Assembly (NCBI RefSeq): GCF_017094485.1
Contig: NZ_CP064786.1
Location: 2,918,788 to 2,982,787 of the forward strand
Length of the DNA: 64,000 nucleotides
Origin: Natranaeroarchaeum sulfidigenes
Lineage (GTDB): Archaea; Halobacteriota; Halobacteria; Halobacteriales; Natronoarchaeaceae
Direction of reading: 5' to 3'
A model generated the notes under the pieces. It was given only the letters and a program-made list of their open reading frames with translations, was not told the DNA's origin and did not search any database. The position numbers and the translations under genes are program-made. This document shows, piece by piece, positions 1 to 64,000 of the stretch (position 1 is the first letter of the stretch; every line of letters starts with the position of its first letter).

Positions 1-2
1 GT

Positions 3-806
3 GAGGCCGTGGACGAGACCTTCGCTACCGGAGCGCTCGTCGTCGTAGCCGAGGACGGACCCCTCGCCACCGATGCAGGTCTCGAACCGGGATCGAGCGT
101 CGTTATTACGGAAATCGCCGGGGAACGGGTCCTGACGGGCGACGATCTCAGCGAGGTGATGGACGAGCAATCACCCGGTGAAACCGCCGAGATCGTGGTG
201 TACGAAGGGACCGACCGTACTACCCACGAAGTGACGTTCGCGGAAGCCGATGACGGGGGAGCACTCGTCGGGGCGGCTTCGGTTGCACCCGGCGTGAACG
301 GTATCACGACCAGCGAGTGGGGGCTACAGTACTACCCCGCAGGCACGTACCTCGAAATCCTCGGCGGGGAGAACGACGAGGAAGCCGCGATCGATCCCGC
401 CGTCACTGATTCGTTCATCGGCAAGACGCTACTCGTGTTGTTCCTCCCACTCGCCGGGATCATCGGCGGTGACACGTTCCCCGAGAGCTTCGCCGGCTTC
501 ACGAGCGAAATCATGAACTTCTACGTCGTCGATGGCCCGCTGGCGGCGCTTGGAGCCGGGACCTTCGTGCTGGCGAACATCCTGTTCTGGGTCGGCTGGA
601 TCAACATCCAGCTTGGCTTTTTCAACTGCATTCCCGCGTTCCCGCTCGATGGCGGGCACATCCTGCGAACCAGCACAGAGGCCATCGTCTCGCGGCTGCC
701 GATCGAGGGCTCGTATCAGCTGACAAAGACGGTTACGACAACGGTCGGGCTGACGATGTTGCTCTGTCTGTTGCTGGTCATCTTCGGCCCCCGGCTACTC
801 GCGTAG
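3..806 (+). CDS. Site-2 protease family membrane metalloprotease, C-terminal part
   Basis: This is the 3' part of an intramembrane zinc metalloprotease of the M50/site-2 protease family; the reading frame runs in from before the window, so the HExxH helix is not visible. The first roughly 75 residues look like a PDZ domain (acidic, with GSSVVITEIAGE followed by a LTGDDLSEVM turn). Hydrophobic segments follow, and the motif NCIPAFPLDGGHILR near residue 215 supplies the third zinc ligand (Asp) of the family. A last membrane helix ends the protein. Such enzymes cut transmembrane or membrane-bound substrates. The GTG at position 9 is probably internal. The next gene is convergent and begins right after the stop. 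Confidence 0.85.
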   Translation, partial: EAVDETFATGALVVVAEDGPLATDAGLEPGSSVVITEIAGERVLTGDDLSEVMDEQSPGETAEIVVYEGTDRTTHEVTFAEADDGGALVGAASVAPGVNGITTSEWGLQYYPAGTYLEILGGENDEEAAIDPAVTDSFIGKTLLVLFLPLAGIIGGDTFPESFAGFTSEIMNFYVVDGPLAALGAGTFVLANILFWVGWINIQLGFFNCIPAFPLDGGHILRTSTEAIVSRLPIEGSYQLTKTVTTTVGLTMLLCLLLVIFGPRLLA

Positions 807-1307
807 TCAGGCCGGGAGCGGGATCGTTCTCGCCGCTTCGCCGTGTTTCGCATCCCAGAGCCGAAGCTCCGTAATCGTCCACGTGATCGGCTCAATCTCC
901 CGTTCGGCGAGCGCCCGGGCCGCCTCAATATCCCCGCCACCGCGCGCGAGCGTAACGTGCATCACGTAGTCCTCCCCTTCGAGTCCGTCGATCGCGCCGA
1001 AGGCGTCGACGAGTTGCTCGTGGAGCTGTTGTAGTCCCGGCGACGCGACACTGAGGTAGACGACGGGCTGGGACCCCCGGGGAGGCTCCGCGAAGTAGTC
1101 GATGCCGGTCACGCGGGCTTCGACGGCTGGTGCACCCTGCAGTTCCTGACGCACCTGCTCGGCGAGGTGCGAAAATTCGTCGTCTCCAAGGCGTTTGAGC
1201 AGCACCGAGTGCTCCTGGCGGACCGACTCGAAGCCGACGAGTTCGGGGAATAGATCGCCTGCGAGGGCGGCGACACGACCGGGAACGGGAGCGTTGAGAC
1301 TGTACAC
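807..1307 (-). CDS. 2H phosphoesterase / 2'-5' RNA ligase-like protein
   Basis: This 166-residue protein has the two catalytic HxTx-type motifs of the 2H phosphoesterase superfamily: EHSVLLK near residue 33 and HVTLARG near residue 119. Spacing and length fit the LigT/ThpR group, which acts on 2',3'-cyclic phosphates or 2'-5' linkages in RNA. The first motif has Ser-Val-Leu after the His, so it is a relaxed form of HxTx. The exact substrate cannot be told from sequence. It converges on the site-2 protease gene with no gap. Confidence 0.75.
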   Translation of the reverse strand: MYSLNAPVPGRVAALAGDLFPELVGFESVRQEHSVLLKRLGDDEFSHLAEQVRQELQGAPAVEARVTGIDYFAEPPRGSQPVVYLSVASPGLQQLHEQLVDAFGAIDGLEGEDYVMHVTLARGGGDIEAARALAEREIEPITWTITELRLWDAKHGEAARTIPLPA

Positions 1308-1347
1308 TGGCGATGGCTATCCGGGCCAGCGAAATGAGACTGTCGGC

Positions 1348-1542
1348 CTACAGTCGGTCGAACAACCAGAGCACGATCAGGACCGCAACAGCAAGCAGGA
1401 TTAGCGGCTGAAGAAAGCCAAGCAGGGATGCCAGCCCGCTGATTAGCATCGAGAGCAGTTCGAGCACGAGAACGACGATTACCAGCACGAGCGCGATACG
1501 GAGGAGGGTCTCGACCTCGACATCTGCACGGGAGTCCATCAT
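1348..1542 (-). CDS. Small two-helix membrane protein
   Basis: A 64-residue protein starting at the second of two adjacent ATG codons (1540-1542). An acidic N-terminus (MMDSRADVEVETLL) is followed by two long runs of Val/Leu/Ile/Ala separated by a Gly-containing turn (SGLASLLGF) and a short FDRL tail. This is the look of small haloarchaeal membrane proteins of unknown function. I chose this start because longer frames would run into the divergent gene's upstream region. No function can be given. Confidence 0.6.
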   Translation of the reverse strand: MMDSRADVEVETLLRIALVLVIVVLVLELLSMLISGLASLLGFLQPLILLAVAVLIVLWLFDRL

Positions 1543-1636
1543 ACCGGCAGCGTTGTCACGGAGCGGTGAAAAAGACACCGGCCGACCAGGTGAGAGCAAC
1601 AAGGCTTTAGCGATCAGGGTGAGAATGTTGCCAACG

Positions 1637-2821
1637 ATGAATTCGAGGGAACGGTTGGGACTCGCCCTCTGTATCGCCGTGGGGATCGTAGCAGTTCTCA
1701 CAATGGTGGGAGTCGCTGGTGCGGTCGACGGCGGGAGTCACTCGCTGCAAGAAGCCGGTCCAGAGAGTCCCACGGCACAGGAGTCGTTCGACGCCGACGA
1801 CGCACGGCTAACCGTAACCGTCGACAGCGACGGGACGGCGACCTGGACAGTCGAGTACTGGAAACGGCTCGACGACGATGAGAGTGAAGAGGCCTTCGCA
1901 TCAATCGAGTCCGATGTCGAGGAGAATCCCGAGGAGTACGTCGACGGATTCGCCGAGTCGATGAACGATACGGTGGCGTCGGCCGCGGACGACACGGACA
2001 GGGAGATGTCCGCAAGCGGGTACACGGTGAGCACGAGAACTGAGTCGATCCCACAGGAGTACGGCGTTCTCACGTACCAGTTCGAGTGGAGCGGCTTCGC
2101 CGCCGTCGACGGCGACCGGATGGAGATCGGCGACGCGATCTCCGGGTTCTACCTCGACGATCAGACGCGACTGGTCATCGGCTGGCCGGGCGAGTATGGC
2201 CTCGTCGACGTTCGCCCGGAACCGAACGAGACCCGAAGCGACTCCGTGCTCTGGCGGGGTTCGGAGACCACGTTTGTCGGGGACGAGCCCCGGGTTGTCG
2301 TGAGTACCGAACCGGACGACGCTGACGGCCTCGATGATGGAACAGTTGATGGTGAGGACAGCAGTGGTATTCCGCTGATACCGGTTGGCGGTGGCGTTAC
2401 CGGGGTCTTCCTGCTCTTTATGCTCTGGTGGCTCTACAGCCGTGGACTCTCCGACGAAGGTGCAGAAGACGGGGATACTGTCGCCCAAGACAGGGACGGT
2501 ACGCAGACAGCGGCCGTCGCAGGTGGTGTGTCGACTGGCGGAGATGAGGCCTCGACGGACCTCAGCGGCGAAGCCATTGATGAATCTGACAGCGGCCCAC
2601 CGTCGGAGCTCCTCAGCAACGAGGAACGCGTCGTTCGCCTGCTGGAACAACATGATGGGCGGCTAAAACAACAGCAGGTCGTGCAGGAGCTGGACTGGAC
2701 TGACGCGAAGACGAGCCAGGTGATCAGCGACCTGCGCGAGGAGGGAACTGTCGAGACGTTCCGGATCGGCCGCGAGAACGTGGTCAGGCTTCCCGAGGTT
2801 GACGGCGAAGACACCATATAA
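1637..2821 (+). CDS. Membrane-spanning protein with secreted ectodomain and cytoplasmic winged helix
   Basis: 394 residues. Order: signal peptide or N-terminal helix (residues 6-28), an acidic extracellular domain to about 240, one transmembrane helix around 245-270 (VFLLFMLWWLY), a Ser/Asp-rich linker, and a winged-helix DNA-binding domain from about 326 (LLSNEERVVRLLEQHDGRL, then a recognition helix and a basic wing) to the end. The C-terminal part is like the haloarchaeal DUF7343 winged helix, and the ectodomain resembles DUF7345 (names from memory). The same ectodomain type occurs in the protein at 3837. The architecture suggests a one-component membrane-bound regulator. An upstream ATG at 1625 is an alternative start; 1637 leaves a cleaner signal peptide. 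Confidence 0.7.
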   Translation: MNSRERLGLALCIAVGIVAVLTMVGVAGAVDGGSHSLQEAGPESPTAQESFDADDARLTVTVDSDGTATWTVEYWKRLDDDESEEAFASIESDVEENPEEYVDGFAESMNDTVASAADDTDREMSASGYTVSTRTESIPQEYGVLTYQFEWSGFAAVDGDRMEIGDAISGFYLDDQTRLVIGWPGEYGLVDVRPEPNETRSDSVLWRGSETTFVGDEPRVVVSTEPDDADGLDDGTVDGEDSSGIPLIPVGGGVTGVFLLFMLWWLYSRGLSDEGAEDGDTVAQDRDGTQTAAVAGGVSTGGDEASTDLSGEAIDESDSGPPSELLSNEERVVRLLEQHDGRLKQQQVVQELDWTDAKTSQVISDLREEGTVETFRIGRENVVRLPEVDGEDTI

Positions 2822-2940
2822 ATCATTCGTCGTTTTACAGTTATCGAACAAACATGTTCAGAATAATCGGTGGACGGCAGCCGTTTGTAATCCGTCTTAA
2901 TCGGGCTTAATCGTCGGTGATTCGGGCTCACGGACCCTAT

Positions 2941-2948
2941 TTTATAAA
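2941..2948 (+). promoter_or_regulatory. TATA box before the secreted coiled-coil gene
   Basis: TTTATAAA lies 26 nt before the ATG at 2967 and 35 nt before the in-frame ATG at 2976. Either start is compatible with a leaderless or nearly leaderless transcript. Confidence 0.55.
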
Positions 2949-2966
2949 CTCCTCCCGCTCCAACGG

Positions 2967-3818
2967 ATGATTGCAATGAGACGCACCCTAACCGCACTTG
3001 TGGCGCTTGCCGTCGTGGTGTCCATGGTCGCCGCAGCGCCCATGGCCGTCGCGGGGCAGGCACAGGCGCTAGAGGATGACGACGAATCGGACGACAACAG
3101 CGACGTCGAGCCGGGCGAGCAGTTCGCCGGCGTCGTGGCCGTACACGAATCGGAGTTCGAGGGTGAGATGGACGAGCGGACCTTCGGCATCTCGGTCGCT
3201 CAGTCCGCGAGCGCCGAGGCACAGGGTGAGGTCGTCGGCGAACAGCTGGACGACGTCGAGCAGCGACTCGACGAGCTTGAAGAGCGCGCCGACGAACTCG
3301 AAGAGAAACGCGATAACGGCGAGATCACCGAAGGCCAGTACCAGGCCGAGATGGCCGTAGTGGCCTCTGAGCGCCAGACTGCCGCCAACCTCGCAGCACA
3401 GAGCGAGGCGAGCACCGAGGGCCTTGATGAGCAGATCCTCGAGGACAACGAGATCGACGTCGAGGCCATCAAGACGCTGCAGGACCGCGCGAACGAACTC
3501 GGCGGGCCCGAAGTCGCTGCGGCCGCACAGCTGATCGCTGGCGGGAGTGCCGCAGCCGCTGACGACGCCGGACCCAGCATCGAGATCGGCGTCGGAGCCG
3601 ACGGTAATGTCGGCGTCGACATCCCTGGACTGAACGGTGAGAGTGACGAAGAGGACAGCGACTCGGACGCCGAGGCCGGGGCGGACGCCGATGCTGACGC
3701 GGACACCGACGACGGCGAAGCCGAGGCCGACTCCGAGACCGAAGTAGAGGCAGACAGCGACGACGACGGAACGACCGTCGAGGGCGAAAGCGAGACCGAA
3801 GCCGGAGCGGACTACTAA
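2967..3818 (+). CDS. Secreted acidic coiled-coil protein
   Basis: 283 residues, not assigned to a known function. A Sec-type signal peptide (residues 1-30, ending AVAGQAQA) is followed by an acidic region, a coiled coil around residues 90-130 (heptads such as LDDVEQRLDELEERADELEE), an Ala-rich middle, and a low-complexity tail of Asp/Ala/Glu/Ser (about 225-283) made of repeating DADADAD-like steps. It resembles haloarchaeal secreted proteins of unknown function. It sits between two genes with a shared ectodomain and is separated by 18 nt from the downstream one, so the two are probably co-transcribed. A second in-frame ATG at 2976 may be the true start. Confidence 0.65.
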   Translation: MIAMRRTLTALVALAVVVSMVAAAPMAVAGQAQALEDDDESDDNSDVEPGEQFAGVVAVHESEFEGEMDERTFGISVAQSASAEAQGEVVGEQLDDVEQRLDELEERADELEEKRDNGEITEGQYQAEMAVVASERQTAANLAAQSEASTEGLDEQILEDNEIDVEAIKTLQDRANELGGPEVAAAAQLIAGGSAAAADDAGPSIEIGVGADGNVGVDIPGLNGESDEEDSDSDAEAGADADADADTDDGEAEADSETEVEADSDDDGTTVEGESETEAGADY

Positions 3819-3836
3819 CAACGCGTTCAATTATCG

Positions 3837-4544
3837 ATGATTTCCAATCGTGCGATAGCGACGGTACTTGCGGGACTCGTGGTGTGTAGCATCGCCGTAG
3901 CACCGGTTGCAGGAGCCCAGGAAAGTGAACCTGAACCGTCGACGATCGTCGAAGTCGACGACGAGGGCGACGCGATGGTCACGCTGACGATGACCTACGA
4001 TCTCGACAGCGACGAGGAGACAGACGCCTTCGAGTCGCTAGAGGGTGACGAGGAGGCACAGACCGACGCACTCGACCGGTACGAGGGCAACATGCAGTCA
4101 GTTGCCGACACGGCGAGTGACCGAACGGATCGGTCGATGGCAGTAACAGCAGAGAGCGTCTCCGCCGAGCGAGACGGAGACATTGGTGTCCTGTCGATGA
4201 CGGTCGAATGGACGAACCTCGCCGCCGTCGAGGGCGAGGACCTCGTCGTCACCGAGCCGTTCGCCAGCGGCTACGAGACTGATCACTCGCTGACCGTCGT
4301 CGCGCCGGACGGCCACCACGTGAGCGACGCAGCCCCGACGCCGGACGACGAGGCTGACGGCACAGCGACCTGGGTCGGCGGAACTGATCTGGACGGCTTC
4401 GAGGCCGTCCTGACCAGCGATGGCGAGGCGACGACAGGCGCGGACGATGCGGGCGAGAGCGACGACGATAGCCTCCCCGGCTTCGGCGTTGGTGTCACGC
4501 TCGTGGCGTTGATCGGAGCGACGATGATCGCTCGACGGCGCTGA
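3837..4544 (+). CDS. PGF-CTERM surface protein, ectodomain paralog of the 1637 gene
   Basis: 235 residues: signal peptide (1-27, ending PVAGAQE), an acidic extracellular domain, a Gly/Asp linker, and a C-terminal tripartite sorting signal made of PGFG, a hydrophobic helix and the tail ARRR. That tail is the PGF-CTERM signal recognised by archaeosortase A, which replaces it with a lipid anchor. The domain at residues 35-190 follows the same pattern as the ectodomain of the 1637 protein: an acidic stretch, a T-D-R-S/E-M step, GVL followed by EW, AAV-x-G-D/E, SGY/F, and a V-x-x-P turn. It is therefore likely a surface-anchored paralog of that membrane regulator. Confidence 0.7.
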   Translation: MISNRAIATVLAGLVVCSIAVAPVAGAQESEPEPSTIVEVDDEGDAMVTLTMTYDLDSDEETDAFESLEGDEEAQTDALDRYEGNMQSVADTASDRTDRSMAVTAESVSAERDGDIGVLSMTVEWTNLAAVEGEDLVVTEPFASGYETDHSLTVVAPDGHHVSDAAPTPDDEADGTATWVGGTDLDGFEAVLTSDGEATTGADDAGESDDDSLPGFGVGVTLVALIGATMIARRR

Positions 4545-4574
4545 AAGCCGGTTTCCGGCGGTGACTCAGAAGTT

Positions 4575-4581
4575 TTTAATA
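4575..4581 (+). promoter_or_regulatory. TATA box of the arginine-rich small ORF
   Basis: TTTAATA lies 27-33 nt before the ATG at 4608, the usual geometry for a leaderless haloarchaeal transcript. The following bases (ACC) match those after the argG TATA box. Confidence 0.55.
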
Positions 4582-4607
4582 CCGCGAGCGGAGTAGCTAC
4601 AGCCAAC

Positions 4608-4703
4608 ATGGAGACAACTCGTTCGGGAATGGCGTTCGATGCACCCGAGAGCGACGTGTCTCCGCTCGTTTCTACCGGTCGGCGGCGGCGGGGCCGTTTC
4701 TAG
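4608..4703 (+). CDS. 31-codon Arg-rich small ORF upstream of argG
   Basis: ATG to TAG encodes METTRSGMAFDAPESD, then VSPLVSTG and the tail RRRRGRF. Six of 31 residues are Arg, and four consecutive CGG codons sit near the stop. The ORF has its own TATA box at leaderless distance and lies 146 nt before the argG start. A leader-type peptide rich in the end-product amino acid suggests arginine-responsive control, but no terminator/antiterminator pair is evident and argG has its own TATA box. It may instead be an independent small protein. Confidence 0.45.
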   Translation: METTRSGMAFDAPESDVSPLVSTGRRRRGRF

Positions 4704-4815
4704 GCCCACTACTATTCCAATCCTCGACCATCCGAATCTTAACGAACAGCTAAGAAGCGTTTGTTCCCTCTATAGACATCTCTGAGCATTTTATTCAAAA
4801 ATTGAAAGAAAAGGA

Positions 4816-4822
4816 TTTAATA
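4816..4822 (+). promoter_or_regulatory. TATA box of argG
   Basis: TTTAATA ends 28 nt before the ATG at 4850. This supports the start at 4850 rather than the upstream TTG at 4802, because the transcript would begin almost at that ATG. Confidence 0.6.
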
Positions 4823-4849
4823 CCTTCCGAAAGCTGGATTCGAGTACAA

Positions 4850-6055
4850 ATGGAACGTGTGGCTCTCGCGTTTTCGGGCGGGCTCGATACGACGGTCTGT
4901 GTCGGGCTGCTCGAAGAGGAGTACGGATACGACGAAGTGATCGGCGTCACGGTCGACGTTGGACAGCCAGCCGAAGAGTTCGAGGAGGCCGAGGAGACTG
5001 CAGAGGCGCTCGGCGTCGAAACGCACGTCGTCGACGCCCGAGAAGAGTTCGCACAGCTCTGTCTGGATTCGCTGAAGGCGAACGCGACCTACCAGGGTTA
5101 TCCGCTCGGGACCGCGCTGGCGCGTCCCGTCATCGCCAACGCGATCCTCGAAACTGCAATCGAGGAAGACTGTGATGCGGTCGCACACGGCTGTACCGGG
5201 AAGGGGAACGACCAGCTCCGGTTCGAGGCCATCTGGCGCGACTCCGATCTGGAGGTCATCGCACCCGTGCGCGAACTCGAACTCACCCGCGAGTGGGAGA
5301 TCGAATACGCAGAGGAGCGCGGCCTGCCCGTCGAGAGCGGTAACGAGGGTGACTGGTCGATCGACACCAACCTCTGGAGCCGCTCTGTCGAGGGTGCAAA
5401 TCTCGAACAGCCCAACTACGTCCCACCCGAGGAGATCTACGACTGGACGGATGCGCCGGGCAACAAGCAGGAAACCGATCTCGTCGAGATCGAGTTCGAG
5501 CAGGGCGAACCCGTTGCCGTCGACGGCGAAGCGTACGGCCCAGTCGAACTGATCGAGCATCTCAACGAGCGCGCAGGCGCGCACGGCGTCGGCCGCACGG
5601 ACATGATGGAAGACCGTATGCTGGGACTGAAGGTCCGTGAAAACTACGAGCACCCCGCCGCAACTGTGCTGCTCAACGCTCACGAGGCGCTGGAGGGGCT
5701 CGTCCTCACGCAGGAGGAACGCGAGTTCAAGGCCCAGGTCGACCAGCAGTGGGCAAAGAAAGCGTATCAGGGCCTGATAGATGCCCCGCTCGTCGGCGCA
5801 CTCGAAGGCTTCATCGAGGAGACTCAGAAACGAGTCACCGGTGTAGCAACGATTAAACTCGAAGGCGGGAGCGCCCGCCCGGTCGGCCGCGAGAGCGAGT
5901 ACGCCGCCTACTCAGAGGAGGCCGCCTCGTTCAACACCGAGACAGTCGAAGGGCAGGGCATCACCCAGAAGGACGCCACTGGCGTTGCCAAGTACCACGG
6001 CTATCAGGGTCGTCTGGCCAACGCCGTGACGAAATCGGTCGACGGGGACGAGTAA
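4850..6055 (+). CDS. argG: Argininosuccinate synthase
   Basis: 401 residues, normal family length. It joins citrulline and aspartate with ATP to give argininosuccinate, the seventh step of arginine synthesis. The N-terminus carries the N-type ATP pyrophosphatase loop SGGLDTT (residues 9-15). GCTGKGNDQLRFE around residue 117 belongs to the substrate-binding region, and GRTDMMEDRMLGLKVRE to the C-terminal synthetase domain. The start at 4850 is preferred because of the TATA box just upstream. argH follows after one base, so the two form a transcription unit ahead of the argW-argF block. Confidence 0.97.
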   Translation: MERVALAFSGGLDTTVCVGLLEEEYGYDEVIGVTVDVGQPAEEFEEAEETAEALGVETHVVDAREEFAQLCLDSLKANATYQGYPLGTALARPVIANAILETAIEEDCDAVAHGCTGKGNDQLRFEAIWRDSDLEVIAPVRELELTREWEIEYAEERGLPVESGNEGDWSIDTNLWSRSVEGANLEQPNYVPPEEIYDWTDAPGNKQETDLVEIEFEQGEPVAVDGEAYGPVELIEHLNERAGAHGVGRTDMMEDRMLGLKVRENYEHPAATVLLNAHEALEGLVLTQEEREFKAQVDQQWAKKAYQGLIDAPLVGALEGFIEETQKRVTGVATIKLEGGSARPVGRESEYAAYSEEAASFNTETVEGQGITQKDATGVAKYHGYQGRLANAVTKSVDGDE

Positions 6056-6056
6056 C

Positions 6057-7514
6057 ATGACCGAGGAGGAAACCCCCAGTTCCGACGTGGTGCGCCGGGA
6101 TCGCTTTACTGGCGGTCCCGCCCGGGAGTTTCTCTCCTCGATGGACGCCGACCGGCGTATCTTCGCGGCGGATATCGCGGTCGATCGCGCCCACGTCGTC
6201 ATGCTGGCCGAGCAGGGGATCGTCAGCGAGGACGTGGCTGGCGAAATCCTCGCCGCACTCGACGAGATCGAGGCGGCGGGCCACGAGACCCTCCCCGAGG
6301 GCGAGGACGTCCACGCGGCGATCGAGACCGCCGTAATCGAGCGCGTCGGCGAGGATGGCGGAAAAATGCACACCGCGCGCTCGCGCAACGACGAGGTGGC
6401 GACCTGTATTCGCTACCGGCTGCGCGAGGACCTGCTCGACGCCATCGAGGCGACGATCGCCCTGCGCGAACAGCTGCTGGAGACCGCAAGCGAGCACACC
6501 GACACCGTGATGCCCGGCTATACGCATCTCCAGCCCGCCCAGCCGACGACCGTCGCCCACTGGCTCTGTTCGTACGAGCAGGCCATCGCGCGCGACACCG
6601 AGCGCCTGCTCGACGCCTACGGGCGGGTGAACCGCTCGCCGCTCGGTGCGGCGGCCTTTGCCGGAACTACCTTTGATATCGACCGCGAGCGCACTGCGGA
6701 ACTGCTCGGCTTCGAGTCGATCGTCGAAAACTCGATGGACGCCTCCTCGACCCGCGATTTCCTGCTCGAAAGCGTGAGCGCGCTGGCAGCCCACGCCACG
6801 ACGCTGTCCGGGATCGCAGAGGACATCGTCGTTTTCGCCAACCGCGGGTTCGTCGAGCTGTCCGACGACTACGCCTCGACGTCCTCGATCATGCCCCAGA
6901 AGAAGAATCCGGACACGCTCGAACTGGTTCGCGCGACGGCGGGCGAGGCGGCAGCGGGAGTCAATGGCCTGCTGACGACGCTCAAGGGACTGCCGCGTGC
7001 GTACAACCGCGATCTCCAGTCCGCGACGCCGTACGCGTGGGAGACGGTCGACGCCGTGCTCGACGCGACCGACGTGGTCGGCGGGGCAGTTGCTACTGCT
7101 GAGTGGCCCGAAGACGCGCTCGCCGATGCGGCGGGCGAGGGCTTCTCGACGGCGACCGGTGTCGCCGACCTGCTCGCGGCGAACGGGCTCCCGTTCAGGA
7201 CCGCCCACGAGGTCGTCGCAGTCGCTTCTGAGGACGGAGGTGATTTCGACGCCATCGACGCCGCGGCACGCGAGGTGCTCGATGCCCCGCTCGCAGAGTA
7301 CGTCGATCCGGACGCAGTAGAGGCGGCACTCGACCCCGCCGAGAGCGTCGCCTCACGTGACTCGGTTGGTGGCCCCGCACCGGCGGCGGTCGAGGCGTCC
7401 CTCGGGGATGCAAACGACCAACTTGCCGCTGATCAGGACGTTCTCGCCGACCGCCGCGACGCGCTCGCGACCGGGGCGGCCCTGCTCGACGACGAGGTGA
7501 GTTCGTATGCGTGA
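6057..7514 (+). CDS. argH: Argininosuccinate lyase
   Basis: 485 residues of the fumarase/aspartase superfamily. It splits argininosuccinate into arginine and fumarate. Family signatures are TARSRNDEV near residue 104, HLQPAQPTT near 155, and the flexible catalytic loop SSIMPQKKNPD near 276, which carries the catalytic Ser. It starts one base after the argG stop and is followed by a hairpin (7534-7561), so argGH probably form their own transcript. The C-terminal region is Ala/Asp-rich, typical of haloarchaeal versions. Confidence 0.97.
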   Translation: MTEEETPSSDVVRRDRFTGGPAREFLSSMDADRRIFAADIAVDRAHVVMLAEQGIVSEDVAGEILAALDEIEAAGHETLPEGEDVHAAIETAVIERVGEDGGKMHTARSRNDEVATCIRYRLREDLLDAIEATIALREQLLETASEHTDTVMPGYTHLQPAQPTTVAHWLCSYEQAIARDTERLLDAYGRVNRSPLGAAAFAGTTFDIDRERTAELLGFESIVENSMDASSTRDFLLESVSALAAHATTLSGIAEDIVVFANRGFVELSDDYASTSSIMPQKKNPDTLELVRATAGEAAAGVNGLLTTLKGLPRAYNRDLQSATPYAWETVDAVLDATDVVGGAVATAEWPEDALADAAGEGFSTATGVADLLAANGLPFRTAHEVVAVASEDGGDFDAIDAAAREVLDAPLAEYVDPDAVEAALDPAESVASRDSVGGPAPAAVEASLGDANDQLAADQDVLADRRDALATGAALLDDEVSSYA

Positions 7515-7533
7515 GCTCCCGGCGTCACAGCCA

Positions 7534-7561
7534 CCCCGGAGACGGCGATCCCCGTCCGGGG
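7534..7561 (+). terminator. Hairpin after argH
   Basis: Stem CCCCG plus GACGG pairs with CCGTC plus CGGGG around a 6-nt loop, with a two-base bulge on the left arm, starting 20 nt after the argH stop. T-rich sequence (TTTGTTTTGTCC) follows about 45 nt later. It may end the argGH transcript or stabilise its 3' end. Confidence 0.4.
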
Positions 7562-7669
7562 ACCAAACATATAGAAATTGATACTGGATCTGTGAAAGTT
7601 GCGAAACAGTTTGTTTTGTCCCGTTAGCTAGCAGTGTGCGTATTTCTTTTCTCTGATAAGTTCGCAGGA

Positions 7670-7677
7670 TTTAAGTA
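7670..7677 (+). promoter_or_regulatory. TATA box of argW
   Basis: TTTAAGTA lies 26-33 nt before the argW ATG at 7703, within an AT-rich 80-nt stretch. It implies a second, leaderless arginine transcript starting at argW. Confidence 0.55.
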
Positions 7678-7702
7678 GATATAGCGACGAGAGGAGAGTA
7701 CA

Positions 7703-7867
7703 ATGACAGACTGTGTCGAATGCGGGGCGGAGGTCTCGCTGCACGACAACCTCGAAGTCGGAGAGATTATCGACTGTACCACCTGCGGCGCGGAGCTCGA
7801 AGTGATCGACGTCGAGCCGCCGGAGCTCGACAAGGCCCCCGAGCTCGAAGAGGACTGGGGCGAGTAA
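7703..7867 (+). CDS. argW: Amino-group carrier protein ArgW/LysW
   Basis: 54-residue acidic carrier protein. The glutamate that becomes ornithine is attached to its C-terminal Glu and carried, protected, through the next enzymes. Two CxxC pairs (CVEC at residues 4-7 and CTTC at 25-28) form the zinc knuckle, and the protein ends in the family-defining EDWGE. A TATA box lies at leaderless distance. It is followed by argX, argC, argB, argD, argE and argF in that order, the enzymes that act on ArgW-bound intermediates and then on free ornithine. Confidence 0.93.
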   Translation: MTDCVECGAEVSLHDNLEVGEIIDCTTCGAELEVIDVEPPELDKAPELEEDWGE

Positions 7868-7895
7868 TGACGATCGGAGCGGTCGCGAGGATACA

Positions 7896-8777
7896 ATGAA
7901 AGTCGGACTACTCTACTCCCGGATCAGGAAAGACGAGAAACTGTTGCTCGAAGAGCTTCGCGAGCGCGATCACGATGTTGTCAAGATCGACGTTCGCAAA
8001 CAGCGCTTCTCCATCCGGGAGCCGCCGGAGGCGTTCGAGGGCGTCGACGTGGTGCTCGATCGCTGTCTGGCGACCAGTCGGAGCCGGTACGCCACGCAGT
8101 TCTGTGAGGCCTACGACATCCCGATCGTCAACAGCGCCGAGACCGCAGAGATCTGTGCGGACAAGGTAAAGAACAGCCTCGCACTGGAGAAGGCGGGCAT
8201 CCCCACTCCCAACACCGAAGTCGCCTTTACCAAGGACGCGGCCATGCAGATCATCGAATCCTTTGGCTACCCCTGCGTCCTCAAGCCGGTGATCGGCTCG
8301 TGGGGACGGCTGATGGCCAAGATCGACTCGAAAAGCGCCGCCGAAGCGATCCTCGAACACAAGGCGACGCTCGGTCACTACGAGCACAAGGTGTTCTACG
8401 TCCAGGAGTTCGTCGAGAAGCCGGGCCGTGACATTCGCGTACTTGCGGTCGACGGCGATCCGGTCGGCGCGATGGTCCGTTCCTCGGACCACTGGCTGAC
8501 CAACGCCGCGAAAGGTGCCGAGACCGATTCCTTCGAGCTGGACGAGGAAGCGACATCGCTCGTCGAGCAGGCCAGTGACGCCGTGGGCGGCGGATTGCTC
8601 GGCGTCGATCTGATGGAGACCGGCGTCGACGAGAACGGCGATCCCGAGGGATACACGGTCCACGAGGTCAACCACACCGTCGAGTTCAAGGCGCTGAACG
8701 ACGCGACCGACGTCGACGTGACCGGCGAGGTCGTCGACTGGCTCGAAGCGCAGGTCGAAGCGGAGGTGACGGTCTGA
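7896..8777 (+). CDS. argX: Glutamate--ArgW ligase (ATP-grasp)
   Basis: 293 residues of the RimK/LysX ATP-grasp family. It couples the alpha-amino group of glutamate to the C-terminal carboxylate of ArgW using ATP, starting the carrier-bound arginine route. The ATP-grasp core includes PCVLKPVIGSWGRLMAK near residue 125 and the acidic metal site followed by HEVNHTVEFKALN near residue 258. The NHTVEF stretch lies where LysX/ArgX enzymes carry their substrate-selecting residues. It lies 28 nt after argW and overlaps argC by one base. Confidence 0.93.
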   Translation: MKVGLLYSRIRKDEKLLLEELRERDHDVVKIDVRKQRFSIREPPEAFEGVDVVLDRCLATSRSRYATQFCEAYDIPIVNSAETAEICADKVKNSLALEKAGIPTPNTEVAFTKDAAMQIIESFGYPCVLKPVIGSWGRLMAKIDSKSAAEAILEHKATLGHYEHKVFYVQEFVEKPGRDIRVLAVDGDPVGAMVRSSDHWLTNAAKGAETDSFELDEEATSLVEQASDAVGGGLLGVDLMETGVDENGDPEGYTVHEVNHTVEFKALNDATDVDVTGEVVDWLEAQVEAEVTV

Positions 8778-9823
8778 TGACTGATCTGACCGCGAGCGTC
8801 GTGGGCGCGAGCGGTTTCACCGGCGGCGAACTGCTACGTCTACTGGCGGGCCACCCCGAGTTCGAGATCGAGCAGGCGACCAGCCGGAGCTACGACGGCA
8901 AGTCGGTAGGATCGGTCCACCCGAACCTTCGGGGCACCCATCCCGACCTGCGCTTTTCGGATCCAGAAGAACTGGCGAGCGTCGACGTGCTCTTTACTGC
9001 GACGCCACACGGCGTTTCGATGGAGCAGATCGACCGGTTTCAGGATGCGGCAGACACCGTCGTCGATCTCTCGGCGGATTTCCGGCTCGACACCGAAGCC
9101 GAGTACGAGGAGTGGTACGACGGGCACAGCCGCCCCGAGTTGCTCGACGAGTCGGTCTACGCACTGCCCGAGATCAACCGCGAGGCACTGCCGGGTGCGG
9201 ACCTGATCGCCTCCGGCGGCTGTAACGCCACCGCGACGATCCTCGGCCTGCACCCGCTGATCGAGGCAGGCGTCCTCGACGGCTCCGAGCAGGTCGTCGT
9301 CGACGTGAAGGTCGGCTCCTCGGAGGGCGGGGCGGGTGGCGGTGACGCCTCCTCGCATCCCGAGCGCTCGGGTGTGGTCCGCCCCTACGCGCCCACGGGT
9401 CATCGCCACGAAGCCGAGATCGAGTCGTTCCTCGGGCTGGACGTCTCCTTTACCTGCCACGCGGTCGATATGATCCGCGGGGCGTCGGCGACCGCGCACG
9501 TCTTTCCGAACGGCCCCGTCTCGAAGGGAGACCTCTGGAAGGCGTATCGTGGCGCCTACGAGGACGAACCGTTCATGCGCATGGCAGCGGGTGGGAGCGG
9601 CGTCTACCGCTACCCCGAACCGAAAGCCGTCGCCGGGACGAACTACGGCGAAGTCGGTTTCGAGCTCGATCCCTCGAACAAGCGGGTCGTCGTCTTCTCG
9701 GCGATCGACAACATGATGAAAGGCTCGGCGGGGCAGGCCGTCCATGCGGCCAACGTCGCGCTCGGCCTGGAGGAGACCGCCGGGCTCGAGTTCCAGGGGC
9801 TCCACCCCGTGGGATCGCCGTAG
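8777..9823 (+). CDS. argC: ArgW-glutamyl-phosphate reductase
   Basis: 348 residues, ArgC/LysY family. It reduces the ArgW-bound gamma-glutamyl phosphate to the semialdehyde with NADPH. The Rossmann start is VVGASGFTGGELLRLL (residues 8-23), and the catalytic Cys is C149 in ASGGCNATA. VGSSEGGAGGG near 182 is the substrate loop. It overlaps argX by one base (GATGA), as expected in a tightly translated operon. Confidence 0.94.
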   Translation: MTDLTASVVGASGFTGGELLRLLAGHPEFEIEQATSRSYDGKSVGSVHPNLRGTHPDLRFSDPEELASVDVLFTATPHGVSMEQIDRFQDAADTVVDLSADFRLDTEAEYEEWYDGHSRPELLDESVYALPEINREALPGADLIASGGCNATATILGLHPLIEAGVLDGSEQVVVDVKVGSSEGGAGGGDASSHPERSGVVRPYAPTGHRHEAEIESFLGLDVSFTCHAVDMIRGASATAHVFPNGPVSKGDLWKAYRGAYEDEPFMRMAAGGSGVYRYPEPKAVAGTNYGEVGFELDPSNKRVVVFSAIDNMMKGSAGQAVHAANVALGLEETAGLEFQGLHPVGSP

Positions 9824-9882
9824 CGGCCCGGAACCGTCAACTTTTGATACCGACAGATGCTGCATACATTCAAGAACTTCTC

Positions 9883-10737
9883 ATGACAACGGTCGTCAAG
9901 ATCGGGGGGGCGCGTGCCGTCGACCCGGCAGGTGCACTCGCCGACGTGGCAAGACTGGTCGAACAGGGCGAACAGGTAGTCGTCGTTCACGGCGGGTCGA
10001 CCGCCGTCGACGACACGCTCGAGGAACTGGGCGAGGAGCCGACGTACGTCGAGACGCCGGGCGGCGTCGTCGGACGCTTTACCGACGAACGGACGATGGA
10101 GGTGTTCGAGATGGTGCTACCGGGCAAGCTCAACACCGATCTCACCGCTGGGCTACAGAACCAGGGTGTCGACGCGATCGGGCTCTCGGGCGTCGATGGC
10201 GGGCTCATCACCGGCCGCCGGAAGTCGGCCGTGCGAGTCGTCGAGGACGGCAAAAAGAAGATCAAACGCGGTGACCACTCGGGCAAGATCACCGACGTCA
10301 ACGGCGATCTGCTGGAGACGTTACTCGGCGACGGCTACACCCCCGTCGTGACGGTGCCGATGCTTGGCGAAGAGAAGTCGGGCGACGTGACCCCGGTCAA
10401 CGCCGACGCCGATCGCGCTGCAGCAGCAGTCGCGGGAGCGCTCGACGCGACCCTGGTCGTTCTTACGGACGTGCCGGGCATCCTCGACGACCCCGACGAT
10501 GAGTCAACCCTGATCGAGCGCGCCGACGACCCCTCGGGGCTCGAACGGATCGAGGACGCCGCGGAAGGGTTCATGATGAAGAAGGTCATGGCCGCGAAGG
10601 AAGCGCTCTCGGGCGGTTCTCCGGCAGTCGTCGTCGCCGACGCCAACGCCGAGATGCCGATCACCGACGCCGTCGACGGCGGAGGCACCCATATCACGGC
10701 CGACGCACTCACCGAAGCCCCGGAGGGAGAGGTATGA
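9883..10737 (+). CDS. argB: ArgW-glutamate kinase
   Basis: 284 residues of the amino-acid kinase family. It phosphorylates the side-chain carboxylate of ArgW-bound glutamate. VVKIGGARA at residues 4-12 is the ATP-phosphate loop, VVHGGSTAVD near 36 a second glycine-rich loop, and VLTDVPGILDDP near 188 the conserved end of the nucleotide site. I place the start at 9883 (MTTVVKIGG), since an upstream extension has no family similarity. It overlaps argD by four bases. Confidence 0.93.
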   Translation: MTTVVKIGGARAVDPAGALADVARLVEQGEQVVVVHGGSTAVDDTLEELGEEPTYVETPGGVVGRFTDERTMEVFEMVLPGKLNTDLTAGLQNQGVDAIGLSGVDGGLITGRRKSAVRVVEDGKKKIKRGDHSGKITDVNGDLLETLLGDGYTPVVTVPMLGEEKSGDVTPVNADADRAAAAVAGALDATLVVLTDVPGILDDPDDESTLIERADDPSGLERIEDAAEGFMMKKVMAAKEALSGGSPAVVVADANAEMPITDAVDGGGTHITADALTEAPEGEV

Positions 10738-11870
10738 GCGGATTCGTCTTCAACGAAAAGCCAATCCAGATCGAGCGTGGCGAGGGGGCCTATCTCTACG
10801 ACGACAGCGGGAACGAGTATCTGGACATGGGCGCGAGCTACGCCTGCGTCCCGCTCGGTCACAACCATCCTGCCGTCGACACCGCCGTCCGAGAGCAGTT
10901 CGACGATCTGACCTACGTGCAGGCATCCTATCCGGTCCAGAGCCGGACGGACCTGTACGAACTGCTGGCCGAGACCGCACCAGAAGGAATCGACAAGGTC
11001 TGGCTCTGTAACTCCGGCACCGAGGCTAACGAGGCGGCACTGAAGTTCGCCCGCTCGGCAACCGAGAGCTCGAAGATCGTCGCCACGATGCAGGGCTTTC
11101 ACGGCCGAACGATGGGCTCGCTGGCGACGACCTGGAAGAACAAGTACAAAAAGCCATACGAGCCGCTGATCGGCGACGTGGAGTTCGTCCCCTACAACGA
11201 CGACGACGCGCTCGCCGAGGCGGTCGACGACGAGACCGCGGCAGTGATCGTCGAACCGATCCAGGGCGAAGGCGGTATCAACCCCGCCGAGACCTCGTTC
11301 CTCGAAACAGCACGCGAGGCGACAACCAAGTCGGATGCCGCACTGATCTTCGACGAGGTCCAGACGGGGATGGGCCGGACCGGTTCGCTGTGGGCGGCCG
11401 ACGACTCGGGCGTCGTCCCCGACATGATCACCAGCGCGAAAGGACTGGGCAACGGCCTCCCGATCGGCGCGACGCTGTGTCGCGACTGGATCGCGGAAAA
11501 CTACGGCTCGCACGCCTCGACGTTCAGCGGCGGCCCCGTCATCAGTGCCGCCGCCGAGGCGACCGTCTCGACTATCGTCGACGAGGGAGTTCCGGCTCAT
11601 GCAGACGAGATCGGGGGCGATCTCCGCGAGGAAATTGAGGCCGAACTCGGTGACACAGTTCGCGACGTCCGTGGCGAAGGACTGATGATCGGCATCGAGG
11701 TCAAACGGGGATCGAACCGGCTGCTGAAACAGCTCGCGCTGAACCACGGCATCCTCGCGCTTCCCGCCGGGCGCTCGGTGCTGCGACTGCTCCCGCCGCT
11801 GACCATCGAGCGCGAGCATGTTGACGAAGTCGTCGACGCGCTGGTCGATATCCTGGGTGAAGACGGATGA
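10734..11870 (+). CDS. argD: ArgW-ornithine (acetylornithine-type) aminotransferase
   Basis: 378-residue class III PLP aminotransferase, ArgD/LysJ type. It transfers an amino group from glutamate to the ArgW-bound semialdehyde, giving ArgW-ornithine. Features are CNSGTEANEAALKFAR near residue 91, the PLP ring-contact region IFDEVQTGMGRTG near 205, and Lys236 in SAKGLGNGLP as the Schiff-base lysine. Four-base overlaps with argB and argE show translational coupling. Confidence 0.95.
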   Translation: MSGFVFNEKPIQIERGEGAYLYDDSGNEYLDMGASYACVPLGHNHPAVDTAVREQFDDLTYVQASYPVQSRTDLYELLAETAPEGIDKVWLCNSGTEANEAALKFARSATESSKIVATMQGFHGRTMGSLATTWKNKYKKPYEPLIGDVEFVPYNDDDALAEAVDDETAAVIVEPIQGEGGINPAETSFLETAREATTKSDAALIFDEVQTGMGRTGSLWAADDSGVVPDMITSAKGLGNGLPIGATLCRDWIAENYGSHASTFSGGPVISAAAEATVSTIVDEGVPAHADEIGGDLREEIEAELGDTVRDVRGEGLMIGIEVKRGSNRLLKQLALNHGILALPAGRSVLRLLPPLTIEREHVDEVVDALVDILGEDG

Positions 11871-12937
11871 CTGCAGCCGTCGAATCCAGCGCGAGCGAGG
11901 AGGCTCGCGAACTGCTCATCGATCTCGTACGCATCCCATCACCGACCGGCGAAGAGCGAGAGGCCGCAGAGCGGCTCGCTGCCTTCTTCGAGGCCCACGA
12001 CCGCAAGGTCTGGATCGACGAGATCGGCAATGTCCGCGCACCTGCCAACGACTCCGTACTGTTGACCTCTCACATCGACACCGTGCCGGGGGACATCCCG
12101 GTACGAGTCGAAGACGGTGAGGATGGCGAGGTGCTGTGGGGCCGCGGGAGCGTCGACGCCACCGGTGCACTCGCCGCGATGGCCGTCGCTGCAGTCGACA
12201 CCGGCGTCAGCTTTCTTGGCGTCGTCGGCGAAGAGGTCGACTCCCGCGGCTCGCGGTTCGCGATCGATGATCGGGACACCGTTCCGGACGCCGTGATCAA
12301 CGGCGAGCCAAGCGGCTGGGACGGCGTCACGCTCGGCTACCGCGGCCTGCTCGCCGGAACCTACGTCGCGACCAGCGAGTCAGGCCACAGTTCCCGCCCC
12401 GAGAACAACGCCATTCAGGACGCGATCGCCTGGTGGTCGAACATCGAAGACGAGTTCGAGGCCGACGAGTGGGAGCCGGTGTTCGAGCGGGTGACGCCGA
12501 AGCCGACCGAGATGGACGGCGGACTGACCGATGACGGCCTCTCGGTCGAGGCAACGATGGACGTACAGCTTCGGATTCCGCCGGAGCTCTCCGTCGAAGA
12601 GGTCCGCGAGATCGCCGACGGCTATCTCGACGGGATGGGCTCGGTTCACTGGAAGGACAAGGTCGAGCCGGTGATGGAAAGTCCACGGACGGAGATCGCA
12701 CGGGCGTTCCGCGTTTCGATCCGGAACGCTGGCGGCGATCCGCGCCTGCTCCGAAAGACCGGCACGAGCGACATGAACGTATTCGCCGACCACTGGGACT
12801 GTCCAATCGTCACATACGGTCCCGGCGATTCCGATCTCGATCACGCGCCGAACGAGCATCTCTCGCTTGCGGAGTACGATCGCTCAATCGACGTCCTCGA
12901 ATCGGTAACCGAACGCCTCACGGGTGAGAACGAATGA
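11867..12937 (+). CDS. argE: ArgW-ornithine hydrolase (M20 family)
   Basis: 356 residues of the M20 metallopeptidase family, LysK/ArgE type. It releases free ornithine from the carrier. Metal-binding and catalytic motifs are HIDTVPG near residue 69, RGSVDATGALAAM near 93, and the catalytic Glu in GEEVDSRG near 122. The C-terminal His of the site lies in DHAPNEHLSLAEY. It is coupled by four-base overlaps to argD and argF, so carrier release feeds directly into the carbamoylation step. Confidence 0.92.
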   Translation: MTAAVESSASEEARELLIDLVRIPSPTGEEREAAERLAAFFEAHDRKVWIDEIGNVRAPANDSVLLTSHIDTVPGDIPVRVEDGEDGEVLWGRGSVDATGALAAMAVAAVDTGVSFLGVVGEEVDSRGSRFAIDDRDTVPDAVINGEPSGWDGVTLGYRGLLAGTYVATSESGHSSRPENNAIQDAIAWWSNIEDEFEADEWEPVFERVTPKPTEMDGGLTDDGLSVEATMDVQLRIPPELSVEEVREIADGYLDGMGSVHWKDKVEPVMESPRTEIARAFRVSIRNAGGDPRLLRKTGTSDMNVFADHWDCPIVTYGPGDSDLDHAPNEHLSLAEYDRSIDVLESVTERLTGENE

Positions 12938-13851
12938 GTACACGACACTTCCTCGACGTAGACGACCTGACACGCACTGAACTGGAGACCGTCCTCGACG
13001 TCGCCAGCGAGTACAAGGCCGAGTACAAAGATGGCCTCCACCACGACGACTTCGATCAGCGGACCCTGGGTATGCTGTTCCAGAAGCCGAGCACGCGGAC
13101 GCGAGTCTCCTTCGAGACCGGCATGACCCAGCTCGGCGGCCACGCGGTCTTCCTCGGCGAGAGCGACATCCAGCTCGGTCGTGGCGAGCCGCTCAAGGAC
13201 ACCTCGCGGGCGCTCTCTCGATACGTCGACGTGCTGATGGCTCGTGTGTTCAAACACGCCAACATCGAGGAGCTGGCCCGCTATGCCGACGTGCCGGTGA
13301 TCAACGGGCTGACCGACGATGCGCACCCCTGTCAGACGCTCGCGGACCTGCTGACGATCCGGGAGCACCGCGGCGAGCTGGACGACGTTACCGCAGCGTG
13401 GGTCGGCGACGGCAACAACGTCGCCCAGTCGTTCGCTCTCGGCTGTGCGCTCGCCGATGTCGACCTGACGGTCGCAACTCCGGAGGGGTACGGTATCGAC
13501 GACGATGTCGTCGAGCGGGCCGCCGACCTGGGCGGTAAGCCCACGGTCACGACGGATCCTGCTACGGCGGTCGAGGATGCGGACGTGGTCTATACTGACG
13601 TCTGGATCAGCATGGGCCAGGAGGACGAACGCGACGTCCGGATGAACGACTTCGAGGGGTTTCAGGTGAACGAGAAGCTGCTAACCACGGGCAACGACCC
13701 GATCGTCATGCACTGTCTGCCCGCCCACCGCGGCGAGGAGATCACCGGCGACGTGATCGAGAGTGATTCCTCGGTGGTGTGGGATCAGGCGGAGAACCGC
13801 CTGCACGCCCAGAAAGGATTGATGGTCTGGCTGGACCAACAGAACAAGTGA
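12934..13851 (+). CDS. argF: Ornithine carbamoyltransferase
   Basis: 305 residues. It forms citrulline from ornithine and carbamoyl phosphate. The phosphate-binding STRTR motif lies near residue 53 (KPSTRTRVSFE), the carbamoyl-phosphate site HPCQTLADLL near 130, and the ornithine-side HCLPAHRGEE near 259. It ends the biosynthetic series, and its stop codon overlaps the next small gene's start (ATGA). Confidence 0.96.
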   Translation: MSTRHFLDVDDLTRTELETVLDVASEYKAEYKDGLHHDDFDQRTLGMLFQKPSTRTRVSFETGMTQLGGHAVFLGESDIQLGRGEPLKDTSRALSRYVDVLMARVFKHANIEELARYADVPVINGLTDDAHPCQTLADLLTIREHRGELDDVTAAWVGDGNNVAQSFALGCALADVDLTVATPEGYGIDDDVVERAADLGGKPTVTTDPATAVEDADVVYTDVWISMGQEDERDVRMNDFEGFQVNEKLLTTGNDPIVMHCLPAHRGEEITGDVIESDSSVVWDQAENRLHAQKGLMVWLDQQNK

Positions 13852-14087
13852 TGACCGAACCGCTCCGTGTCGTGTCCGGTGAACTCGGTGTCGACGAACT
13901 GGTTGCGACGCTCAACGAGGGTCGACGTGTGATCGTCGAGACGGAGCTGCTCGGCTCGACCCACAACGTAACGTTACGCTTCGACGGCGGCACCTATTAC
14001 TGCGACACGCCCACGACGCTGCACAAACACGATGACGAAGCCGAGATGCGCGAGTGTATCCAGCAGTTCGGATACAGCAGCGAGTGA
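13851..14087 (+). CDS. Small haloarchaeal protein at the end of the arginine operon
   Basis: 78 residues with no recognised catalytic motif. It begins with MTEPLRVVSGEL and contains a predicted alpha/beta fold with GRRVIVETELLG, two beta strands around an NVTLRFDGGTYYCDTP region, and a short acidic helix. Its ATG overlaps the argF TGA, so it is probably co-translated with the arginine genes. Whether it serves arginine metabolism is unknown. Confidence 0.6.
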   Translation: MTEPLRVVSGELGVDELVATLNEGRRVIVETELLGSTHNVTLRFDGGTYYCDTPTTLHKHDDEAEMRECIQQFGYSSE

Positions 14088-14131
14088 TCGGCAGTGGGGC
14101 TCACTGAAGGGCAAGCAGGCGACACTACGGA

Positions 14132-14175
14132 CCACGGTGCGGCGTGTCGCACACCCGCCTCGTCCTGCACCGTGG
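14132..14175 (+). other. Structured inverted repeat in an intergenic region
   Basis: CCACGGTGC (14132-14140) pairs perfectly with GCACCGTGG (14167-14175). The 26-nt interior contains a second hairpin, GCGG/GTGT with ACAC/CCGC. It lies 45 nt after the small gene at the end of the arg operon. It could be a terminator, an mRNA 3' structure or a small RNA; no T-run follows. Confidence 0.35.
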
Positions 14176-14289
14176 CAGTCTTCTCGGAATACTCCGGAAT
14201 CGCCCCGCTATCGTTGATAAACCTGTTCCGGATCGGCACGTTCTGACGGGATCGACCGGTTTTATCCTTCTGTCGGCCAATGGAATCGT

Positions 14290-14670
14290 ATGAGCGATAC
14301 CCGCGACCCGGATATGCGGCAACTGATGGAAGCTGCGGATCCTGACTTTACCGTCGTGATGTCCTGTGTATTCGGCGTCAACGAGCACGTGACGCGGACG
14401 TACATCCAGCTCCTCGACCAGCCCGGAAGCACCGTCGAGGAGCTCGCCGACGCACTGGATCGGGACCGGAGTAACGTCAACCGGGCGCTGACGACGCTGC
14501 TCGATCTGGGGCTGGCGACCCGTGAGCGACGATTGCTGGACTCGGGGGGGTACGTCTACCAGTACATGGCCGTCCCGCTACCAGAGGCAAAGGAGATGCT
14601 GAAGGAGGGACTCGACGCGTGGGCCGAGCAGGTTCACAGTGTCATCGAAGAGTTCGAGGAGAATCGCTGA
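14290..14670 (+). CDS. TrmB-like winged-helix transcription regulator
   Basis: 126 residues. A winged helix-turn-helix spans about residues 35-100: TYIQLLDQPGSTVEELADAL, then DRDRSNVNRALTTLLDLGLA (recognition helix) and a wing with RERRLLDSGGYVYQY. A C-terminal helix (EAKEMLKEGLDAWAEQVHS) probably dimerises. It resembles short haloarchaeal TrmB-type regulators that lack the sugar-binding domain. A TATA-like GTTTTATCC lies about 25 nt upstream. The target is unknown, although hjc follows 39 nt later and the arg operon lies just before. Confidence 0.75.
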   Translation: MSDTRDPDMRQLMEAADPDFTVVMSCVFGVNEHVTRTYIQLLDQPGSTVEELADALDRDRSNVNRALTTLLDLGLATRERRLLDSGGYVYQYMAVPLPEAKEMLKEGLDAWAEQVHSVIEEFEENR

Positions 14671-14709
14671 CCGCGAGCGTTAAGGGAGCGCCGACCCAGC
14701 GTTTAGCCG

Positions 14710-15135
14710 ATGTCGAACGCGAAGGGCGACAGGCGAGAGCGAGAACTCGTAAACGAACTCGACGGGGCCGGATTCGCCGTGATGCGTGCACCGGCGAGCG
14801 GGAGCGCCACCGACCGGGAGCTACCGGACGTGCTCGCGGGGGACGGCGACTCTTTCTACGCGATCGAGGCGAAATCGAGCGCCGGTGACCCGATCTATCT
14901 GACCGGCGAGGAAGTCGAGGCGCTGGTGTATTTCTCCCAGAACTTCGGGGCAAAGCCACGGATCGGCGTCCGCTTCGATCGGGAGGACTGGTACTTTTTC
15001 CACCCTGCCGATCTGTACACGACTGACGGCGGCAACTATCGGGTCAAAAAGGAGACCGCACTCGCCGACGGGACGGATTTCGACGAACTGACCGGCCACT
15101 CCAGTCAGGCCCGACTCGACGACGTGGATAGTTGA
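14710..15135 (+). CDS. hjc: Holliday junction resolvase Hjc
   Basis: 141 residues of the archaeal Hjc nuclease family, which cuts four-way DNA junctions as a dimer. The metal-ion nuclease core is recognisable: [17 protein letters not shown] at the start, a basic/Ser patch MRAPASGSA, the acidic residue in ELPDVLAG (near residue 38), and the ExK pair in AIEAKSS near residue 53. The C-terminus ends with an acidic haloarchaeal extension. It fits with the recombination and replication genes that follow in the window. Confidence 0.9.
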
Positions 15136-15193
15136 TCTGTCAACTAACCTATCTGCGTGCGGTTCATACTTCTGTGGGCTAAGATCCGGACAA

Positions 15194-16507
15194 ATGCATC
15201 CCAAGCCCCCTGGCCCGAACAACTTCCCGATCGTCGGGACCACTCCGTACTACTCCCGGGATCCCTTCCGGTTCATGGAGGCAGTCCGGGACGCCTACGG
15301 GGACGTGGCGACGTTCGATCTCGGACCCAACGAGACGTACATGATCTCCTCACCGGAGCTGGTCCAGCAGGTTCTCGTGAGCGATCCCGAGCGCTTTCGC
15401 AAACCGAAGTTCCAGAGCGACGCGATGGAGGAGCTGCTCGGTAACGGGCTCCTGTTGAGCGAGGGCGAGTTCTGGCGGGAGATGCGCCAGCTCGCCCAGC
15501 CGGCGTTCGCGCCCGACCGGATCGACGAACTTACGGAGATGATGGCCACTCGGGCCGAGAGCCTGGTCAACGACTGGAACGATGGTGACGTGCGCGATAT
15601 TGAAGTCGAAATGGCGACCGTAACCGTCGAGATCATCGTCGACGCGATGTTCGGCACCGAGATCGGCCCGGATCGAACCCGTATCGTTCAGGAGAACCTG
15701 GAGCCGCTGGGGCGCCGGTTCGAGCCGGATCCCCGTCGGGCTATCGTGCCGGACTGGCTACCGACCGAGGAGAACCGACAGTATCGGGCGGCGATCGAGA
15801 CGCTCGAAGGCGTCATCGACGACGTAGTGGCAGAGCGGACGGACGAGGGACTCGACGGCGACGACCTGCTCTCGATCCTGCTGCGTGCTCGCGATGAGGG
15901 GCGAATAGACGACACGCAGGTGCGCGACGAGGCGATGACGATGCTGCTGGCGGGACACGACACCACGGCACTGACGCTTACGTACGCGTTCTATCTCCTC
16001 TCGGAGAACCCCGAGGCTGAGGCCCGGCTGCACGCGGAGATCGACGACGTGATCGACGGGAAACCGGGGATGGCGGATATCCCGCGCCTGAGCTACACCC
16101 GCTGGGTGTTAGACGAGGCGATGCGGCTGTATCCGCCAGTGTACACGATGTTCCGACAGGCGACCGAGGACGTCGAGCTCGGCGGCTACACGGTCCCCGA
16201 AGATGCGCTGGTAATGTTACCCCAGTGGGCCATCCATCGCGATCCGGCGAACTTCGAGGATCCAGAAGCGTTCCGGCCTGAGCGCTGGGAGTCACCGTCG
16301 AACCCGCAGTTTTCGTACTTCCCTTTTGGCGCTGGCCCCCGAAGCTGTATCGGCAAGCGGTTCTCGCTCGTCGAGGCGACAATGGTACTGGCGGCGGTCG
16401 CAAAGCGGTTCTCGCTCGACCGCGTCGACGACGGCCCGCTCGACCTGCGCGGATCGCTGACAATGCATCCCGCCGACGGGATGGAGATGCGGATCGAGCG
16501 GCGGTGA
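15194..16507 (+). CDS. Cytochrome P450
   Basis: 437 residues with a complete P450 fold. The I-helix oxygen-activating motif is AGHDTT near residue 255, the K-helix ExxR is EAMR near 308, the PERW region lies near 360, and the heme ligand is Cys385 in FGAGPRSCIGKRF. No membrane anchor is seen; PPGP near the start is the usual proline-rich hinge, and the protein is probably cytosolic. It would oxidise a small hydrophobic substrate using a ferredoxin encoded elsewhere. The substrate cannot be read from sequence. It stands alone rather than in a biosynthetic cluster. Confidence 0.95.
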   Translation: MHPKPPGPNNFPIVGTTPYYSRDPFRFMEAVRDAYGDVATFDLGPNETYMISSPELVQQVLVSDPERFRKPKFQSDAMEELLGNGLLLSEGEFWREMRQLAQPAFAPDRIDELTEMMATRAESLVNDWNDGDVRDIEVEMATVTVEIIVDAMFGTEIGPDRTRIVQENLEPLGRRFEPDPRRAIVPDWLPTEENRQYRAAIETLEGVIDDVVAERTDEGLDGDDLLSILLRARDEGRIDDTQVRDEAMTMLLAGHDTTALTLTYAFYLLSENPEAEARLHAEIDDVIDGKPGMADIPRLSYTRWVLDEAMRLYPPVYTMFRQATEDVELGGYTVPEDALVMLPQWAIHRDPANFEDPEAFRPERWESPSNPQFSYFPFGAGPRSCIGKRFSLVEATMVLAAVAKRFSLDRVDDGPLDLRGSLTMHPADGMEMRIERR

Positions 16508-16514
16508 GAAAAGA

Positions 16515-17150
16515 TCAGGACGGCGTCACTGTCAGTCGGGGACGCGGGAAGGAGTAGACGGTCAACGAGTCGGGGGCGGGACCGTGTTGGGTCAACTCAA
16601 ACGAGTCCGGATAGACAACCGAGACCACGGGATCGTCGGCATCGTACTCGCGGTTCGAGTAGTGGTCGGCGACGGTACCCCGGGCCGCGGAGATGGACAC
16701 CTCGTCAGCGCGGCGGTCCGATAGCCCGACGACGAGGAGTCGCTGGCCTGTCTCGCGGTCGTAGACCATGTCTCCTACGGATAGCTCGTGGGAAGGACAA
16801 AGGTACGGCTCGAAAGCTGTGTGCTCGGTGAACATCGTCTCGCCACAGCGTTCACAGTCGACGGCAATCTGATCCGGCGCGGGCACCCGGCCGGCCGTGA
16901 TCTCGATGGCCACGCGTCGGACGTGTTTGCATCGCTCGTCGCGGAATCGGTGGTCGGGACAGGTACAGCGACCGGCCGGCAGGTCTACGAGATAGGCGTC
17001 ATCGGACTCCCCGACGACCTCGTAGCTCCCGCGGCCGAGCGCTGTGACCGCCATCCGCTCGGTCAGGGCACGTCGCGAGCGGTCGTCGAGGTCACCCAGC
17101 GAACGGTCAGGTGGAGCGGCTGACGCGGGTGTGTGTGCGGAATGCGTCAT
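16515..17150 (-). CDS. SWIM zinc-finger protein
   Basis: 211 residues. A SWIM zinc finger with the pattern CxC-x(n)-CxH is seen in CTCPDHRFRDERCKH near residue 58. A second possible zinc site, CERCGETMFTEHTAFEPYLC, follows near residue 98. The remaining sequence is an acidic beta-rich domain without a known match. SWIM fingers bind DNA or proteins; the partner here is unknown. The gene is convergent with the P450 gene. Confidence 0.75.
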   Translation of the reverse strand: MTHSAHTPASAAPPDRSLGDLDDRSRRALTERMAVTALGRGSYEVVGESDDAYLVDLPAGRCTCPDHRFRDERCKHVRRVAIEITAGRVPAPDQIAVDCERCGETMFTEHTAFEPYLCPSHELSVGDMVYDRETGQRLLVVGLSDRRADEVSISAARGTVADHYSNREYDADDPVVSVVYPDSFELTQHGPAPDSLTVYSFPRPRLTVTPS

Positions 17151-17366
17151 ACTAGCAGGTAGGTGCTGGATCGGCCTAAGGCTTCTCCAGATCCTGTATT
17201 AACCCTGAGAATTCCCGGACCGAACTTCAACAAAACCAACCGATTGGCTGATCAGGTTTGCACTTCGAGACAGATCCACTGGTCGCTGGTCAAGGTGCCG
17301 ATCGTCTGTAGCATCCAAGACACTCTCATCGAAGCGCTTTTGATCGGCCCGTGGGTTCGATCAGGT

Positions 17367-17615
17367 ATGGACCTCGAGCGGGAACGAGTGATCGAAATTG
17401 TCGCAGCCGTCGGCGCTGTCGTAGTCATGATCGCCACGATGATGTGGGTCGGATCAACCTACGCGACCGACGGAGCGCTGACAGATGATGGCGGGATGCT
17501 GCTCGTCGGGAGCGTGATCTTCTTTATTCTGCTGATGGCCGCGGTGGGCGTCGTGCTGGCGTACACTGTAAGTGCGGAAGACAACGACGAGGACGAAGAC
17601 CACGGTTTTGACTGA
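17367..17615 (+). CDS. Small two-helix membrane protein
   Basis: 82 residues beginning MDLERERVIEIVAAVGAVVV. Two transmembrane segments (about 9-30 and 44-68) are joined by a short acidic loop, and the protein ends in a charged Asp/Glu tail (EDNDEDEDHGFD). I start at the ATG at 17367, since the upstream open frame has no signal and crosses AT-rich sequence. It looks like a haloarchaeal membrane protein of unknown function. The gene converges on priL. Confidence 0.6.
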   Translation: MDLERERVIEIVAAVGAVVVMIATMMWVGSTYATDGALTDDGGMLLVGSVIFFILLMAAVGVVLAYTVSAEDNDEDEDHGFD

Positions 17616-17624
17616 TTTCGTCGG

Positions 17625-18647
17625 CTACTCGGCGGACGCGTCCAGCCGTTCGTCGTAATAGGTAAGCGGATGATCGATCTCCGAACAGAGCTCGTCCTTG
17701 TCGACACAGAGTCCGAACGTATCCATCGTTGCACAGCTCGGTGGAGGGTACTCGCCTGTCCCGTTTTCTCCCAGATGCGCAGCCTGATACTGGATTGTCT
17801 CGTCGTTGAACTCGTCGCCAGCCGAGAGCTCGGCGACCTCGCCGGGAGACATGCCCACGCTCGTGAGGAAGGCAGTCAGCGTGAACCGGCCGGTGTGGTT
17901 GAGCTCGTCGCCCGCCTCGACACGGTCGAGGAGTGCCTTGACGCATGGCGGGAACAGATCGGGCCGGACAGCGTCAAAGTCGGTACTGAGCTGCCGGTCG
18001 GCAAGCGACTCGTCGAGACTGTCGACCGCATCGTCGAGACCCGCTGCGATCGGGTCGGGAACCGAGAGCGGAAGCCCCTCCGTGATTCGGTCCCGGATAG
18101 CCTGCTGGAGCAGGTCGTGGAGCTCCGCCTCCTCAACGGGCACTGATCCGTTCGAGAGCGCCCGATTGACCAGTCGCCACTCCTCACCGTCGAGGTCCGC
18201 AGAGAGCCGAAGATACGACCCGACGGCGATGCGGTAGCCTTCGGGCGCTGGGCGAACGTCGCCGGTGAGGTCGAACTCGGCGAGCAAGTGGTCGACGGTA
18301 AGCCGCTCGTCGCTGGTGCTTTTGAGTTGGGTATCGGAAGAGAGATCCGCCTCGAACCGCTCGCGGGCGGCGGCCGCCTCGGCGTGAGCGTACTTGCGGA
18401 TCAGAACGTGCTCGTCGACAAGCGAGACGAGGACACGAGCGATCGGATAGGAGAGCAACTCGACACGGGTGCGTCGATGGGGCTGGCCGATCGTACCCTC
18501 TCGCAGCGCGGCGTCGACGCGCTCTACGGCCCGGTCGACGGCGGCCGCACCGTCGCGGTTCACGAGTTCGACGAGGTCGACCTCCGCCGCTTCGACGGCT
18601 TTGCGGGCGTCGTCGAGGAACGGGTACCGGGCATAGAGGCGCTTCAT
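17625..18647 (-). CDS. priL: DNA primase large subunit
   Basis: 340 residues. PriL pairs with PriS to make RNA primers and regulates primer length. The N-terminus MKRLYARYPFLDDARKA is the conserved start. The C-terminal domain carries cysteines expected to hold the 4Fe-4S cluster: FPPCVKALL near residue 256, then PPSCATMDTFGLCVDKDELC near 310, ending before HPLTYY. The start at 18647 is preferred over upstream in-frame codons because family similarity begins there. A divergent zinc-ribbon protein gene starts 84 nt upstream; pcn lies 1.8 kb away. Confidence 0.93.
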   Translation of the reverse strand: MKRLYARYPFLDDARKAVEAAEVDLVELVNRDGAAAVDRAVERVDAALREGTIGQPHRRTRVELLSYPIARVLVSLVDEHVLIRKYAHAEAAAARERFEADLSSDTQLKSTSDERLTVDHLLAEFDLTGDVRPAPEGYRIAVGSYLRLSADLDGEEWRLVNRALSNGSVPVEEAELHDLLQQAIRDRITEGLPLSVPDPIAAGLDDAVDSLDESLADRQLSTDFDAVRPDLFPPCVKALLDRVEAGDELNHTGRFTLTAFLTSVGMSPGEVAELSAGDEFNDETIQYQAAHLGENGTGEYPPPSCATMDTFGLCVDKDELCSEIDHPLTYYDERLDASAE

Positions 18648-18731
18648 CGCTCCGGAATTGCGTTCGCGGCAGGATAAAACGACCGATCCGACAACCGGGG
18701 CGTTTTTGGGATCGACCACGTATGAACGGGT

Positions 18732-19319
18732 GTGACGTCGTATTTCGCGTACCCGTGTCCCGGCTGCCGGACGACGAACAACCTCCACGAGCCGGACTGT
18801 CGGTTCTCGGGAACCGAATGGCACGAGATCGAGTATGCGTACACGGCTATTCTGTCGGTGCTATCGGCCGAGCCATGTGCCGAGTCGACGCTCCGGGAGG
18901 CCGTCGACGGCCGCTGGAGCGGGCTGCACGCCGCGGCACTCGAACAGCTCCAGCGAGAGCATCGCGTGCGCGAGGCCGACGGCGTGCTGGAGCTACTGAC
19001 GCCCGAGGAGCGCAAGGAACGCGTCAGCACGCCGACCCACGACCCGGTCAAGACGATCTACGAGGAGGGGTCGGTGCCGGGCTGTCACGACAACAGCGTT
19101 TTCGCGCTGATCGCCTGGTTCGAGATGGTGGGGCTAGACTGGCCAGAAACCCGGGAAAACGTCATCGAGTGGCTCCACGAGAGCGGCACCTGGGCCCGGG
19201 GCGGGTTCGAGGAGTCCTCACCCGAGGAGCTCGTCGACTCGAAGCGACACGTCCACGAGGAGGGCTACGGCTGGAAGGAAAAAGCGGTGGCCGCAAAACG
19301 CGTGATCGACGGGCACTGA
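18732..19319 (+). CDS. Haloarchaeal zinc-ribbon protein next to priL
   Basis: 195 residues. A short zinc-ribbon-like motif (CPGCRTTNNLHEPDC, residues 9-23) is followed by an alpha-helical region with a winged-helix appearance (about 35-95: STLREAVDGRWSGLHAAALEQLQREHRV) and a C-terminal helical part with WPETRENVIEWLHESGTWARGGF. It is divergent from priL, sharing an 84-nt promoter region, which suggests a link with replication genes. No family function is known to me. Confidence 0.6.
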   Translation: MTSYFAYPCPGCRTTNNLHEPDCRFSGTEWHEIEYAYTAILSVLSAEPCAESTLREAVDGRWSGLHAAALEQLQREHRVREADGVLELLTPEERKERVSTPTHDPVKTIYEEGSVPGCHDNSVFALIAWFEMVGLDWPETRENVIEWLHESGTWARGGFEESSPEELVDSKRHVHEEGYGWKEKAVAAKRVIDGH

Positions 19320-19344
19320 GCCCCAAAACCGCTCGAAAGTCTGT

Positions 19345-20304
19345 CTACCAGCCTTTCGGCTCGACCGTGTTCTCGGGTTCCTCACCCTGCAACGCACGCA
19401 GCACGTCTTGCGAGACGGTCTCGTTGAGATCGAGGTGGGAGTCGGCAGAGTACCACGCTGCGTGGGGCGTGAGCACGACGTCATCACGCTCCAGTAGCTT
19501 CGAGCCGATCGGTGGCTCTTCTTCCATCACGTCAAGGCCCGCACCGAAGATCTCGCGCTCGACAAGCGCGTCGTACAGAGCGTCCTCGTCGATGATCCCA
19601 CCGCGGCCGACGTTGACGACGATTGCGTGGTCGGCCAGTTTCTCGAAGGCATCGGCATCGAACATGTGATGGGTCTCGTCGGTCAACGGTGCGTGGATCG
19701 TCACGGCGTCCGAGCGTTCGAGCAGTTCGTCGAACTCGACGATCTCGGCGTCGTACTCGTCGGCGACCTCCTCGTCGACGTATGGATCGTAGACGACCAG
19801 ATCCAGATCGAAGCCCTCGGTGAGCTCGGCGATCCGCCGGGCGATGGTCCCAAAGGAGACGATCCCGAGCGTCGAGCCGTAAAACCGGGGGAACGTCCGG
19901 TTTGGCATCCAGTTCCACTCTTCTTGTTTGACGTCTCGGTCGTACTCGACGAGCGTCCGTCGGCACGCGAGTAGCAGCGAGAAGGCGTGGGTCGAGACCT
20001 CGTTCGTCGAGTAGCCCGGGACGTTGACGACCGGAATACCCGCCTCCTGGCAGGCTTCGACGTCGACGTTATCAAAGCCCGTCCCGGCGCGAGCGACGAT
20101 CTCGAGGTTATCGAGCTGGGAAACGAGTTCGGCCGTAACGCCGGTGTTCACGTCGAGAATCACCGCGTTGGGATCTGCCTCGACGATCGCGTCGGTGTCA
20201 CCGGTTTCGATCGGTACGAGTTCGTGATCGATGGCGGAGAGCTGTTCGCTGACTACGTCCTCTTTAATAAACGGCGTGTTGCTGACGGCGATAGTTTTGG
20301 TCAT
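19345..20304 (-). CDS. D-isomer-specific 2-hydroxyacid dehydrogenase family
   Basis: 319 residues. The catalytic Arg lies in NVGRGGIIDE, the Glu in DVMEEEPP and the His in LTPHAAW. The NAD-binding turn reads LGIVSFGTIARR, so the middle Gly of the usual GxGxxG is replaced by Ser, as in some C-terminal-binding-protein-like members. It would reduce or oxidise a 2-keto/2-hydroxy acid; the substrate is unknown. It is distinct from the longer serA at 55057, lacking its regulatory domains. A TATA-like GTTAAAAC lies about 25 nt upstream. Confidence 0.88.
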   Translation of the reverse strand: MTKTIAVSNTPFIKEDVVSEQLSAIDHELVPIETGDTDAIVEADPNAVILDVNTGVTAELVSQLDNLEIVARAGTGFDNVDVEACQEAGIPVVNVPGYSTNEVSTHAFSLLLACRRTLVEYDRDVKQEEWNWMPNRTFPRFYGSTLGIVSFGTIARRIAELTEGFDLDLVVYDPYVDEEVADEYDAEIVEFDELLERSDAVTIHAPLTDETHHMFDADAFEKLADHAIVVNVGRGGIIDEDALYDALVEREIFGAGLDVMEEEPPIGSKLLERDDVVLTPHAAWYSADSHLDLNETVSQDVLRALQGEEPENTVEPKGW

Positions 20305-20435
20305 AGATTGTTAACGGAAGATGGTGTTTTAACGTCGTGAGAACGGCGTCTGTGCCGTTTGACGCATTCTGGTATGAGGGGTGAAGACTAATAAAAGGTA
20401 CCTTCCTACTCAACAGCTGAGAACTGTCGGACGTA

Positions 20436-21179
20436 TCAGTCGGACTGGATCCGTGGCGCGAGCATGAAGGTCACGTTACCACTACCCTCGGCGATTTCGA
20501 AGTGAAGCTTCACTGGGAACTCCTCACCGAGTTCCATGGTTACTTCGCCGTCGTTGGCGATTGCCTTGTTCATGTCCTTGAGATAGTCGAGGCTAAAGAG
20601 CGACTCGGCATCGCCGGACTGGAGATCGATCAGATCGCCATCGTCGAGTTCGAGGTGGACATCGTCGGTGTCGCCCGCCGCCTGCACGTAGAACTGATCG
20701 TCGGTGGCATCGACGCCCAGCGCGATGTGATCGGAGACCATATCGGCGGCTTTCACTGCGCGGTCGATATCTTTCCCCTCGATGACGACCTCCGCCGGGA
20801 GATCGAGATCCGGAATGTCGGGTTCCTGTCGGATCGAGTCCGGGTCGATCAGTGCGAGGGTGTACTCCAGCCCGTCGATCTGGATGTGAAGCTTCCGCGT
20901 CTCCTCGTCGAGTTCGAGTTCGATGAGCTGGCCCGAGTCGGCCATCCCGGCGATGTCTTCGAGCCGGGTGAGGTTCACACCGATGAGCCCGCCATCGGCC
21001 TCGTAGGACTCGAATGCAGTCGCGTCCAGCGAGAGATCGACCATCCCGACGTTGGCTGGATCGACCGCTCGAATCGAGATGCCGTCCTCGTTGAGATGAA
21101 TCTTGCACTCGTCGACCAGCACGCTCACGGAGTCCAGAGCCGTTTTGAGCGTCTCCGCGCTAACGATCGCCTTGAACAT
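20436..21179 (-). CDS. pcn: DNA polymerase sliding clamp (PCNA)
   Basis: 247 residues, the normal PCNA length. It forms the trimeric clamp that tethers polymerases and repair enzymes to DNA. The N-terminus [18 protein letters not shown], the [12 protein letters not shown] loop near residue 50 and LTRLEDIAG near 70 are typical of archaeal clamps. The C-terminus MLAPRIQSD is the conserved end of the last beta strand. A TATA box at 21205-21213 gives a leaderless transcript. priL is nearby on the same strand. Confidence 0.96.
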
Positions 21180-21204
21180 ATACCATCAGTTTGTGCCCCC
21201 GCAC

Positions 21205-21213
21205 CATAAAAAC
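21205..21213 (-). promoter_or_regulatory. TATA box of pcn
   Basis: Read on the minus strand, GTTTTTATG lies 26-34 nt before the pcn ATG. This fits a leaderless mRNA and supports the start at 21179. Confidence 0.5.
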
Positions 21214-21308
21214 CCACGCGTTCGCGCTCGCGCGTGAGGCCCACTTGATGTCGCAGAGCCACCAAGCGAAGCGCGTAAACGCTCGGACGGTCAAATACGC
21301 CCAATCAG

Positions 21309-22076
21309 ATGCCACGGAAAGACAAATACTACAATCGAGCGAAACAGCAGGGCTATCGGTCACGATCGGCGTTCAAGCTCAAACAGCTAGACCGCGAGGA
21401 GAACCTCCTCGGACAGGGCGACGTGGTCGTCGACCTCGGGGCAGCCCCGGGCGGATGGATGGAAGTCGCGGCCGAAGAAGTGGGTGCTGATGGCACCGTC
21501 ATCGGCGTCGACCGCCAGCGAATCGACGACATCGAGACCGACGCGACAGTCGAGACGATTCGCGGTGACATGACCGACGAGGACAGCCGCGAACAGGTCC
21601 GGGAGGTCGCAGGCGATGTCGACGTCGTCATCTCGGATATGGCTCCGAACATGACCGGCGAGTACAACCTCGACGCGGCACGGTCGGCACACCTCGCACG
21701 GATGGCGTTCGAGACTGCCCTGGAAGTGCTCGACAGCGGCGGCGACTTCGCCGTGAAGATCTTCCAGGGGCAGGACGTCGACCCGCTCCGAGAGGACATG
21801 GAAGCGGAGTTCAAATACGTTCGGACGATGACGCCGGACGCCTCCCGGGATGAGTCCTCCGAGATCTATCTCGTCGCCAAAGACCGCCTGACAGCGCCGG
21901 TCCGCGTGGGTGACGAGGTGACGGTCACCATCGAGGACATCGGGAGCAAGGGAGACGGCATCGCCAGCGTCGAGGGGTTTCGACTGTTCGTCCCCGACAC
22001 GGAAATCGGCGAGACCGTCGACGTACGGATCGAGGACATCAAGCCGCAGTTTGGCTTCGCCGAACGCACCGACTAG
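21309..22076 (+). CDS. rlmE: 23S rRNA uridine 2'-O-methyltransferase RlmE with TRAM domain
   Basis: 255 residues. An RrmJ/FtsJ-type methyltransferase domain covers residues 1-190: RSRSAFKLKQL, SAM site VVDLGAAPGGWMEVAAEE (near 38), and the catalytic series with DMAPNMTGEYNLD and VKIFQGQD. Residues about 197-250 form a TRAM RNA-binding domain (VGDEVTVTIEDIGSKGDGIA), a fusion typical of haloarchaea and absent from bacterial RlmE. It modifies the A-loop uridine of 23S rRNA by family knowledge. It is divergent from pcn. Confidence 0.92.
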   Translation: MPRKDKYYNRAKQQGYRSRSAFKLKQLDREENLLGQGDVVVDLGAAPGGWMEVAAEEVGADGTVIGVDRQRIDDIETDATVETIRGDMTDEDSREQVREVAGDVDVVISDMAPNMTGEYNLDAARSAHLARMAFETALEVLDSGGDFAVKIFQGQDVDPLREDMEAEFKYVRTMTPDASRDESSEIYLVAKDRLTAPVRVGDEVTVTIEDIGSKGDGIASVEGFRLFVPDTEIGETVDVRIEDIKPQFGFAERTD

Positions 22077-22094
22077 TTCGTCGGAGCGGATCGA

Positions 22095-22271
22095 TCAGTT
22101 CTCAGATTCGAGGCGACCGTGGCGAGCGTCGATCTCGTCCAGGATATCCAGGTTCTTTCTGATCGACGCGCGGATCGCGTCGCTGCGGTTGACGTACTTT
22201 CCCTCATCACCGACGTGGTCATCGAGATCTTCGAGCAGTTCCTGTGGAATCTCGACGCTGATCTTTGGCAT
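22095..22271 (-). CDS. Ribbon-helix-helix (CopG-type) DNA-binding protein
   Basis: 58 residues. The start MPKISVEIPQELLEDL gives the N-terminal beta strand and first helix. VNRSDAIRASIRKNLD is the second helix with the usual NRSDAIR pattern. A short polar tail follows. Such proteins act as dimers, inserting the paired beta strands into the DNA major groove. The target is unknown; the gene lies between rlmE and tatCt, with a 76-nt gap from the latter's stop. Confidence 0.75.
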   Translation of the reverse strand: MPKISVEIPQELLEDLDDHVGDEGKYVNRSDAIRASIRKNLDILDEIDARHGRLESEN

Positions 22272-22347
22272 ACGTAAGGATACGACCCGGGGATACTAAG
22301 AATGCCGACCGCCGGAGCCAAAGGAACCGGGCCACTGCTCGGCGGCG

Positions 22348-24657
22348 CTACGACGGTGTGCCACCTCGCCGGAGTTTCCGACGGGGCAGCGTGAGCATCC
22401 ACAGGATCGCCAGCCCGATCAGATAGGCGAGCGCGATCGGGATGGCGAGCAACAGCATTGTGAAGAGGCCGCCGGGCGAGAACGCCGCCGAGAGCGCGAA
22501 GATCGTGATCGTGACGATCCGCCAGCGAGAGTACATCGCCTCGAAGGAGATGATGTTGTTCCGGGCAAAGAGCCACATCGTCATCGGGATGTTCGCGAGC
22601 AGGCCGATCCCGGCGGTCAGGAAAAAGACCATCCAGAAGAAGTTCCTGAGCCGGAAGGCGACGATCATCCCGGCGTCGACCGCGTCGGCGACCAGCCAGG
22701 AGATGATCGCGGGGGCGATGAAGAAGAAGCCGAGCAGGCTCCCGCCGATCAGGCTAGCGAAGAGATACGCCCCCCAGGTGTAGAAGACGCTGCGAGATCC
22801 GGCGTTGTCGCTGACGAGTCCTCGTTCCTCGAGGGCAGGCCACGCGTAATAGAGGATCATCGGGAGCACCGCCATGAAAGCGATGATACCGCTGACCTGC
22901 ACCTCGAAGATCAGCACCTCTACGGGATGGAGCGCGATGACCTCGTCGGTCGCTGCGAACGTCTCGTTGATCTCGACGCCGGGGAGATAGGTCGGACGTG
23001 CGACGCCCTCACCCGTCGCCTCCTGAACCTCGGTCCGAAGCTCCGGTGGGACCCGGGCGAGGAACTGTTCGCGGATGAGGCCGATTCCACCGGAGTACAG
23101 CCACATGAACAGACCGACGAAGACGACGGTGAAGACGCCGAAGATGCGGAACATCTTCGAGGTCAGACTCTCGACGATAAAGCGGATATCGTAGAAGTAG
23201 CCGCCGATGTCGTCCTCGTCCTTCTCCTCCGAAAAGAACGGGTTGAGCATTCCGGTTGCAGTGTCGGTGACGATATCCGAGTCGTCTTCTTCGTCAGGCG
23301 TTCCATCGGTATCTGCCGTCGCCGCGTCGGCGTCCTCGGCCGCTTCGCGGGCCTCCTCAGCCTCATCGAACCGGTCGAGGATCGCCTGTGCCTTCTCGGG
23401 GTTGTCGGCCTCCATCGCCGTCTGTGCGTGGCCCAGCGCCTCGTTTTCACTTAACTCGGCGAACGCTTCTGGGGGTGCCGACCGGATACCCGCGGCGTCG
23501 AGCTCACCCAGGTCGATCTCGGCCGGGTCGCCCGCGCTCGCCGGAGCCGGGCCGCCGACCCCACGCTCGGAGTACTTCGGCTGGACAGGGGCTTTGAGGA
23601 TTTCGAGAGTGTAATAGGCAATCCCGAGCAGCCCCGTGAGAATCCCTGCCTGCAGGGCGGTGATCGTCTGAGCGAGTGTCCCGCCGACAGCGATATCGCT
23701 GCCGGGATGGAGTAAGTCGGGAAGCCGCGGAAGCAACTGGGCGTTGAGGAGTTCGATACCGCCCAGCGCGAGGAACGCTAGTGTCGACACGAAGACGCTG
23801 ATCGTGGCGACGCCAACCACCCCTGCTTTTCGGCGGAACTTCCCGGACTCGACCGGATCGGGGGCCTGCCCGGCCCGTTTGATGTTCGTGATTACCTTCG
23901 CCAGACCGAGACTTGCGGCGTACAGCGTCACCAGCGGGACACCCCACATGATCTGGGTGAACGGGTCCGGCGGCGAGAAGATCATCCCGAAGACGAAGAT
24001 CCCGAGCACGGCGTACTTCCACTTGTCGCGGAACGTCTCGTAGGAGACGATTTCAGTATAGGAAAGCACAGCCATCGCGAGCGGAAGCTGTGCAGCGAGA
24101 CCAAAAGAGAGTGTTAGCAGGATGATGAACTCGGTGTATCTGACGATCCCGTAGCTGGGTTTGATCCCCGCGTTCGTCGCGTTGGTCGCGAGGAAATCGA
24201 ACATGAAGGGGAAAAAGAAGGCGTAGGCGTAGACGATCCCGCCGACGAACAGCCCGAGGATGGCGATCACGAACCCGGCGATGCGTCGCTGGTTGATCGG
24301 GATCGACTCCTCTGCGCGTTCGAGGATCGCGTCGCGACCGTAGTAGACGAGCACCGGAATCGTACAGAGTGCGCCGACGACCAGCCCGATCTTGATCTGC
24401 AGGAGAATGACGTCGAAGGGCGTCCTGACGACGATGTCGGTGTTAGCGGCGACCGCCTCGCTCATCCGGGAGGTCGTGTTTGCTTCGAGGAAGTCCCAGA
24501 CGTAGATCCGCATCGCCCAGATCGTCGCCATCATCCCGATCACGAAGGCCATAAACGCCTTCTGGAGATGCTTCTGTGCGCCAGTGAGGATCCCACCGAT
24601 CGTCTCGCGCCCTTCGGCGATCGTCTGGGCCGTGTCTTCGTCGACGGCCGAACTCAT
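22348..24657 (-). CDS. tatCt: Twin-arginine translocase TatC, double-domain form
   Basis: 769 residues. Two complete TatC domains are fused: about residues 30-275 and 495-750, each with six membrane helices and the family motifs (AFVIGMMATIWAMRIYVWD, then FGMIFSPPDPFTQIMW in the first; AVLPMILYYAWPALEERGL and ALSAAFSPGGLFTMLLLAI in the second). They are joined by extra helices and an acidic cytoplasmic linker (about 370-470). This fused TatCt is a known haloarchaeal feature; it exports folded RR-signal proteins, which dominate haloarchaeal secretion. It is divergent from tatCo with 96 nt between the starts. Confidence 0.93.
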   Translation of the reverse strand: MSSAVDEDTAQTIAEGRETIGGILTGAQKHLQKAFMAFVIGMMATIWAMRIYVWDFLEANTTSRMSEAVAANTDIVVRTPFDVILLQIKIGLVVGALCTIPVLVYYGRDAILERAEESIPINQRRIAGFVIAILGLFVGGIVYAYAFFFPFMFDFLATNATNAGIKPSYGIVRYTEFIILLTLSFGLAAQLPLAMAVLSYTEIVSYETFRDKWKYAVLGIFVFGMIFSPPDPFTQIMWGVPLVTLYAASLGLAKVITNIKRAGQAPDPVESGKFRRKAGVVGVATISVFVSTLAFLALGGIELLNAQLLPRLPDLLHPGSDIAVGGTLAQTITALQAGILTGLLGIAYYTLEILKAPVQPKYSERGVGGPAPASAGDPAEIDLGELDAAGIRSAPPEAFAELSENEALGHAQTAMEADNPEKAQAILDRFDEAEEAREAAEDADAATADTDGTPDEEDDSDIVTDTATGMLNPFFSEEKDEDDIGGYFYDIRFIVESLTSKMFRIFGVFTVVFVGLFMWLYSGGIGLIREQFLARVPPELRTEVQEATGEGVARPTYLPGVEINETFAATDEVIALHPVEVLIFEVQVSGIIAFMAVLPMILYYAWPALEERGLVSDNAGSRSVFYTWGAYLFASLIGGSLLGFFFIAPAIISWLVADAVDAGMIVAFRLRNFFWMVFFLTAGIGLLANIPMTMWLFARNNIISFEAMYSRWRIVTITIFALSAAFSPGGLFTMLLLAIPIALAYLIGLAILWMLTLPRRKLRRGGTPS

Positions 24658-24753
24658 GGACTACCGGGTCTTAACCGCTGGCCGTTATCAATCTTCTTCC
24701 TCGGGGATGCAGTAAAAAGGCCTATAACGGACCGTGGCCCTACATTCGATCAG

Positions 24754-26001
24754 ATGGGTGAGGATCCGACCGAGGAGGGCGGCGAGGACCTCCCCGACGA
24801 CGAGCACCGGGACGCACCCGACGAGTCGTCGGACAGCGACGCGGATGCCGACGACTGGGGCGGCGACGGGCCCGATATCGACGAAGGATCGACAGACGGG
24901 CGTATGGATTCCGAGCCCGACGACGAAAACGCCGCAGCGACGAACTGGGGTAATCGATCGAAGCCCGCCCGGGATCGTGCCAGAGTGGCGAAATCCGAGA
25001 CGGAATCGGCAATCGGCTCGGAAGGGCCAGCGGATGCTGACGACGACGAGGACGTGAACGGCGAAAGCGATGAAGAGCCGGACGACATCGAGGTCGACGA
25101 GAAAGACGCCGATAACAGTGTCTCCGAGGATCCAGAGAGCGACGAGGAGACGAGTCCGGCAACTGCCCACGATCCGGACGCCGACATGTCCGGGCAGGCC
25201 CGGACGGACGGTAGTCACGCGACATCGGAGATGACTGTGCCGGAGTCGGAGGAGTCGGGGAGCTACGAGCCCACAACGCCACCGGACGACCAGGAGATGC
25301 CGCTGACGGAGCATATCGAGGAGATGGTTCAGCGGCTTGCCGTCGTCCTCTTTGCCGCCGCGATAGTGACACTGGCGGTGTTCCCGTTTGCATCGGACGT
25401 CATCATTCACATGTGGTACGACATCTTGCCACAGACCGATATCGCAGCACCCCACGTCTACGGGCCGCTCGAACACAAGCTCACGGAGCTGAAACTCGCG
25501 AGTATCGCTGGACTCGCACTCGCACTTCCGATCGCCGTCTATCAGACGTACCTGTTCATGCGCCCCGGACTCTACCCCCACGAGCGCCGGTACTACCTCG
25601 CGGCAGTACCCACGAGTCTCGTGCTCGCCATCGTCGGGATGGCCTTCGCGTACTACCTGATCCTCCCCGGCCTCTTCGAGTACTTTCTGTACTACTCGGA
25701 TGGAGCTGAAGAGATGCACGTCGCCTTCGGGCTGCGGGATACTTTCGGTCTCATCATCACCATGCTCGGGCTGATGGCCGTCGTGTTCCAGATCCCGCTC
25801 TGTGTCATGCTGGCGATCATGATGGGAATCACCTCCCGCGAGTGGCTTACCGAGCACCGGCTCTACTTCTGGGGGGCCTTCCTCGGCATCGCGTTCCTCT
25901 TCAGCCCCGATCCGACCGGGATGGCCCCACTGATCGTCGCGATCACGATGGTCGGCCTGTTCGAGGGGACGCTCCTGCTGGTCAAGTGGACCGGCCGGTA
26001 G
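24754..26001 (+). CDS. tatCo: Twin-arginine translocase TatC, single-domain form with acidic N-terminal extension
   Basis: 415 residues. Residues 1-175 are a highly acidic low-complexity extension rich in Asp, Glu, Ser and Thr. The TatC domain follows (PLTEHIEEMVQRLAVVLFAAAI at about 182), with the conserved FMRPGLYPHERRYYL loop and LFSPDPTGMAPLIVAI near the end; six membrane helices are visible. I start at ATG 24754 because the longer frame overlaps the start of tatCt. Together with tatCt it forms the haloarchaeal Tat pair, serving lipoproteins such as those at 35313 and 43728. Confidence 0.93.
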   Translation: MGEDPTEEGGEDLPDDEHRDAPDESSDSDADADDWGGDGPDIDEGSTDGRMDSEPDDENAAATNWGNRSKPARDRARVAKSETESAIGSEGPADADDDEDVNGESDEEPDDIEVDEKDADNSVSEDPESDEETSPATAHDPDADMSGQARTDGSHATSEMTVPESEESGSYEPTTPPDDQEMPLTEHIEEMVQRLAVVLFAAAIVTLAVFPFASDVIIHMWYDILPQTDIAAPHVYGPLEHKLTELKLASIAGLALALPIAVYQTYLFMRPGLYPHERRYYLAAVPTSLVLAIVGMAFAYYLILPGLFEYFLYYSDGAEEMHVAFGLRDTFGLIITMLGLMAVVFQIPLCVMLAIMMGITSREWLTEHRLYFWGAFLGIAFLFSPDPTGMAPLIVAITMVGLFEGTLLLVKWTGR

Positions 26002-26002
26002 G

Positions 26003-26401
26003 CTACCGCTGTCCCTCGTCGTTTAACAACGACGTGTCGGCGATGTCCGGCGGGCGCGTTCGTTCGAGCGCGTACTCGATAGCGTCCTCGATGGTGCTGG
26101 GCCCGTCGTAGACGCCGTCGAAGAGTTTCATGAACTGGCGGGCGATTTCCTCGGAGCGATTTCTGGTCGTCACGGCACGCACCGTCGCTGCCTCAGAAAG
26201 CCTGGTGTACGGAAACAGCGTCACAAAAACGGTGTACGCACCGTCGTCGCCGCTTTCGGCCTCGGGGAAGGCAATGTGAACCCGTGCGTCACCCGAGTCG
26301 TGAACGTAGCCCACGTACTTCGGATCGTTTCCGGATCGGCGTGCAAGTCGATCGTACCGCTCGTCCCGGTGCCACTCGGCAGGTAGCTCCGCGTCTTCCA
26401 T
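26003..26401 (-). CDS. Haloarchaeal hypothetical protein
   Basis: 132 residues, no recognised family. It begins MEDAELPAEWHRDERYDRLARRSG. The core has YVGYVHDSGDARVHIAFPE, then a strand with YTVFVTLFPYTRL and a helix with NRSEEIARQFMKLFDGV. The tail is polar. It converges tightly on tatCo, with one base between the stops. The longer frame to 27280 is a shadow of the phosphatase gene. Confidence 0.6.
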   Translation of the reverse strand: MEDAELPAEWHRDERYDRLARRSGNDPKYVGYVHDSGDARVHIAFPEAESGDDGAYTVFVTLFPYTRLSEAATVRAVTTRNRSEEIARQFMKLFDGVYDGPSTIEDAIEYALERTRPPDIADTSLLNDEGQR

Positions 26402-26608
26402 TGGTAGAGTGAAACACAGCGAGGATAAGGAGTGTATAGAATCACCCAATATTCGCCCGCACGTCCAGCAGTTCCGTACGGACATCTGATTCGGTCGGCA
26501 TATCGCGGAGGAACTGATCGATCGTTCAACAGAACCGGTCCAGAGCGTCGGGGCACCAGTTCGCCGCGACGCGAAGGTACTTTCCGGGGGCGTCCGAACG
26601 AAGCGGCG

Positions 26609-27229
26609 ATGGGAACTGTCGTGCTGGTACGCCACGGCGAGACGGCGTGGAACGACGAGCATCGGGTACAGGGCTGGGCACCGGTCGGTCTGAACGACCG
26701 CGGCCGCGAACAGGGGACCACGCTCGGTCGACATCTGGCAGCCGAGTACGATATCGACCGACTCATCGCCTCGGATCTCCGGCGCACGGTCGAAACCCTC
26801 CGAGAGATCCGCCGTGCAGTCGATACCGATGACGTGACGACCGACCGGGCGTGGCGCGAGCGGGACTTCGGCGTCCTGCAGGGGCTCGGGTACGCCGAAC
26901 TCTTTCAGGGCTATCCCGAGTTCTCGGTGCTCGAATCGGGGTATGAAGGAGCCAGCGCGACGCCCGAGAGCGGCGAGAGCTGGCTGGACTTCGATGGTCG
27001 CGTGCGCGATGCCTGGGGCGAACTCCGGAAGAGCGTGGGCGACGAGACCATTGTCGTCGTGACCCACGGCGGCCCGATCCACGTCATCCTCGGCAAGATA
27101 CACGGGCTGGACATCGTCGAGACGATCAGAGACATCGACGTCGGGAACTGCGCGGTGACCGAGATCGAGGTCGACGGTGACGAGGTGACGCTGGGGCGGG
27201 AGTGTGACATCGGCTTTGTGGAGGACTGA
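26609..27229 (+). CDS. Histidine phosphatase family protein (phosphoglycerate mutase-like)
   Basis: 206 residues. The catalytic motif LVRHGETAWN (residues 6-15) carries the His that is phosphorylated; the second His is in THGGPIHV near residue 150. The acidic catalytic residue lies in WRERDFGVLQG near 90. Members hydrolyse or transfer phosphate on small sugars and related metabolites; the substrate is not shown by sequence. Upstream in-frame codons exist, but similarity starts at the ATG at 26609. Confidence 0.88.
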   Translation: MGTVVLVRHGETAWNDEHRVQGWAPVGLNDRGREQGTTLGRHLAAEYDIDRLIASDLRRTVETLREIRRAVDTDDVTTDRAWRERDFGVLQGLGYAELFQGYPEFSVLESGYEGASATPESGESWLDFDGRVRDAWGELRKSVGDETIVVVTHGGPIHVILGKIHGLDIVETIRDIDVGNCAVTEIEVDGDEVTLGRECDIGFVED

Positions 27230-27292
27230 CCGGCAGTCTGCCACCACGATCGGGCCACAATTGTTTTGCCACTCCCTCACCCAGTCGACCCA

Positions 27293-27433
27293 ATGAGCGA
27301 GTACTACGTGACGCTCGACGGCGATCAGGTCGCGGGCCCCTTCGAGACGCGAACGGAAGCGAAACGGTACGCGGACGAACAGAACACCAACGAGATCGCG
27401 TTGACCTACACCGTCGAGCGCGTCCGGACGTGA
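27293..27433 (+). CDS. Small 46-residue hypothetical protein
   Basis: Begins MSEYYVTLDGDQVAGPFETR and continues with a helix (TEAKRYADEQNTNE) and a final strand (IALTYTVERVRT). The YYVTLDGDQVAGPF pattern resembles very short GYF-2-like 'display' domains, but this is weak. A TATA-like ATTGTTTTG lies about 26-34 nt before the ATG, in leaderless position. Codon use matches its neighbours, so it is likely real. Confidence 0.5.
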   Translation: MSEYYVTLDGDQVAGPFETRTEAKRYADEQNTNEIALTYTVERVRT

Positions 27434-27534
27434 GTGATCAGTCCGTCCGAGTGCGCATCGATACGTTGGCCCGCCTGAAAACGTATGAGTGAGCGGCTGT
27501 CGTGCGTTCGGTACACATCATCGACACCGGCTCG

Positions 27535-27903
27535 CTATTCTTCGTACTCGTGTTCGAGCAGCGTCGAGAACAGTACCGTATCGAGCACGGACTCGTTTGT
27601 CGCTTCGAGGACGGCCGGCGGCGCGACGCCGGCCTCCTTCGCCTCGACCCATCGATCGATACAGAGACACCAGTGGTCGCCCGGTTCCAGTCCGGGGAAC
27701 TCGAACTCGGGGCGGGGCGTGATCAGGTCGTTGCCCTGCGCCTTCGAGTAGGTGAGAAACTCCTCGGTCATCACCGCACACAGCTCGTGACGGCCGGGGT
27801 CGCCGTCGACATCCCGACAGCAACCGTCCCGCAGGTAGCCAGTCATCGGATCCTCACTACATGGTTCCAGATCGCCGCCGAGTGCGTTCTGTTCGGGGGG
27901 CAC
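27535..27903 (-). CDS. DUF2237 family protein
   Basis: 122 residues. The DUF2237 pattern is clear: NALGGDLEPCSEDPMTGYLR at the start, DGCCRDVDGDPGRH, CAVMTEEFLTYSKAQGNDL, and the GDHWCLC Cys-rich motif near residue 78, with PPAVLEATNE close to the end. Its conserved Cys, His and Asp residues suggest metal binding, but the biochemical role of the family is unknown. The long opposite-strand frames here are shadows. Confidence 0.8.
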   Translation of the reverse strand: MPPEQNALGGDLEPCSEDPMTGYLRDGCCRDVDGDPGRHELCAVMTEEFLTYSKAQGNDLITPRPEFEFPGLEPGDHWCLCIDRWVEAKEAGVAPPAVLEATNESVLDTVLFSTLLEHEYEE

Positions 27904-28105
27904 GACCGGTACGTCGGGGTCCGAACGACAAAAACCCCGTGTCGATGGACAGATCCCGTCGAGCGGGCTACACTTCGAGAGTTATAGTATAAAACTACAG
28001 ATTTCAAAGTAAAGCACTACAACTTTCGAAGCGGGTCGAAACACCCTGCTACTCGAACCTCCAACGCCGGGACCTTTTTCTCGGTCGCATCGAATGTGGC
28101 GAGTG

Positions 28106-30085
28106 ATGGAGTTCGAGGCGATCCCGGGCGTCGGCAAGAAGACAGCGACGGCGCTGGCCGAGCTAGACGACCCCGAGCGGGCGCTGGAGACCGGCGATGT
28201 CGCGGCGCTCTCGCAGGCACCGGGAATCACTCAGGGACGCGCGGCCCGGATCGCTCGCGGCGCGATCCGGCAGGAACACGGCGCAAACGGGGAGTTTCTC
28301 GCGACGAACCGGGCCGGGGAGATCTATCGCGAGCTGCTTTCGCTGCTCCAGGAGCGAACGGTGACGACCTACGCCGAGCGACGGCTGGAGACGTTCTTCC
28401 CCACGAGTGCGGAGAGTCGGGTCAAGGAGGTCCGGACCTTCGTCGAGGCAGCAATAGAACGAGAGGCCGACGCCGAGGCACTCGACGCGCTCGAAGCCGT
28501 CAAGCCGCTCGACGAGCCAAGCGACGTGCGGGTCCGGGACCGATGTCTGGCGACGACCGACGCCGAGCGGTATCAGGAAGCCACGGAGGCGATCCCCGAG
28601 TTGAGCGTCGAGGTCGTCGAGGACGCCCGCGGGCTGGCCGAACTCGCCCGGGGCTACTCAACGGTTATCGCCATCGACGAGGCATTCGCCGGCGTCGACG
28701 TCGAGGGGGACGTGCGGGTGAACCCGTCGGCACTCGACGAGCCGGTCGACATCGTCCCCGAGCGTCCGCTGGCCTTCTTCGCAGCGAACCGCGACCGGTT
28801 ACGGGCGGCGATCCGCGTCCACCGACTGACCGATCTGGAGCCGCCCTGCGATCTGGACGCGCTGGAGACGGCACTCGACCGCCTCGACACCGACGGAACT
28901 GTCGCGGGCGACGACGAACTCGACCGACTCTCGACCGCCGTCGATGATCTGGACGCCGCTGTCTCGACCGCCGAGAGCGTGGCGAACGATCACCTCCGCC
29001 AGTCGATCCGCGAGCAGGACGTCACGGTTGAGGGGGCCGACCTGCTCTCGCTGGTCGAACAGGGCGCGGGCGTCGATTCGTTGCTCTCCCGCGAACTGGC
29101 CGACGAGTACGCGGAGGCGGTCGACGACGCCCGCGAGGAGCTGATCGGCTCGCTCGACCTCGACAGCGGTGAGGCAGACATCGCCCGCCGGACGTTCGGC
29201 GACGATCCGCATTTCCCGGTCGAGCGCAACGAGGAAGCGATCTCACGACTGCGCGAGGAGCTGAAGACCACACGGGATCGACGTGCCACCCGGCTCAAAC
29301 GCGACCTCGCGAGCGAGCTAGCCGACGAGCGCGCGGATGCCGAGGCACTGGTCCGGGCGGCGCTCGAACTGGACGTCGAACTCGCCGTTGCCCGTTTCGC
29401 TGACGACTTCGACTGTACGATGCCCGACTTCGGTGGCGACGAGGGGCGTGTCGCCATCGACGGAGGACGCTCGCCCCTGCTGGATGTCCCGATCGAGGAC
29501 GTCGATCCCGTCGACTACGAGATCGGCGGCGTCGCCCTCCTGTCGGGCGTGAACTCGGGGGGCAAGACGTCGACACTCGATCTGGTCGCCGCAGTGACGA
29601 TCCTCGCGCACATGGGCCTGCCCGTGCCCGCCGACGCGGCCCGCGTCGACCGCTTCGAGGACCTGCACTACCACGCGAAGACTCAGGGAACCCTCGACGC
29701 CGGGGCGTTCGAGAGCACGGTCCGGGAGTTCGCAGGGCTGGCTACTGGCGGTGCGGGAAGTCTCGTTCTCGTCGACGAACTCGAAAGCATCACCGAACCG
29801 GGCGCGAGCGCGAAGATCATCGCTGGCATCCTCGAAGCGCTCGACGAGAACGGCGCGACAGCCGTCTTCGTCTCCCACCTCGCGGGCGAAATCCGCGAGA
29901 CGGCCACCTTCGACGTGGCGGTCGACGGTATCGAGGCCGAGGGGCTGGTCGACGGCGAGTTGCAGGTGAACCGCTCGCCGGTCAAGGACCACCTGGCGCG
30001 CTCGACACCGGAGTTGATCGTCGAGAAACTCGCCGGGGAGCACGATACCGAGTTCTACACGGCACTGCTAGAGAAGTTCGAGTGA
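28106..30085 (+). CDS. MutS-family ATPase with N-terminal helix-hairpin-helix
   Basis: 659 residues. The N-terminus (residues 1-55) has two helix-hairpin-helix steps (IPGVGKKTATALAEL and SQAPGITQGRAARIA). A helical core domain follows. The C-terminal MutS ATPase has Walker A in SGVNSGGKTST near residue 480, LHYHAKTQGTLDAGAFESTV, and Walker B LVLVDELESITEPG near 560, then FVSHLAGEI. No mismatch-recognition (N-terminal MutS I) domain is present, so it belongs with MutS5/MutS2-like proteins linked to recombination or structure-specific repair rather than classical mismatch repair. ATG 28094 is a weaker alternative start. Confidence 0.85.
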   Translation: MEFEAIPGVGKKTATALAELDDPERALETGDVAALSQAPGITQGRAARIARGAIRQEHGANGEFLATNRAGEIYRELLSLLQERTVTTYAERRLETFFPTSAESRVKEVRTFVEAAIEREADAEALDALEAVKPLDEPSDVRVRDRCLATTDAERYQEATEAIPELSVEVVEDARGLAELARGYSTVIAIDEAFAGVDVEGDVRVNPSALDEPVDIVPERPLAFFAANRDRLRAAIRVHRLTDLEPPCDLDALETALDRLDTDGTVAGDDELDRLSTAVDDLDAAVSTAESVANDHLRQSIREQDVTVEGADLLSLVEQGAGVDSLLSRELADEYAEAVDDAREELIGSLDLDSGEADIARRTFGDDPHFPVERNEEAISRLREELKTTRDRRATRLKRDLASELADERADAEALVRAALELDVELAVARFADDFDCTMPDFGGDEGRVAIDGGRSPLLDVPIEDVDPVDYEIGGVALLSGVNSGGKTSTLDLVAAVTILAHMGLPVPADAARVDRFEDLHYHAKTQGTLDAGAFESTVREFAGLATGGAGSLVLVDELESITEPGASAKIIAGILEALDENGATAVFVSHLAGEIRETATFDVAVDGIEAEGLVDGELQVNRSPVKDHLARSTPELIVEKLAGEHDTEFYTALLEKFE

Positions 30086-30208
30086 CACGAGGAGCTCCCG
30101 TGGAGTGTAATAGACGCGCCGGACCGATCCGCGCCAGGACAGCCGTTCTCCGCCGTCTGACGCCTGACTGCCGAAGGGTTAAGTGGATTCGCAAGCGTGG
30201 TGAAAGTG

Positions 30209-31339
30209 ATGAGTGACGATCCCGAAGACGATATGCTCGGCTGGGACGAGACTGTCTTTCGGGACGAGCACGTCTTCGAGATCGACTACGTTCCGGAGAC
30301 GTTCAAACACCGAGGGGGCCAGATGGAGAGCCTCAAGTACGCGCTTCGACCCGCAGTACGTGGCTCGCGCCCGCTCAACGCGATGGTGCGTGGTCCACCG
30401 GGGACTGGGAAGACGACCGCAGTCCAGAAACTGTTCAGTGAACTCCGCGCCCAGACTGATATCAAGACGGTCCGGGTGAACTGTCAGGTCAACGGGACGC
30501 GATACTCGGTGTTCTCCCGGCTGTTCGAGGGCGTGTTCGACTACGAGCCACCGACCAGCGGGATCTCGTTCAAGAAACTGTTCACCCAGATCACTGATAG
30601 GCTCGTGGAGGACGAGGAGGTACTCGTCGTCGCGCTCGACGACGTGAACTACCTGTTCTACGAGAACGAGGCGTCGGATACCCTCTACTCGCTGCTCCGT
30701 GCCCACGAGGAACATACCGGAGCGAAGATCGGTGTGATCGTCATCTCCTCGGATCCCGATCTGGAGGTTATCGACGAACTCGATAGCCGGGTCCAGAGCG
30801 TCTTCCGACCCGAGGAAGTGTATTTCAACCGGTACGGGGAGGGCGAGATCCTCGACATCCTCCGCGAGCGCGCGAAACGGGGCTTTCACGAGGGCGTCGT
30901 TACTACGAACGTGCTCGAACGTGTCGCCGAACTCACTGCCAACAGCGGCGATCTCCGGGTGGGAATCGACCTGCTCCGGCGGGCTGGCCTGAACGCAGAG
31001 ATGCGCGCCAGTCGGACCATCAGCGTCCAGGACGCCGAAGACGCCTACGAGAAGTCCAAATACATCCACCTCTCGCGAAACCTCAACAATCTCACCGACA
31101 ACGAACAGACGCTCGTAGAGGTCATTGCCGGGCACGACGGCGAGCAGGCAGGCGAGGTCTACAGCGTCTTCAACGACCGCACCGATCTGGGCTACACCCG
31201 ATACTCGGAGATCGTCAACAAACTGGAAAAGCTCGGTATCGTCGAGACCGAGTACGCCGAGATCGAGGGACGTGGACGTTCGCGTGCACTCTCGCTCGCG
31301 TACGAGTCCGACGAAGTACTGGACCGGCTCAATGACTGA
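30209..31339 (+). CDS. orc: Orc1/Cdc6-type AAA+ replication initiator
   Basis: 376 residues. The AAA+ module has Walker A GPPGTGKTTAV near residue 64 and Walker B VVALDDVNYLF near 145, where the usual DE acidic pair reads DD. Sensor 1 is in VIVISSD near 182, and SGDLRVGIDLLRRAG near 255 is sensor 2. A winged helix covers about 300-376. It would load the replicative helicase at an origin. The ATG at 30209 is preferred over three upstream GTG codons. It follows the mutS-like gene and overlaps the next ORF. No origin repeats are visible nearby. Confidence 0.92.
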   Translation: MSDDPEDDMLGWDETVFRDEHVFEIDYVPETFKHRGGQMESLKYALRPAVRGSRPLNAMVRGPPGTGKTTAVQKLFSELRAQTDIKTVRVNCQVNGTRYSVFSRLFEGVFDYEPPTSGISFKKLFTQITDRLVEDEEVLVVALDDVNYLFYENEASDTLYSLLRAHEEHTGAKIGVIVISSDPDLEVIDELDSRVQSVFRPEEVYFNRYGEGEILDILRERAKRGFHEGVVTTNVLERVAELTANSGDLRVGIDLLRRAGLNAEMRASRTISVQDAEDAYEKSKYIHLSRNLNNLTDNEQTLVEVIAGHDGEQAGEVYSVFNDRTDLGYTRYSEIVNKLEKLGIVETEYAEIEGRGRSRALSLAYESDEVLDRLND

Positions 31340-31622
31340 CGAAGACGTTTACGGGCTTGTCGAGGAACTGGCCCGGGAACTCGAAGCGACCGCCGAGCGA
31401 CCGGTCGAACGCGAGGCCAGCCGCTGGATCGGCGAAGCCGACGCTGTCGCCGGAGATATCGCTGGAACCGACGTCTCCCCCGACGTGCTCGAAGAACGGA
31501 TCAGTCACGTCGACAGGCTGCTCTCGGAAGTCGACGGGACGGGCGACCCGTCGGCGGACGGACACGTCGAGGAGGCAAAGCAGCTGGTTGGGGACATCCG
31601 CGGAGCGCTCGACGCCCGCTGA
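31332..31622 (+). CDS. Small acidic helical protein downstream of orc
   Basis: 96 residues, mostly helical and acidic: MTDEDVYGLVEELAREL, then REASRWIGEADAVAGDI, and a coiled-coil-like region EERISHVDRLLSEVD. The ATG overlaps the orc gene by eight bases, so the two are probably translated together and may work together. No known function. Confidence 0.6.
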   Translation: MTDEDVYGLVEELARELEATAERPVEREASRWIGEADAVAGDIAGTDVSPDVLEERISHVDRLLSEVDGTGDPSADGHVEEAKQLVGDIRGALDAR

Positions 31623-31682
31623 TCACTGGCGGGAGTTTATATCCGAGAAAGCGGCGACGTCCGACCATGCGCTGAATGTGGC

Positions 31683-31721
31683 TCCGGCGGGGATGGCCGT
31701 CGCGCGACACACCCCGCCGGA
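31683..31721 (+). other. Stable hairpin upstream of rpiA
   Basis: TCCGGCGGGG (31683-31692) pairs perfectly with CCCCGCCGGA (31712-31721). The 19-nt loop contains the palindrome GTCGCGCGAC. A TATA-like TTTATAT lies about 45 nt before it (31635-31641). This could be a structured 5' leader or a small RNA ahead of rpiA, whose ATG lies 80 nt downstream. Confidence 0.35.
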
Positions 31722-31800
31722 CGTAGTCGGTGTCGCCAGTTCGCCAGACGAACCGGCAGGACCTCAAACGTTTTTGCCGTCTGCCTGTGCAGTGACGGGT

Positions 31801-32487
31801 ATGAAAAACACAGGCGGATCGAGAGGGGCGAAACGTCGGGCCGGAGAGCACGCCGCGACTGCAGTCGAGGACGGGATGGTCGTCGGGCTCGGGACCGGAA
31901 GCACCGCAGCCCACGCGATCAGAGCGATCGGAGACCAGATCAGAGATGGTCTGGATGTGGAGGGGGTGCCGACCTCGTTCCAGGCCCGACAGCTAGCGAT
32001 CGAGGAGGGGATCCCGGTCGTCGACCTCGACGAGGTTCCGGGCGTCGACCTCGCGATCGACGGTGCAGACCAGATTTCTGACGGACAGTTGATCAAAGGC
32101 GGTGGAGGTGCTCACGCTCGCGAGAAGGTCGTAGACGCCGCAGCCGATCGATTCCTCGTGGTTGCCGATCCGAGCAAGCGCGCCGAAACGCTCGACGGCG
32201 CCGTTCCGGTTGAAACGCTGCCAGCAGCCCGACCCGTCGTGGAACACGAGATACGGGCGCTGGGCGGGGAGCCGTCGCTCCGGCGCGCGGAACGGAAGGA
32301 CGGACCAGTCATCACGGACAACGGTAACGTCGTCCTCGACTGTGAGTTCGGACCGATCGAGACACCGGACACGCTCGCAGAGCAACTATCGATGCTGCCG
32401 GGCGTCGTCGAGCACGGACTGTTCGTGAACCTCGCTGACGAGATTCATATCGGAACCGCAGAGGGCGTGACGGTCGAGCGGCTGTAG
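31801..32487 (+). CDS. rpiA: Ribose-5-phosphate isomerase A
   Basis: 228 residues. It interconverts ribose 5-phosphate and ribulose 5-phosphate. Family signatures are GLGTGSTAAHAI near residue 29, the catalytic DGADQ near 83 and KGGGGAHAREK near 94, with the C-terminal EHGLFVNLADEIHIGT. A basic N-terminus (MKNTGGSRGAKRRAGEHAA) is normal for haloarchaeal members. No operon partner; the next gene is convergent. Confidence 0.94.
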   Translation: MKNTGGSRGAKRRAGEHAATAVEDGMVVGLGTGSTAAHAIRAIGDQIRDGLDVEGVPTSFQARQLAIEEGIPVVDLDEVPGVDLAIDGADQISDGQLIKGGGGAHAREKVVDAAADRFLVVADPSKRAETLDGAVPVETLPAARPVVEHEIRALGGEPSLRRAERKDGPVITDNGNVVLDCEFGPIETPDTLAEQLSMLPGVVEHGLFVNLADEIHIGTAEGVTVERL

Positions 32488-32539
32488 CCGACGCTGTCGA
32501 TCGCGAGTGACACAAAAAATCGGAACCGTTTGAACCGAA

Positions 32540-32707
32540 TTACAGGTCGCGAGGCTGGACCGTCTTCCGGTCGTTGGCCTCGGCGCGTGCGGCGGCGTCT
32601 TCGAGGAGCTCGTCGACTTCCTCGTCGAGTGCTTCGTAGAAGTCCGATGCAACGTTCTTGTCGTCGAGCGCTTCCTTCACGGCGGCTTTGACAATTAGAT
32701 CTGCCAT
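32540..32707 (-). CDS. DUF1931 / histone-fold-like small protein
   Basis: 55 residues. The series MADLIVKAAVKEALDDKNV, SDFYEALDEEVDELLEDAA and NDRKTVQPRDL looks like a short histone fold: a helix, a long central helix and a strand-turn ending in the QPRDL step of NFYB/HAP3-like proteins. It is annotated in related genomes as DUF1931 or an NFYB/HAP3-type subunit (from memory). A TATA box at 32732-32739 is at leaderless distance. It may be a DNA-binding or chromatin-type protein. Confidence 0.75.
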   Translation of the reverse strand: MADLIVKAAVKEALDDKNVASDFYEALDEEVDELLEDAAARAEANDRKTVQPRDL

Positions 32708-32731
32708 ACGGACTCAGATTGAAAATCACAC

Positions 32732-32739
32732 TTTATAAG
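32732..32739 (-). promoter_or_regulatory. TATA box of the DUF1931 gene
   Basis: CTTATAAA, read on the minus strand, lies 25-32 nt before the ATG at 32707. This gives a leaderless transcript. Confidence 0.55.
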
Positions 32740-33074
32740 CGTTCCCAAATCGACCGCTGAGCGGGCCTCTCACGGTTGTCCAGCACTGGTCACAGCCATA
32801 CATACTCCTACTATTCCATGATATAAACACAAACAGGAGAGATCCACTACTAGATCCTCGACTCTGAGTAGTCCGCGCGATTGCACGGACGCACCCATAC
32901 CCCTCCGATTACCGGGGGCATCAGTTGTTCTGAGCTGGCCCAACACGACATCGGACTTTACAACTCTGAAAACAAACTTTCCGTTGTGGGAGATATCGAT
33001 GGCGATTTAGAAAAGTATATAGTGCGACAGAACATAAGATTCGGTGCCGGCATTACCTGTGCCGGTTGTGCCCA
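32740..33074. other. Intergenic region without a convincing gene
   Basis: About 335 bases of lower GC than the surroundings. It has a TATA-like AAGTATATAG at 33013-33022, about 53-62 nt before the next ATG, and a short hairpin (CCGGCA/TGCCGG, 33047-33065) in the likely leader. An open frame on the plus strand from a TTG at 32881 has no family likeness and uses odd codons, so I do not call it. Confidence 0.5.
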
Positions 33075-33224
33075 ATGCCCACGTGTGACCACTGTAACGC
33101 GCACGTCTCAGAGCGTTTCGAGCGCGTCTTCGCTGACGAATACGGACGGATCTTTGCGTGTCCGAGCTGTTCGGCCAACGCCGGTATCGCGGAGGCAGCA
33201 CGCCTTCGTGCCCAGCAAGCGTAA
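33075..33224 (+). CDS. Small zinc-finger protein (haloarchaeal DUF7563 type)
   Basis: 49 residues. Two CxxC pairs form one zinc site: CDHC (residues 4-7) and CPSC (29-32). The pattern CDHCNAHVSERFERVFADE and ADEYGRIFACPSCSANAGI matches short haloarchaeal zinc-finger proteins that I recall as DUF7563. A leader of some 28 nt is predicted after a TATA-like box at 33013-33022. Such proteins may bind nucleic acids, but no role is known. Confidence 0.7.
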   Translation: MPTCDHCNAHVSERFERVFADEYGRIFACPSCSANAGIAEAARLRAQQA

Positions 33225-33297
33225 ATCCGTTCCGGGAAGTCCAGCGCGGTGATCACCACGCGGAGCCTTTACCTGTGCCCTATCCAACTCACCACCA

Positions 33298-33543
33298 ATG
33301 GGTACACACTACGTATACATGCTGGAGTGTGCCGACGGGACGCTCTACACCGGCTACACCACCGACGTCGAGCGTCGCCTTGACGAGCACGATAGCGGTG
33401 TGGGCGCGAAGTACACTCGCGGCAGGACACCGGTCGATCTGATTCATTCAGAATCTTACGACACCAAGTCCGCTGCAATGGCCCGCGAGTACGAGATCAA
33501 ACAGCTGACAAGAGCGGAGAAAGAGCAGTTGACCGAGCGCTAG
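33298..33543 (+). CDS. GIY-YIG nuclease superfamily protein
   Basis: 81 residues. The GIY-YIG core reads [16 protein letters not shown] (residues 6-21), followed by [12 protein letters not shown] with the conserved Arg, and the [15 protein letters not shown] tail with the conserved Glu. It belongs to the UPF0213 group of single-domain proteins. Nuclease activity is unproven for this group, and the DNA target is unknown. It overlaps the flavin reductase gene by four bases on the opposite strand. Confidence 0.85.
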
Positions 33544-34121
33544 CCGTCGGCGTTGATACGAGGATCTGCAGGCCGTCCCAGCCGCTCGGCGTGCTCGACG
33601 ATTAACCGCCCGAGTTCGTCGACCCGCTGGTGGAGCTCTGGATCGACGAACGTACGTCCGTCGATACCTTCAGCGTCCATCTCGAACTGGTCATAGACGT
33701 TCGGGATACCAACCTGTTTTGGGAGTACCCAGGCGTGGACACCACGCATCGTGACCCGCAGATGGTCCAGTGTGCTGGCGTACGCGTCACCGCCCGCGAC
33801 GGCGAGCAACCCGACGACCGTGTCCTCGAAGTCGTCGTAGCTGCAGTAATCATGAAAATTGCGGAAGGCGGCGGAGTAGCTCCCGTGGTAGTTGGGCGAG
33901 CCGATCAGGACGCCGTCGGCCTCGCGGATCCGGCGCTTGACCAGTTCACTATCTCCCGGTGAATCGAGGTCCGGGTTGTAGAGCGGGAGATCGTACTCGC
34001 GGAGGTCGAGGAGTTCCGTCTCTGCACCGGCCCGTTCGGCGCTGTCGAGGGCATAGCGGAGTGCGGTCCGGGTGTAGCTCTCCGAACGGAGACTGCCGGG
34101 GACAGCGACGATCTGTGTCAT
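33540..34121 (-). CDS. NADPH-dependent FMN reductase family protein
   Basis: 193 residues, flavodoxin-like. The FMN-phosphate loop [14 protein letters not shown] lies at residues 8-21, and the flavin-edge motif [20 protein letters not shown] near 94 is the signature of the chromate/azoreductase-like group. The second half keeps the [13 protein letters not shown] loop. It would transfer electrons from NAD(P)H to flavin and then to quinones or metals. Substrate not shown. Confidence 0.88.
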
Positions 34122-34198
34122 TACCTGGATCTGAAGAAGTCAGGGGTAAAAGGCAAGCCGTTTCGAGCCGCCGCTGTGAGTTCCGCACCGCCAGTCGA

Positions 34199-34579
34199 TC
34201 AGGTCCGGCCGAGAACACCCCGACACCGGTCGGGATCGTCGGCCGGTTCGATCTTGAAGCCGAGCGATTCGTAGAACGGCCTGACGCGCTCGTTGAACTC
34301 TGCGGTGAGCGTACCCCTCTGGCTCGCCGCCTCGACCAGCGCCGTGCCGATCCCGCTGGCGCGACGACGACGCCGAACGGCGATTCCAACGATGCGAGTC
34401 AGGTCAGCTCGTGAGTCGAGGACGACGACGCCCACGATCCGGTCGTCCGCGGTTGCGACGAGTACGTCGCCAGCCCTGATCCTGTCTTCGACCCCGTCGA
34501 CAGCGAGTACGGCGGCATCGAGGAGAGATCGGACTGCAAGGGCGTCATCGTACCGAGCGGGTCGGAGATCGAGCTCCAC
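34199..34579 (-). CDS. GNAT family N-acetyltransferase
   Basis: 126 residues if started at the GTG at 34577-34579 (VELDLRPARYDD). The acetyl-CoA loop lies in VRRRRRASGIGTALVE near residue 70 and the last strand has FNERVRPFYESLGFK. The core VVLDSRADLTRIVGI carries the central beta strands. The longer frame to 34972 overlaps the KH gene and is not used. The acyl acceptor is unknown. Confidence 0.75.
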   Translation of the reverse strand: MELDLRPARYDDALAVRSLLDAAVLAVDGVEDRIRAGDVLVATADDRIVGVVVLDSRADLTRIVGIAVRRRRRASGIGTALVEAASQRGTLTAEFNERVRPFYESLGFKIEPADDPDRCRGVLGRT

Positions 34580-34676
34580 GTTGTTACGTTCGTCCGAGAC
34601 GGATTTGGACGTTTCGACCACGCACGGTACGGCGTCCCGGAGAAAGCTTTTACAGATCGACCTACTACCGCTACCC

Positions 34677-35225
34677 ATGCAACACGTGAAGATTCCGCAG
34701 GACCGGATCGGTGCGCTGATCGGCGAAGGGGGTGAGACGCTCCGCGAGATCGAGCGGCGGGCGGAGGTGCGACTCGACGTCGACTCCGAAAACGGCTCGG
34801 TGGGCATCGAAAAGACCGGTGACCCAGTGACCGCACTCAAGGGACCGGAGATCGTCCGCGCGATCGGTCGCGGATTCGCACCCGAGGATGCGATGTCCCT
34901 GCTCGACGACGAGATGATGATGCTCGATATCATCGATATCGGCGCAGCTACGCGCAACAAAAACGACCTCAAGCGTCAGAAAGGTCGCCTGATCGGCGAG
35001 AACGGCCGAACACGCGAGCTGATGGAAGAGCTCACCGGTGCGACAGTCGTCATCTACGGGTCGACGCTCGCGACGATCGGTACCCCACAAGAGGTCGAAA
35101 CGGTTCGGGACGCCGCGGAGATGATTATCGACGGTGCACCACACGGCTCGGTGTACTCCTTCCTGGAGCGCAAGCACAACGAGCTCAAGCGTCAGGGGAT
35201 GGAATACCACCAGTACAGCGGCTGA
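34677..35225 (+). CDS. KH-domain RNA-binding protein (archaeal Pno1/Dim2-like)
   Basis: 182 residues with two KH domains. The first has KIPQDRIGALIGEGGETLREIE (GxxG loop GEGG), the second KGRLIGENGRTRELMEELTG (GENG). The C-terminus APHGSVYSFLERKHNELKR is the typical end of the family. By homology with Pno1/Dim2 it helps small-subunit rRNA maturation. The ATG at 34677 is chosen because upstream sequence overlaps the GNAT gene. Confidence 0.9.
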   Translation: MQHVKIPQDRIGALIGEGGETLREIERRAEVRLDVDSENGSVGIEKTGDPVTALKGPEIVRAIGRGFAPEDAMSLLDDEMMMLDIIDIGAATRNKNDLKRQKGRLIGENGRTRELMEELTGATVVIYGSTLATIGTPQEVETVRDAAEMIIDGAPHGSVYSFLERKHNELKRQGMEYHQYSG

Positions 35226-35312
35226 CGGTCGTCCCGAGCGTACGGAACGATTTCGGGCCACAAGAAATCGCTTTCAATGGGGTTAATCTTCTCCAGCAAG
35301 TAGCTTCGGTGA

Positions 35313-35828
35313 ATGGTGGACAATATCGAGGCGGGCCGTCGACGGTTCCTTCAGGGTGCGGGTATCGGTGGCACAGCACTGCTTGCAGGCTGCACTGAAC
35401 AGTTAGGGCTGGATGACGATGACGAAGCGGTCAGCGAGGGTGGTGTCGGTATCGTCGCCAGCATCGATGAACAGGAACTTCAGGAGATTCAAGCCAGTAT
35501 TCAAGAGGAGGTTCAACAAGAGGTCGAGCAGGAAGTCGAAGACGGTGAACTCGACGAAGAAGACGCACAGCAGGAGATTCAGGTCCGGTTCCAGGAGCGT
35601 GAAGACGAGATAATCGAGTTTATCGAAGGGGAGATCGACGCAATGCGAACCGAGATCGAGGGTGAGTTCTCGATCGAAATCGGCGAGGAGTTCCCCTTCA
35701 CCGGAGCGGTTCGTGCCGACGGCGACGCCGAGGAGCTGATCGCAGCACTGGAACTGGATACCGTCCAGCAACTCGTCTCGGCGGCCGATCTGGAGGCTCC
35801 CGAGGAACCAGCGCCCGAAGGGGAGTGA
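35313..35828 (+). CDS. Tat-exported lipoprotein, acidic and helical
   Basis: 171 residues. A twin-arginine signal RRRFLQGAG (residues 9-17) is followed by a lipobox ALLAGC with the lipid-modified Cys near residue 29, so it is a Tat substrate anchored outside the cell. The rest is acidic and Gln-rich with a helical, heptad-like run (EEVQQEVEQEVED, then REDEIIEFIEGEIDAM). No known binding domain. The Tat machinery is encoded at 22.3-26 kb. Confidence 0.75.
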   Translation: MVDNIEAGRRRFLQGAGIGGTALLAGCTEQLGLDDDDEAVSEGGVGIVASIDEQELQEIQASIQEEVQQEVEQEVEDGELDEEDAQQEIQVRFQEREDEIIEFIEGEIDAMRTEIEGEFSIEIGEEFPFTGAVRADGDAEELIAALELDTVQQLVSAADLEAPEEPAPEGE

Positions 35829-35949
35829 ATTTCGGGCGAGACGTGGGCGTGAGGGAGAGAAGACCCAATATATAAACACACTTCATTGATAAGGTCTAAC
35901 ACGGACCGGGGCGCCACTGTCTGCGGATCCCTGCCTCTGTTGCAAAGCA

Positions 35950-35957
35950 TTTATATA
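35950..35957 (+). promoter_or_regulatory. TATA box of the thermosome gene
   Basis: TTTATATA lies 27-34 nt before the ATG at 35984. This supports that start over the ATG at 35960, which would lie before the transcript begins. Confidence 0.6.
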
Positions 35958-35983
35958 GAATGGCAATCAACTCTTTGTTGATT

Positions 35984-37666
35984 ATGGCACAGCAGATGGG
36001 CAACCAGCCGATGATTGTACTTTCCGAGGACAGCCAGCGCACCTCCGGAAAGGACGCACAGTCGATGAACATCACAGCCGGCAAGGCCGTCGCCGAATCC
36101 GTCCGGACGACGCTCGGCCCGAAAGGAATGGACAAGATGCTCGTCGACTCCACGGGGAACGTCGTCGTGACGAACGACGGCGTAACCATCCTCAAGGAGA
36201 TGGACATCGAGCATCCGGCGGCGAACATGATCGTCGAGGTCGCCGAGACCCAGGAGGACGAGGTCGGTGACGGCACCACCTCCGCGGTCGTCGTCTCCGG
36301 CGAACTGCTCAAGGAGGCCGAGGATCTCCTCGATCAGGACATCCACGCGACCACGCTCGCACAGGGATACCGTCAGGCCGCAGAGAAGGCAAAAGAGATC
36401 GTCAAGGACATCGCGATCGACGTCAGCGCCGACGACACTGAGACGCTCGAATCTATCGCCGCGACGGCGATGACCGGTAAGGGCGCGGAGAACGCAAAAG
36501 ACCACCTCGCCAAGCTCGTTGTGCAAGCTGTTAGCGCCGTCGCAGACGGCGACGAGGTCGACACGGACAACATCAAGGTCGAGAAAGTCGTCGGCAGCGC
36601 CGTCGACGAGTCCGAACTCATCGAGGGCGTCCTCATCGACAAGGACCGTGTCCACGAGAACATGCCGTACTTCGTCGAGGACGCCAACGTCGCCGTCATC
36701 GACGACGCGCTGGAGGTCAAAGAGACCGAGATCGACGCTGAGGTCAACGTCACCGATCCCGACCAGCTTCAGGAGTTCCTCGATCAGGAGGAAGCCCAGC
36801 TCCGCGAGATGGTCGACGATCTCGTCGAGGCTGGCACGGACGTCGCGTTCGTCGAGGACGGCATCGACGACATGGCCCAGCACTACCTCGCCCAGGAGGG
36901 TATTCTGGCCGTACGCCGCGTCAAATCCTCCGACGCCGAGAAGCTCGCCCGCTCGACGGGAGCCCGCGTCATCTCGAACGTCTCCGACATCGAGGCCGAC
37001 GATCTCGGCTTCGCTGGCAGCGTCTCCCAGCAGGAGGTCGCCGGCAGCCAGCAGATCCTCGTCGAGGACGTCGAGGACGCAAAGTCCGTCACGCTGCTGC
37101 TGCGCGGGGGCACCGAACACGTCGTCGACGAGGTCGAGCGCGCCATCGAGGACAGCCTCGGCGTCGTGAGCGTCACGCTGGAGGACGGCAAGGTCCTGCC
37201 CGGCGGCGGCGCTCCCGAGACCGAGCTCGCCCTCGAACTGCGCCAGTTCGCCGACTCCGTCGGCGGCCGCGAGCAGCTCGCCGTCGAAGCGTTCGCCGAT
37301 GCGCTGGAAGTCGGCCCGCGCACCCTCGCCGAGAACGCCGGTCTCGACCCCATCGACTCGCTCGTCAATCTCCGTAGCGAGCACGACAGCGGTAACAGCA
37401 CGGCCGGGCTGGACGCCTACACCGGTGACGTCATCGACATGGAAGCCGAAGGCGTCGTCGAACCGCTGCGCGTCAAGACCCAGGCCATCGAGTCCGCCAC
37501 CGAGGCGGCCGTGATGATCCTCCGTATCGACGACGTGATCGCCGCAGGCGACCTCAAGGGCGGCGGCACGGACGATGACGACGACGAGCCAGCAGGCGGC
37601 CCCGGCGGCGCACCCGGCGGCATGGGTGGCATGGGCGGCATGGGTGGCATGGGCGGCGCAATGTGA
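35984..37666 (+). CDS. ths: Thermosome subunit (group II chaperonin)
   Basis: 560 residues. Thermosome rings fold proteins in the cytosol. The N-terminal nucleotide-binding region is seen as [15 protein letters not shown] and [15 protein letters not shown] (near residue 86); the other half of the ATP site lies in [13 protein letters not shown] near 405. The protein ends in a Gly-Met tail of the form GGMGGMGG, which points into the cavity. The TATA box supports MAQQMGN as the start. A 12-bp inverted repeat spans the stop codon. Confidence 0.95.
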
Positions 37667-37691
37667 AATCAGGCGGTATCTGATTTCACAT
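37661..37691 (+). terminator. Perfect inverted repeat spanning the thermosome stop codon
   Basis: ATGTGAAATCAG (37661-37672) pairs perfectly with CTGATTTCACAT (37680-37691) around a 7-nt loop. The stop TGA (37664-37666) lies within the left arm. It could end transcription or protect the mRNA 3' end. Confidence 0.5.
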
Positions 37692-37855
37692 TGGCCGCTG
37701 AGCTTCGCTCGACGAAGGCGGTGTAAAATAGGGCCCAGCCCTTACCTCCGCCGACTCGTCTTTCAGAACACGACCACGCTTTCTTTCGGACACGCCACTC
37801 GCTAGCGGAGCGACCACTGATAGATGCCGGAAGGCCGAACTATTGCAACGATCAG

Positions 37856-39214
37856 CTACGAGCGCTCCTCGACCACGAGCACTCGAAGATCATTGACGTT
37901 CGTCCCGCTCGCACCCGTGCGAATCAGCGCGCCAGCTTCGTCGAGCAGCGGGGAGGCGTCGTTCCTGTCGAGTGCTGCCAAGCCCTTCCCTGGATCGACT
38001 GTCTCCGCGTCGACGATCGCCCCCGCGGCGTCGGTTGTCCCATCGATTCCGTCGGTATCGACACTTGCGACGACGATGCCCGACTCATCGAGTTCGCAGG
38101 CGGCACTCAGCGCGAACTCCTGGTTGGGGCCGCCCGCGCCGTGATCGTCGCCCAGCGTGACGGTCGTCTCGCCGCCCGAAAGGAACACAGCAGGCGGCGA
38201 GATTGGATTTCCGGTCGCCCGACACTCCTCGGCGATTGCGACGTGCGTCTTGGCGGCTTCGCTTGCTTCCCCACGGACACGTGCGGAGAGAATCACCCCG
38301 TTGTAGCCTCGCTCCTCGGCAACGTCGCGGGCCGCGTCCAGCGCATCGGTTCCGCTTGCGAGAACGTGCGTGTCGACGCGCTCAAACGCCGGATCGTCGC
38401 TCCGGGGCGTCTCCGCGAACTCGCCGTCCCTGCCGCGTTGCAAATGGCTCCGGACCGCCGCCGGGACGTCGACATCGTATCGATCGAGCACGGCGAGCGC
38501 ATCGCCGTAGCTCGTCGGGTCGGGCGCGAGCGGCCCACTGGCGATAACCGAGAGGTCGTCGCCGATCACGTCACTGATGACGAGACCGACGACGGTAGCG
38601 GGAGCAACACGGCGGGCGAGCCGACCGCCCTTGATCGCCGAACAGTGCTTCCTGACGGCGTTGATCTCGTCGATCGTCGCGCCGCTCGCCAGTAACACAT
38701 CGGTCGTCTCCTGCAGGTCCGAGAGCATCAGGTCGCCAGCAGGCGCGGGAAGCAGGGCGCTGCCGCCACCAGTGAACCCGGCGAGCACGAGATCGTTCTC
38801 TTCGGCGTGCGCGGCAGTATCGAGGAGACGTCGCGTACTCTCGACGCCGCGCTCGCTGGGGACCGGATGGTCGCCGGGGAGTACGTCGACGTGCTCGGTC
38901 GGAGTGGGATCGTCGGTGACGACCACGCCACCGGAGATCCGCTCGCCAAGGACGTCTTCGAGCGCGCTCGCGAGGTGGGCGGCCGCGTTGCCGCCGCCGA
39001 GTACGTAGACGTCGTCGTACGCGTCCAGATCGTACCGCTGGCCGGGCGAACGCCCAGTCGGCAGAACGACCAGCTGTCCCCCCTCAAGGGAGACGGTCCG
39101 ATCGACCGCCGTCCGAGGGGTCGCCGCCTCGATACCTGCGGTAAGACACGAGAGCGCGAGTTCGTGTGCAGGCGTCCGGGCGAGTCTGTCCTCGTCGGCG
39201 AACGTGAACGACAT
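37856..39214 (-). CDS. Glycerate 2-kinase (MOFRL family)
   Basis: 452 residues. It phosphorylates glycerate at C2 in sugar or glycerol breakdown. The N-terminal half (DUF4147 type) has VYVLGGGNAAAHLASAL near residue 67 and GDHPVPSERG near 110; the Lys-containing GFTGGGSALLPAP lies near 150. The MOFRL domain has FLSGGETTVTLGDDHGAGG near 350 and VDTDGIDGTTDAAGA near 390. I prefer the ATG at 39214 (MSFTFADED) over a longer frame running toward the divergent gene. Confidence 0.9.
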   Translation of the reverse strand: MSFTFADEDRLARTPAHELALSCLTAGIEAATPRTAVDRTVSLEGGQLVVLPTGRSPGQRYDLDAYDDVYVLGGGNAAAHLASALEDVLGERISGGVVVTDDPTPTEHVDVLPGDHPVPSERGVESTRRLLDTAAHAEENDLVLAGFTGGGSALLPAPAGDLMLSDLQETTDVLLASGATIDEINAVRKHCSAIKGGRLARRVAPATVVGLVISDVIGDDLSVIASGPLAPDPTSYGDALAVLDRYDVDVPAAVRSHLQRGRDGEFAETPRSDDPAFERVDTHVLASGTDALDAARDVAEERGYNGVILSARVRGEASEAAKTHVAIAEECRATGNPISPPAVFLSGGETTVTLGDDHGAGGPNQEFALSAACELDESGIVVASVDTDGIDGTTDAAGAIVDAETVDPGKGLAALDRNDASPLLDEAGALIRTGASGTNVNDLRVLVVEERS

Positions 39215-39294
39215 ATCCGAGTCGACGAGCGCGACCGATATAGATCCCCGCGACTGCAACAGCAACTAAGTCCCGTCATCCGAAACCTCTCGTC

Positions 39295-40275
39295 ATGGAG
39301 ACGTTACTGCTGAACCGCGAGGACGTGGAGACCAGTGCCGAACTGGCTGCAGTCATCACCGCCGTCGAAGAGGCGTTTGCGGCCTACGCTCGTGGCGACG
39401 TCCAGATGCCCGCCAAATCCTACATCGACCTCCCACAGTACAACGGTGACTTCCGCTCGATGCCCGCCTACATGGACGCTGGAGAGTGGGACGCCGCCGC
39501 GATCAAGTGGGTCAACGTCCATCCCGACAACCCCGACGACCACGGCCTTCCAACAGTACTCGGGACCATCGTGTACTCGGACCCCGAGAGCGCGTATCCG
39601 CTCTCGATCATGGACGGCACCGTCATCACCGAAAAGCGCACCGGTGCAGCGGCCGCGGTCGCAACCGATTATCTCGCAATCGAGGACGCGACGAGTCTCG
39701 GCCTCGTGGGTGCAGGCGTCCAGTCGTACACCCAGCTAGAGGCCATCGCACAGGTTCGCCCGATCGAGGAGGTCGTCGTCAGCGACGTCGACGACGAACG
39801 CGTCGAGGCGCTCGTCGAGACCTTCGAGGGCCGATTCGACATCCGCGGCGGGTCGATCAGCGAGGCCGGTCACTGTGACGTGCTCTCGACGGTGACGCCG
39901 GTCGAAGAGCCAGTAGTCGGCCCAGACGACCTCGGCGAGCACACCCACGTCAACGCCATCGGGGCGGATGCGGCGGGCAAGCACGAGATCGACGATGAGG
40001 TGTTACTGGCCTCGAAACTCGTCATCGACGACTACGAGCAGTGTACCCACTCTGGCGAGATCAACGTGCCCTGGAGCGCTGGCGTGCTCGGGGACGATGA
40101 CATCCACGCCGAACTTGGCAACATCGTAATCGGGGACCACGAGGGGCGCAACGCAGGGGACGGCGTGACGGTCTTTGACTCGACCGGGCTGGCGATCCAG
40201 GACGTTGCGGCGGCTCACGTCACCTACGAGAACGCACGTGAGAGCGGCGATGGCTACGGGTTCGAGCTGGTCTGA
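39295..40275 (+). CDS. Ornithine cyclodeaminase / alanine dehydrogenase family protein
   Basis: 326 residues of the OCD/mu-crystallin family. The conserved Lys lies in MPAKSYIDL near residue 38, and the NAD site is GLVGAGVQSYTQLEAI near 132. Members either deaminate ornithine to proline or act as archaeal alanine dehydrogenases. The sequence does not settle which; it is not in the arginine cluster, so catabolism of ornithine is not supported by context. It is divergent from the glycerate kinase gene. Confidence 0.88.
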   Translation: METLLLNREDVETSAELAAVITAVEEAFAAYARGDVQMPAKSYIDLPQYNGDFRSMPAYMDAGEWDAAAIKWVNVHPDNPDDHGLPTVLGTIVYSDPESAYPLSIMDGTVITEKRTGAAAAVATDYLAIEDATSLGLVGAGVQSYTQLEAIAQVRPIEEVVVSDVDDERVEALVETFEGRFDIRGGSISEAGHCDVLSTVTPVEEPVVGPDDLGEHTHVNAIGADAAGKHEIDDEVLLASKLVIDDYEQCTHSGEINVPWSAGVLGDDDIHAELGNIVIGDHEGRNAGDGVTVFDSTGLAIQDVAAAHVTYENARESGDGYGFELV

Positions 40276-40497
40276 TCACTCGCCCCGAATCCGGGAGAAC
40301 AGATCGAGTAGTTTGGTGAACAACCAGACGATGATGATGAAAGGCAACAGTGGCACTAGTAGTACGAGCATGCCGAGCAACAACCCCCAGCCGATCACGT
40401 CCATGTCGGGGTCGCGTTTGCCCTTCACGCCGGGCGTGACGGTTCGGATCGCTTTTTCGGGGACTGACAGTTCGTCCTCTGGGTCGTCGGTACTCAT
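40276..40497 (-). CDS. Small single-helix membrane protein
   Basis: 73 residues. An acidic N-terminus (MSTDDPEDELSVPEKAIRTV) is followed by TPGVKGKRDPDMDVIGW, a long hydrophobic helix (about 38-62), and a short basic C-terminus (KLLDLFSRIRGE). It resembles haloarchaeal DUF7535-type proteins (from memory). It converges on the ornithine cyclodeaminase gene with no gap. Function unknown. Confidence 0.6.
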   Translation of the reverse strand: MSTDDPEDELSVPEKAIRTVTPGVKGKRDPDMDVIGWGLLLGMLVLLVPLLPFIIIVWLFTKLLDLFSRIRGE

Positions 40498-40555
40498 AGG
40501 ATAGTATCCGTTCGAGCGCTGATAAACGGGACGGGCGGATCGGATCCGTGTCGCG

Positions 40556-43411
40556 CTATTCGAGATGGATCGCCGGTCGGAAGGGCACCGCAGCCGAGGC
40601 CTTGTCGTCGGGGTCCTCGATATCGTCGCCGTTCTCGGCGTAGACCGTCACGTCGGCGTCGAACTCATCGGCGAGGAACGGGGCGGCTTCCCCATAGACC
40701 GCCAGTTCGTCGATCTCACGGAGGGCGGCCAGCGTCTCCTCGTCGCGCTCGCGGACGAACTCGACCAGATCGCCGACGAGGTCGTTGACGTCGTTGCCCT
40801 TCTCACGGAGTTCGGGCTCTTGCATAACCTCGCCCATCACCGCTCCGACATCCGGACCGGTCTCGATGACCTGTTCAAGGACGTCGCGTTTCCAGTCGGC
40901 GGGGGCGTAGACGCGGATCCGATCGGGATCGGTGCCGGTGACGTCGACGATGTCGGCGACGTCGTCGTACAGCGTCTCGATCAGTCGCTCCTCCGCGAGG
41001 GTGCGCTCGTTCCGGTAGTCCTCGTCGACCTGCGGCCACGGGGCCTCCTCGGCAGGCGTCCCGGTGAGCTGTTCGTGGAGTTCGTTCGCCAGGAAGGGCG
41101 TGAACGGTGCGAGCAGTCGCAGCCGCGTTTCGAGGACGTGCTGGAGCGTCCACTGTGCCCCCGGTCGGTCGAGGTCAGTCCGGCGGCGGTACCACTTGAG
41201 ATGTTCCTCGAAGCCGTAGAACGCGGTCTGGCTCGCCGTTCTGGTCTCGAAACGTTCCATCGCGTCGGTCGTCGTTTCGACCGTCTCCTGGAGCCGGGCC
41301 AGTAGCCAGCGGTCAATGTGTTCGAGGTCTGGCTCATCCGCAGGGGCGTCGGCATCGATCAGCTCCTGAGCGCGCTGCCAGAACCGATCGAGCTGGTCGC
41401 GCGTGCTCTCGACCTGTTCGGCACGCCAGTCGTAGTCCTGCCACGGCTCGGCGGAGTTGAGCAGGAAAAAGCGCACGGTATCCGCGCCGTATTTTTCGAT
41501 TGCGTTCGAGGGCAGAACGACGTGGCCGCTCGAGGAGGACATCTTTTTGCCCTCAAGCAGGCCCATCCCCATCGAGGTAATCCCCTGAGGCCACTCCGGC
41601 TCGTCGAATAGCTCGGCGTGGTGGAACAGATAGAAGCTCAGGTGGTTCGAGATCAGATCGTTGCCCGAGCAGCGGTAATCGACTGGATACCAGTAGTCCC
41701 ACTCCTCGCGCAGGTCGAGCGCGGTGTCGTTGGGGCTGTCAACCGCGTCGGCACCGTAAAACAGCGTATCGAAGAACTCCCGGTCCATCTCCTCCGGCGG
41801 GACGTCGTCGAGCCGGTGAGCGATAGTGTAGTAGGCCATGTAGATCGTCGAGTCCGAGAGCGGCTCGATAACGAAGTCGTCGTCCCACGGGAGTTTCGTC
41901 CCCAGCCCGTAGTTTCTGATGCAGGGCCACTCGTTCAGCCAGTCGACCGTGTGGTCGTACTGCTCGCGAGTGTTCTCGGGGATGGCGTCCAGCCCGGCAA
42001 TCGCCTCGTGGGCTTTGGCCTTCCAGTCGGCATCGTTGTACCGCAGGAACCAGGTGTCCTGATACGCGACGACGACTTTCCCGCCAGCACGGGAGACGAC
42101 CGGCTCGGGGAAGTCATAGAGCTGTCCGAACGCGCCACGCTCGCGGAACGCCGCCGCCAGCTCCTCGCGGACGTCCTCGATGACACGGCCCGCAAACTCG
42201 CCGTACTCCTCGTGGAGCTCACCGGTGTGGAACTCCCTGTTGTACAGCTCTTTGGTGACCTCGGACAGTCCGGGATCGTCACTGGACTCGATCCCCGCCG
42301 ATTCGACGGCGTCCTTTGCCGGGATCTCACCGTACCCCTCCACATCGAGGATTGGGACCGGTTCGATCCCCCGGACCGCGTCGGGATCGATCCCGTACTC
42401 GCCGAGCTCGTCGGCCCGCGCTTTGACTTCCTGCAGCGCAACGTAGTCGTCCGGGCTGTGGGCCGGAACGGACATCACGACGCCGCTCGCGCTGTCGGGA
42501 TCGACGAAGTCGGCTGGCAGAATGAGCAGATCATCGCCAGTCACGGGGTTCTCGACGGTGCGGCCCACCAGCTCATCACCCGTGAACTCCTCGTGAACTT
42601 CGACCTCGCGGTCCTGCAGGGCGAGCTTCTCTGTCGCCTCGACGGAGACGATCCACTCCTCGCCGTCGACGGTCGCAGTGGCGTACGTTTCGGCGGGGTT
42701 GACGAAGGCGTTGGTGACGCCCCGAACGGTCTCGGGCCGGAGCGTCGCCATCGGAATCGTCGTTCCGTCGTCGGTCGCGGTGAAGTTCACCAGTGTATAC
42801 TCCTGATACTCGACGTCCTCGCCTTCGAGCAGGTCGTGAGTCGTCACCGGGTTCTCCTGTTCGGTGCAGTACTTGACCGGGTGCAAACCCTTCTCCAGCA
42901 GCCCGCGCTCCTTTAGCGTCTCGTACTGCCAGGTGATGAACTTCGAGTAGCGCTCATCGTTGGTGGTAAACTCCCGTCGCCAGTCGATCGAGAGCCCGAG
43001 CTCCTTCATGTTCGACTTGTAGAAGTTGTCGATGAAGTACCGGGCAAAGCCCATCGGCGTCTCCAGGTTCTGCAGTTCGTCTTCAGGGACGTTGTACGTG
43101 TTCGTCAGGACGTCAAGCTGGTCGGCCTCGCCCTTTTTCAGGCGTTCGACAGCGCCGACGATCGGCGTGCCGGTGACGTGCCACGCGATCGGGAAGAGCA
43201 CGTTGTCGCCCTGCTGTCTCCGATAGCGCGCGTAGACGTCAGGGACGGTGTAGGTTCGGACGTGGCCGACGTGCATCCCGCCGCTCGGATAGGGATAGGG
43301 GACGGTGATGAACGTCGCTTCCTCGTCGGCCGCGGGATCGGACTCGTACTGGCCCTGCTCGGCCCAGCGCTCCCGCCATCGCGCTTCGACTGTCTGCGGG
43401 TCGTAGGTCAT
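40556..43411 (-). CDS. leuS: Leucyl-tRNA synthetase
   Basis: 951 residues, class I, archaeal/eukaryote-like type. The HIGH motif appears as HVGHVRTYT near residue 42 and the KMSKS motif as KKMSSSSGHV near 620. The large CP1 editing domain (about 220-430) contains TLRPETVRGVTNAFVN. It charges tRNA-Leu with leucine. The start is set at MTYDPQTVEARW, where family similarity begins; a longer frame exists upstream. The C-terminus is acidic as usual for halophiles. Confidence 0.95.
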   Translation of the reverse strand: MTYDPQTVEARWRERWAEQGQYESDPAADEEATFITVPYPYPSGGMHVGHVRTYTVPDVYARYRRQQGDNVLFPIAWHVTGTPIVGAVERLKKGEADQLDVLTNTYNVPEDELQNLETPMGFARYFIDNFYKSNMKELGLSIDWRREFTTNDERYSKFITWQYETLKERGLLEKGLHPVKYCTEQENPVTTHDLLEGEDVEYQEYTLVNFTATDDGTTIPMATLRPETVRGVTNAFVNPAETYATATVDGEEWIVSVEATEKLALQDREVEVHEEFTGDELVGRTVENPVTGDDLLILPADFVDPDSASGVVMSVPAHSPDDYVALQEVKARADELGEYGIDPDAVRGIEPVPILDVEGYGEIPAKDAVESAGIESSDDPGLSEVTKELYNREFHTGELHEEYGEFAGRVIEDVREELAAAFRERGAFGQLYDFPEPVVSRAGGKVVVAYQDTWFLRYNDADWKAKAHEAIAGLDAIPENTREQYDHTVDWLNEWPCIRNYGLGTKLPWDDDFVIEPLSDSTIYMAYYTIAHRLDDVPPEEMDREFFDTLFYGADAVDSPNDTALDLREEWDYWYPVDYRCSGNDLISNHLSFYLFHHAELFDEPEWPQGITSMGMGLLEGKKMSSSSGHVVLPSNAIEKYGADTVRFFLLNSAEPWQDYDWRAEQVESTRDQLDRFWQRAQELIDADAPADEPDLEHIDRWLLARLQETVETTTDAMERFETRTASQTAFYGFEEHLKWYRRRTDLDRPGAQWTLQHVLETRLRLLAPFTPFLANELHEQLTGTPAEEAPWPQVDEDYRNERTLAEERLIETLYDDVADIVDVTGTDPDRIRVYAPADWKRDVLEQVIETGPDVGAVMGEVMQEPELREKGNDVNDLVGDLVEFVRERDEETLAALREIDELAVYGEAAPFLADEFDADVTVYAENGDDIEDPDDKASAAVPFRPAIHLE

Positions 43412-43727
43412 ACAGTACCGTTTTGCCGGACCCCGTAAAAACACTACCAACTCGTTCCCAGCCCCGCCGGGGAACGCCCGGACTCCTCAGGGCACGCAAC
43501 CAACATCAGCCGGAGAAATATACGTTCCGCAGTTGCGCGGCGTACTGTCGGCCCCACTGTTTGGGCTCGACGCAGAAGGACAATACAGCATCGACGTTGT
43601 AGCACCTACACAGTGAAAGACTGCTGGCCGACCCCGAACATCCGATCAGCAGGCCAGAGCCGGGATACACGCGATCACCGTGTCTGCATCGCCGTATTCA
43701 GCGCCGAAAACGAGCGAGTGGATGAGA
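43412..43727. other. Intergenic region with a possible gene remnant
   Basis: About 315 bases between leuS and the AT-rich lipoprotein gene. On the minus strand a 63-codon open stretch without an ATG ends at 43506, and its last part reads plausibly as protein (EPKQWGRQYAAQLRNVYFSG). I do not recognise it. It may be the tail of a decayed gene or a chance frame. Confidence 0.25.
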
Positions 43728-44780
43728 TCAAGTGAGTGGGTAATCCGGGTCGTAGATTAACCCTTCGCGGACCTCCTCGTCGATTTCGACGGGTGTCAGC
43801 TCGCCCTGTTCCACGTCCAGCGCCATGTAGTGGTCCTCCCCGACCTCGTTGAGATAGAACCCCGTCGCCTCCATCATCGCCTCGACAGTCTCGTTGTGTC
43901 CGTTTTCGCGGTAGAAGTCTTCTTGTTCCGCTATCAGTTCTAATGCATCTCGGGTGAACCCGACTTCATCGATCCCTGCTGGGAGATACGTATCGTTTAG
44001 TTCGCTAAAATTTTCCCATGCTTCGTCGCTTATTTCTGACTCAGGTTCTAGTACTCTCCAGTCTAGTGCGGAGATATTGTTGCTGGTGCTGGGGTTGTAC
44101 ATTCCTTTCAGGTTTCTTCTACCGCTAACCATGTTTTCCGTACTGTCTTTATCAACTTCTCCATGAATTAAGTAGTAGTCACTTTCATCTTCAGCGTCGC
44201 TTGGAGGACTTAAGAATACCTCTTTTACCCATTCTGGTTGTTCTTCTGTTCCTGTGTTTAAGAATGCTTCTCCGAGTGTTGCGTTCCCTACTGCATCTCT
44301 TTCTAGGATGAATACTTCTTCTGGATCTATTTCGTATTGGTTGTGTATTCCGTGCCTTGCTGCATCGATAAAGTTCATTCCGTCCTCGACTGCGTCTTGG
44401 TCTCGTGGGAATTGTATGGTTTGTGCGTAACGAGGTACTGCTTCTCGTACTATTTCGTAGGTAGTTTCATTTCCATCCAGTCCGGAATTTATGCTACTCT
44501 TATTTGTTCTGCCGTCTACTCTTTCGGCTAGGCTTGTGTTTTCTCCCGGTATTTCGGTTTCTTTGTAGTGTTCTAGGAATTCTTCGGCGGCGTCCCAATC
44601 ATCGTCTGCATCCTCGTTTTCGGCTTCCTGCGACTGGTCGGTCGTGTTGCCGCCATCGTCGCTCGGAATTGTTTCGTTCGAACTGTCGGGATCGTCGTCA
44701 GCGCTCGTACACCCGGCTAGCCCGACCGTTGCGATTGTGCCGGTCGAGTAGAGGAATCGGCGGCGGTCGAATTCGGACAC
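43728..44780 (-). CDS. Tat-exported lipoprotein, AT-rich, of foreign appearance
   Basis: 350 residues with a GTG start. A Tat signal DRRRFLYSTG (residues 5-14) is followed by a lipobox GLAGC at about residue 24, then an acidic Ser/Asp/Glu-rich linker. The rest is a soluble extracytoplasmic domain with no recognised family. The stretch from about 44030 to 44580 is clearly lower in GC than all neighbours and uses T-ending and A-rich codons, while both gene ends look host-like. This suggests transfer or a mosaic gene. A TATA-like TTTATAAAA lies 40-50 nt upstream. Confidence 0.65.
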   Translation of the reverse strand: MSEFDRRRFLYSTGTIATVGLAGCTSADDDPDSSNETIPSDDGGNTTDQSQEAENEDADDDWDAAEEFLEHYKETEIPGENTSLAERVDGRTNKSSINSGLDGNETTYEIVREAVPRYAQTIQFPRDQDAVEDGMNFIDAARHGIHNQYEIDPEEVFILERDAVGNATLGEAFLNTGTEEQPEWVKEVFLSPPSDAEDESDYYLIHGEVDKDSTENMVSGRRNLKGMYNPSTSNNISALDWRVLEPESEISDEAWENFSELNDTYLPAGIDEVGFTRDALELIAEQEDFYRENGHNETVEAMMEATGFYLNEVGEDHYMALDVEQGELTPVEIDEEVREGLIYDPDYPLT

Positions 44781-44923
44781 GTGATGCTCACCAGTAAGTA
44801 CAATACAGTTGAAATTTCAGTTTTATAAACGTTCGGGTGGCGGTGCTCAGTTGGTCGTGGAACGACCATACCGGCCGAAACATGGCGATTAGGAGGGTCG
44901 CTCTCCAGGGCTGTGGGAAAGAC

Positions 44924-45064
44924 ATGTTTACGAGTGACACACGGACCGTCGACAACCTGGAGACGGCGGTCGAGGGGTTTGCGGACCCGCTGGCCGCGCT
45001 CGCGGACGCCGACGGGCACCGCGGGGAGTTCGCCGCCGAAACATCTCTGTCCCATTATCGGTCA
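44924..45064 (+). pseudogene. Truncated paralog of the gene at 63837
   Basis: The first 47 codons from ATG 44924 begin MFTSDTRTVDNLETAVEGF and continue ADPLAALADADGHRGEFAAE. The intact gene at 63837 begins MFDSDTRTVGELESEVGSF and continues, after an 18-residue segment missing here, with VDALVALADAYGSRGEF. The fragment then runs into sequence without likeness before thrC. It is best explained as a decayed partial copy. Confidence 0.5.
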
Positions 45065-45206
45065 CGGTCTCACCAACCGGTTCTGGGATCTGATCGATCT
45101 CGTCGTCCTGGGCCGGGGCGTCCAGCAGGACGCAACCGGGGTATCCCCGGAGGCCACAGCCGTGAACCCGCGCCGTTTTTCCCATTGCGGTGCTATCACA
45201 CGGGTA

Positions 45207-46463
45207 ATGAGCATGAAACTCGACGCGCCGGCAGAGGACGTGCCGCCGGAGGCCGAGGACGGCGTCTGGCTGTCCTGCATCGCCTGCGATCACACCCTCG
45301 CACCCTTCGACGACGTCGTCTTTACCTGTCCCGAATGCGACGGGCTTCTCGAAGTGCGCTACGCCGATCTCCCCACCTTCGAGGACTTCGAGGGCACCGG
45401 CGTCTGGCGCTACGACGACGCCCTGCCAGTCGAGATGGGCGTGACGATTCAGGAGGGCAACACGCCCCTGTACGAGGTACCTGAACTGGAAGCCGAAACC
45501 GGCGTCGAGCATCTCCACGTGAAACACGAGGGGATGAACCCGACGGGCAGTTTCAAAGACCGTGGGATGACCGTGGGCGTGCAGGTCGCCAGTCGCCTCG
45601 GCGTCGACCGGCTCGCTTGCGCGTCGACCGGCAACACCAGCGCCGCGCTGTCGGCCTACGGTGCGCGCTCCGAACTGGAGACGCTCGTACTCCTCCCTGC
45701 AGGAAAAGTCGCCGCGGGGAAGGTCGCCCAGGCCAGCCTCCACGGCGCGCGCATCCTCGAAGTCGACGGCAACTTCGACACCTGTCTGGACATCGTGCAG
45801 GACCTGGCGATGAGCGGACACGTCTACCTGCTGAACTCGTTGAACCCCTTCCGGCTGGAGGGTCAGAAGACCATCGGCCTCGAAATCCTCGAACAGTGTC
45901 AGGACCGAACGGGCGCGTACCCCGACCGGATCGTCCTCCCGGTCGGCAACGCGGGCAATACGAGTGCGCTGTACAAGGCCTTCCGCGAGCTCGTCCAGTC
46001 GGGCGCGCTCGACGAGAGCGAGGTCCCAAAACTCACCGGCGTGCAAGCCGAGGGAGCCGCCCCGATGGTCGAAGCCGTCGAGGAGGGCAACGACGAGATT
46101 CGACGCTGGGACCACGTCGAGACCCGTGCGACGGCGATCCGGATCGGTAACCCGGTCAACGCGCCGAAGGCGCTCCCCGGAATCCGCGAGACCGGCGGCA
46201 CGGCCGTCGCCGTCTCCGACGACGAGATCACTGACGCGCAGCGCTCGCTCGCCGAGGAGGGCGTCGGCGTCGAACCAGCCAGTGCGGCCTCGATTGCTGG
46301 CCTCCGCAAACTCCGCGATCAGGGCGTGGTCGGGAGCGACGAAAACGTCGTCTGCCTGACGACCGGGCATCTGCTGAAAGATCCCGAGGAGGCCGCCGCC
46401 GCCGGGAGCGATCCGGAGCCGGTCCCGGGCGATACCGAGGGTGTCCTCGATCATCTGGAGTGA
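45207..46463 (+). CDS. thrC: Threonine synthase
   Basis: 418 residues, PLP fold type II. It converts O-phosphohomoserine to threonine. A zinc-ribbon-like CIACDHTLAPFDDVVFTCPEC lies at residues 24-44, common in archaeal ThrC. The PLP Lys is in NPTGSFKDRGM near residue 117, and the phosphate loop is VGNAGNTSALY near 247. Start MSMKLDAP at 45207; the longer upstream frame overlaps the gene fragment and has unlikely codons. The next gene is convergent. Confidence 0.93.
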   Translation: MSMKLDAPAEDVPPEAEDGVWLSCIACDHTLAPFDDVVFTCPECDGLLEVRYADLPTFEDFEGTGVWRYDDALPVEMGVTIQEGNTPLYEVPELEAETGVEHLHVKHEGMNPTGSFKDRGMTVGVQVASRLGVDRLACASTGNTSAALSAYGARSELETLVLLPAGKVAAGKVAQASLHGARILEVDGNFDTCLDIVQDLAMSGHVYLLNSLNPFRLEGQKTIGLEILEQCQDRTGAYPDRIVLPVGNAGNTSALYKAFRELVQSGALDESEVPKLTGVQAEGAAPMVEAVEEGNDEIRRWDHVETRATAIRIGNPVNAPKALPGIRETGGTAVAVSDDEITDAQRSLAEEGVGVEPASAASIAGLRKLRDQGVVGSDENVVCLTTGHLLKDPEEAAAAGSDPEPVPGDTEGVLDHLE

Positions 46464-46502
46464 CGGCGACGGCCAGTAGGACGGGAAACCGACCGGTATC
46501 GG

Positions 46503-47843
46503 TCAGGCACCGACCGCGTGATAACTGAATTTCGTGTACATGAAGACAGAGAGGACGGCGCACAGCACCCCCAGAGCCGCGATGACGACGAAGCCAGTCG
46601 CGTACCCCGAAACGCCGTAGTAGTCGACGAACAGTCCCAGTACTGGTGGGATGAGAAAGCCGCCGAACGCCCCGATCCCCCCGACGATGCCTGAGGCACC
46701 CCCGACTGCTTCGGGGACGTACATCGGTACCAGCTGTGTTGCTGCGGCGTTCGCGATGCCGACACCGGTCGCCAGAAACAGCATGGCTGCTATCGACACA
46801 CGGAACCCGTCCGCAATCATCACCAGCACTCCAGCAGCCCCAATCACTGAGAAGCTGACGGCCGAGACACGTTCGCCACCGACTCTGTCGCTCAGGAACC
46901 CACCGGGGATACGTATGAACGTCGCCAGCAGTGTGAACCCGAGCGCGGTGAGGACACCAGCGGTACGAGGATCGACACCGTGAAACGAAACCCAGTAGGA
47001 CGGGTACCATACCGTCAGGGCGAGAAATCCGCCGAGAGATGTAAAATACAGGGTGACCAGCATCCACGTCCGTGACATGGTCGCTGCCTCGCGGATCGAT
47101 CCCCATGCGTCCTCGCTCGGGAATATCTCCTCGCCGAGTTCCCTGCTCACCTCTCGGGCCCTCTGTGGATCGAGGCCCTGTCTTTTCAGCTGGAAATAGT
47201 ACGGGTCGGCCGCGGTCGCCGCATACACGAGTATCCCACCGACAAGGAAGAAGATCCAGACGAAGTAGGTGGTTGTGAGGCCGAGGACGCCGATGAGTAT
47301 CGGCAACAGTATCGTGAAGATTCCCGGCGAGCTGTTGCCGAGTCCAGCGTAGATAGCCAAGGCACTACCCTGTTCTTCGCTCTGATGCCAGTAGGAGGCC
47401 TGTGTAAGCCCCACCGAAAAGGTACCAATACCGCAGCCGCTCAACGCACCCAGAACGAATATGAGCGGATAGTGACGCGCACTAAGCCCCTCGATCCCGA
47501 CGAAATGCAGCATCGCCGAAAAGCCGATCATCCCGATCGCGGACAGACCGAGCAACGTAAGAAACGGCTTCCGTGGACCGACATCGTCGGCCCACGCTCC
47601 GGCCGGAATTCGGATGAGAGAGCCGATCAGGTTTGGCGCACCGACCAGTAGGCCGAGGAGTACCCCCGACAGACCCAGTGCCTGTTCGAACTGTTCGGCG
47701 GCTGGACCGTACATCACGACGCCAGCGAAGCCGATAAAGAAACCGAACGTCGCACCGACGAGTCCCCTGCGTGGGGACCCCCGAACGGATATCTCGTCAG
47801 GGATATCGTAGTTTTCCAAGTCCCCATCCGTCGGATCCGTCAT
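46503..47843 (-). CDS. MFS transporter, nitrate/nitrite porter (NarK) type
   Basis: 446 residues with about 12 membrane helices. Features of the NNP family include the Gly-rich FGFFIGFAGVVMYGPA start of helix 1, RIPAGAWADDVGPRKPF (loop 2-3), GTFSVGLTQASYWHQSEEQG and the second signature RIPGGFLSDRVGGERV. It would import nitrate or export nitrite, but no nitrate reductase genes are nearby, so another anion is possible. Start at MTDPTDGD (47843). A TATA-like CCAAATATGTTTATG region lies 20-35 nt upstream. Confidence 0.85.
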   Translation of the reverse strand: MTDPTDGDLENYDIPDEISVRGSPRRGLVGATFGFFIGFAGVVMYGPAAEQFEQALGLSGVLLGLLVGAPNLIGSLIRIPAGAWADDVGPRKPFLTLLGLSAIGMIGFSAMLHFVGIEGLSARHYPLIFVLGALSGCGIGTFSVGLTQASYWHQSEEQGSALAIYAGLGNSSPGIFTILLPILIGVLGLTTTYFVWIFFLVGGILVYAATAADPYYFQLKRQGLDPQRAREVSRELGEEIFPSEDAWGSIREAATMSRTWMLVTLYFTSLGGFLALTVWYPSYWVSFHGVDPRTAGVLTALGFTLLATFIRIPGGFLSDRVGGERVSAVSFSVIGAAGVLVMIADGFRVSIAAMLFLATGVGIANAAATQLVPMYVPEAVGGASGIVGGIGAFGGFLIPPVLGLFVDYYGVSGYATGFVVIAALGVLCAVLSVFMYTKFSYHAVGA

Positions 47844-48013
47844 TGCTACCGTGGTTGTCGACCGAACATAAACATATTTGGAAGACGAATCATACGCTGG
47901 GAGGATGGTGACTACCCGCGGCGGTTGGGCCACCCACGCTCGCGACCGTCTGCGTTCCCGTCGGCTGATAAAATGATTTAGGACGTACCCGGAGAGAGTA
48001 CCAACAACGGACT

Positions 48014-48901
48014 ATGTACGATACCGTCTTGGTTCCGACCGATGGCAGCGACATCGCGTCCATCGCCGGAGAGGTGGCGATAGCCGTGGCAGCTCGGTTC
48101 GATGCGACCATCGAGGCGCTGTACGTCTCCACGGACGGTTCGCCCGAACCGTCACCTGACGCTCAATCAGAGGCCCGGAATCGACGGGGACAGGACGCCC
48201 TGGCGAAGATCGAGAAACGAGCAGCCGACGCTGCCGTCGAGAGTACGACCGCGCTCGTCGAGGCAAACGGGTCTGATCCGATCTATCGAACGATTCTCGA
48301 TTACGCCGACTCCAGCGATACTGATCTCATCGTCATGGGGACACACGGTCGGACTGGTGTCGGCAGAATCGTGCTCGGAAGTGTCACAGAACAGACGCTG
48401 CGTGAGTCGCCAGTCCCCGTGATGGCGCTCCACGAGAATACCGCATTCTCGGGCGATTTCGACTCTCTGCTCGTCCCAACTGATGGCAGCGATGCCGCCG
48501 AATCCGCTCTGGACCACGGTATCGAACTCGCGCTTACCACCGGCGCAACGCTCCACATAATCAGCGTCGTTGATGTCGGTGCCGTTGCGGGAAGCTACAA
48601 CGTCGAGGGTGTCGCCGACAAATTAAGAGAAGGCAGCAACGAGGCACTCGGGACGGCAGTCGAGCGCGCGGAAGACGCAGGCGTCTCGTCGATCGAATCG
48701 ACCGTGTTGACGGGTGCGCCCGGACGGTCGATCTGTGAGTACGCCAACCAGCACGGTATCGATACCATCGCAATGGGAACGCGTGGGCTGACAGGCGTCG
48801 AACGCCTGGTTCTCGGATCCGTCACGGAGCGAGTTGTCCGCCGTAGTCCCGTCCCTGTCATCGGAACGAAAGCCACCATCACATCGGACCATACGTCGTG
48901 A
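48014..48901 (+). CDS. Universal stress protein with two UspA domains
   Basis: 295 residues. Two tandem UspA domains: the first (1-140) with the ATP-binding loop GTHGRTGVGRIVLGS, the second (about 150-290) with GTRGLTGVERLVLGS. Each ends in a PVPV strand. Such proteins bind ATP and respond to stress or energy status; in haloarchaea they often partner transporters. Here the neighbour is a divergent MFS transporter. Two hairpins follow the stop. Confidence 0.92.
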   Translation: MYDTVLVPTDGSDIASIAGEVAIAVAARFDATIEALYVSTDGSPEPSPDAQSEARNRRGQDALAKIEKRAADAAVESTTALVEANGSDPIYRTILDYADSSDTDLIVMGTHGRTGVGRIVLGSVTEQTLRESPVPVMALHENTAFSGDFDSLLVPTDGSDAAESALDHGIELALTTGATLHIISVVDVGAVAGSYNVEGVADKLREGSNEALGTAVERAEDAGVSSIESTVLTGAPGRSICEYANQHGIDTIAMGTRGLTGVERLVLGSVTERVVRRSPVPVIGTKATITSDHTS

Positions 48902-48918
48902 ACCCATCACAGGAGCAT

Positions 48919-48984
48919 GCTGCCAACGGCAGCACGCGTGAACCGTTTTCCCCGCAGGGAGAGCTCCTGACTGTCAGAACAGTC
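48919..48984 (+). terminator. Two short hairpins after the UspA gene
   Basis: GCTGCC-AAC-GGCAGC (48919-48933) and GACTGT-CAGA-ACAGTC (48969-48984) lie in the convergent region between the UspA gene and the third histidine kinase. They may end transcription on either strand. Confidence 0.35.
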
Positions 48985-49068
48985 CTCGCCACTCGGTCGG
49001 GTTTCGGCCAGTAGGTAACTCTGTTATCGGTTCGGAGAGAGATGTCGTATAGAACCGAAGACAGCAGC

Positions 49069-50997
49069 CTACCGGGTTCTGATCTCGAAACGCGCACCAC
49101 CGGACTCGCTGTCGACGAGATCAACCTCCCACCCGTGGGCGCTCGCTATCACTTCAACGATTCGAAGTCCGAACCCGGTACCGTCTTCGTGGGTCGTGTA
49201 GCCACGATCGAATACGTCCTCTTTCTCGTCGTCCGGGATGCCGATCCCATCGTCAGCGACGTAAAAACCGTCCTCGAGACCGCCGACGGTGATCCGGACG
49301 TGCTCGGTATCGCCCAGGTTGTGTTGAGTGGCGTCTTGCTGAGCTTGCGAAGCTGGACTCGAAGCGTCTCGTGCTTCGGCCTCCTGAGGTGTGTACGAGT
49401 CAGGGCTCGTGGAGCCATGCTCCACGGCGTCCTGCTGAGCGTGCGAAGCAGGGTTCGCGTAGCTGTGCTCCACGGCATCCTGCTGAGCTTGCGAAGCAGG
49501 GTTCGTAGAGCCGTGCTCTACGGCATTAGAAAACAGGTTCTCCAGGAGTTCGAGCAGCCGGTCACGATCGGCGTTGATGCTTCCGACATCGTCTTCGACG
49601 ACGAGAGTCGCCTCCGCAGTGTCGAGTGTGTCCCACGCGAGTGCAGCAGCGTCCGCAATCGACTCCGGACCGACCTCACCGACGATCTCGCCGTCCCGCG
49701 CGAGCGTCAGCAGGTCATCGCTCATCCGGTCGATCCGGTCGAGCGCCGCTTCGATTTCCCCGACAATCTCGGGATCGGCATCCAGCAGTTCGAGATAGCC
49801 CTGTGCGACCGAAAGCGGGTTTCGGAGGTCATGAGAGACGATTCCAGCGAACTCCTCTAGACGCTCGTTCTGGTTCGACAGCCGTTCTTTCCGCGCAGCA
49901 CTATCGAGGGCTGTTCGGACGTTTGCAGCGAACACTTCGGCCAGCTCTACCGCGGATTCGTCGATACCCTCCCCAGTATCGACAACGCCGAGCGCACCGT
50001 GGTGGCCAAGCGGGAACGCGACGCAGGCCGGCGTATCGAGCTCGTCGACTGTGTCGTATGGACGGGGTTCCTCGGTGGCTTCCACGGCGACCGCCTCTCG
50101 GAGCTCAGAGGAGGCCTCTAGCGTCGACGTACACTGCGCGAAAGAGTCGATTCCAGCCCCAGGAGCTGTCTCGAACGAAAGTTCCCCACCAGCATCCGAA
50201 ATAGCAAGGACGACAGTGGGCATATCGGGGACAGCGGTCGGGATCTCGGTCGCCACGTCGACGATTTCGTCCCGGCTCTCCGACGCAACGAGCCGACGAC
50301 TGGCAGTATGAACGGTATTGAGCATCTTCTCGTGGCGACGTTGTTCGGTTACGTCGCGCGTCGAGCCCACTATACCGACGACCTCACCGCCATCGTCGCG
50401 GCGCGGCGCTTTCGTCGTACTGACCCACCGTCTTCGACCATCGTCATCGGTGTACTCCTCAACCTTGTTGACGATCGGCTCGCCCGTTTCCATGATCGCC
50501 ACTTCCTCCTGGCGGAGGTCCATCCCGATGTCAGGAGCGAGTTCGAAGTCCGTGAGCCCGATCAGTTCCTCGCGTGAAAGACCGTAGTGATCCGATTTCG
50601 CCTCGCTTACCGCCGCGAACTGGCCGTATTCGTTTTTGACAAATACGCGATGCGGGATATTATCGAGGAGGTCATCGAGCAGCACCGCTTCATCGGCAAA
50701 GGGCTCGATCTCCCCGGCCGCATGGAGGAGGCGTTCCGCGACGAGATCGACAAAGGTGTCATCAGTCCAGTCCTTCGATGGGAGACAGATGACATCGTCC
50801 GCACCGGAACGTTTTGCCGTGCGGGCGAACCCATCCGAGGCGTCGACTGCAACCGCAACCACCGTAGCCGACCCAACGTTGTCACTGACCCGACGAACTG
50901 CCTCGATGCCGTCGACGTCCGAACAGTCCGGAACGACGATACAGTCCGGATCGGCCGACTCCGGCACGGATATCGAGTCGACGTGCCGGATTGTCAC
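49069..50997 (-). CDS. Sensor histidine kinase with repeat-expanded ATPase domain
   Basis: 642 residues. Order: a receiver-like N-terminal domain lacking its first strand (about 1-100), a PAS domain (LLDDLLDNIPHRVFVKNEYG to about 225), a GAF-like region, the HisKA H-box FAGIVSHDLRNPLSV near 395, and a HATPase. Between the N-box (NLFSNAVEHGS) and the G1 box (VADDGIGIPDDEKED) lies an insertion of four 16-residue units, DAVEH...NPASQAQQ, absent from the two paralogs. Cytosolic: no membrane helix. No response regulator is adjacent. Third member of a minus-strand paralog set. Confidence 0.88.
   Translation of the reverse strand: MTIRHVDSISVPESADPDCIVVPDCSDVDGIEAVRRVSDNVGSATVVAVAVDASDGFARTAKRSGADDVICLPSKDWTDDTFVDLVAERLLHAAGEIEPFADEAVLLDDLLDNIPHRVFVKNEYGQFAAVSEAKSDHYGLSREELIGLTDFELAPDIGMDLRQEEVAIMETGEPIVNKVEEYTDDDGRRRWVSTTKAPRRDDGGEVVGIVGSTRDVTEQRRHEKMLNTVHTASRRLVASESRDEIVDVATEIPTAVPDMPTVVLAISDAGGELSFETAPGAGIDSFAQCTSTLEASSELREAVAVEATEEPRPYDTVDELDTPACVAFPLGHHGALGVVDTGEGIDESAVELAEVFAANVRTALDSAARKERLSNQNERLEEFAGIVSHDLRNPLSVAQGYLELLDADPEIVGEIEAALDRIDRMSDDLLTLARDGEIVGEVGPESIADAAALAWDTLDTAEATLVVEDDVGSINADRDRLLELLENLFSNAVEHGSTNPASQAQQDAVEHSYANPASHAQQDAVEHGSTSPDSYTPQEAEARDASSPASQAQQDATQHNLGDTEHVRITVGGLEDGFYVADDGIGIPDDEKEDVFDRGYTTHEDGTGFGLRIVEVIASAHGWEVDLVDSESGGARFEIRTR
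49317..49508 (-). repeat. 48-bp tandem repeats in a histidine kinase gene
   Basis: Four units of about 48 bp (49317-49364, 49365-49412, 49413-49460, 49461-49508), with a partial fifth from the original N-box. The two units at 49413 and 49461 differ in only a few bases; the others are diverged. Each encodes 16 residues, so copy changes keep the frame. Confidence 0.8.
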
Positions 50998-51162
50998 GTC
51001 ATCGCTCAGCCCCTCAAGCGCATGATCGACCTGTGTGAGTACCCCCGCTGGATCGGCTACAAGGACGGTTGCTGAAATCGTATCACCCCCAGTGATCTGG
51101 TTAATGTCTATAATTCAATGATAAAAAACTGTCGTGTTACTATCCTCCATGGGAGTCGGGAA

Positions 51163-53061
51163 CTACCTATCGGTCGTGTCAATCTCGAACCGAGCACCTG
51201 TGTCCGAGAGTGCGGCGTCGTCGACCGATACCGACCAGCCGTGCGCCTCCGCAAGCGTCCGAACAATATAGAGGCCGAAGCCGGTTCCAGTATCACTGTT
51301 TGTATACCCTTGCTCGAACACTTTCGCTCGCTCCGTCTCGGGGATTCCCGGTCCGTCATCCTCGACAAAGAAGCCGGTTGGCGTCGTCCCGACAGTTATG
51401 ACGACGGGCGAGTCCGTGGGCCCTGAGCCGTGCTCGACACTGTTCGTGAACAGGTTTGCCAGCAGCTCGACGAGACGATCACGGTCGGCCTCGATCTGAG
51501 CGTCCCCCGAAACGACTTCGAGTGAGACCCCTGGTGTCGAAACCTCCTGCCAGGCTGAACGAGCCACCGCATCGAGCGAGACGGGGGTCGTTTCGCCGAC
51601 AACCTGTCCCTTCTTGGCGAGTGTCAGCAGTTCGTCAGTGAGTCGCTCCATCCGGTCGAGCGAGTGACGGATCTCATCTTTACTCTCGTCGTCGACCTCG
51701 GTCTGCGGAAGATACCCCTTTGCTATCGAGAGGGGGTTGCGGATGTCGTGGGAGACGATCCCGGCGAACTCTTCGAGTCGTTCGTTCTGTCTGGCGAGTT
51801 CCTGCTCGCGGGCGCGCAGTGCTTCCTCGTGGGTCATGCGTGAGAGTGCTGTCTCGACGTTGGCCGCCAGCACGTCGGCCAGATCGATTCCGAACTCATC
51901 AAGCGAGTCGCCGGTCGCACCAAAGCCGAGGACGCCATGGTCCCCCAGCGGGATAGTGACCACGTGCGGTTCAAACTCGGAGACGTCCTCGATCTCAGTT
52001 TCCGTTCGAACGACGGGGGCAGCATCGTTGGATGGGAGATGGATAAACTGCGAGTCCCCGGTCTCGAACGCGTGCTGGCACCACGATCTCTGTGCATCGA
52101 ATACCGCAGAGCTGTTCGCGGTCTCCCCGGTGCAGACCGGTTCGACACCGTCATCGGCGACGAGTAATACCTGTACGACGGGGAGGTCAGGGATGTCGTC
52201 CGCGATATCGACGACGATCTCAGCGATCTCCTCGCGGGACTGGGCACTCATCAGATCGCGACTCGCCGCGTGGAGGGCATTGACCATCTGCTCCTGGCGC
52301 TTCTGATCCGACACGTCGACCGCCGTTCCGATAATTCCGACGACTGTATCGTCGCTGTCGTAGCGCGGCGCTTTGGTGACGTTGATCCAGCGATCGGATC
52401 CGGCCTCGTCGGTATAATGTTCCGTCCGATTGATAACCGGGTCTTCCGTCTCCATGATCTCCGATTCTTCGGCCCAGAGATCACGGGCGTACTCCGGTGA
52501 GAACAGCTCCTGATCGGTGAGACCGATCATCTGTTCGCGGGTAAGTCCGTACTCTTCGGCCGCAATGGAACTGGCTTCTGCGATCCGGCCGCGGTCGTCC
52601 TTGATAAAGACCTGATGTGGTAGATACTCCATCAGTGAGTCGAGCAGCTCGCTGTCGCTGGCGAACTCGCCACCTTTGCCAGCAGCATAGCGAAGCCGCC
52701 GGTCGGCCGCAACCGGCATGTCCTCGTCGATCCTGACCTCCGGCGGGAGCGACATGACATCGGCGGCACCGGTATCGAACGCTTCGGAAACGAAGTCGGT
52801 TCCGGGATCGTTGGCTATGACGACGACCGGAACATCGGGAAGTCGCAGCCTGACCATCGATAGCTGGCTCGTGCCCTCGATACCGGCGTCAGCATCGTGA
52901 CACACCACAGCGATGTCGGGATCGTGATCCGCGATCCCGTCGGGGGCCGGGACAGATTGGACAGTCGCTGCATCGTCGACGCCGTCTAACGCACGCTCGA
53001 CCTGGTCGAGTGTCTCGGAGGCCCCCACGAGGAGCACGTCGAGTGGGGGTCGATCAGTCAT
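51163..53061 (-). CDS. Sensor histidine kinase, paralog 2
   Basis: 632 residues. Same layout as the neighbours: receiver-like domain (DVLLVGASETLDQVERAL; the phosphoacceptor position reads His-Asp rather than a clear Asp), PAS (LLDSLMEYLPHQVFIKDDRG), GAF-like region, HisKA with FAGIVSHDIRNPLSIAKGY, and HATPase with NLFTNSVEHGS then VEDDGPGIPETERAK, without repeats. It overlaps the upstream paralog by eight bases, so the two are co-transcribed. It is 165 nt from the third kinase. Signal unknown. Confidence 0.88.
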   Translation of the reverse strand: MTDRPPLDVLLVGASETLDQVERALDGVDDAATVQSVPAPDGIADHDPDIAVVCHDADAGIEGTSQLSMVRLRLPDVPVVVIANDPGTDFVSEAFDTGAADVMSLPPEVRIDEDMPVAADRRLRYAAGKGGEFASDSELLDSLMEYLPHQVFIKDDRGRIAEASSIAAEEYGLTREQMIGLTDQELFSPEYARDLWAEESEIMETEDPVINRTEHYTDEAGSDRWINVTKAPRYDSDDTVVGIIGTAVDVSDQKRQEQMVNALHAASRDLMSAQSREEIAEIVVDIADDIPDLPVVQVLLVADDGVEPVCTGETANSSAVFDAQRSWCQHAFETGDSQFIHLPSNDAAPVVRTETEIEDVSEFEPHVVTIPLGDHGVLGFGATGDSLDEFGIDLADVLAANVETALSRMTHEEALRAREQELARQNERLEEFAGIVSHDIRNPLSIAKGYLPQTEVDDESKDEIRHSLDRMERLTDELLTLAKKGQVVGETTPVSLDAVARSAWQEVSTPGVSLEVVSGDAQIEADRDRLVELLANLFTNSVEHGSGPTDSPVVITVGTTPTGFFVEDDGPGIPETERAKVFEQGYTNSDTGTGFGLYIVRTLAEAHGWSVSVDDAALSDTGARFEIDTTDR

Positions 53062-54967
53062 CCGTTATCCCCACGAACTCGAACCGAGCACCGGTTTCGG
53101 CGTGTTTCGCGTCGGTCACTTCGACAGTCCATCCGTGGGCCTCGGCAAGCGTCTCGACGATATACAGGCCAAGCCCGGTACCGCCACCGTCGGAAAACCC
53201 CTGATCGAAAACACTGGGTTTGTTTTCGTCCGGAATGCCAACGCCATCATCTTCGAGATAAAACCCGTCTTCGAGCACGCCGACGGAGATCCGGACGGAC
53301 GAGTCGGAAGTCGTGGAGTTGTGCTCGATCGCGTTTCTGATCAGGTTCTCGAACAGTTCGGCCGTTCTCGCGGGATCGGACTCGAAGCTGACACTCTCGC
53401 GAACGTCGAGTACAGCGCCGTCAGTGTCGACGCTTTGCCATGCGTCCTCGATAACCGCCCGGAGCGAAACCTGCTCCGTATTACCGATGATCTGGCCCTG
53501 GCGAGCGAGCGTCAGCAGTTCGTCCGTGAGTTGTTCCATGCGGCCGAGCGCCCACTGGACCTGTTCGGCGCTCTCATCAGTGGTGTCGAACATCTCCGCG
53601 TACCCCTGTGCGACCGACAGCGGGTTGCGGAGGTCGTGGCTGACGATGCTGGCGAACTCCTGTAGCCGCTCGTTCTGTCTGGCCAACTCGCGCTCACGCC
53701 GTCGGATGGCGTCTTCGCGAGCAATACGGTCCAGCGCGGCTTCGGCGTTTGCCGCGAGCACTTCCATGAGATCGATACTAAACTCGCTGAGGGTGTCATT
53801 CGTCGACCCGAATCCGAGGACGCCGTGATTACCGAGTGGAAGCGTAACGGCGATCGGGTCGACCCCCCTGGCCGCCTCCGATTCCGCGTACCCGACGACC
53901 GATGAGGCGCTCCCCCCGGAGAGTTGAACGATAAACTGCAGTTCGTCGGTCTCGTAGGCGCGATCGAACCACTGGGTGTAACGATCGTAAATCGACGGCG
54001 TATCGTCGGCGCGACTGGTCGCGGCGATCCGCAGGGAACCATCGGTCGAATCGGCGAACAACACGTCGAGAACGGGAAGATCAGGGATGTCTCTGGCGAT
54101 CTCGACGGCAGTCGTGGCGACACCGTTCTCGGTCGTCGCGGAAACGAGTTCGCGGCTCGCAACGTGGAGGGCGTTCATCATCTCCTCGTTACGTTTCTGT
54201 TCGGTGATATCCCGTGCAGTGCCGATGATGCCGACGACTTCCTCTCCGTTGGGGCCGTATCGTGGAGCCTTGGTTGTGTTGACCCACCGCTCTCTCCCCT
54301 CGTCGTCGACGAACTGCTCGACGTTGTTGATCATCGGCTCCTCGGTCGCCATAATCTCGTCTTCCTGCTCGCGCAGGGCACGTGCGGTCTCCGGATCGAA
54401 CAGATCGTAATCCGTCATCCCGATTAGCTGCTCGCGATCGGGCTTGTGTTCACGAACGGAGACATCGCTGATCGCGGCGATCCGGCCGACATCGTCCTTG
54501 ATGAACACCTGATGTGGGAGATGCTGCATCACGGAATCGAGCAGTTCGGTGTCGGTCTGGAACGACTCTCCTTTGCCCGCTGCGTGGCGAATCCGACGCA
54601 CGGTCACGACGGGACGGTCCGTATCGATCCTGTTTTCCGGTCCAGTACAGATCACGTCGGTCGCACCTGCTGCCAGCGCGTTGGTGACGTAGTACGCAGT
54701 TGGATCGATGGAGTGGATAACAACTGGGACCGAGGGAAGTTCCTCGTGAACCGCATGCATGAGATCGATTCCGTCGACACCCCTGGTCCGATAATCGATA
54801 ACAACCAGACAGTCGGGCTCGATGGTGGTCGTGTCGAGTTCATCGACGGACGAAACGGTCTCGACGGTGATCGTTTCATCAGTCTCACTGAGTGCACGCG
54901 AAAGCGGCCCAAGCTCGTCGATCGGATCGACGAGCAGCACAGTCATCGGCTCGAAGGCGTGGGCCAT
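53054..54967 (-). CDS. Sensor histidine kinase, paralog 1
   Basis: 637 residues. It has the best-preserved receiver-like domain of the three (VLLVDPIDELGPLSRAL, CLVVIDYRTRGVDGIDLM with the acceptor-like Asp, then VIHSIDPTAYYV). PAS (LLDSVMQHLPHQVFIKDDVG), GAF-like region, HisKA (FASIVSHDLRNPLSVAQGYAE) and HATPase (NLIRNAIEHNS, LEDDGVGIPDENKP) follow. First gene of the minus-strand set, with TATA-like AT-rich sequence just upstream. An internal ATG (MTVLLVD, residue 8) is a possible start. Confidence 0.88.
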   Translation of the reverse strand: MAHAFEPMTVLLVDPIDELGPLSRALSETDETITVETVSSVDELDTTTIEPDCLVVIDYRTRGVDGIDLMHAVHEELPSVPVVIHSIDPTAYYVTNALAAGATDVICTGPENRIDTDRPVVTVRRIRHAAGKGESFQTDTELLDSVMQHLPHQVFIKDDVGRIAAISDVSVREHKPDREQLIGMTDYDLFDPETARALREQEDEIMATEEPMINNVEQFVDDEGRERWVNTTKAPRYGPNGEEVVGIIGTARDITEQKRNEEMMNALHVASRELVSATTENGVATTAVEIARDIPDLPVLDVLFADSTDGSLRIAATSRADDTPSIYDRYTQWFDRAYETDELQFIVQLSGGSASSVVGYAESEAARGVDPIAVTLPLGNHGVLGFGSTNDTLSEFSIDLMEVLAANAEAALDRIAREDAIRRRERELARQNERLQEFASIVSHDLRNPLSVAQGYAEMFDTTDESAEQVQWALGRMEQLTDELLTLARQGQIIGNTEQVSLRAVIEDAWQSVDTDGAVLDVRESVSFESDPARTAELFENLIRNAIEHNSTTSDSSVRISVGVLEDGFYLEDDGVGIPDENKPSVFDQGFSDGGGTGLGLYIVETLAEAHGWTVEVTDAKHAETGARFEFVGITDD

Positions 54968-55056
54968 AGGTGTCGTCTCCTTCCGATTTATAGCCCAGCA
55001 TAAAAACAGTGACGGACCTTATTAATCGGGATTAAGAGAGGAATAAACGACAGAGC

Positions 55057-56646
55057 TCAGTCGTCCCGGCCGTCGAGTGTGATCTGGCGGATCTCGATGA
55101 TGCGTGGGTCGTCTTCGAGCTCCTGTCGGAGTTCCTCGGGGATTCCCTGATCAAGGTTGTACACCGACAGTGCCTCGCCGCCGATCGTCTCGCGGGCGTT
55201 GAACATTCCGGCGATGTTGACGTCGTGATCGCCGAGTACGCTACCGATGTAGCCGATCACGCCGGGTGCATCCTCGTTGCGGGCGACCAGCATGTGACCG
55301 AAGGGGATTGCGTCGACGCGGTAGCCGTCGATCCGGACGATTCGGGGGTCCTCGCCTGCGAACAGCGTCCCCTCGACAGTGATCTCCTCGTCACCATCGC
55401 GGACGGTCACCGCGACGAGACTCTGGAAGTCCTCTGTCTGTCGGCTCTTGGATTCGGTTACGTCGATGCCACGCTCCTCGGCGATCGAGGGGGCATTGAC
55501 CGCGTTGACGCGCCACTCCAGCGGCGCGAAGACGCCTTTCAGTGCGCTTGCGGTCACGAGATCGACGTCCTCCTCGGCGATCTCACCTTCGTAGGCGACT
55601 TCGATCGCTGAAATTCGGTCGCCGAGCAGTTGTGCGGCGACCTTTCCAGCCGTGTCGGCCAGATCGAGATACGGCTCGACGCGCGGGAAGGCGCTCTCGT
55701 CGATCGACGGTGCGTTCAGCGCGTTGATTACGGGTTCCCCGTGGAACGCGGCGACGACCTGATCCGCAGTCGAGACGGCGACGTTCTCCTGAGCAGCCTC
55801 GGTGCTCGCACCCAGATGTGGCGTCACGATGACGTCCTCGACGTCGAGCAGCGGGTTATCGGCAGTGACGGGCTCCTCCGCGAAGACATCGACTGCCGCC
55901 CCGGCCATGACGCCCTCGTCGACTGCACGGGCGAGTGCGGCCTCGTCGACGACGCCGCCACGGGCACAGTTGATCAGGTAGCCGTCTTCGAGTTTGGCGA
56001 GTTCGTCGTCGCTTAACAGGTTTTCGGTCTCGTCGGTCAACGGGACGTGGACCGTCAATAGATCAGCGCGTTCGAGACAGTCCTCGAGTTCGGCCAACTC
56101 CGCCCCGATCTGCTCGGCCCGTTCCTGACTGATATACGGGTCGTACGCGACGAGATCCATCCCCAGCGAGGAGAGCTTCTTCGCGACTTCCTGACCGACA
56201 CGGCCGAGTCCGACGACGCCGAGCGTCTTGCCGTTGACCTCGGTGCCGAGGTAGTCACCCTTGGCCCACTCGCCGTTCTTGAGGCGCTGGTGTGCCTGCG
56301 GGATCGAGCGAGCCGTCGCAAATGCCATCGCGACCGAGTGTTCAGAGGCCGCCCGGACGTTACCCTCGGGGGCGTTGGCGACGATCACGCCGTGATCCGT
56401 GGCCGCGTCGATATCGATGTTGTCGACGCCGATCCCGGCGCGACCGACGATGACGAGGTCCTCGGCTGCGGCGAAGACCTCCTCGGTGACATCGGTGCCC
56501 GAGCGGACGATTAGCCCGTTCGCGTCGGCAACCGCTTCGAGCAGGGCCTCACCCTCGACATCGTAGGCCGTTTCGACCTCGTGGCCCGATTCACGGATCC
56601 GGTCGAGTCCGGCATCCGCGATGGGGTCTGTTACGAGTACCTTCAT
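55057..56646 (-). CDS. serA: D-3-phosphoglycerate dehydrogenase
   Basis: 529 residues, the long form. It oxidises 3-phosphoglycerate in the first step of serine synthesis. NAD site LGVVGLGRVGQEVAKKL near residue 146, catalytic Arg in NCARGGVVDEAAL near 233, His in TPHLGASTEAAQ near 281. After the catalytic core comes the ASB-type domain (about 320-450) and an ACT domain (LVARNEDAPGVIGYIGSVL, ending IRQITLDG), which usually binds serine. It is divergent from serB, so both share one control region. Confidence 0.96.
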   Translation of the reverse strand: MKVLVTDPIADAGLDRIRESGHEVETAYDVEGEALLEAVADANGLIVRSGTDVTEEVFAAAEDLVIVGRAGIGVDNIDIDAATDHGVIVANAPEGNVRAASEHSVAMAFATARSIPQAHQRLKNGEWAKGDYLGTEVNGKTLGVVGLGRVGQEVAKKLSSLGMDLVAYDPYISQERAEQIGAELAELEDCLERADLLTVHVPLTDETENLLSDDELAKLEDGYLINCARGGVVDEAALARAVDEGVMAGAAVDVFAEEPVTADNPLLDVEDVIVTPHLGASTEAAQENVAVSTADQVVAAFHGEPVINALNAPSIDESAFPRVEPYLDLADTAGKVAAQLLGDRISAIEVAYEGEIAEEDVDLVTASALKGVFAPLEWRVNAVNAPSIAEERGIDVTESKSRQTEDFQSLVAVTVRDGDEEITVEGTLFAGEDPRIVRIDGYRVDAIPFGHMLVARNEDAPGVIGYIGSVLGDHDVNIAGMFNARETIGGEALSVYNLDQGIPEELRQELEDDPRIIEIRQITLDGRDD

Positions 56647-56739
56647 GCCCGAGGGATTGCTCGGAGTAGGGATAACGCTTTCTTCATCGCCGCGATCGAA
56701 ATCGGTCCCTTTTCAGTCCCGGTACGCGAACGACCATCA

Positions 56740-57387
56740 ATGACAATTGTCGCGTTCGACTTCGATGGAACCCTGTCGGATTCGGAGATGACGGTATTGC
56801 TTGGGGACCAATATGGCGTCGCCGACGAGATGGACGAGATCACCGAACGGGCGATGAACGACGAGATCGAGTACGCAGAGAGTCTCCGGAGCCGGGCCGC
56901 ACTACTCGAAGACCTCCCCGACGAGAAGGTCAAGGCCGCCTTCGACGAGGTTCGTCTCCGCGAGGACGCCGCCGAGACGATCCGCCGACTCAACGAGGCG
57001 GGCATCTATACCGCCATCCTCACTGGCGGCTTCGAGCGCGGTGTCGCCGCAGCGCTTTCCCGGGAGGGCGTCGCAGTCGACGAGATCGTCGCCAACCGGC
57101 TTCCGGTCGAGGACGACGTCCTCACCGGCGCGGCCGAGGGGCCGCTGATCGAGGGAACCAAGGATGACGCGCTGGCAACCCTTGCAGAGCGACAGGACGT
57201 CGAGATGGACGATACGATCGCGGTCGGCGACGGCGCGAACGACCTCCCGATGCTCGAAGTCGCCGGATTGTCTGTCGGCTTCGAGCCGAAAGCGGCCGTC
57301 GAGCCGTCCTGCGAGGTCGTCGTGGAGAGCTTCGCGGAGCTACAGACCGTCCTCGAAGACGAGGAGGTCCTGCCGAGAGAGCAGTGA
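56740..57387 (+). CDS. serB: Phosphoserine phosphatase
   Basis: 215 residues of the HAD superfamily. It gives serine from phosphoserine, the last step of the pathway begun by SerA next door. The nucleophile motif FDFDGTLSDSE lies at residues 6-16, the Thr motif in AILTGGFERGV near 96, and the Asp loop VGDGANDLPML near 170. Start at ATG 56740 (MTIVAFDFDG), since the upstream frame overlaps serA. The aminotransferase step is not encoded here. Confidence 0.94.
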   Translation: MTIVAFDFDGTLSDSEMTVLLGDQYGVADEMDEITERAMNDEIEYAESLRSRAALLEDLPDEKVKAAFDEVRLREDAAETIRRLNEAGIYTAILTGGFERGVAAALSREGVAVDEIVANRLPVEDDVLTGAAEGPLIEGTKDDALATLAERQDVEMDDTIAVGDGANDLPMLEVAGLSVGFEPKAAVEPSCEVVVESFAELQTVLEDEEVLPREQ

Positions 57388-57483
57388 GCGGGACGGACAG
57401 TACCTGCCGAGATCCCACAAGGACACGACAACCGAACCGCCGTTACCCGCAACCTTAAGACGATTCACCAGTTTTCGACATAC

Positions 57484-58062
57484 ATGGATTACGCGCTCGC
57501 AGTTGACGGTGCGCCGGAGACGATCCCCGGCGGCACCGGCGTACTGTTGCTTCATCCCAGCACCGGTGAAACGGATCGGATCGACACCGACTTTCTGAAG
57601 ACCGATACCGATCACTTCCTCGTTATCTCCACCCGAACCACTGCCCGTGAGGTCAAACAGAAACTGGAGTACTACGACGTCGACGAGACGCGTGCCGAAA
57701 TCCTCGACACACTCAGTGTCGAACGAGGCTACTCCCGCCGAACCGGCGAGTCGGTCCACTACGTCGGCGCACCGGACGATCTGGACGGGATCATCGAGAA
57801 GGCCGAGGAGTTCCTCGACTCCCACGACGGCAAGCTCCGGATCACGCTCGACTCGATTACCGAGTTGGCATACTACGCAGGTGAGGAACCGGCACAGGAA
57901 GCAGTGGAGCGGCTCCTCGGATTACTTGACGATCACGACGCTGTCGGCCTGTTCCACCTCTCCAAGGAGGTCCACCCGCAAAAAGTGCTCGAGAGCTACC
58001 GCGAGCAGTTCGCTGGCGTGATCGATCTGAACGAGGACGGCGAGACGACAGTCGAGTTCTGA
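57484..58062 (+). CDS. KaiC/RecA-like domain protein without a P-loop (haloarchaeal)
   Basis: 192 residues. The strand-helix pattern (HFLVISTRTTAREVKQKLEY, then LRITLDSITELAYYAGEE and HDAVGLFHLSKEVH) follows the second half of KaiC-like RecA folds, but no Walker A (GxxGxGKT) is visible; the matching place reads HPSTGETDRID. It is probably a signalling or scaffold relative with lost ATPase function. It lies between serB and a hypothetical gene on the other strand. Confidence 0.6.
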   Translation: MDYALAVDGAPETIPGGTGVLLLHPSTGETDRIDTDFLKTDTDHFLVISTRTTAREVKQKLEYYDVDETRAEILDTLSVERGYSRRTGESVHYVGAPDDLDGIIEKAEEFLDSHDGKLRITLDSITELAYYAGEEPAQEAVERLLGLLDDHDAVGLFHLSKEVHPQKVLESYREQFAGVIDLNEDGETTVEF

Positions 58063-58068
58063 GCGGAG

Positions 58069-58845
58069 TCAGCGCTGCTCGAACGTCTTTTCTGCCCACG
58101 CAACCGCGTACTCGGCTCCCCGATCCCGGTACACGTCGGTATCGAGTGCCGTGTACGGCGCTGGAAGTTCCAGCGCGTGTTTGATCGAACTGCAGGCGAG
58201 CTCGGTCGCATCGGCGAAGTCGGTATCGCCGTGGGCCATCGCACTCGGGAGCCCAGAAAGCCGCCCCTCGATCCGCTCGCCGGCGTCCTGCCACGCCTCG
58301 CCCAGCCGTGGGTGGACGTCGAGCCACTCCGCGAAGACGTCCCGTGTCTGCAGTCCGAGCCAGCCGTCGTACAGCGCGGCGGCGATCTGATACGTACTGT
58401 TCGGGCCGAGGTCGACAGCATCGTCGAGCGCGCGATACTCCTCACCGAAGAACCCCAGAAAACCCTCGGGGGCGTCGAGGCCAACCTCGACGAGCGCTTC
58501 AGCGATCAGGAAATCAATGAAGTCCTCGGGAGAGCCCTGTACCCGGGGCTTGACGATGACGACAGGTGGGTCGGTCTGGTGAGTCCATGCGACGCTCCCG
58601 TCGCCGGGCAGCCCGATCGTGAAGTCCGACCCGGCATACCGGCGAAGCACCGTCGGCACGTCCTCGGGAAGCCACTCGGCGGGAGCGGTGTAGGGGTCGA
58701 GCGCGTCGACGATCAGGCCCAGATCCTCGGCCTGTGCGGACGGGACCGTCTTGAAATCCGACGCGGCGTCGACGACGATGGCCGCCGGGGCGTGCGCGTC
58801 GCGGACAGCATCGAGATCGTCTGGGAGATCACGTACCTGGAACAT
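58069..58845 (-). CDS. Haloarchaeal hypothetical protein (DUF7089-like)
   Basis: 258 residues, no enzyme motif recognised. Alpha-helical, acidic, with Trp/Tyr-rich positions (YDGWLGLQTRDVFAEWLDVHP) and a small segment VVIVKPRVQGSPEDFIDFL. I recall this family as DUF7089. Its ATG overlaps the TGA of the preceding tiny membrane gene (ATGA), so they are translated together. Convergent with the KaiC-like gene. Confidence 0.6.
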   Translation of the reverse strand: MFQVRDLPDDLDAVRDAHAPAAIVVDAASDFKTVPSAQAEDLGLIVDALDPYTAPAEWLPEDVPTVLRRYAGSDFTIGLPGDGSVAWTHQTDPPVVIVKPRVQGSPEDFIDFLIAEALVEVGLDAPEGFLGFFGEEYRALDDAVDLGPNSTYQIAAALYDGWLGLQTRDVFAEWLDVHPRLGEAWQDAGERIEGRLSGLPSAMAHGDTDFADATELACSSIKHALELPAPYTALDTDVYRDRGAEYAVAWAEKTFEQR

Positions 58846-58934
58846 CAGGCGAGCAGGTTCTGCAGGATCAATGCGACAGCGAGCACGCCCGTGACACCGA
58901 TCGTTCCGACGACGATTTTGGTAGCCTGACTCAT
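58845..58934 (-). CDS. 29-residue single-helix membrane protein
   Basis: MSQATKIVVGTIGVTGVLAV is followed by ALILQNLLA: one membrane helix and almost nothing else. It overlaps the next gene by one base (stop of this gene, start of the 58069-58845 gene), a coupling typical of true small genes. Function unknown; it may anchor or assist the downstream protein. Confidence 0.6.
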   Translation of the reverse strand: MSQATKIVVGTIGVTGVLAVALILQNLLA

Positions 58935-59013
58935 ATTCGATGGGAGGTGGGCCGGTCGCTTAAAGGCTTTCAGATACGTCCTCTCTCAGTCAATAAATCC
59001 GTTGCCGAGCGAA

Positions 59014-59180
59014 CGATGGGATTTTGCGCCCGCCGAACCAGGCCCGGGTATGAACCTCACAGACCGCCCCCGTCGGCTTCGCCGCGACGGGATCCGCGAA
59101 CTCGTCCGTGAGACGGAGCTTTCGGCAGCCGATCTGATCGCGCCGGTGTTCGTCGACGCGACGACCGACGAGCGCGTCCC
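59014..59180 (+). repeat. Left copy of the hemB 5' duplication
   Basis: 167 bases match 62156-62322 with about nine mismatches by eye and no gap. The copy includes 36 bp upstream of the ATG and the first codons of hemB. See the hemB pseudogene entry. Confidence 0.85.
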
Positions 59181-59200
59181 GCTCTACGATGCCGTCGCTC
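59050..59200 (+). pseudogene. hemB: Truncated 5' copy of hemB
   Basis: From ATG 59050 the frame reads MNLTDRPRRLRRDGIREL and follows the intact HemB for about 44 codons, up to TTDERVP. It then reads LYDAVAR where intact HemB has LEEAVDR, lacking the 11 residues IETMPGHERVP in between. In the intact gene these 33 bp lie between two copies of ACGAGCGCGTCCC (62310-62322 and 62343-62355), so the copy lost them by recombination between direct repeats. The rest of the gene is absent, and the stop end of an inverted trkA-like gene follows at once. It cannot encode an active enzyme. Confidence 0.85.
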
Positions 59201-59201
59201 G

Positions 59202-59867
59202 TCACCCACGGAACAGGTTGACTACCTCGTCGGCGACAGCCGGCTCGGTAGCGAGAATGTACTGACGCCCGGCAACGAGTTCCGTGTCGGGACCCGCGAT
59301 CGAGTCGGAGTCGTTCTCCGAGATCACGAGGCTCCCCCTCGGAAGCGACACCTCACTCAGTGTTCGACCGGCAACAGGTGCGGCCGATCCCGCCGTTATT
59401 TCGAGGATCCGAACGTCACCGACCGTCGCCTTGAGCGTTCGGACGCCCGTCTCGATCGCGCTGGCCGCGGCACCGGCTCCGGATTCTTCGGGGGTGAACG
59501 TGGCATCCACGAACTCGCCGTATTCCGAGCCGTCGTGAGTGGTCCGCATGACCGTTCGAATGGACGGGTTCGTCTCCCTCGCTATCGTACAGGCGGCCAG
59601 ATTCGTCCCTTCGGTATCAGTCAGCCCCGCGATGACGTCCGCGCTCTCCAGATCCGCCTGTCTGAGTACCGAGGGACGCGTCGCATCACCGTGGATCACC
59701 GTGGCGATGTACTCGTTTTCGAGCAGTTGTACTCGATCGTCCCGGCGCTCGACGACGACGACATCGTGGTCGTGTTCGGCCAGTATCCGGGCTGTCCTGA
59801 GTCCCGTGCGTCCACTCCCCACGAGGACGACACGGAGTGGCCCGTTGGAAGGTTGAAAGGAGCTCAT
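59202..59867 (-). CDS. TrkA-like RCK protein, copy 1
   Basis: 221 residues. The Rossmann domain (LRVVLVGSGRTGLRTARIL, residues 11-29) has the RCK-type GxGxxG and a terminal acidic residue after the second strand (VVVERRD), fitting NAD binding. A TrkA-C (RCK-C) domain covers about 140-221 and ends NLFRG. Such soluble proteins gate K+ or other transporters. About half identical to the 61456 protein and in the opposite orientation, bracketing the APC permease. Its stop abuts the hemB fragment. Confidence 0.85.
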   Translation of the reverse strand: MSSFQPSNGPLRVVLVGSGRTGLRTARILAEHDHDVVVVERRDDRVQLLENEYIATVIHGDATRPSVLRQADLESADVIAGLTDTEGTNLAACTIARETNPSIRTVMRTTHDGSEYGEFVDATFTPEESGAGAAASAIETGVRTLKATVGDVRILEITAGSAAPVAGRTLSEVSLPRGSLVISENDSDSIAGPDTELVAGRQYILATEPAVADEVVNLFRG

Positions 59868-60030
59868 GCCCTATCTTTTCTTGCCAATTCAAAAGAAAGT
59901 ACGCACGTGGCAGGTATCGTCCTTATACGTCTTTGTATGGTATTTATTTCGTATTCTATGGGGGAAACTATTATGCTTGATCAATTATATCAATAGATTA
60001 CGCTCGATGGCTCCGAGTGTGTTATAATCG

Positions 60031-61440
60031 ATGTCCGAGCAACAGACACGGGAGCCGCAGGCCGAACTGGGGCTGCTGGATGCGACGATGATCGGGATGG
60101 GGGCGATGATCGGTGCGGGAGTGTTCGTGCTCACCGGCCTCGCGGCGGAGATCACCGGTCCGGCGGTGATCCTCGTGTTCTTCCTCAATGGAATCGTCAC
60201 CGGGTTCACTGGGTTGGCCTACGCCGAACTGTCGAGTGCGATCCCGAAGAGCGGGGGCGGATACGCCTTCGTCGAGGAGATCTTTTCCGACGTGGCTGCT
60301 TTCCAGATGGGCTGGATGCTCTGGTTCGGCTACATGATCGCGGGTGCGCTGTACGCGCTTGGGTTCGCTGCGAACCTCATCGAGTGGATCCAGATTTACT
60401 GGAGCGGCTTCCCCGCTGGCTCGGTACTCGGCGGGCTTACGAGCTGGACCGTGCTGTACGCGTTCAGCGTCGTCGCCATGCTGATCGTATTGAACGTCCT
60501 CTCGACGGCTGCGAGCGGCGCGGCGGAAACCGTCGGGACGATCATCAAGGTCGGTATTCTCCTCGTGTTCTCCGCGTTCGGAGCGTTCGCAATCGATACC
60601 GGCGAGTACACCCCGGTGTTCCCCGAGGGCGTCGGTGCGATTATCCCCGCCATGGGGCTGACGTTCATCGCGTTCCAGGGATACGATCTCATTTCGACCG
60701 TGACCGAGGAAGTCGAAAACCCACGCGAGAACATCCCGAAGGCGATCTTTCTGGCACTCGCAGGCACCATTATCGTCTACCTCGCGGTCGTCGTGGTCGC
60801 GGTCGGAACCCTCAGTGCCGATCGACTCGGGGCGCAGGGGGAGACGGCTATCGCCAGCGCCGCCGGGGAGTTCATGCCCGAAATTCCGGTTCTCGGACCG
60901 GGTTCGACGCTCATCTGGTTCGGTGCGGTCTTCTCGACGCTTACCGCACTGAATGCGGTCGTGATCGCCTCCAGCCGTGTCGCCTTCGCGATGGGGCGTG
61001 ATCGGCTGTTCCCGTCCCGCGTCGGACAGATTCACCACCGGTTCGGAACCCCTGCACTCGGTGTCGTCATCAGTGCCGCCGTGATGTTGTTATCGGTGGT
61101 GTTCCTCCCGATTCAGATGGTCGGCAACCTGTCGAGTCTGTTCTTCCTGCTGGCGTTCGTCGCGGTGAACGCGGCGGTGATCAAACTCCGCCGCGAGCGC
61201 CCGAACATGAACCGGCCCTACGAGATGCCGCTGTATCCAGTGCCGCCGATTCTCGGCATCGTCTTCAACATCGGCATCGCCGGGTTCCTGGTCGTCAGGG
61301 ATCCCGTGACCGGAGTACTTGCGGCGGGATGGCTCACGCTCGGTGTCGGGGCGTTCTTCCTGCTGAAACGCACCGGGTTCGGCGGCGGAAAGATCACCTC
61401 GGATGAGCCCCAGACCGACCCACAGACACTCGATGACTGA
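60031..61440 (+). CDS. APC-superfamily amino acid or cation permease
   Basis: 469 residues, about 12 membrane helices. Start MSEQQTREPQAELGLLDATM; helix 1 has the substrate-backbone motif GMGAMIGAGVFVLTG (residues 24-38), then YAELSSAIPKSGGGYAF near 70 and FIAFQGYDLISTVTEEVENP near 215. No fused UspA domain, unlike many haloarchaeal APC proteins. It is flanked on both sides by RCK proteins, which suggests nucleotide-gated transport. Substrate unknown: amino acids by family, but RCK partners make K+ worth testing. Confidence 0.85.
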   Translation: MSEQQTREPQAELGLLDATMIGMGAMIGAGVFVLTGLAAEITGPAVILVFFLNGIVTGFTGLAYAELSSAIPKSGGGYAFVEEIFSDVAAFQMGWMLWFGYMIAGALYALGFAANLIEWIQIYWSGFPAGSVLGGLTSWTVLYAFSVVAMLIVLNVLSTAASGAAETVGTIIKVGILLVFSAFGAFAIDTGEYTPVFPEGVGAIIPAMGLTFIAFQGYDLISTVTEEVENPRENIPKAIFLALAGTIIVYLAVVVVAVGTLSADRLGAQGETAIASAAGEFMPEIPVLGPGSTLIWFGAVFSTLTALNAVVIASSRVAFAMGRDRLFPSRVGQIHHRFGTPALGVVISAAVMLLSVVFLPIQMVGNLSSLFFLLAFVAVNAAVIKLRRERPNMNRPYEMPLYPVPPILGIVFNIGIAGFLVVRDPVTGVLAAGWLTLGVGAFFLLKRTGFGGGKITSDEPQTDPQTLDD

Positions 61441-61455
61441 GACACAGTACAATCC

Positions 61456-62109
61456 ATGAGCACACGAGACCTCGACGTTGTGATCGTTGGCGGCGGCCGG
61501 GTTGGCCTCCGCACCGCACAGACACTCGACAACCGCGGGCACGATATCACCGTCATCGAGCAGGACCCGGAACGGAGCGATCGCATCGCCGACGAGTATA
61601 TCGCCACGGTGATCAACGGTGATGCGACGCGTCCCTCGATACTCAGGCAGGCGGACCTGGAGAGTGCGGACGTGCTTGCGGCCCTGACCGCTGACCTCGG
61701 GACGAACCTCGCCGTCTGTCTGACCGCCAGGCAGTACGGTTCGCCAATACGGACCGTGATGCGACGGCTGGAAGACGATAGCGACGAGTACGGGGATCTC
61801 GTCGATTCGACAGTGTTTCCCGAACAGGCCGGGGCACGGATCGCAGCGAACGCCGTTGACTCCGGCGTCCGGGCGCTCGAAGACATGGTCGGCGACCTGG
61901 AAATCCTGGTGATCGAAGTGACCGAATCGGCGCCCGTCGCCGGCCGGACGCTCGGCGAGATCACGCTCCCGGAGGGAAGTATCATCGTCTCCGGGGCCGA
62001 CGGCAACGCGACTGCCGGTGCCGGGACGAGACTCGACCCCGGCCAGTCCTACGTCGTCGCAACCGAGTCGGACGTCGAAACGGAGATCGTCCGGCTGTTC
62101 CGCGGGTGA
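61456..62109 (+). CDS. TrkA-like RCK protein, copy 2
   Basis: 217 residues. RCK-N Rossmann domain (LDVVIVGGGRVGLRTAQTL, residues 6-24) and RCK-C domain ending RLFRG. It starts 15 nt after the APC stop and is very likely co-transcribed with it. The stretch coding EYIATVINGDATRPSILRQA is nearly the same at DNA level as in copy 1. Copy 2 looks like the main partner of the permease because of its position. Confidence 0.85.
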   Translation: MSTRDLDVVIVGGGRVGLRTAQTLDNRGHDITVIEQDPERSDRIADEYIATVINGDATRPSILRQADLESADVLAALTADLGTNLAVCLTARQYGSPIRTVMRRLEDDSDEYGDLVDSTVFPEQAGARIAANAVDSGVRALEDMVGDLEILVIEVTESAPVAGRTLGEITLPEGSIIVSGADGNATAGAGTRLDPGQSYVVATESDVETEIVRLFRG

Positions 62110-62155
62110 GGTTCCGGCCCTCGGGGCTGATCTCGGCTCTCCTGCAGCCAGGAGC

Positions 62156-62322
62156 CGATGGGATTTTGCGCTCGCCGAACCAAGCCCGGGTATGGACCTC
62201 ACAGACCGCCCCCGTCGACTTCGCCGCGACGGGATCCGCGAACTCGTTCGGGAAACGGAGCTTGCGGCGGCCGATCTGATCGCGCCGGTGTTCGTCGACG
62301 CGACGACCGACGAGCGCGTCCC
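62156..62322 (+). repeat. Right copy of the hemB 5' duplication
   Basis: Matches 59014-59180 over 167 bases with about nine mismatches by eye; includes the hemB upstream region and its first 44 codons. Confidence 0.85.
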
Positions 62323-63172
62323 CATCGAGACGATGCCGGGCCACGAGCGCGTCCCGCTTGAGGAAGCCGTCGACCGGGTCGAGGAGGTGCTCGAAACGGG
62401 TGTCAGCGCCGTCATTCTCTTTGGAATCCCGGAATCGAAAGACGCCCGCGGCACTCGGGCGTGGGCCGAGGACGGCGTGATTCAGGAAGCGACCCGGCGG
62501 ATCACGGCCGAAACCGACGCCTACGTCATCACCGACCTCTGTCTGTGTGAGTACACCGACCACGGCCACTGTGGCGTGCTCGAAGACGCCGCCGCCGAGG
62601 AGCCACGGCTGACCGTCGACAACGACGAGACCCTGGAGCTGCTCTCGCAAATCGCCGTCTCACAGGCCGAGGCCGGTGCGGATATGATCGCCCCGAGTGG
62701 CATGATGGACGGAATGGTCGGAACGATCCGCGAGGGGTTGGATCGGGAAGACTTCCAGGACGTGCCGATCATGAGCTACGCGGCCAAATACGAGTCCAGT
62801 TTCTACGGTCCCTTCCGGGACGCCGCCGACGGCGCACCCGCGTTCGGGAACCGGCGACACTACCAGATGGATCCGGCCAACGCCGAGGAAGCGATCCGCG
62901 AGGTCGCCTTAGACGTCGAGCAGGGCGCGGACGTCCTGATGGTCAAGCCCGCACTGCCCTATCTCGATATCGTGCGGGATATCGACCGGAAGTTCGACCG
63001 GCCCGTCGCCGCCTATAATGTCAGCGGCGAGTACGCTATGCTACAGGCCGCCGCCGACCGGGGCTGGCTCGATCTGGAAGCCACCGCACTGGAGTCGCTG
63101 ATCTCGATCAAACGCGCCGGCGCGGACCTGATCCTCACCTACTTCGCCGAGGACATCGCGGAGCACCTCTAG
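62192..63172 (+). CDS. hemB: Delta-aminolevulinic acid dehydratase (porphobilinogen synthase)
   Basis: 326 residues, complete. It joins two 5-aminolevulinate molecules to porphobilinogen on the way to heme and cobalamin. The metal-binding Cys region is LCLCEYTDHGHCG near residue 116, and the two catalytic Lys lie in SYAAKYESSFYGPFRDAA near 195 and MVKPALPYLDI near 250. Start MDLTDRP at 62192. Its 5' end is duplicated at 59014-59200, on the other side of the RCK/APC module. Confidence 0.96.
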   Translation: MDLTDRPRRLRRDGIRELVRETELAAADLIAPVFVDATTDERVPIETMPGHERVPLEEAVDRVEEVLETGVSAVILFGIPESKDARGTRAWAEDGVIQEATRRITAETDAYVITDLCLCEYTDHGHCGVLEDAAAEEPRLTVDNDETLELLSQIAVSQAEAGADMIAPSGMMDGMVGTIREGLDREDFQDVPIMSYAAKYESSFYGPFRDAADGAPAFGNRRHYQMDPANAEEAIREVALDVEQGADVLMVKPALPYLDIVRDIDRKFDRPVAAYNVSGEYAMLQAAADRGWLDLEATALESLISIKRAGADLILTYFAEDIAEHL

Positions 63173-63645
63173 GGCAGCTCGGCCCCACACTCGGTGCAGG
63201 TGAACTGAAACTCGTCGTCGACCAGCCGCGTCTCCTGGGTGGTCTCGGCCTCACACGCTGGACAGTAAAGCCGGGACTGCAGGGCATCCCAGTCGTGGGT
63301 CGCACCCGGCGCACCAAGCGCCCAGCCGATCACGCGCTCGTCGCCGTCGTTGTACCCCTCCTGAAACTCGCCCGGCGGGAACCGGATCAACTCGCCCGCC
63401 CCGACCTCGACTGGCTCGCGGTCGAGACCGACGTCGAACGTCGCGACCCCCGCCTCGATGTAGAACACCTCCTCCTGATCGTGGTGGGCGTGCAGGCCGC
63501 CCGAGAACGACTCACCGGATTCGAGCTCGAAGTAGTTCATCGCGAAATCGGTCGTCCCGAGCGTGTCGGAAACGGGTTTGCGGACGCTGTGGACGCCCAG
63601 CGGACTCAGCTCGTTCTCGACGTCGTCAATGCGCACCTTCTCCAT
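63169..63645 (-). CDS. Cupin protein with C-terminal zinc ribbon
   Basis: 158 residues. The cupin barrel (about 30-110) has the His-rich motif GGLHAHHDQEEVFYIEAG near residue 49 and the second motif RFPPGEFQEGYND. A zinc ribbon with CPAC near residue 128 and CTEC near 151 completes the protein. Cupins bind a metal and a small ligand or act as enzymes. The ribbon suggests nucleic-acid or protein contact. Its end overlaps the hemB stop by four bases. Confidence 0.8.
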   Translation of the reverse strand: MEKVRIDDVENELSPLGVHSVRKPVSDTLGTTDFAMNYFELESGESFSGGLHAHHDQEEVFYIEAGVATFDVGLDREPVEVGAGELIRFPPGEFQEGYNDGDERVIGWALGAPGATHDWDALQSRLYCPACEAETTQETRLVDDEFQFTCTECGAELP

Positions 63646-63836
63646 ACGGGTGGCCTACGGACGAGCGTGGAAAAGAACTATCGGCGGTTCGGGCGTTTTC
63701 GCCACCGATCTCAGTCTACCGTGCAGTTTTTGACTGCAACCACTGCCACTACCAGTAAAAAGTATTGGGTGCCGGCTGAACGAACCGAGAAACGTGTATT
63801 TAGGTGCGAGGGACGCGAATTCGACCGGAGAGACCG

Positions 63837-64000
63837 ATGTTTGACAGCGACACCCGGACTGTCGGCGAGCTCGAATCGGAGGTGGGGTCCTTCGAGGGGA
63901 CGCCAACCGAGGCACTGGACGAGGACGAACGTGGCCGGCTGGTCGACGCGCTCGTCGCACTGGCCGACGCGTACGGCAGTCGGGGCGAGTTCGACGAGGA
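63837..64000 (+). CDS. Hypothetical protein, 5' part (intact paralog of the 44924 fragment)
   Basis: Only the first 54 codons are inside the window: MFDSDTRTVGELESEVGSF, then an acidic helix and ALVALADAYGSRGEFDE. No domain is recognised. The same start and the ADA-x-GxRGEF end appear, shortened, at 44924. A TATA-like TGTATTTAG lies at about 63794-63803. Confidence 0.55.
   Translation, partial: MFDSDTRTVGELESEVGSFEGTPTEALDEDERGRLVDALVALADAYGSRGEFDE

Follow-up and report, generated by a model that had tools for sequence, protein, structure and literature searches.

Do the two RCK genes that face outward from an APC-family permease gene in the haloarchaeon Natranaeroarchaeum sulfidigenes belong, together with that gene, to a single transport system? 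RCK domains gate K+ channels and cation transporters, and a first reading made from the letters of the DNA (the sequence-only reading) had interpreted the locus as a possible nucleotide-gated amino-acid or K+ transporter with two interchangeable or hetero-oligomeric regulators. We analysed the locus within a 64,000-nt stretch of DNA (the window) from the N. sulfidigenes genome (G000), a single contig of 3.04 Mb. The features of the locus are collected in Table 1. The described arrangement proved exact in coordinates and strands: both outer proteins match the PF02254 TrkA_N profile (E 1.5e-23 and 1.1e-24), and the AA_permease_2/APC protein between them has, as claimed, nothing fused to it. A TATA-like TTATAT is located at position 59985 of the + strand, inside the region between the rck1 and permease genes, and no known RNA families were found in the region. 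Our analysis makes it likely that the three genes constitute one transport module, in which rings of RCK proteins would gate a CAT-like permease.

Table 1. Features of the rck1–permease–rck2 locus, in window coordinates
Feature	Position	Strand	Basis or remark
Left flank, 317 nt without mismatch to congener G006 (surroundings ~83-92% identical)	58676..58992		Putative recombination tract
hemB 5' remnant (pseudogene fragment), left direct-repeat copy	59014..59197	+	ALAD, E 3.7e-7
Inserted cassette, 2958 bp, between two hemB 5' copies	59198..62155		Missing in congener G006
rck1, 221-aa RCK protein (TrkA_N + probable TrkA_C)	59202..59867	-	Divergent from permease; profile match
Putative gene-conversion tract in rck1, codons 52-77, EYIATVIHGDATRPSVLRQADLESAD	59637..59714	-	Codon alignment
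Divergent promoter region	59868..60030		38.7% GC vs 62.6% in the window
APC-family amino-acid permease, 469 aa, unfused	60031..61440	+	PF13520, E 1e-52
rck2, 217-aa RCK protein	61456..62109	+	15 nt 3' of permease; profile match
Putative gene-conversion tract in rck2, codons 47-72	61594..61671	+	Codon alignment
Right copy of the repeat, with the intact hemB (CDS 62192-63172)	62156..63172	+	Repeat alignment, profile match
Right flank, 332 nt without mismatch to congener G006	62156..62487		Putative recombination tract

The sequence-only reading regarded conserved separation of these genes in other genomes as evidence against a joint system; we found the opposite. Named relatives of the permease all come from haloarchaea (class Halobacteria), and 80 named haloarchaeal loci together with those of G000 and G004 gave a sample of 82 permease loci. 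An RCK gene neighbours the permease in 80 of the 82, mostly directly downstream, with a median of 3 nt from the permease stop to the RCK start (≤5 nt in 58 of 76 cases, 6 overlapping). The other two loci are no clean counter-examples, since their contigs end next to the permease (on the 3' side in L110 and on the 5' side in L095). In a second sample, which partly overlaps the first, RCK genes were adjacent in 29/29. The order of the genes varies while adjacency is kept: the RCK gene can be downstream, divergent only (L070 and L084), upstream on the same strand (L106) or present on both sides. No other neighbour family occurs in more than 16 of 80 loci, so the surroundings vary while the permease–RCK pair stays. 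Among 117 genomes, 22 contain both families, 2 only the RCK, none only the permease and 93 neither (p = 8e-22, relatedness ignored). The subfamily occurs in 74 of 293 genomes and 28 of 87 genera, a patchy distribution, and 19 records of it are plasmid-borne. Comparison of the permease and RCK trees gave a Mantel r of 0.79, a value to be expected from linkage alone. Taken together, gene order and co-occurrence strongly support the view that the permease and RCK genes form a real haloarchaeal module, and they fit a bound subunit and a co-regulated sensor alike. A search for natural APC–RCK fusions gave none; the long frames encountered, for example in L066 and L136, were out of frame or separate genes. 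On plasmid pHS3 of Halobacterium salinarum the order is TrkA–TnpB–APC–TrkA, where a gene for a TnpB-family RNA-guided endonuclease (L167, 2045-3304) separates the divergent RCK gene from the permease gene.

The permease has the AA_permease_2 fold, in a structure model of only moderate confidence (pLDDT 72), and its neighbours in sequence and fold are GkApcT (5oqt/6f34, the best match), BasC, LAT and MjApcT. GkApcT/CAT (SLC7) and MjApcT are its closest solved relatives. The TM1 GxG region is invariant in the subfamily, as in GkApcT/CAT, and the GkApcT-type TM5 lysine K173 (K191 in GkApcT) and TM6 aspartate D219 (D237) are present in 53/53 permeases. GkApcT couples protons via the TM3 glutamate E115 (PMC5803215), whereas the corresponding position is A in 41, T in 11 and G in 1 of the 53 permeases, so GkApcT-style proton coupling is not to be assumed here. 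Judged by its residues, the permease may be a facilitator, an exchanger or an otherwise coupled transporter. We infer that it is a CAT/ApcT-like amino-acid transporter; of the two substrates proposed earlier, an amino acid fits better than K+, since the closest solved structures, CAT, LAT and ApcT, are amino-acid transporters. The paper on GkApcT reports no RCK partner. Most permease paralogues in G000 carry a fused USP domain, so the permease of this locus has its regulator in trans. The haloarchaeal APC–USP fusions belong to the same permease family, occur in the same genomes and also have a nucleotide-binding regulator, but theirs is a USP in cis; if the module is real, haloarchaea use two solutions for one permease family. 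A TrkA-type gene adjoins 3 of the 6 permeases of G000. Two of the USP-fused ones (L162 and L163) adjoin TrkA-type double-RCK genes, one being located beside Na+/H+ exchangers, two of which have TrkA_N domains, and the other between TrkA and TrkH. The same genome encodes an RCK_N–DHH fusion (L164:5613-7100), possibly a nucleotide phosphodiesterase, about 2.1 kb away from a USP-fused APC permease.

Both RCK proteins, which are 54% identical to each other, have a TrkA_C (PF02080) match at the C-terminus that scores 25.1/25.2 bits against a Pfam cut-off of 27 (E ~1.7e-5). The AlphaFold2 model of the rck2 product (pLDDT 88.5) matches the folds of TrkA, TM1088B, MthK and KtrA over its full length. 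Like KtrA/TrkA-type subunits (KtrAB, TrkHA), both proteins have a Rossmann RCK_N domain with GxGxxG and an acidic residue at the end of β2, a PE cation motif and a probable RCK_C domain, and they are separate cytosolic proteins encoded beside a transporter gene. They differ from KtrA/TrkA in being single-RCK proteins of 217-221 residues, often present as two paralogues with one divergent, and in having an APC amino-acid permease rather than TrkH/KtrB as the partner. GxGxxG, E35, GD, T78 and R103 of the nucleotide site are retained in both, and G12, E35, G55, D56, N84 and R103 are invariant in an alignment of 63 RCKs that includes rck1. In Thermotoga TM1088A, AMP is contacted by D37, G57, A59, T80 and R105 (PMC4380455); E35, G55, A57, T78 and R103 correspond to these residues at a constant offset. 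E125 of the KtrA PE motif is an intra-dimer cation cofactor site (PMC6957272), and the equivalent E123 is present in 57 of 63 RCK sequences and in both proteins of this locus. Since the AMP-contact residues and the PE glutamate are both present, nucleotide binding by RCK1 and RCK2 is likely. The predicted binding half of the proposed nucleotide gating is well supported by residues, while gating itself is argued by analogy. The two gene products TM1088A and TM1088B form one octameric ring (3l4b), and TM1088B is the closest full-length single-RCK match by sequence as well as a fold match. The Thermotoga pair differs from the haloarchaeal one in that TM1088A has no RCK_C, the genes overlap in tandem and the annotation assigns the pair to a K+ transporter.

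The identity of the ligand is where the strongest alternative lies: the RCK proteins could sense c-di-AMP and not NAD(H)/ATP, in the manner of the RCK_C domains of KtrA or CpaA. c-di-AMP was reported to be essential in Haloferax volcanii (PMC6741144), and on plasmid pHH126 of Haloarcula hispanica a diadenylate cyclase gene (L169, 6173-6724) adjoins an APC–RCK operon, a gene for a double-RCK protein and TrkH. However, a DAC-like ORF occurs in 0/82 loci, which leaves pHH126 a single case and led us to reject signalling through a neighbouring cyclase, and what is conserved in the RCKs is the N-terminal nucleotide site. We therefore regard c-di-AMP sensing as unlikely, though to be kept in mind. 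An NAD-binding gene product of pHH126, considered as a DHH phosphodiesterase, turned out to consist of two RCK units, which ruled that assignment out.

A second alternative takes the RCK proteins as additional TrkH K+ subunits whose place next to the permease reflects nothing more than a shared response to osmotic stress. RCKs are the classic partners of TrkH/KtrB, TrkH genes are located ≤8 kb away in the Haloferax, Halogeometricum and Halobium loci, and in G000 it is another permease that stands between TrkA and TrkH. Yet the short RCK family tracks the permease and not TrkH: TrkH is present in 110 of the 117 genomes, including 86 of the 93 without the short RCK family, and shows no association with it (p = 0.34, relatedness ignored). 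The TrkH loci carry their own double-RCK TrkA, the gene for the membrane partner encodes an APC permease and not TrkH/KtrB or a K+ channel, and the tight permease–RCK coupling is kept over many genera. On these grounds we consider the role of extra TrkH subunits distinctly improbable. It is more improbable still that the RCKs never contact the permease and instead work on transcription or signalling in its vicinity; haloarchaeal Lrp regulators too bear TrkA_C domains (PMC8229911), but RCK1 and RCK2 contain no DNA-binding domain, and RCK_N and the probable RCK_C fill their whole length.

The near-identical stretches in the two inverted RCK copies, pointed out in the sequence-only reading, are real, and the inverted repeat (59574-59716 / 61592-61734) is more similar than protein conservation accounts for. 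It is not a long near-identical repeat, as it comprises 143 nt with 81% complementarity around a core of 26 codons (78 bp). Within the core, rck1 and rck2 are 92% identical in DNA, in comparison with 59% elsewhere and only 67-76% to their true orthologues, and codons for the same residue are identical in 20/24 cases, against 39/91 outside the core (Fisher p = 4.6e-4). Recent gene conversion between the two genes best explains this pattern, as judged from the alignments. The idea that crossover between the RCK arms flips the permease segment and swaps the RCK ends as a form of phase variation is the least probable of all the readings, even though the repeat with its homogenised core makes recombination between the arms probable: the near-identical core is short, the cassette has no recombinase gene, and no alternative arrangement was seen. 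In SHR40 (L057), the one relative in which both RCKs have orthologues, the gene order is identical, and both halves of rck1 and rck2 group with their own SHR40 counterparts. The inversion proposed earlier was therefore dropped as a main reading.

The history of the RCK pair differs from that of the permease. In the RCK tree, divergent upstream RCKs form three separate clades (Haloarcula/Halorubrum/Halobacterium; Haloquadratum/Halorubrum saccharovorum and relatives; G000 and SHR40), and a fourth clade contains the upstream RCKs on the same strand. According to this tree, a divergent second RCK arose at least three times. Each of rck1 and rck2 pairs with the SHR40 gene in the same position (support 100/99), whereas the SHR40 permease is nested deep in a different clade from that of G000, and a joint clade was rejected (AU p = 0.008, to be read with caution because of long branches). 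Between G000 and SHR40, rck2 is 74% and the permease 63% identical; the identity of the SHR40 permease reaches 83-87% with permeases from loci in which the RCKs match those of SHR40 at only 43-50%. Since the RCKs pair G000 with SHR40 and the permeases do not, RCK pairs are exchangeable between permeases, and the trees indicate that they have switched partners. This result supports the earlier description of the regulators as interchangeable and argues against a tightly co-evolved, specific permease–RCK interface. The hetero-oligomeric arrangement, the other option of that description, would be plausible. A downstream RCK gene in L100 (9485-10138) comes from an otherwise divergent-upstream clade, likely a second swap.

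In the proposed mechanism, the RCK proteins would be dedicated regulatory subunits of the permease, with the Rossmann domains mediating their assembly into dimers and rings. Their ligand would be an adenine nucleotide of the NAD(H), ADP/ATP or AMP class, the PE glutamate perhaps holding a divalent cation as well, and from the cytosol they would either open the permease or lock it. The product of rck2, encoded in the permease operon, would be the core subunit, and that of rck1, expressed from the divergent promoter, a second, paralogous subunit that could mix into the rck2 ring or replace it under other conditions. The contact between permease and RCK, the assembly of rings, the identity of the ligand, gating and the substrate are elements that we infer. 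The locus thus probably encodes a nutrient transporter controlled by the energy or signalling state of the cell. We extend the mechanism only tentatively, with more doubt than conviction, to a heteromeric ring of two exchangeable paralogues expressed from opposite promoters, whose make-up would set the nucleotide response of the LeuT-fold permease, the second RCK having been gained independently in several lineages of haloarchaea and the pairs being transplantable between permease clades.

In the literature we found no precedent for a LeuT-fold transporter gated by RCK and no published RCK–APC system, and a conserved transport module of this kind has apparently not been reported before. KimA (KUP family) is another LeuT-fold superfamily transporter under nucleotide control, in its case by c-di-AMP (PMC10284832), but it is a K+/H+ symporter that has no RCK and binds the nucleotide directly. 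If the module is real, with a conserved RCK partner serving an amino-acid permease, RCK control would reach beyond K+ channels and cation transporters to LeuT-fold nutrient transport. Permeases that naturally have one regulator or two, in different positions or swapped, would offer a test bed.

Direct repeats of the hemB 5' end bracket the three genes, a feature missed in the earlier reading. The remnant at 59014-59197 aligns with 62156-62322 at 95% identity over 167 nt, and the left copy (counterpart 62156-62372) has lost 33 bp internally, in one deletion between two ACGAGCGCGTCCC repeats. The cassette between the repeats (59198-62155) contains only rck1, the permease gene and rck2, and no integrase or transposase, expected of an autonomous mobile element, was found in it. 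The congener G006 has a single hemB and no cassette; absence from this one congener compared suggests a recent insertion. Two blocks, 649 nt in all, are 100% identical to G006 (L129) amid surroundings of ~80-92% identity, which points to recent homologous recombination between congeners on both sides of the insertion. Integration by a single crossover, from DNA that bore the cassette plus a 5' piece of hemB, would yield the observed structure. The left hemB copy retains the native upstream sequence, the right copy includes 36 nt ahead of the ATG, and a search of 61991-62200, in front of the intact gene, gave no TATA-like motif; given this short upstream region and the missing motif, transcription of hemB, which is an essential haem gene, may now depend on the permease–rck2 operon. 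In G006 an insert of ~516 bp is located exactly at the junction upstream of hemB that matches window position 58992/58993. It has a hairpin-like CCTCCACCTGAAGGTGGAGG near one end and is possibly an IS or MITE remnant.
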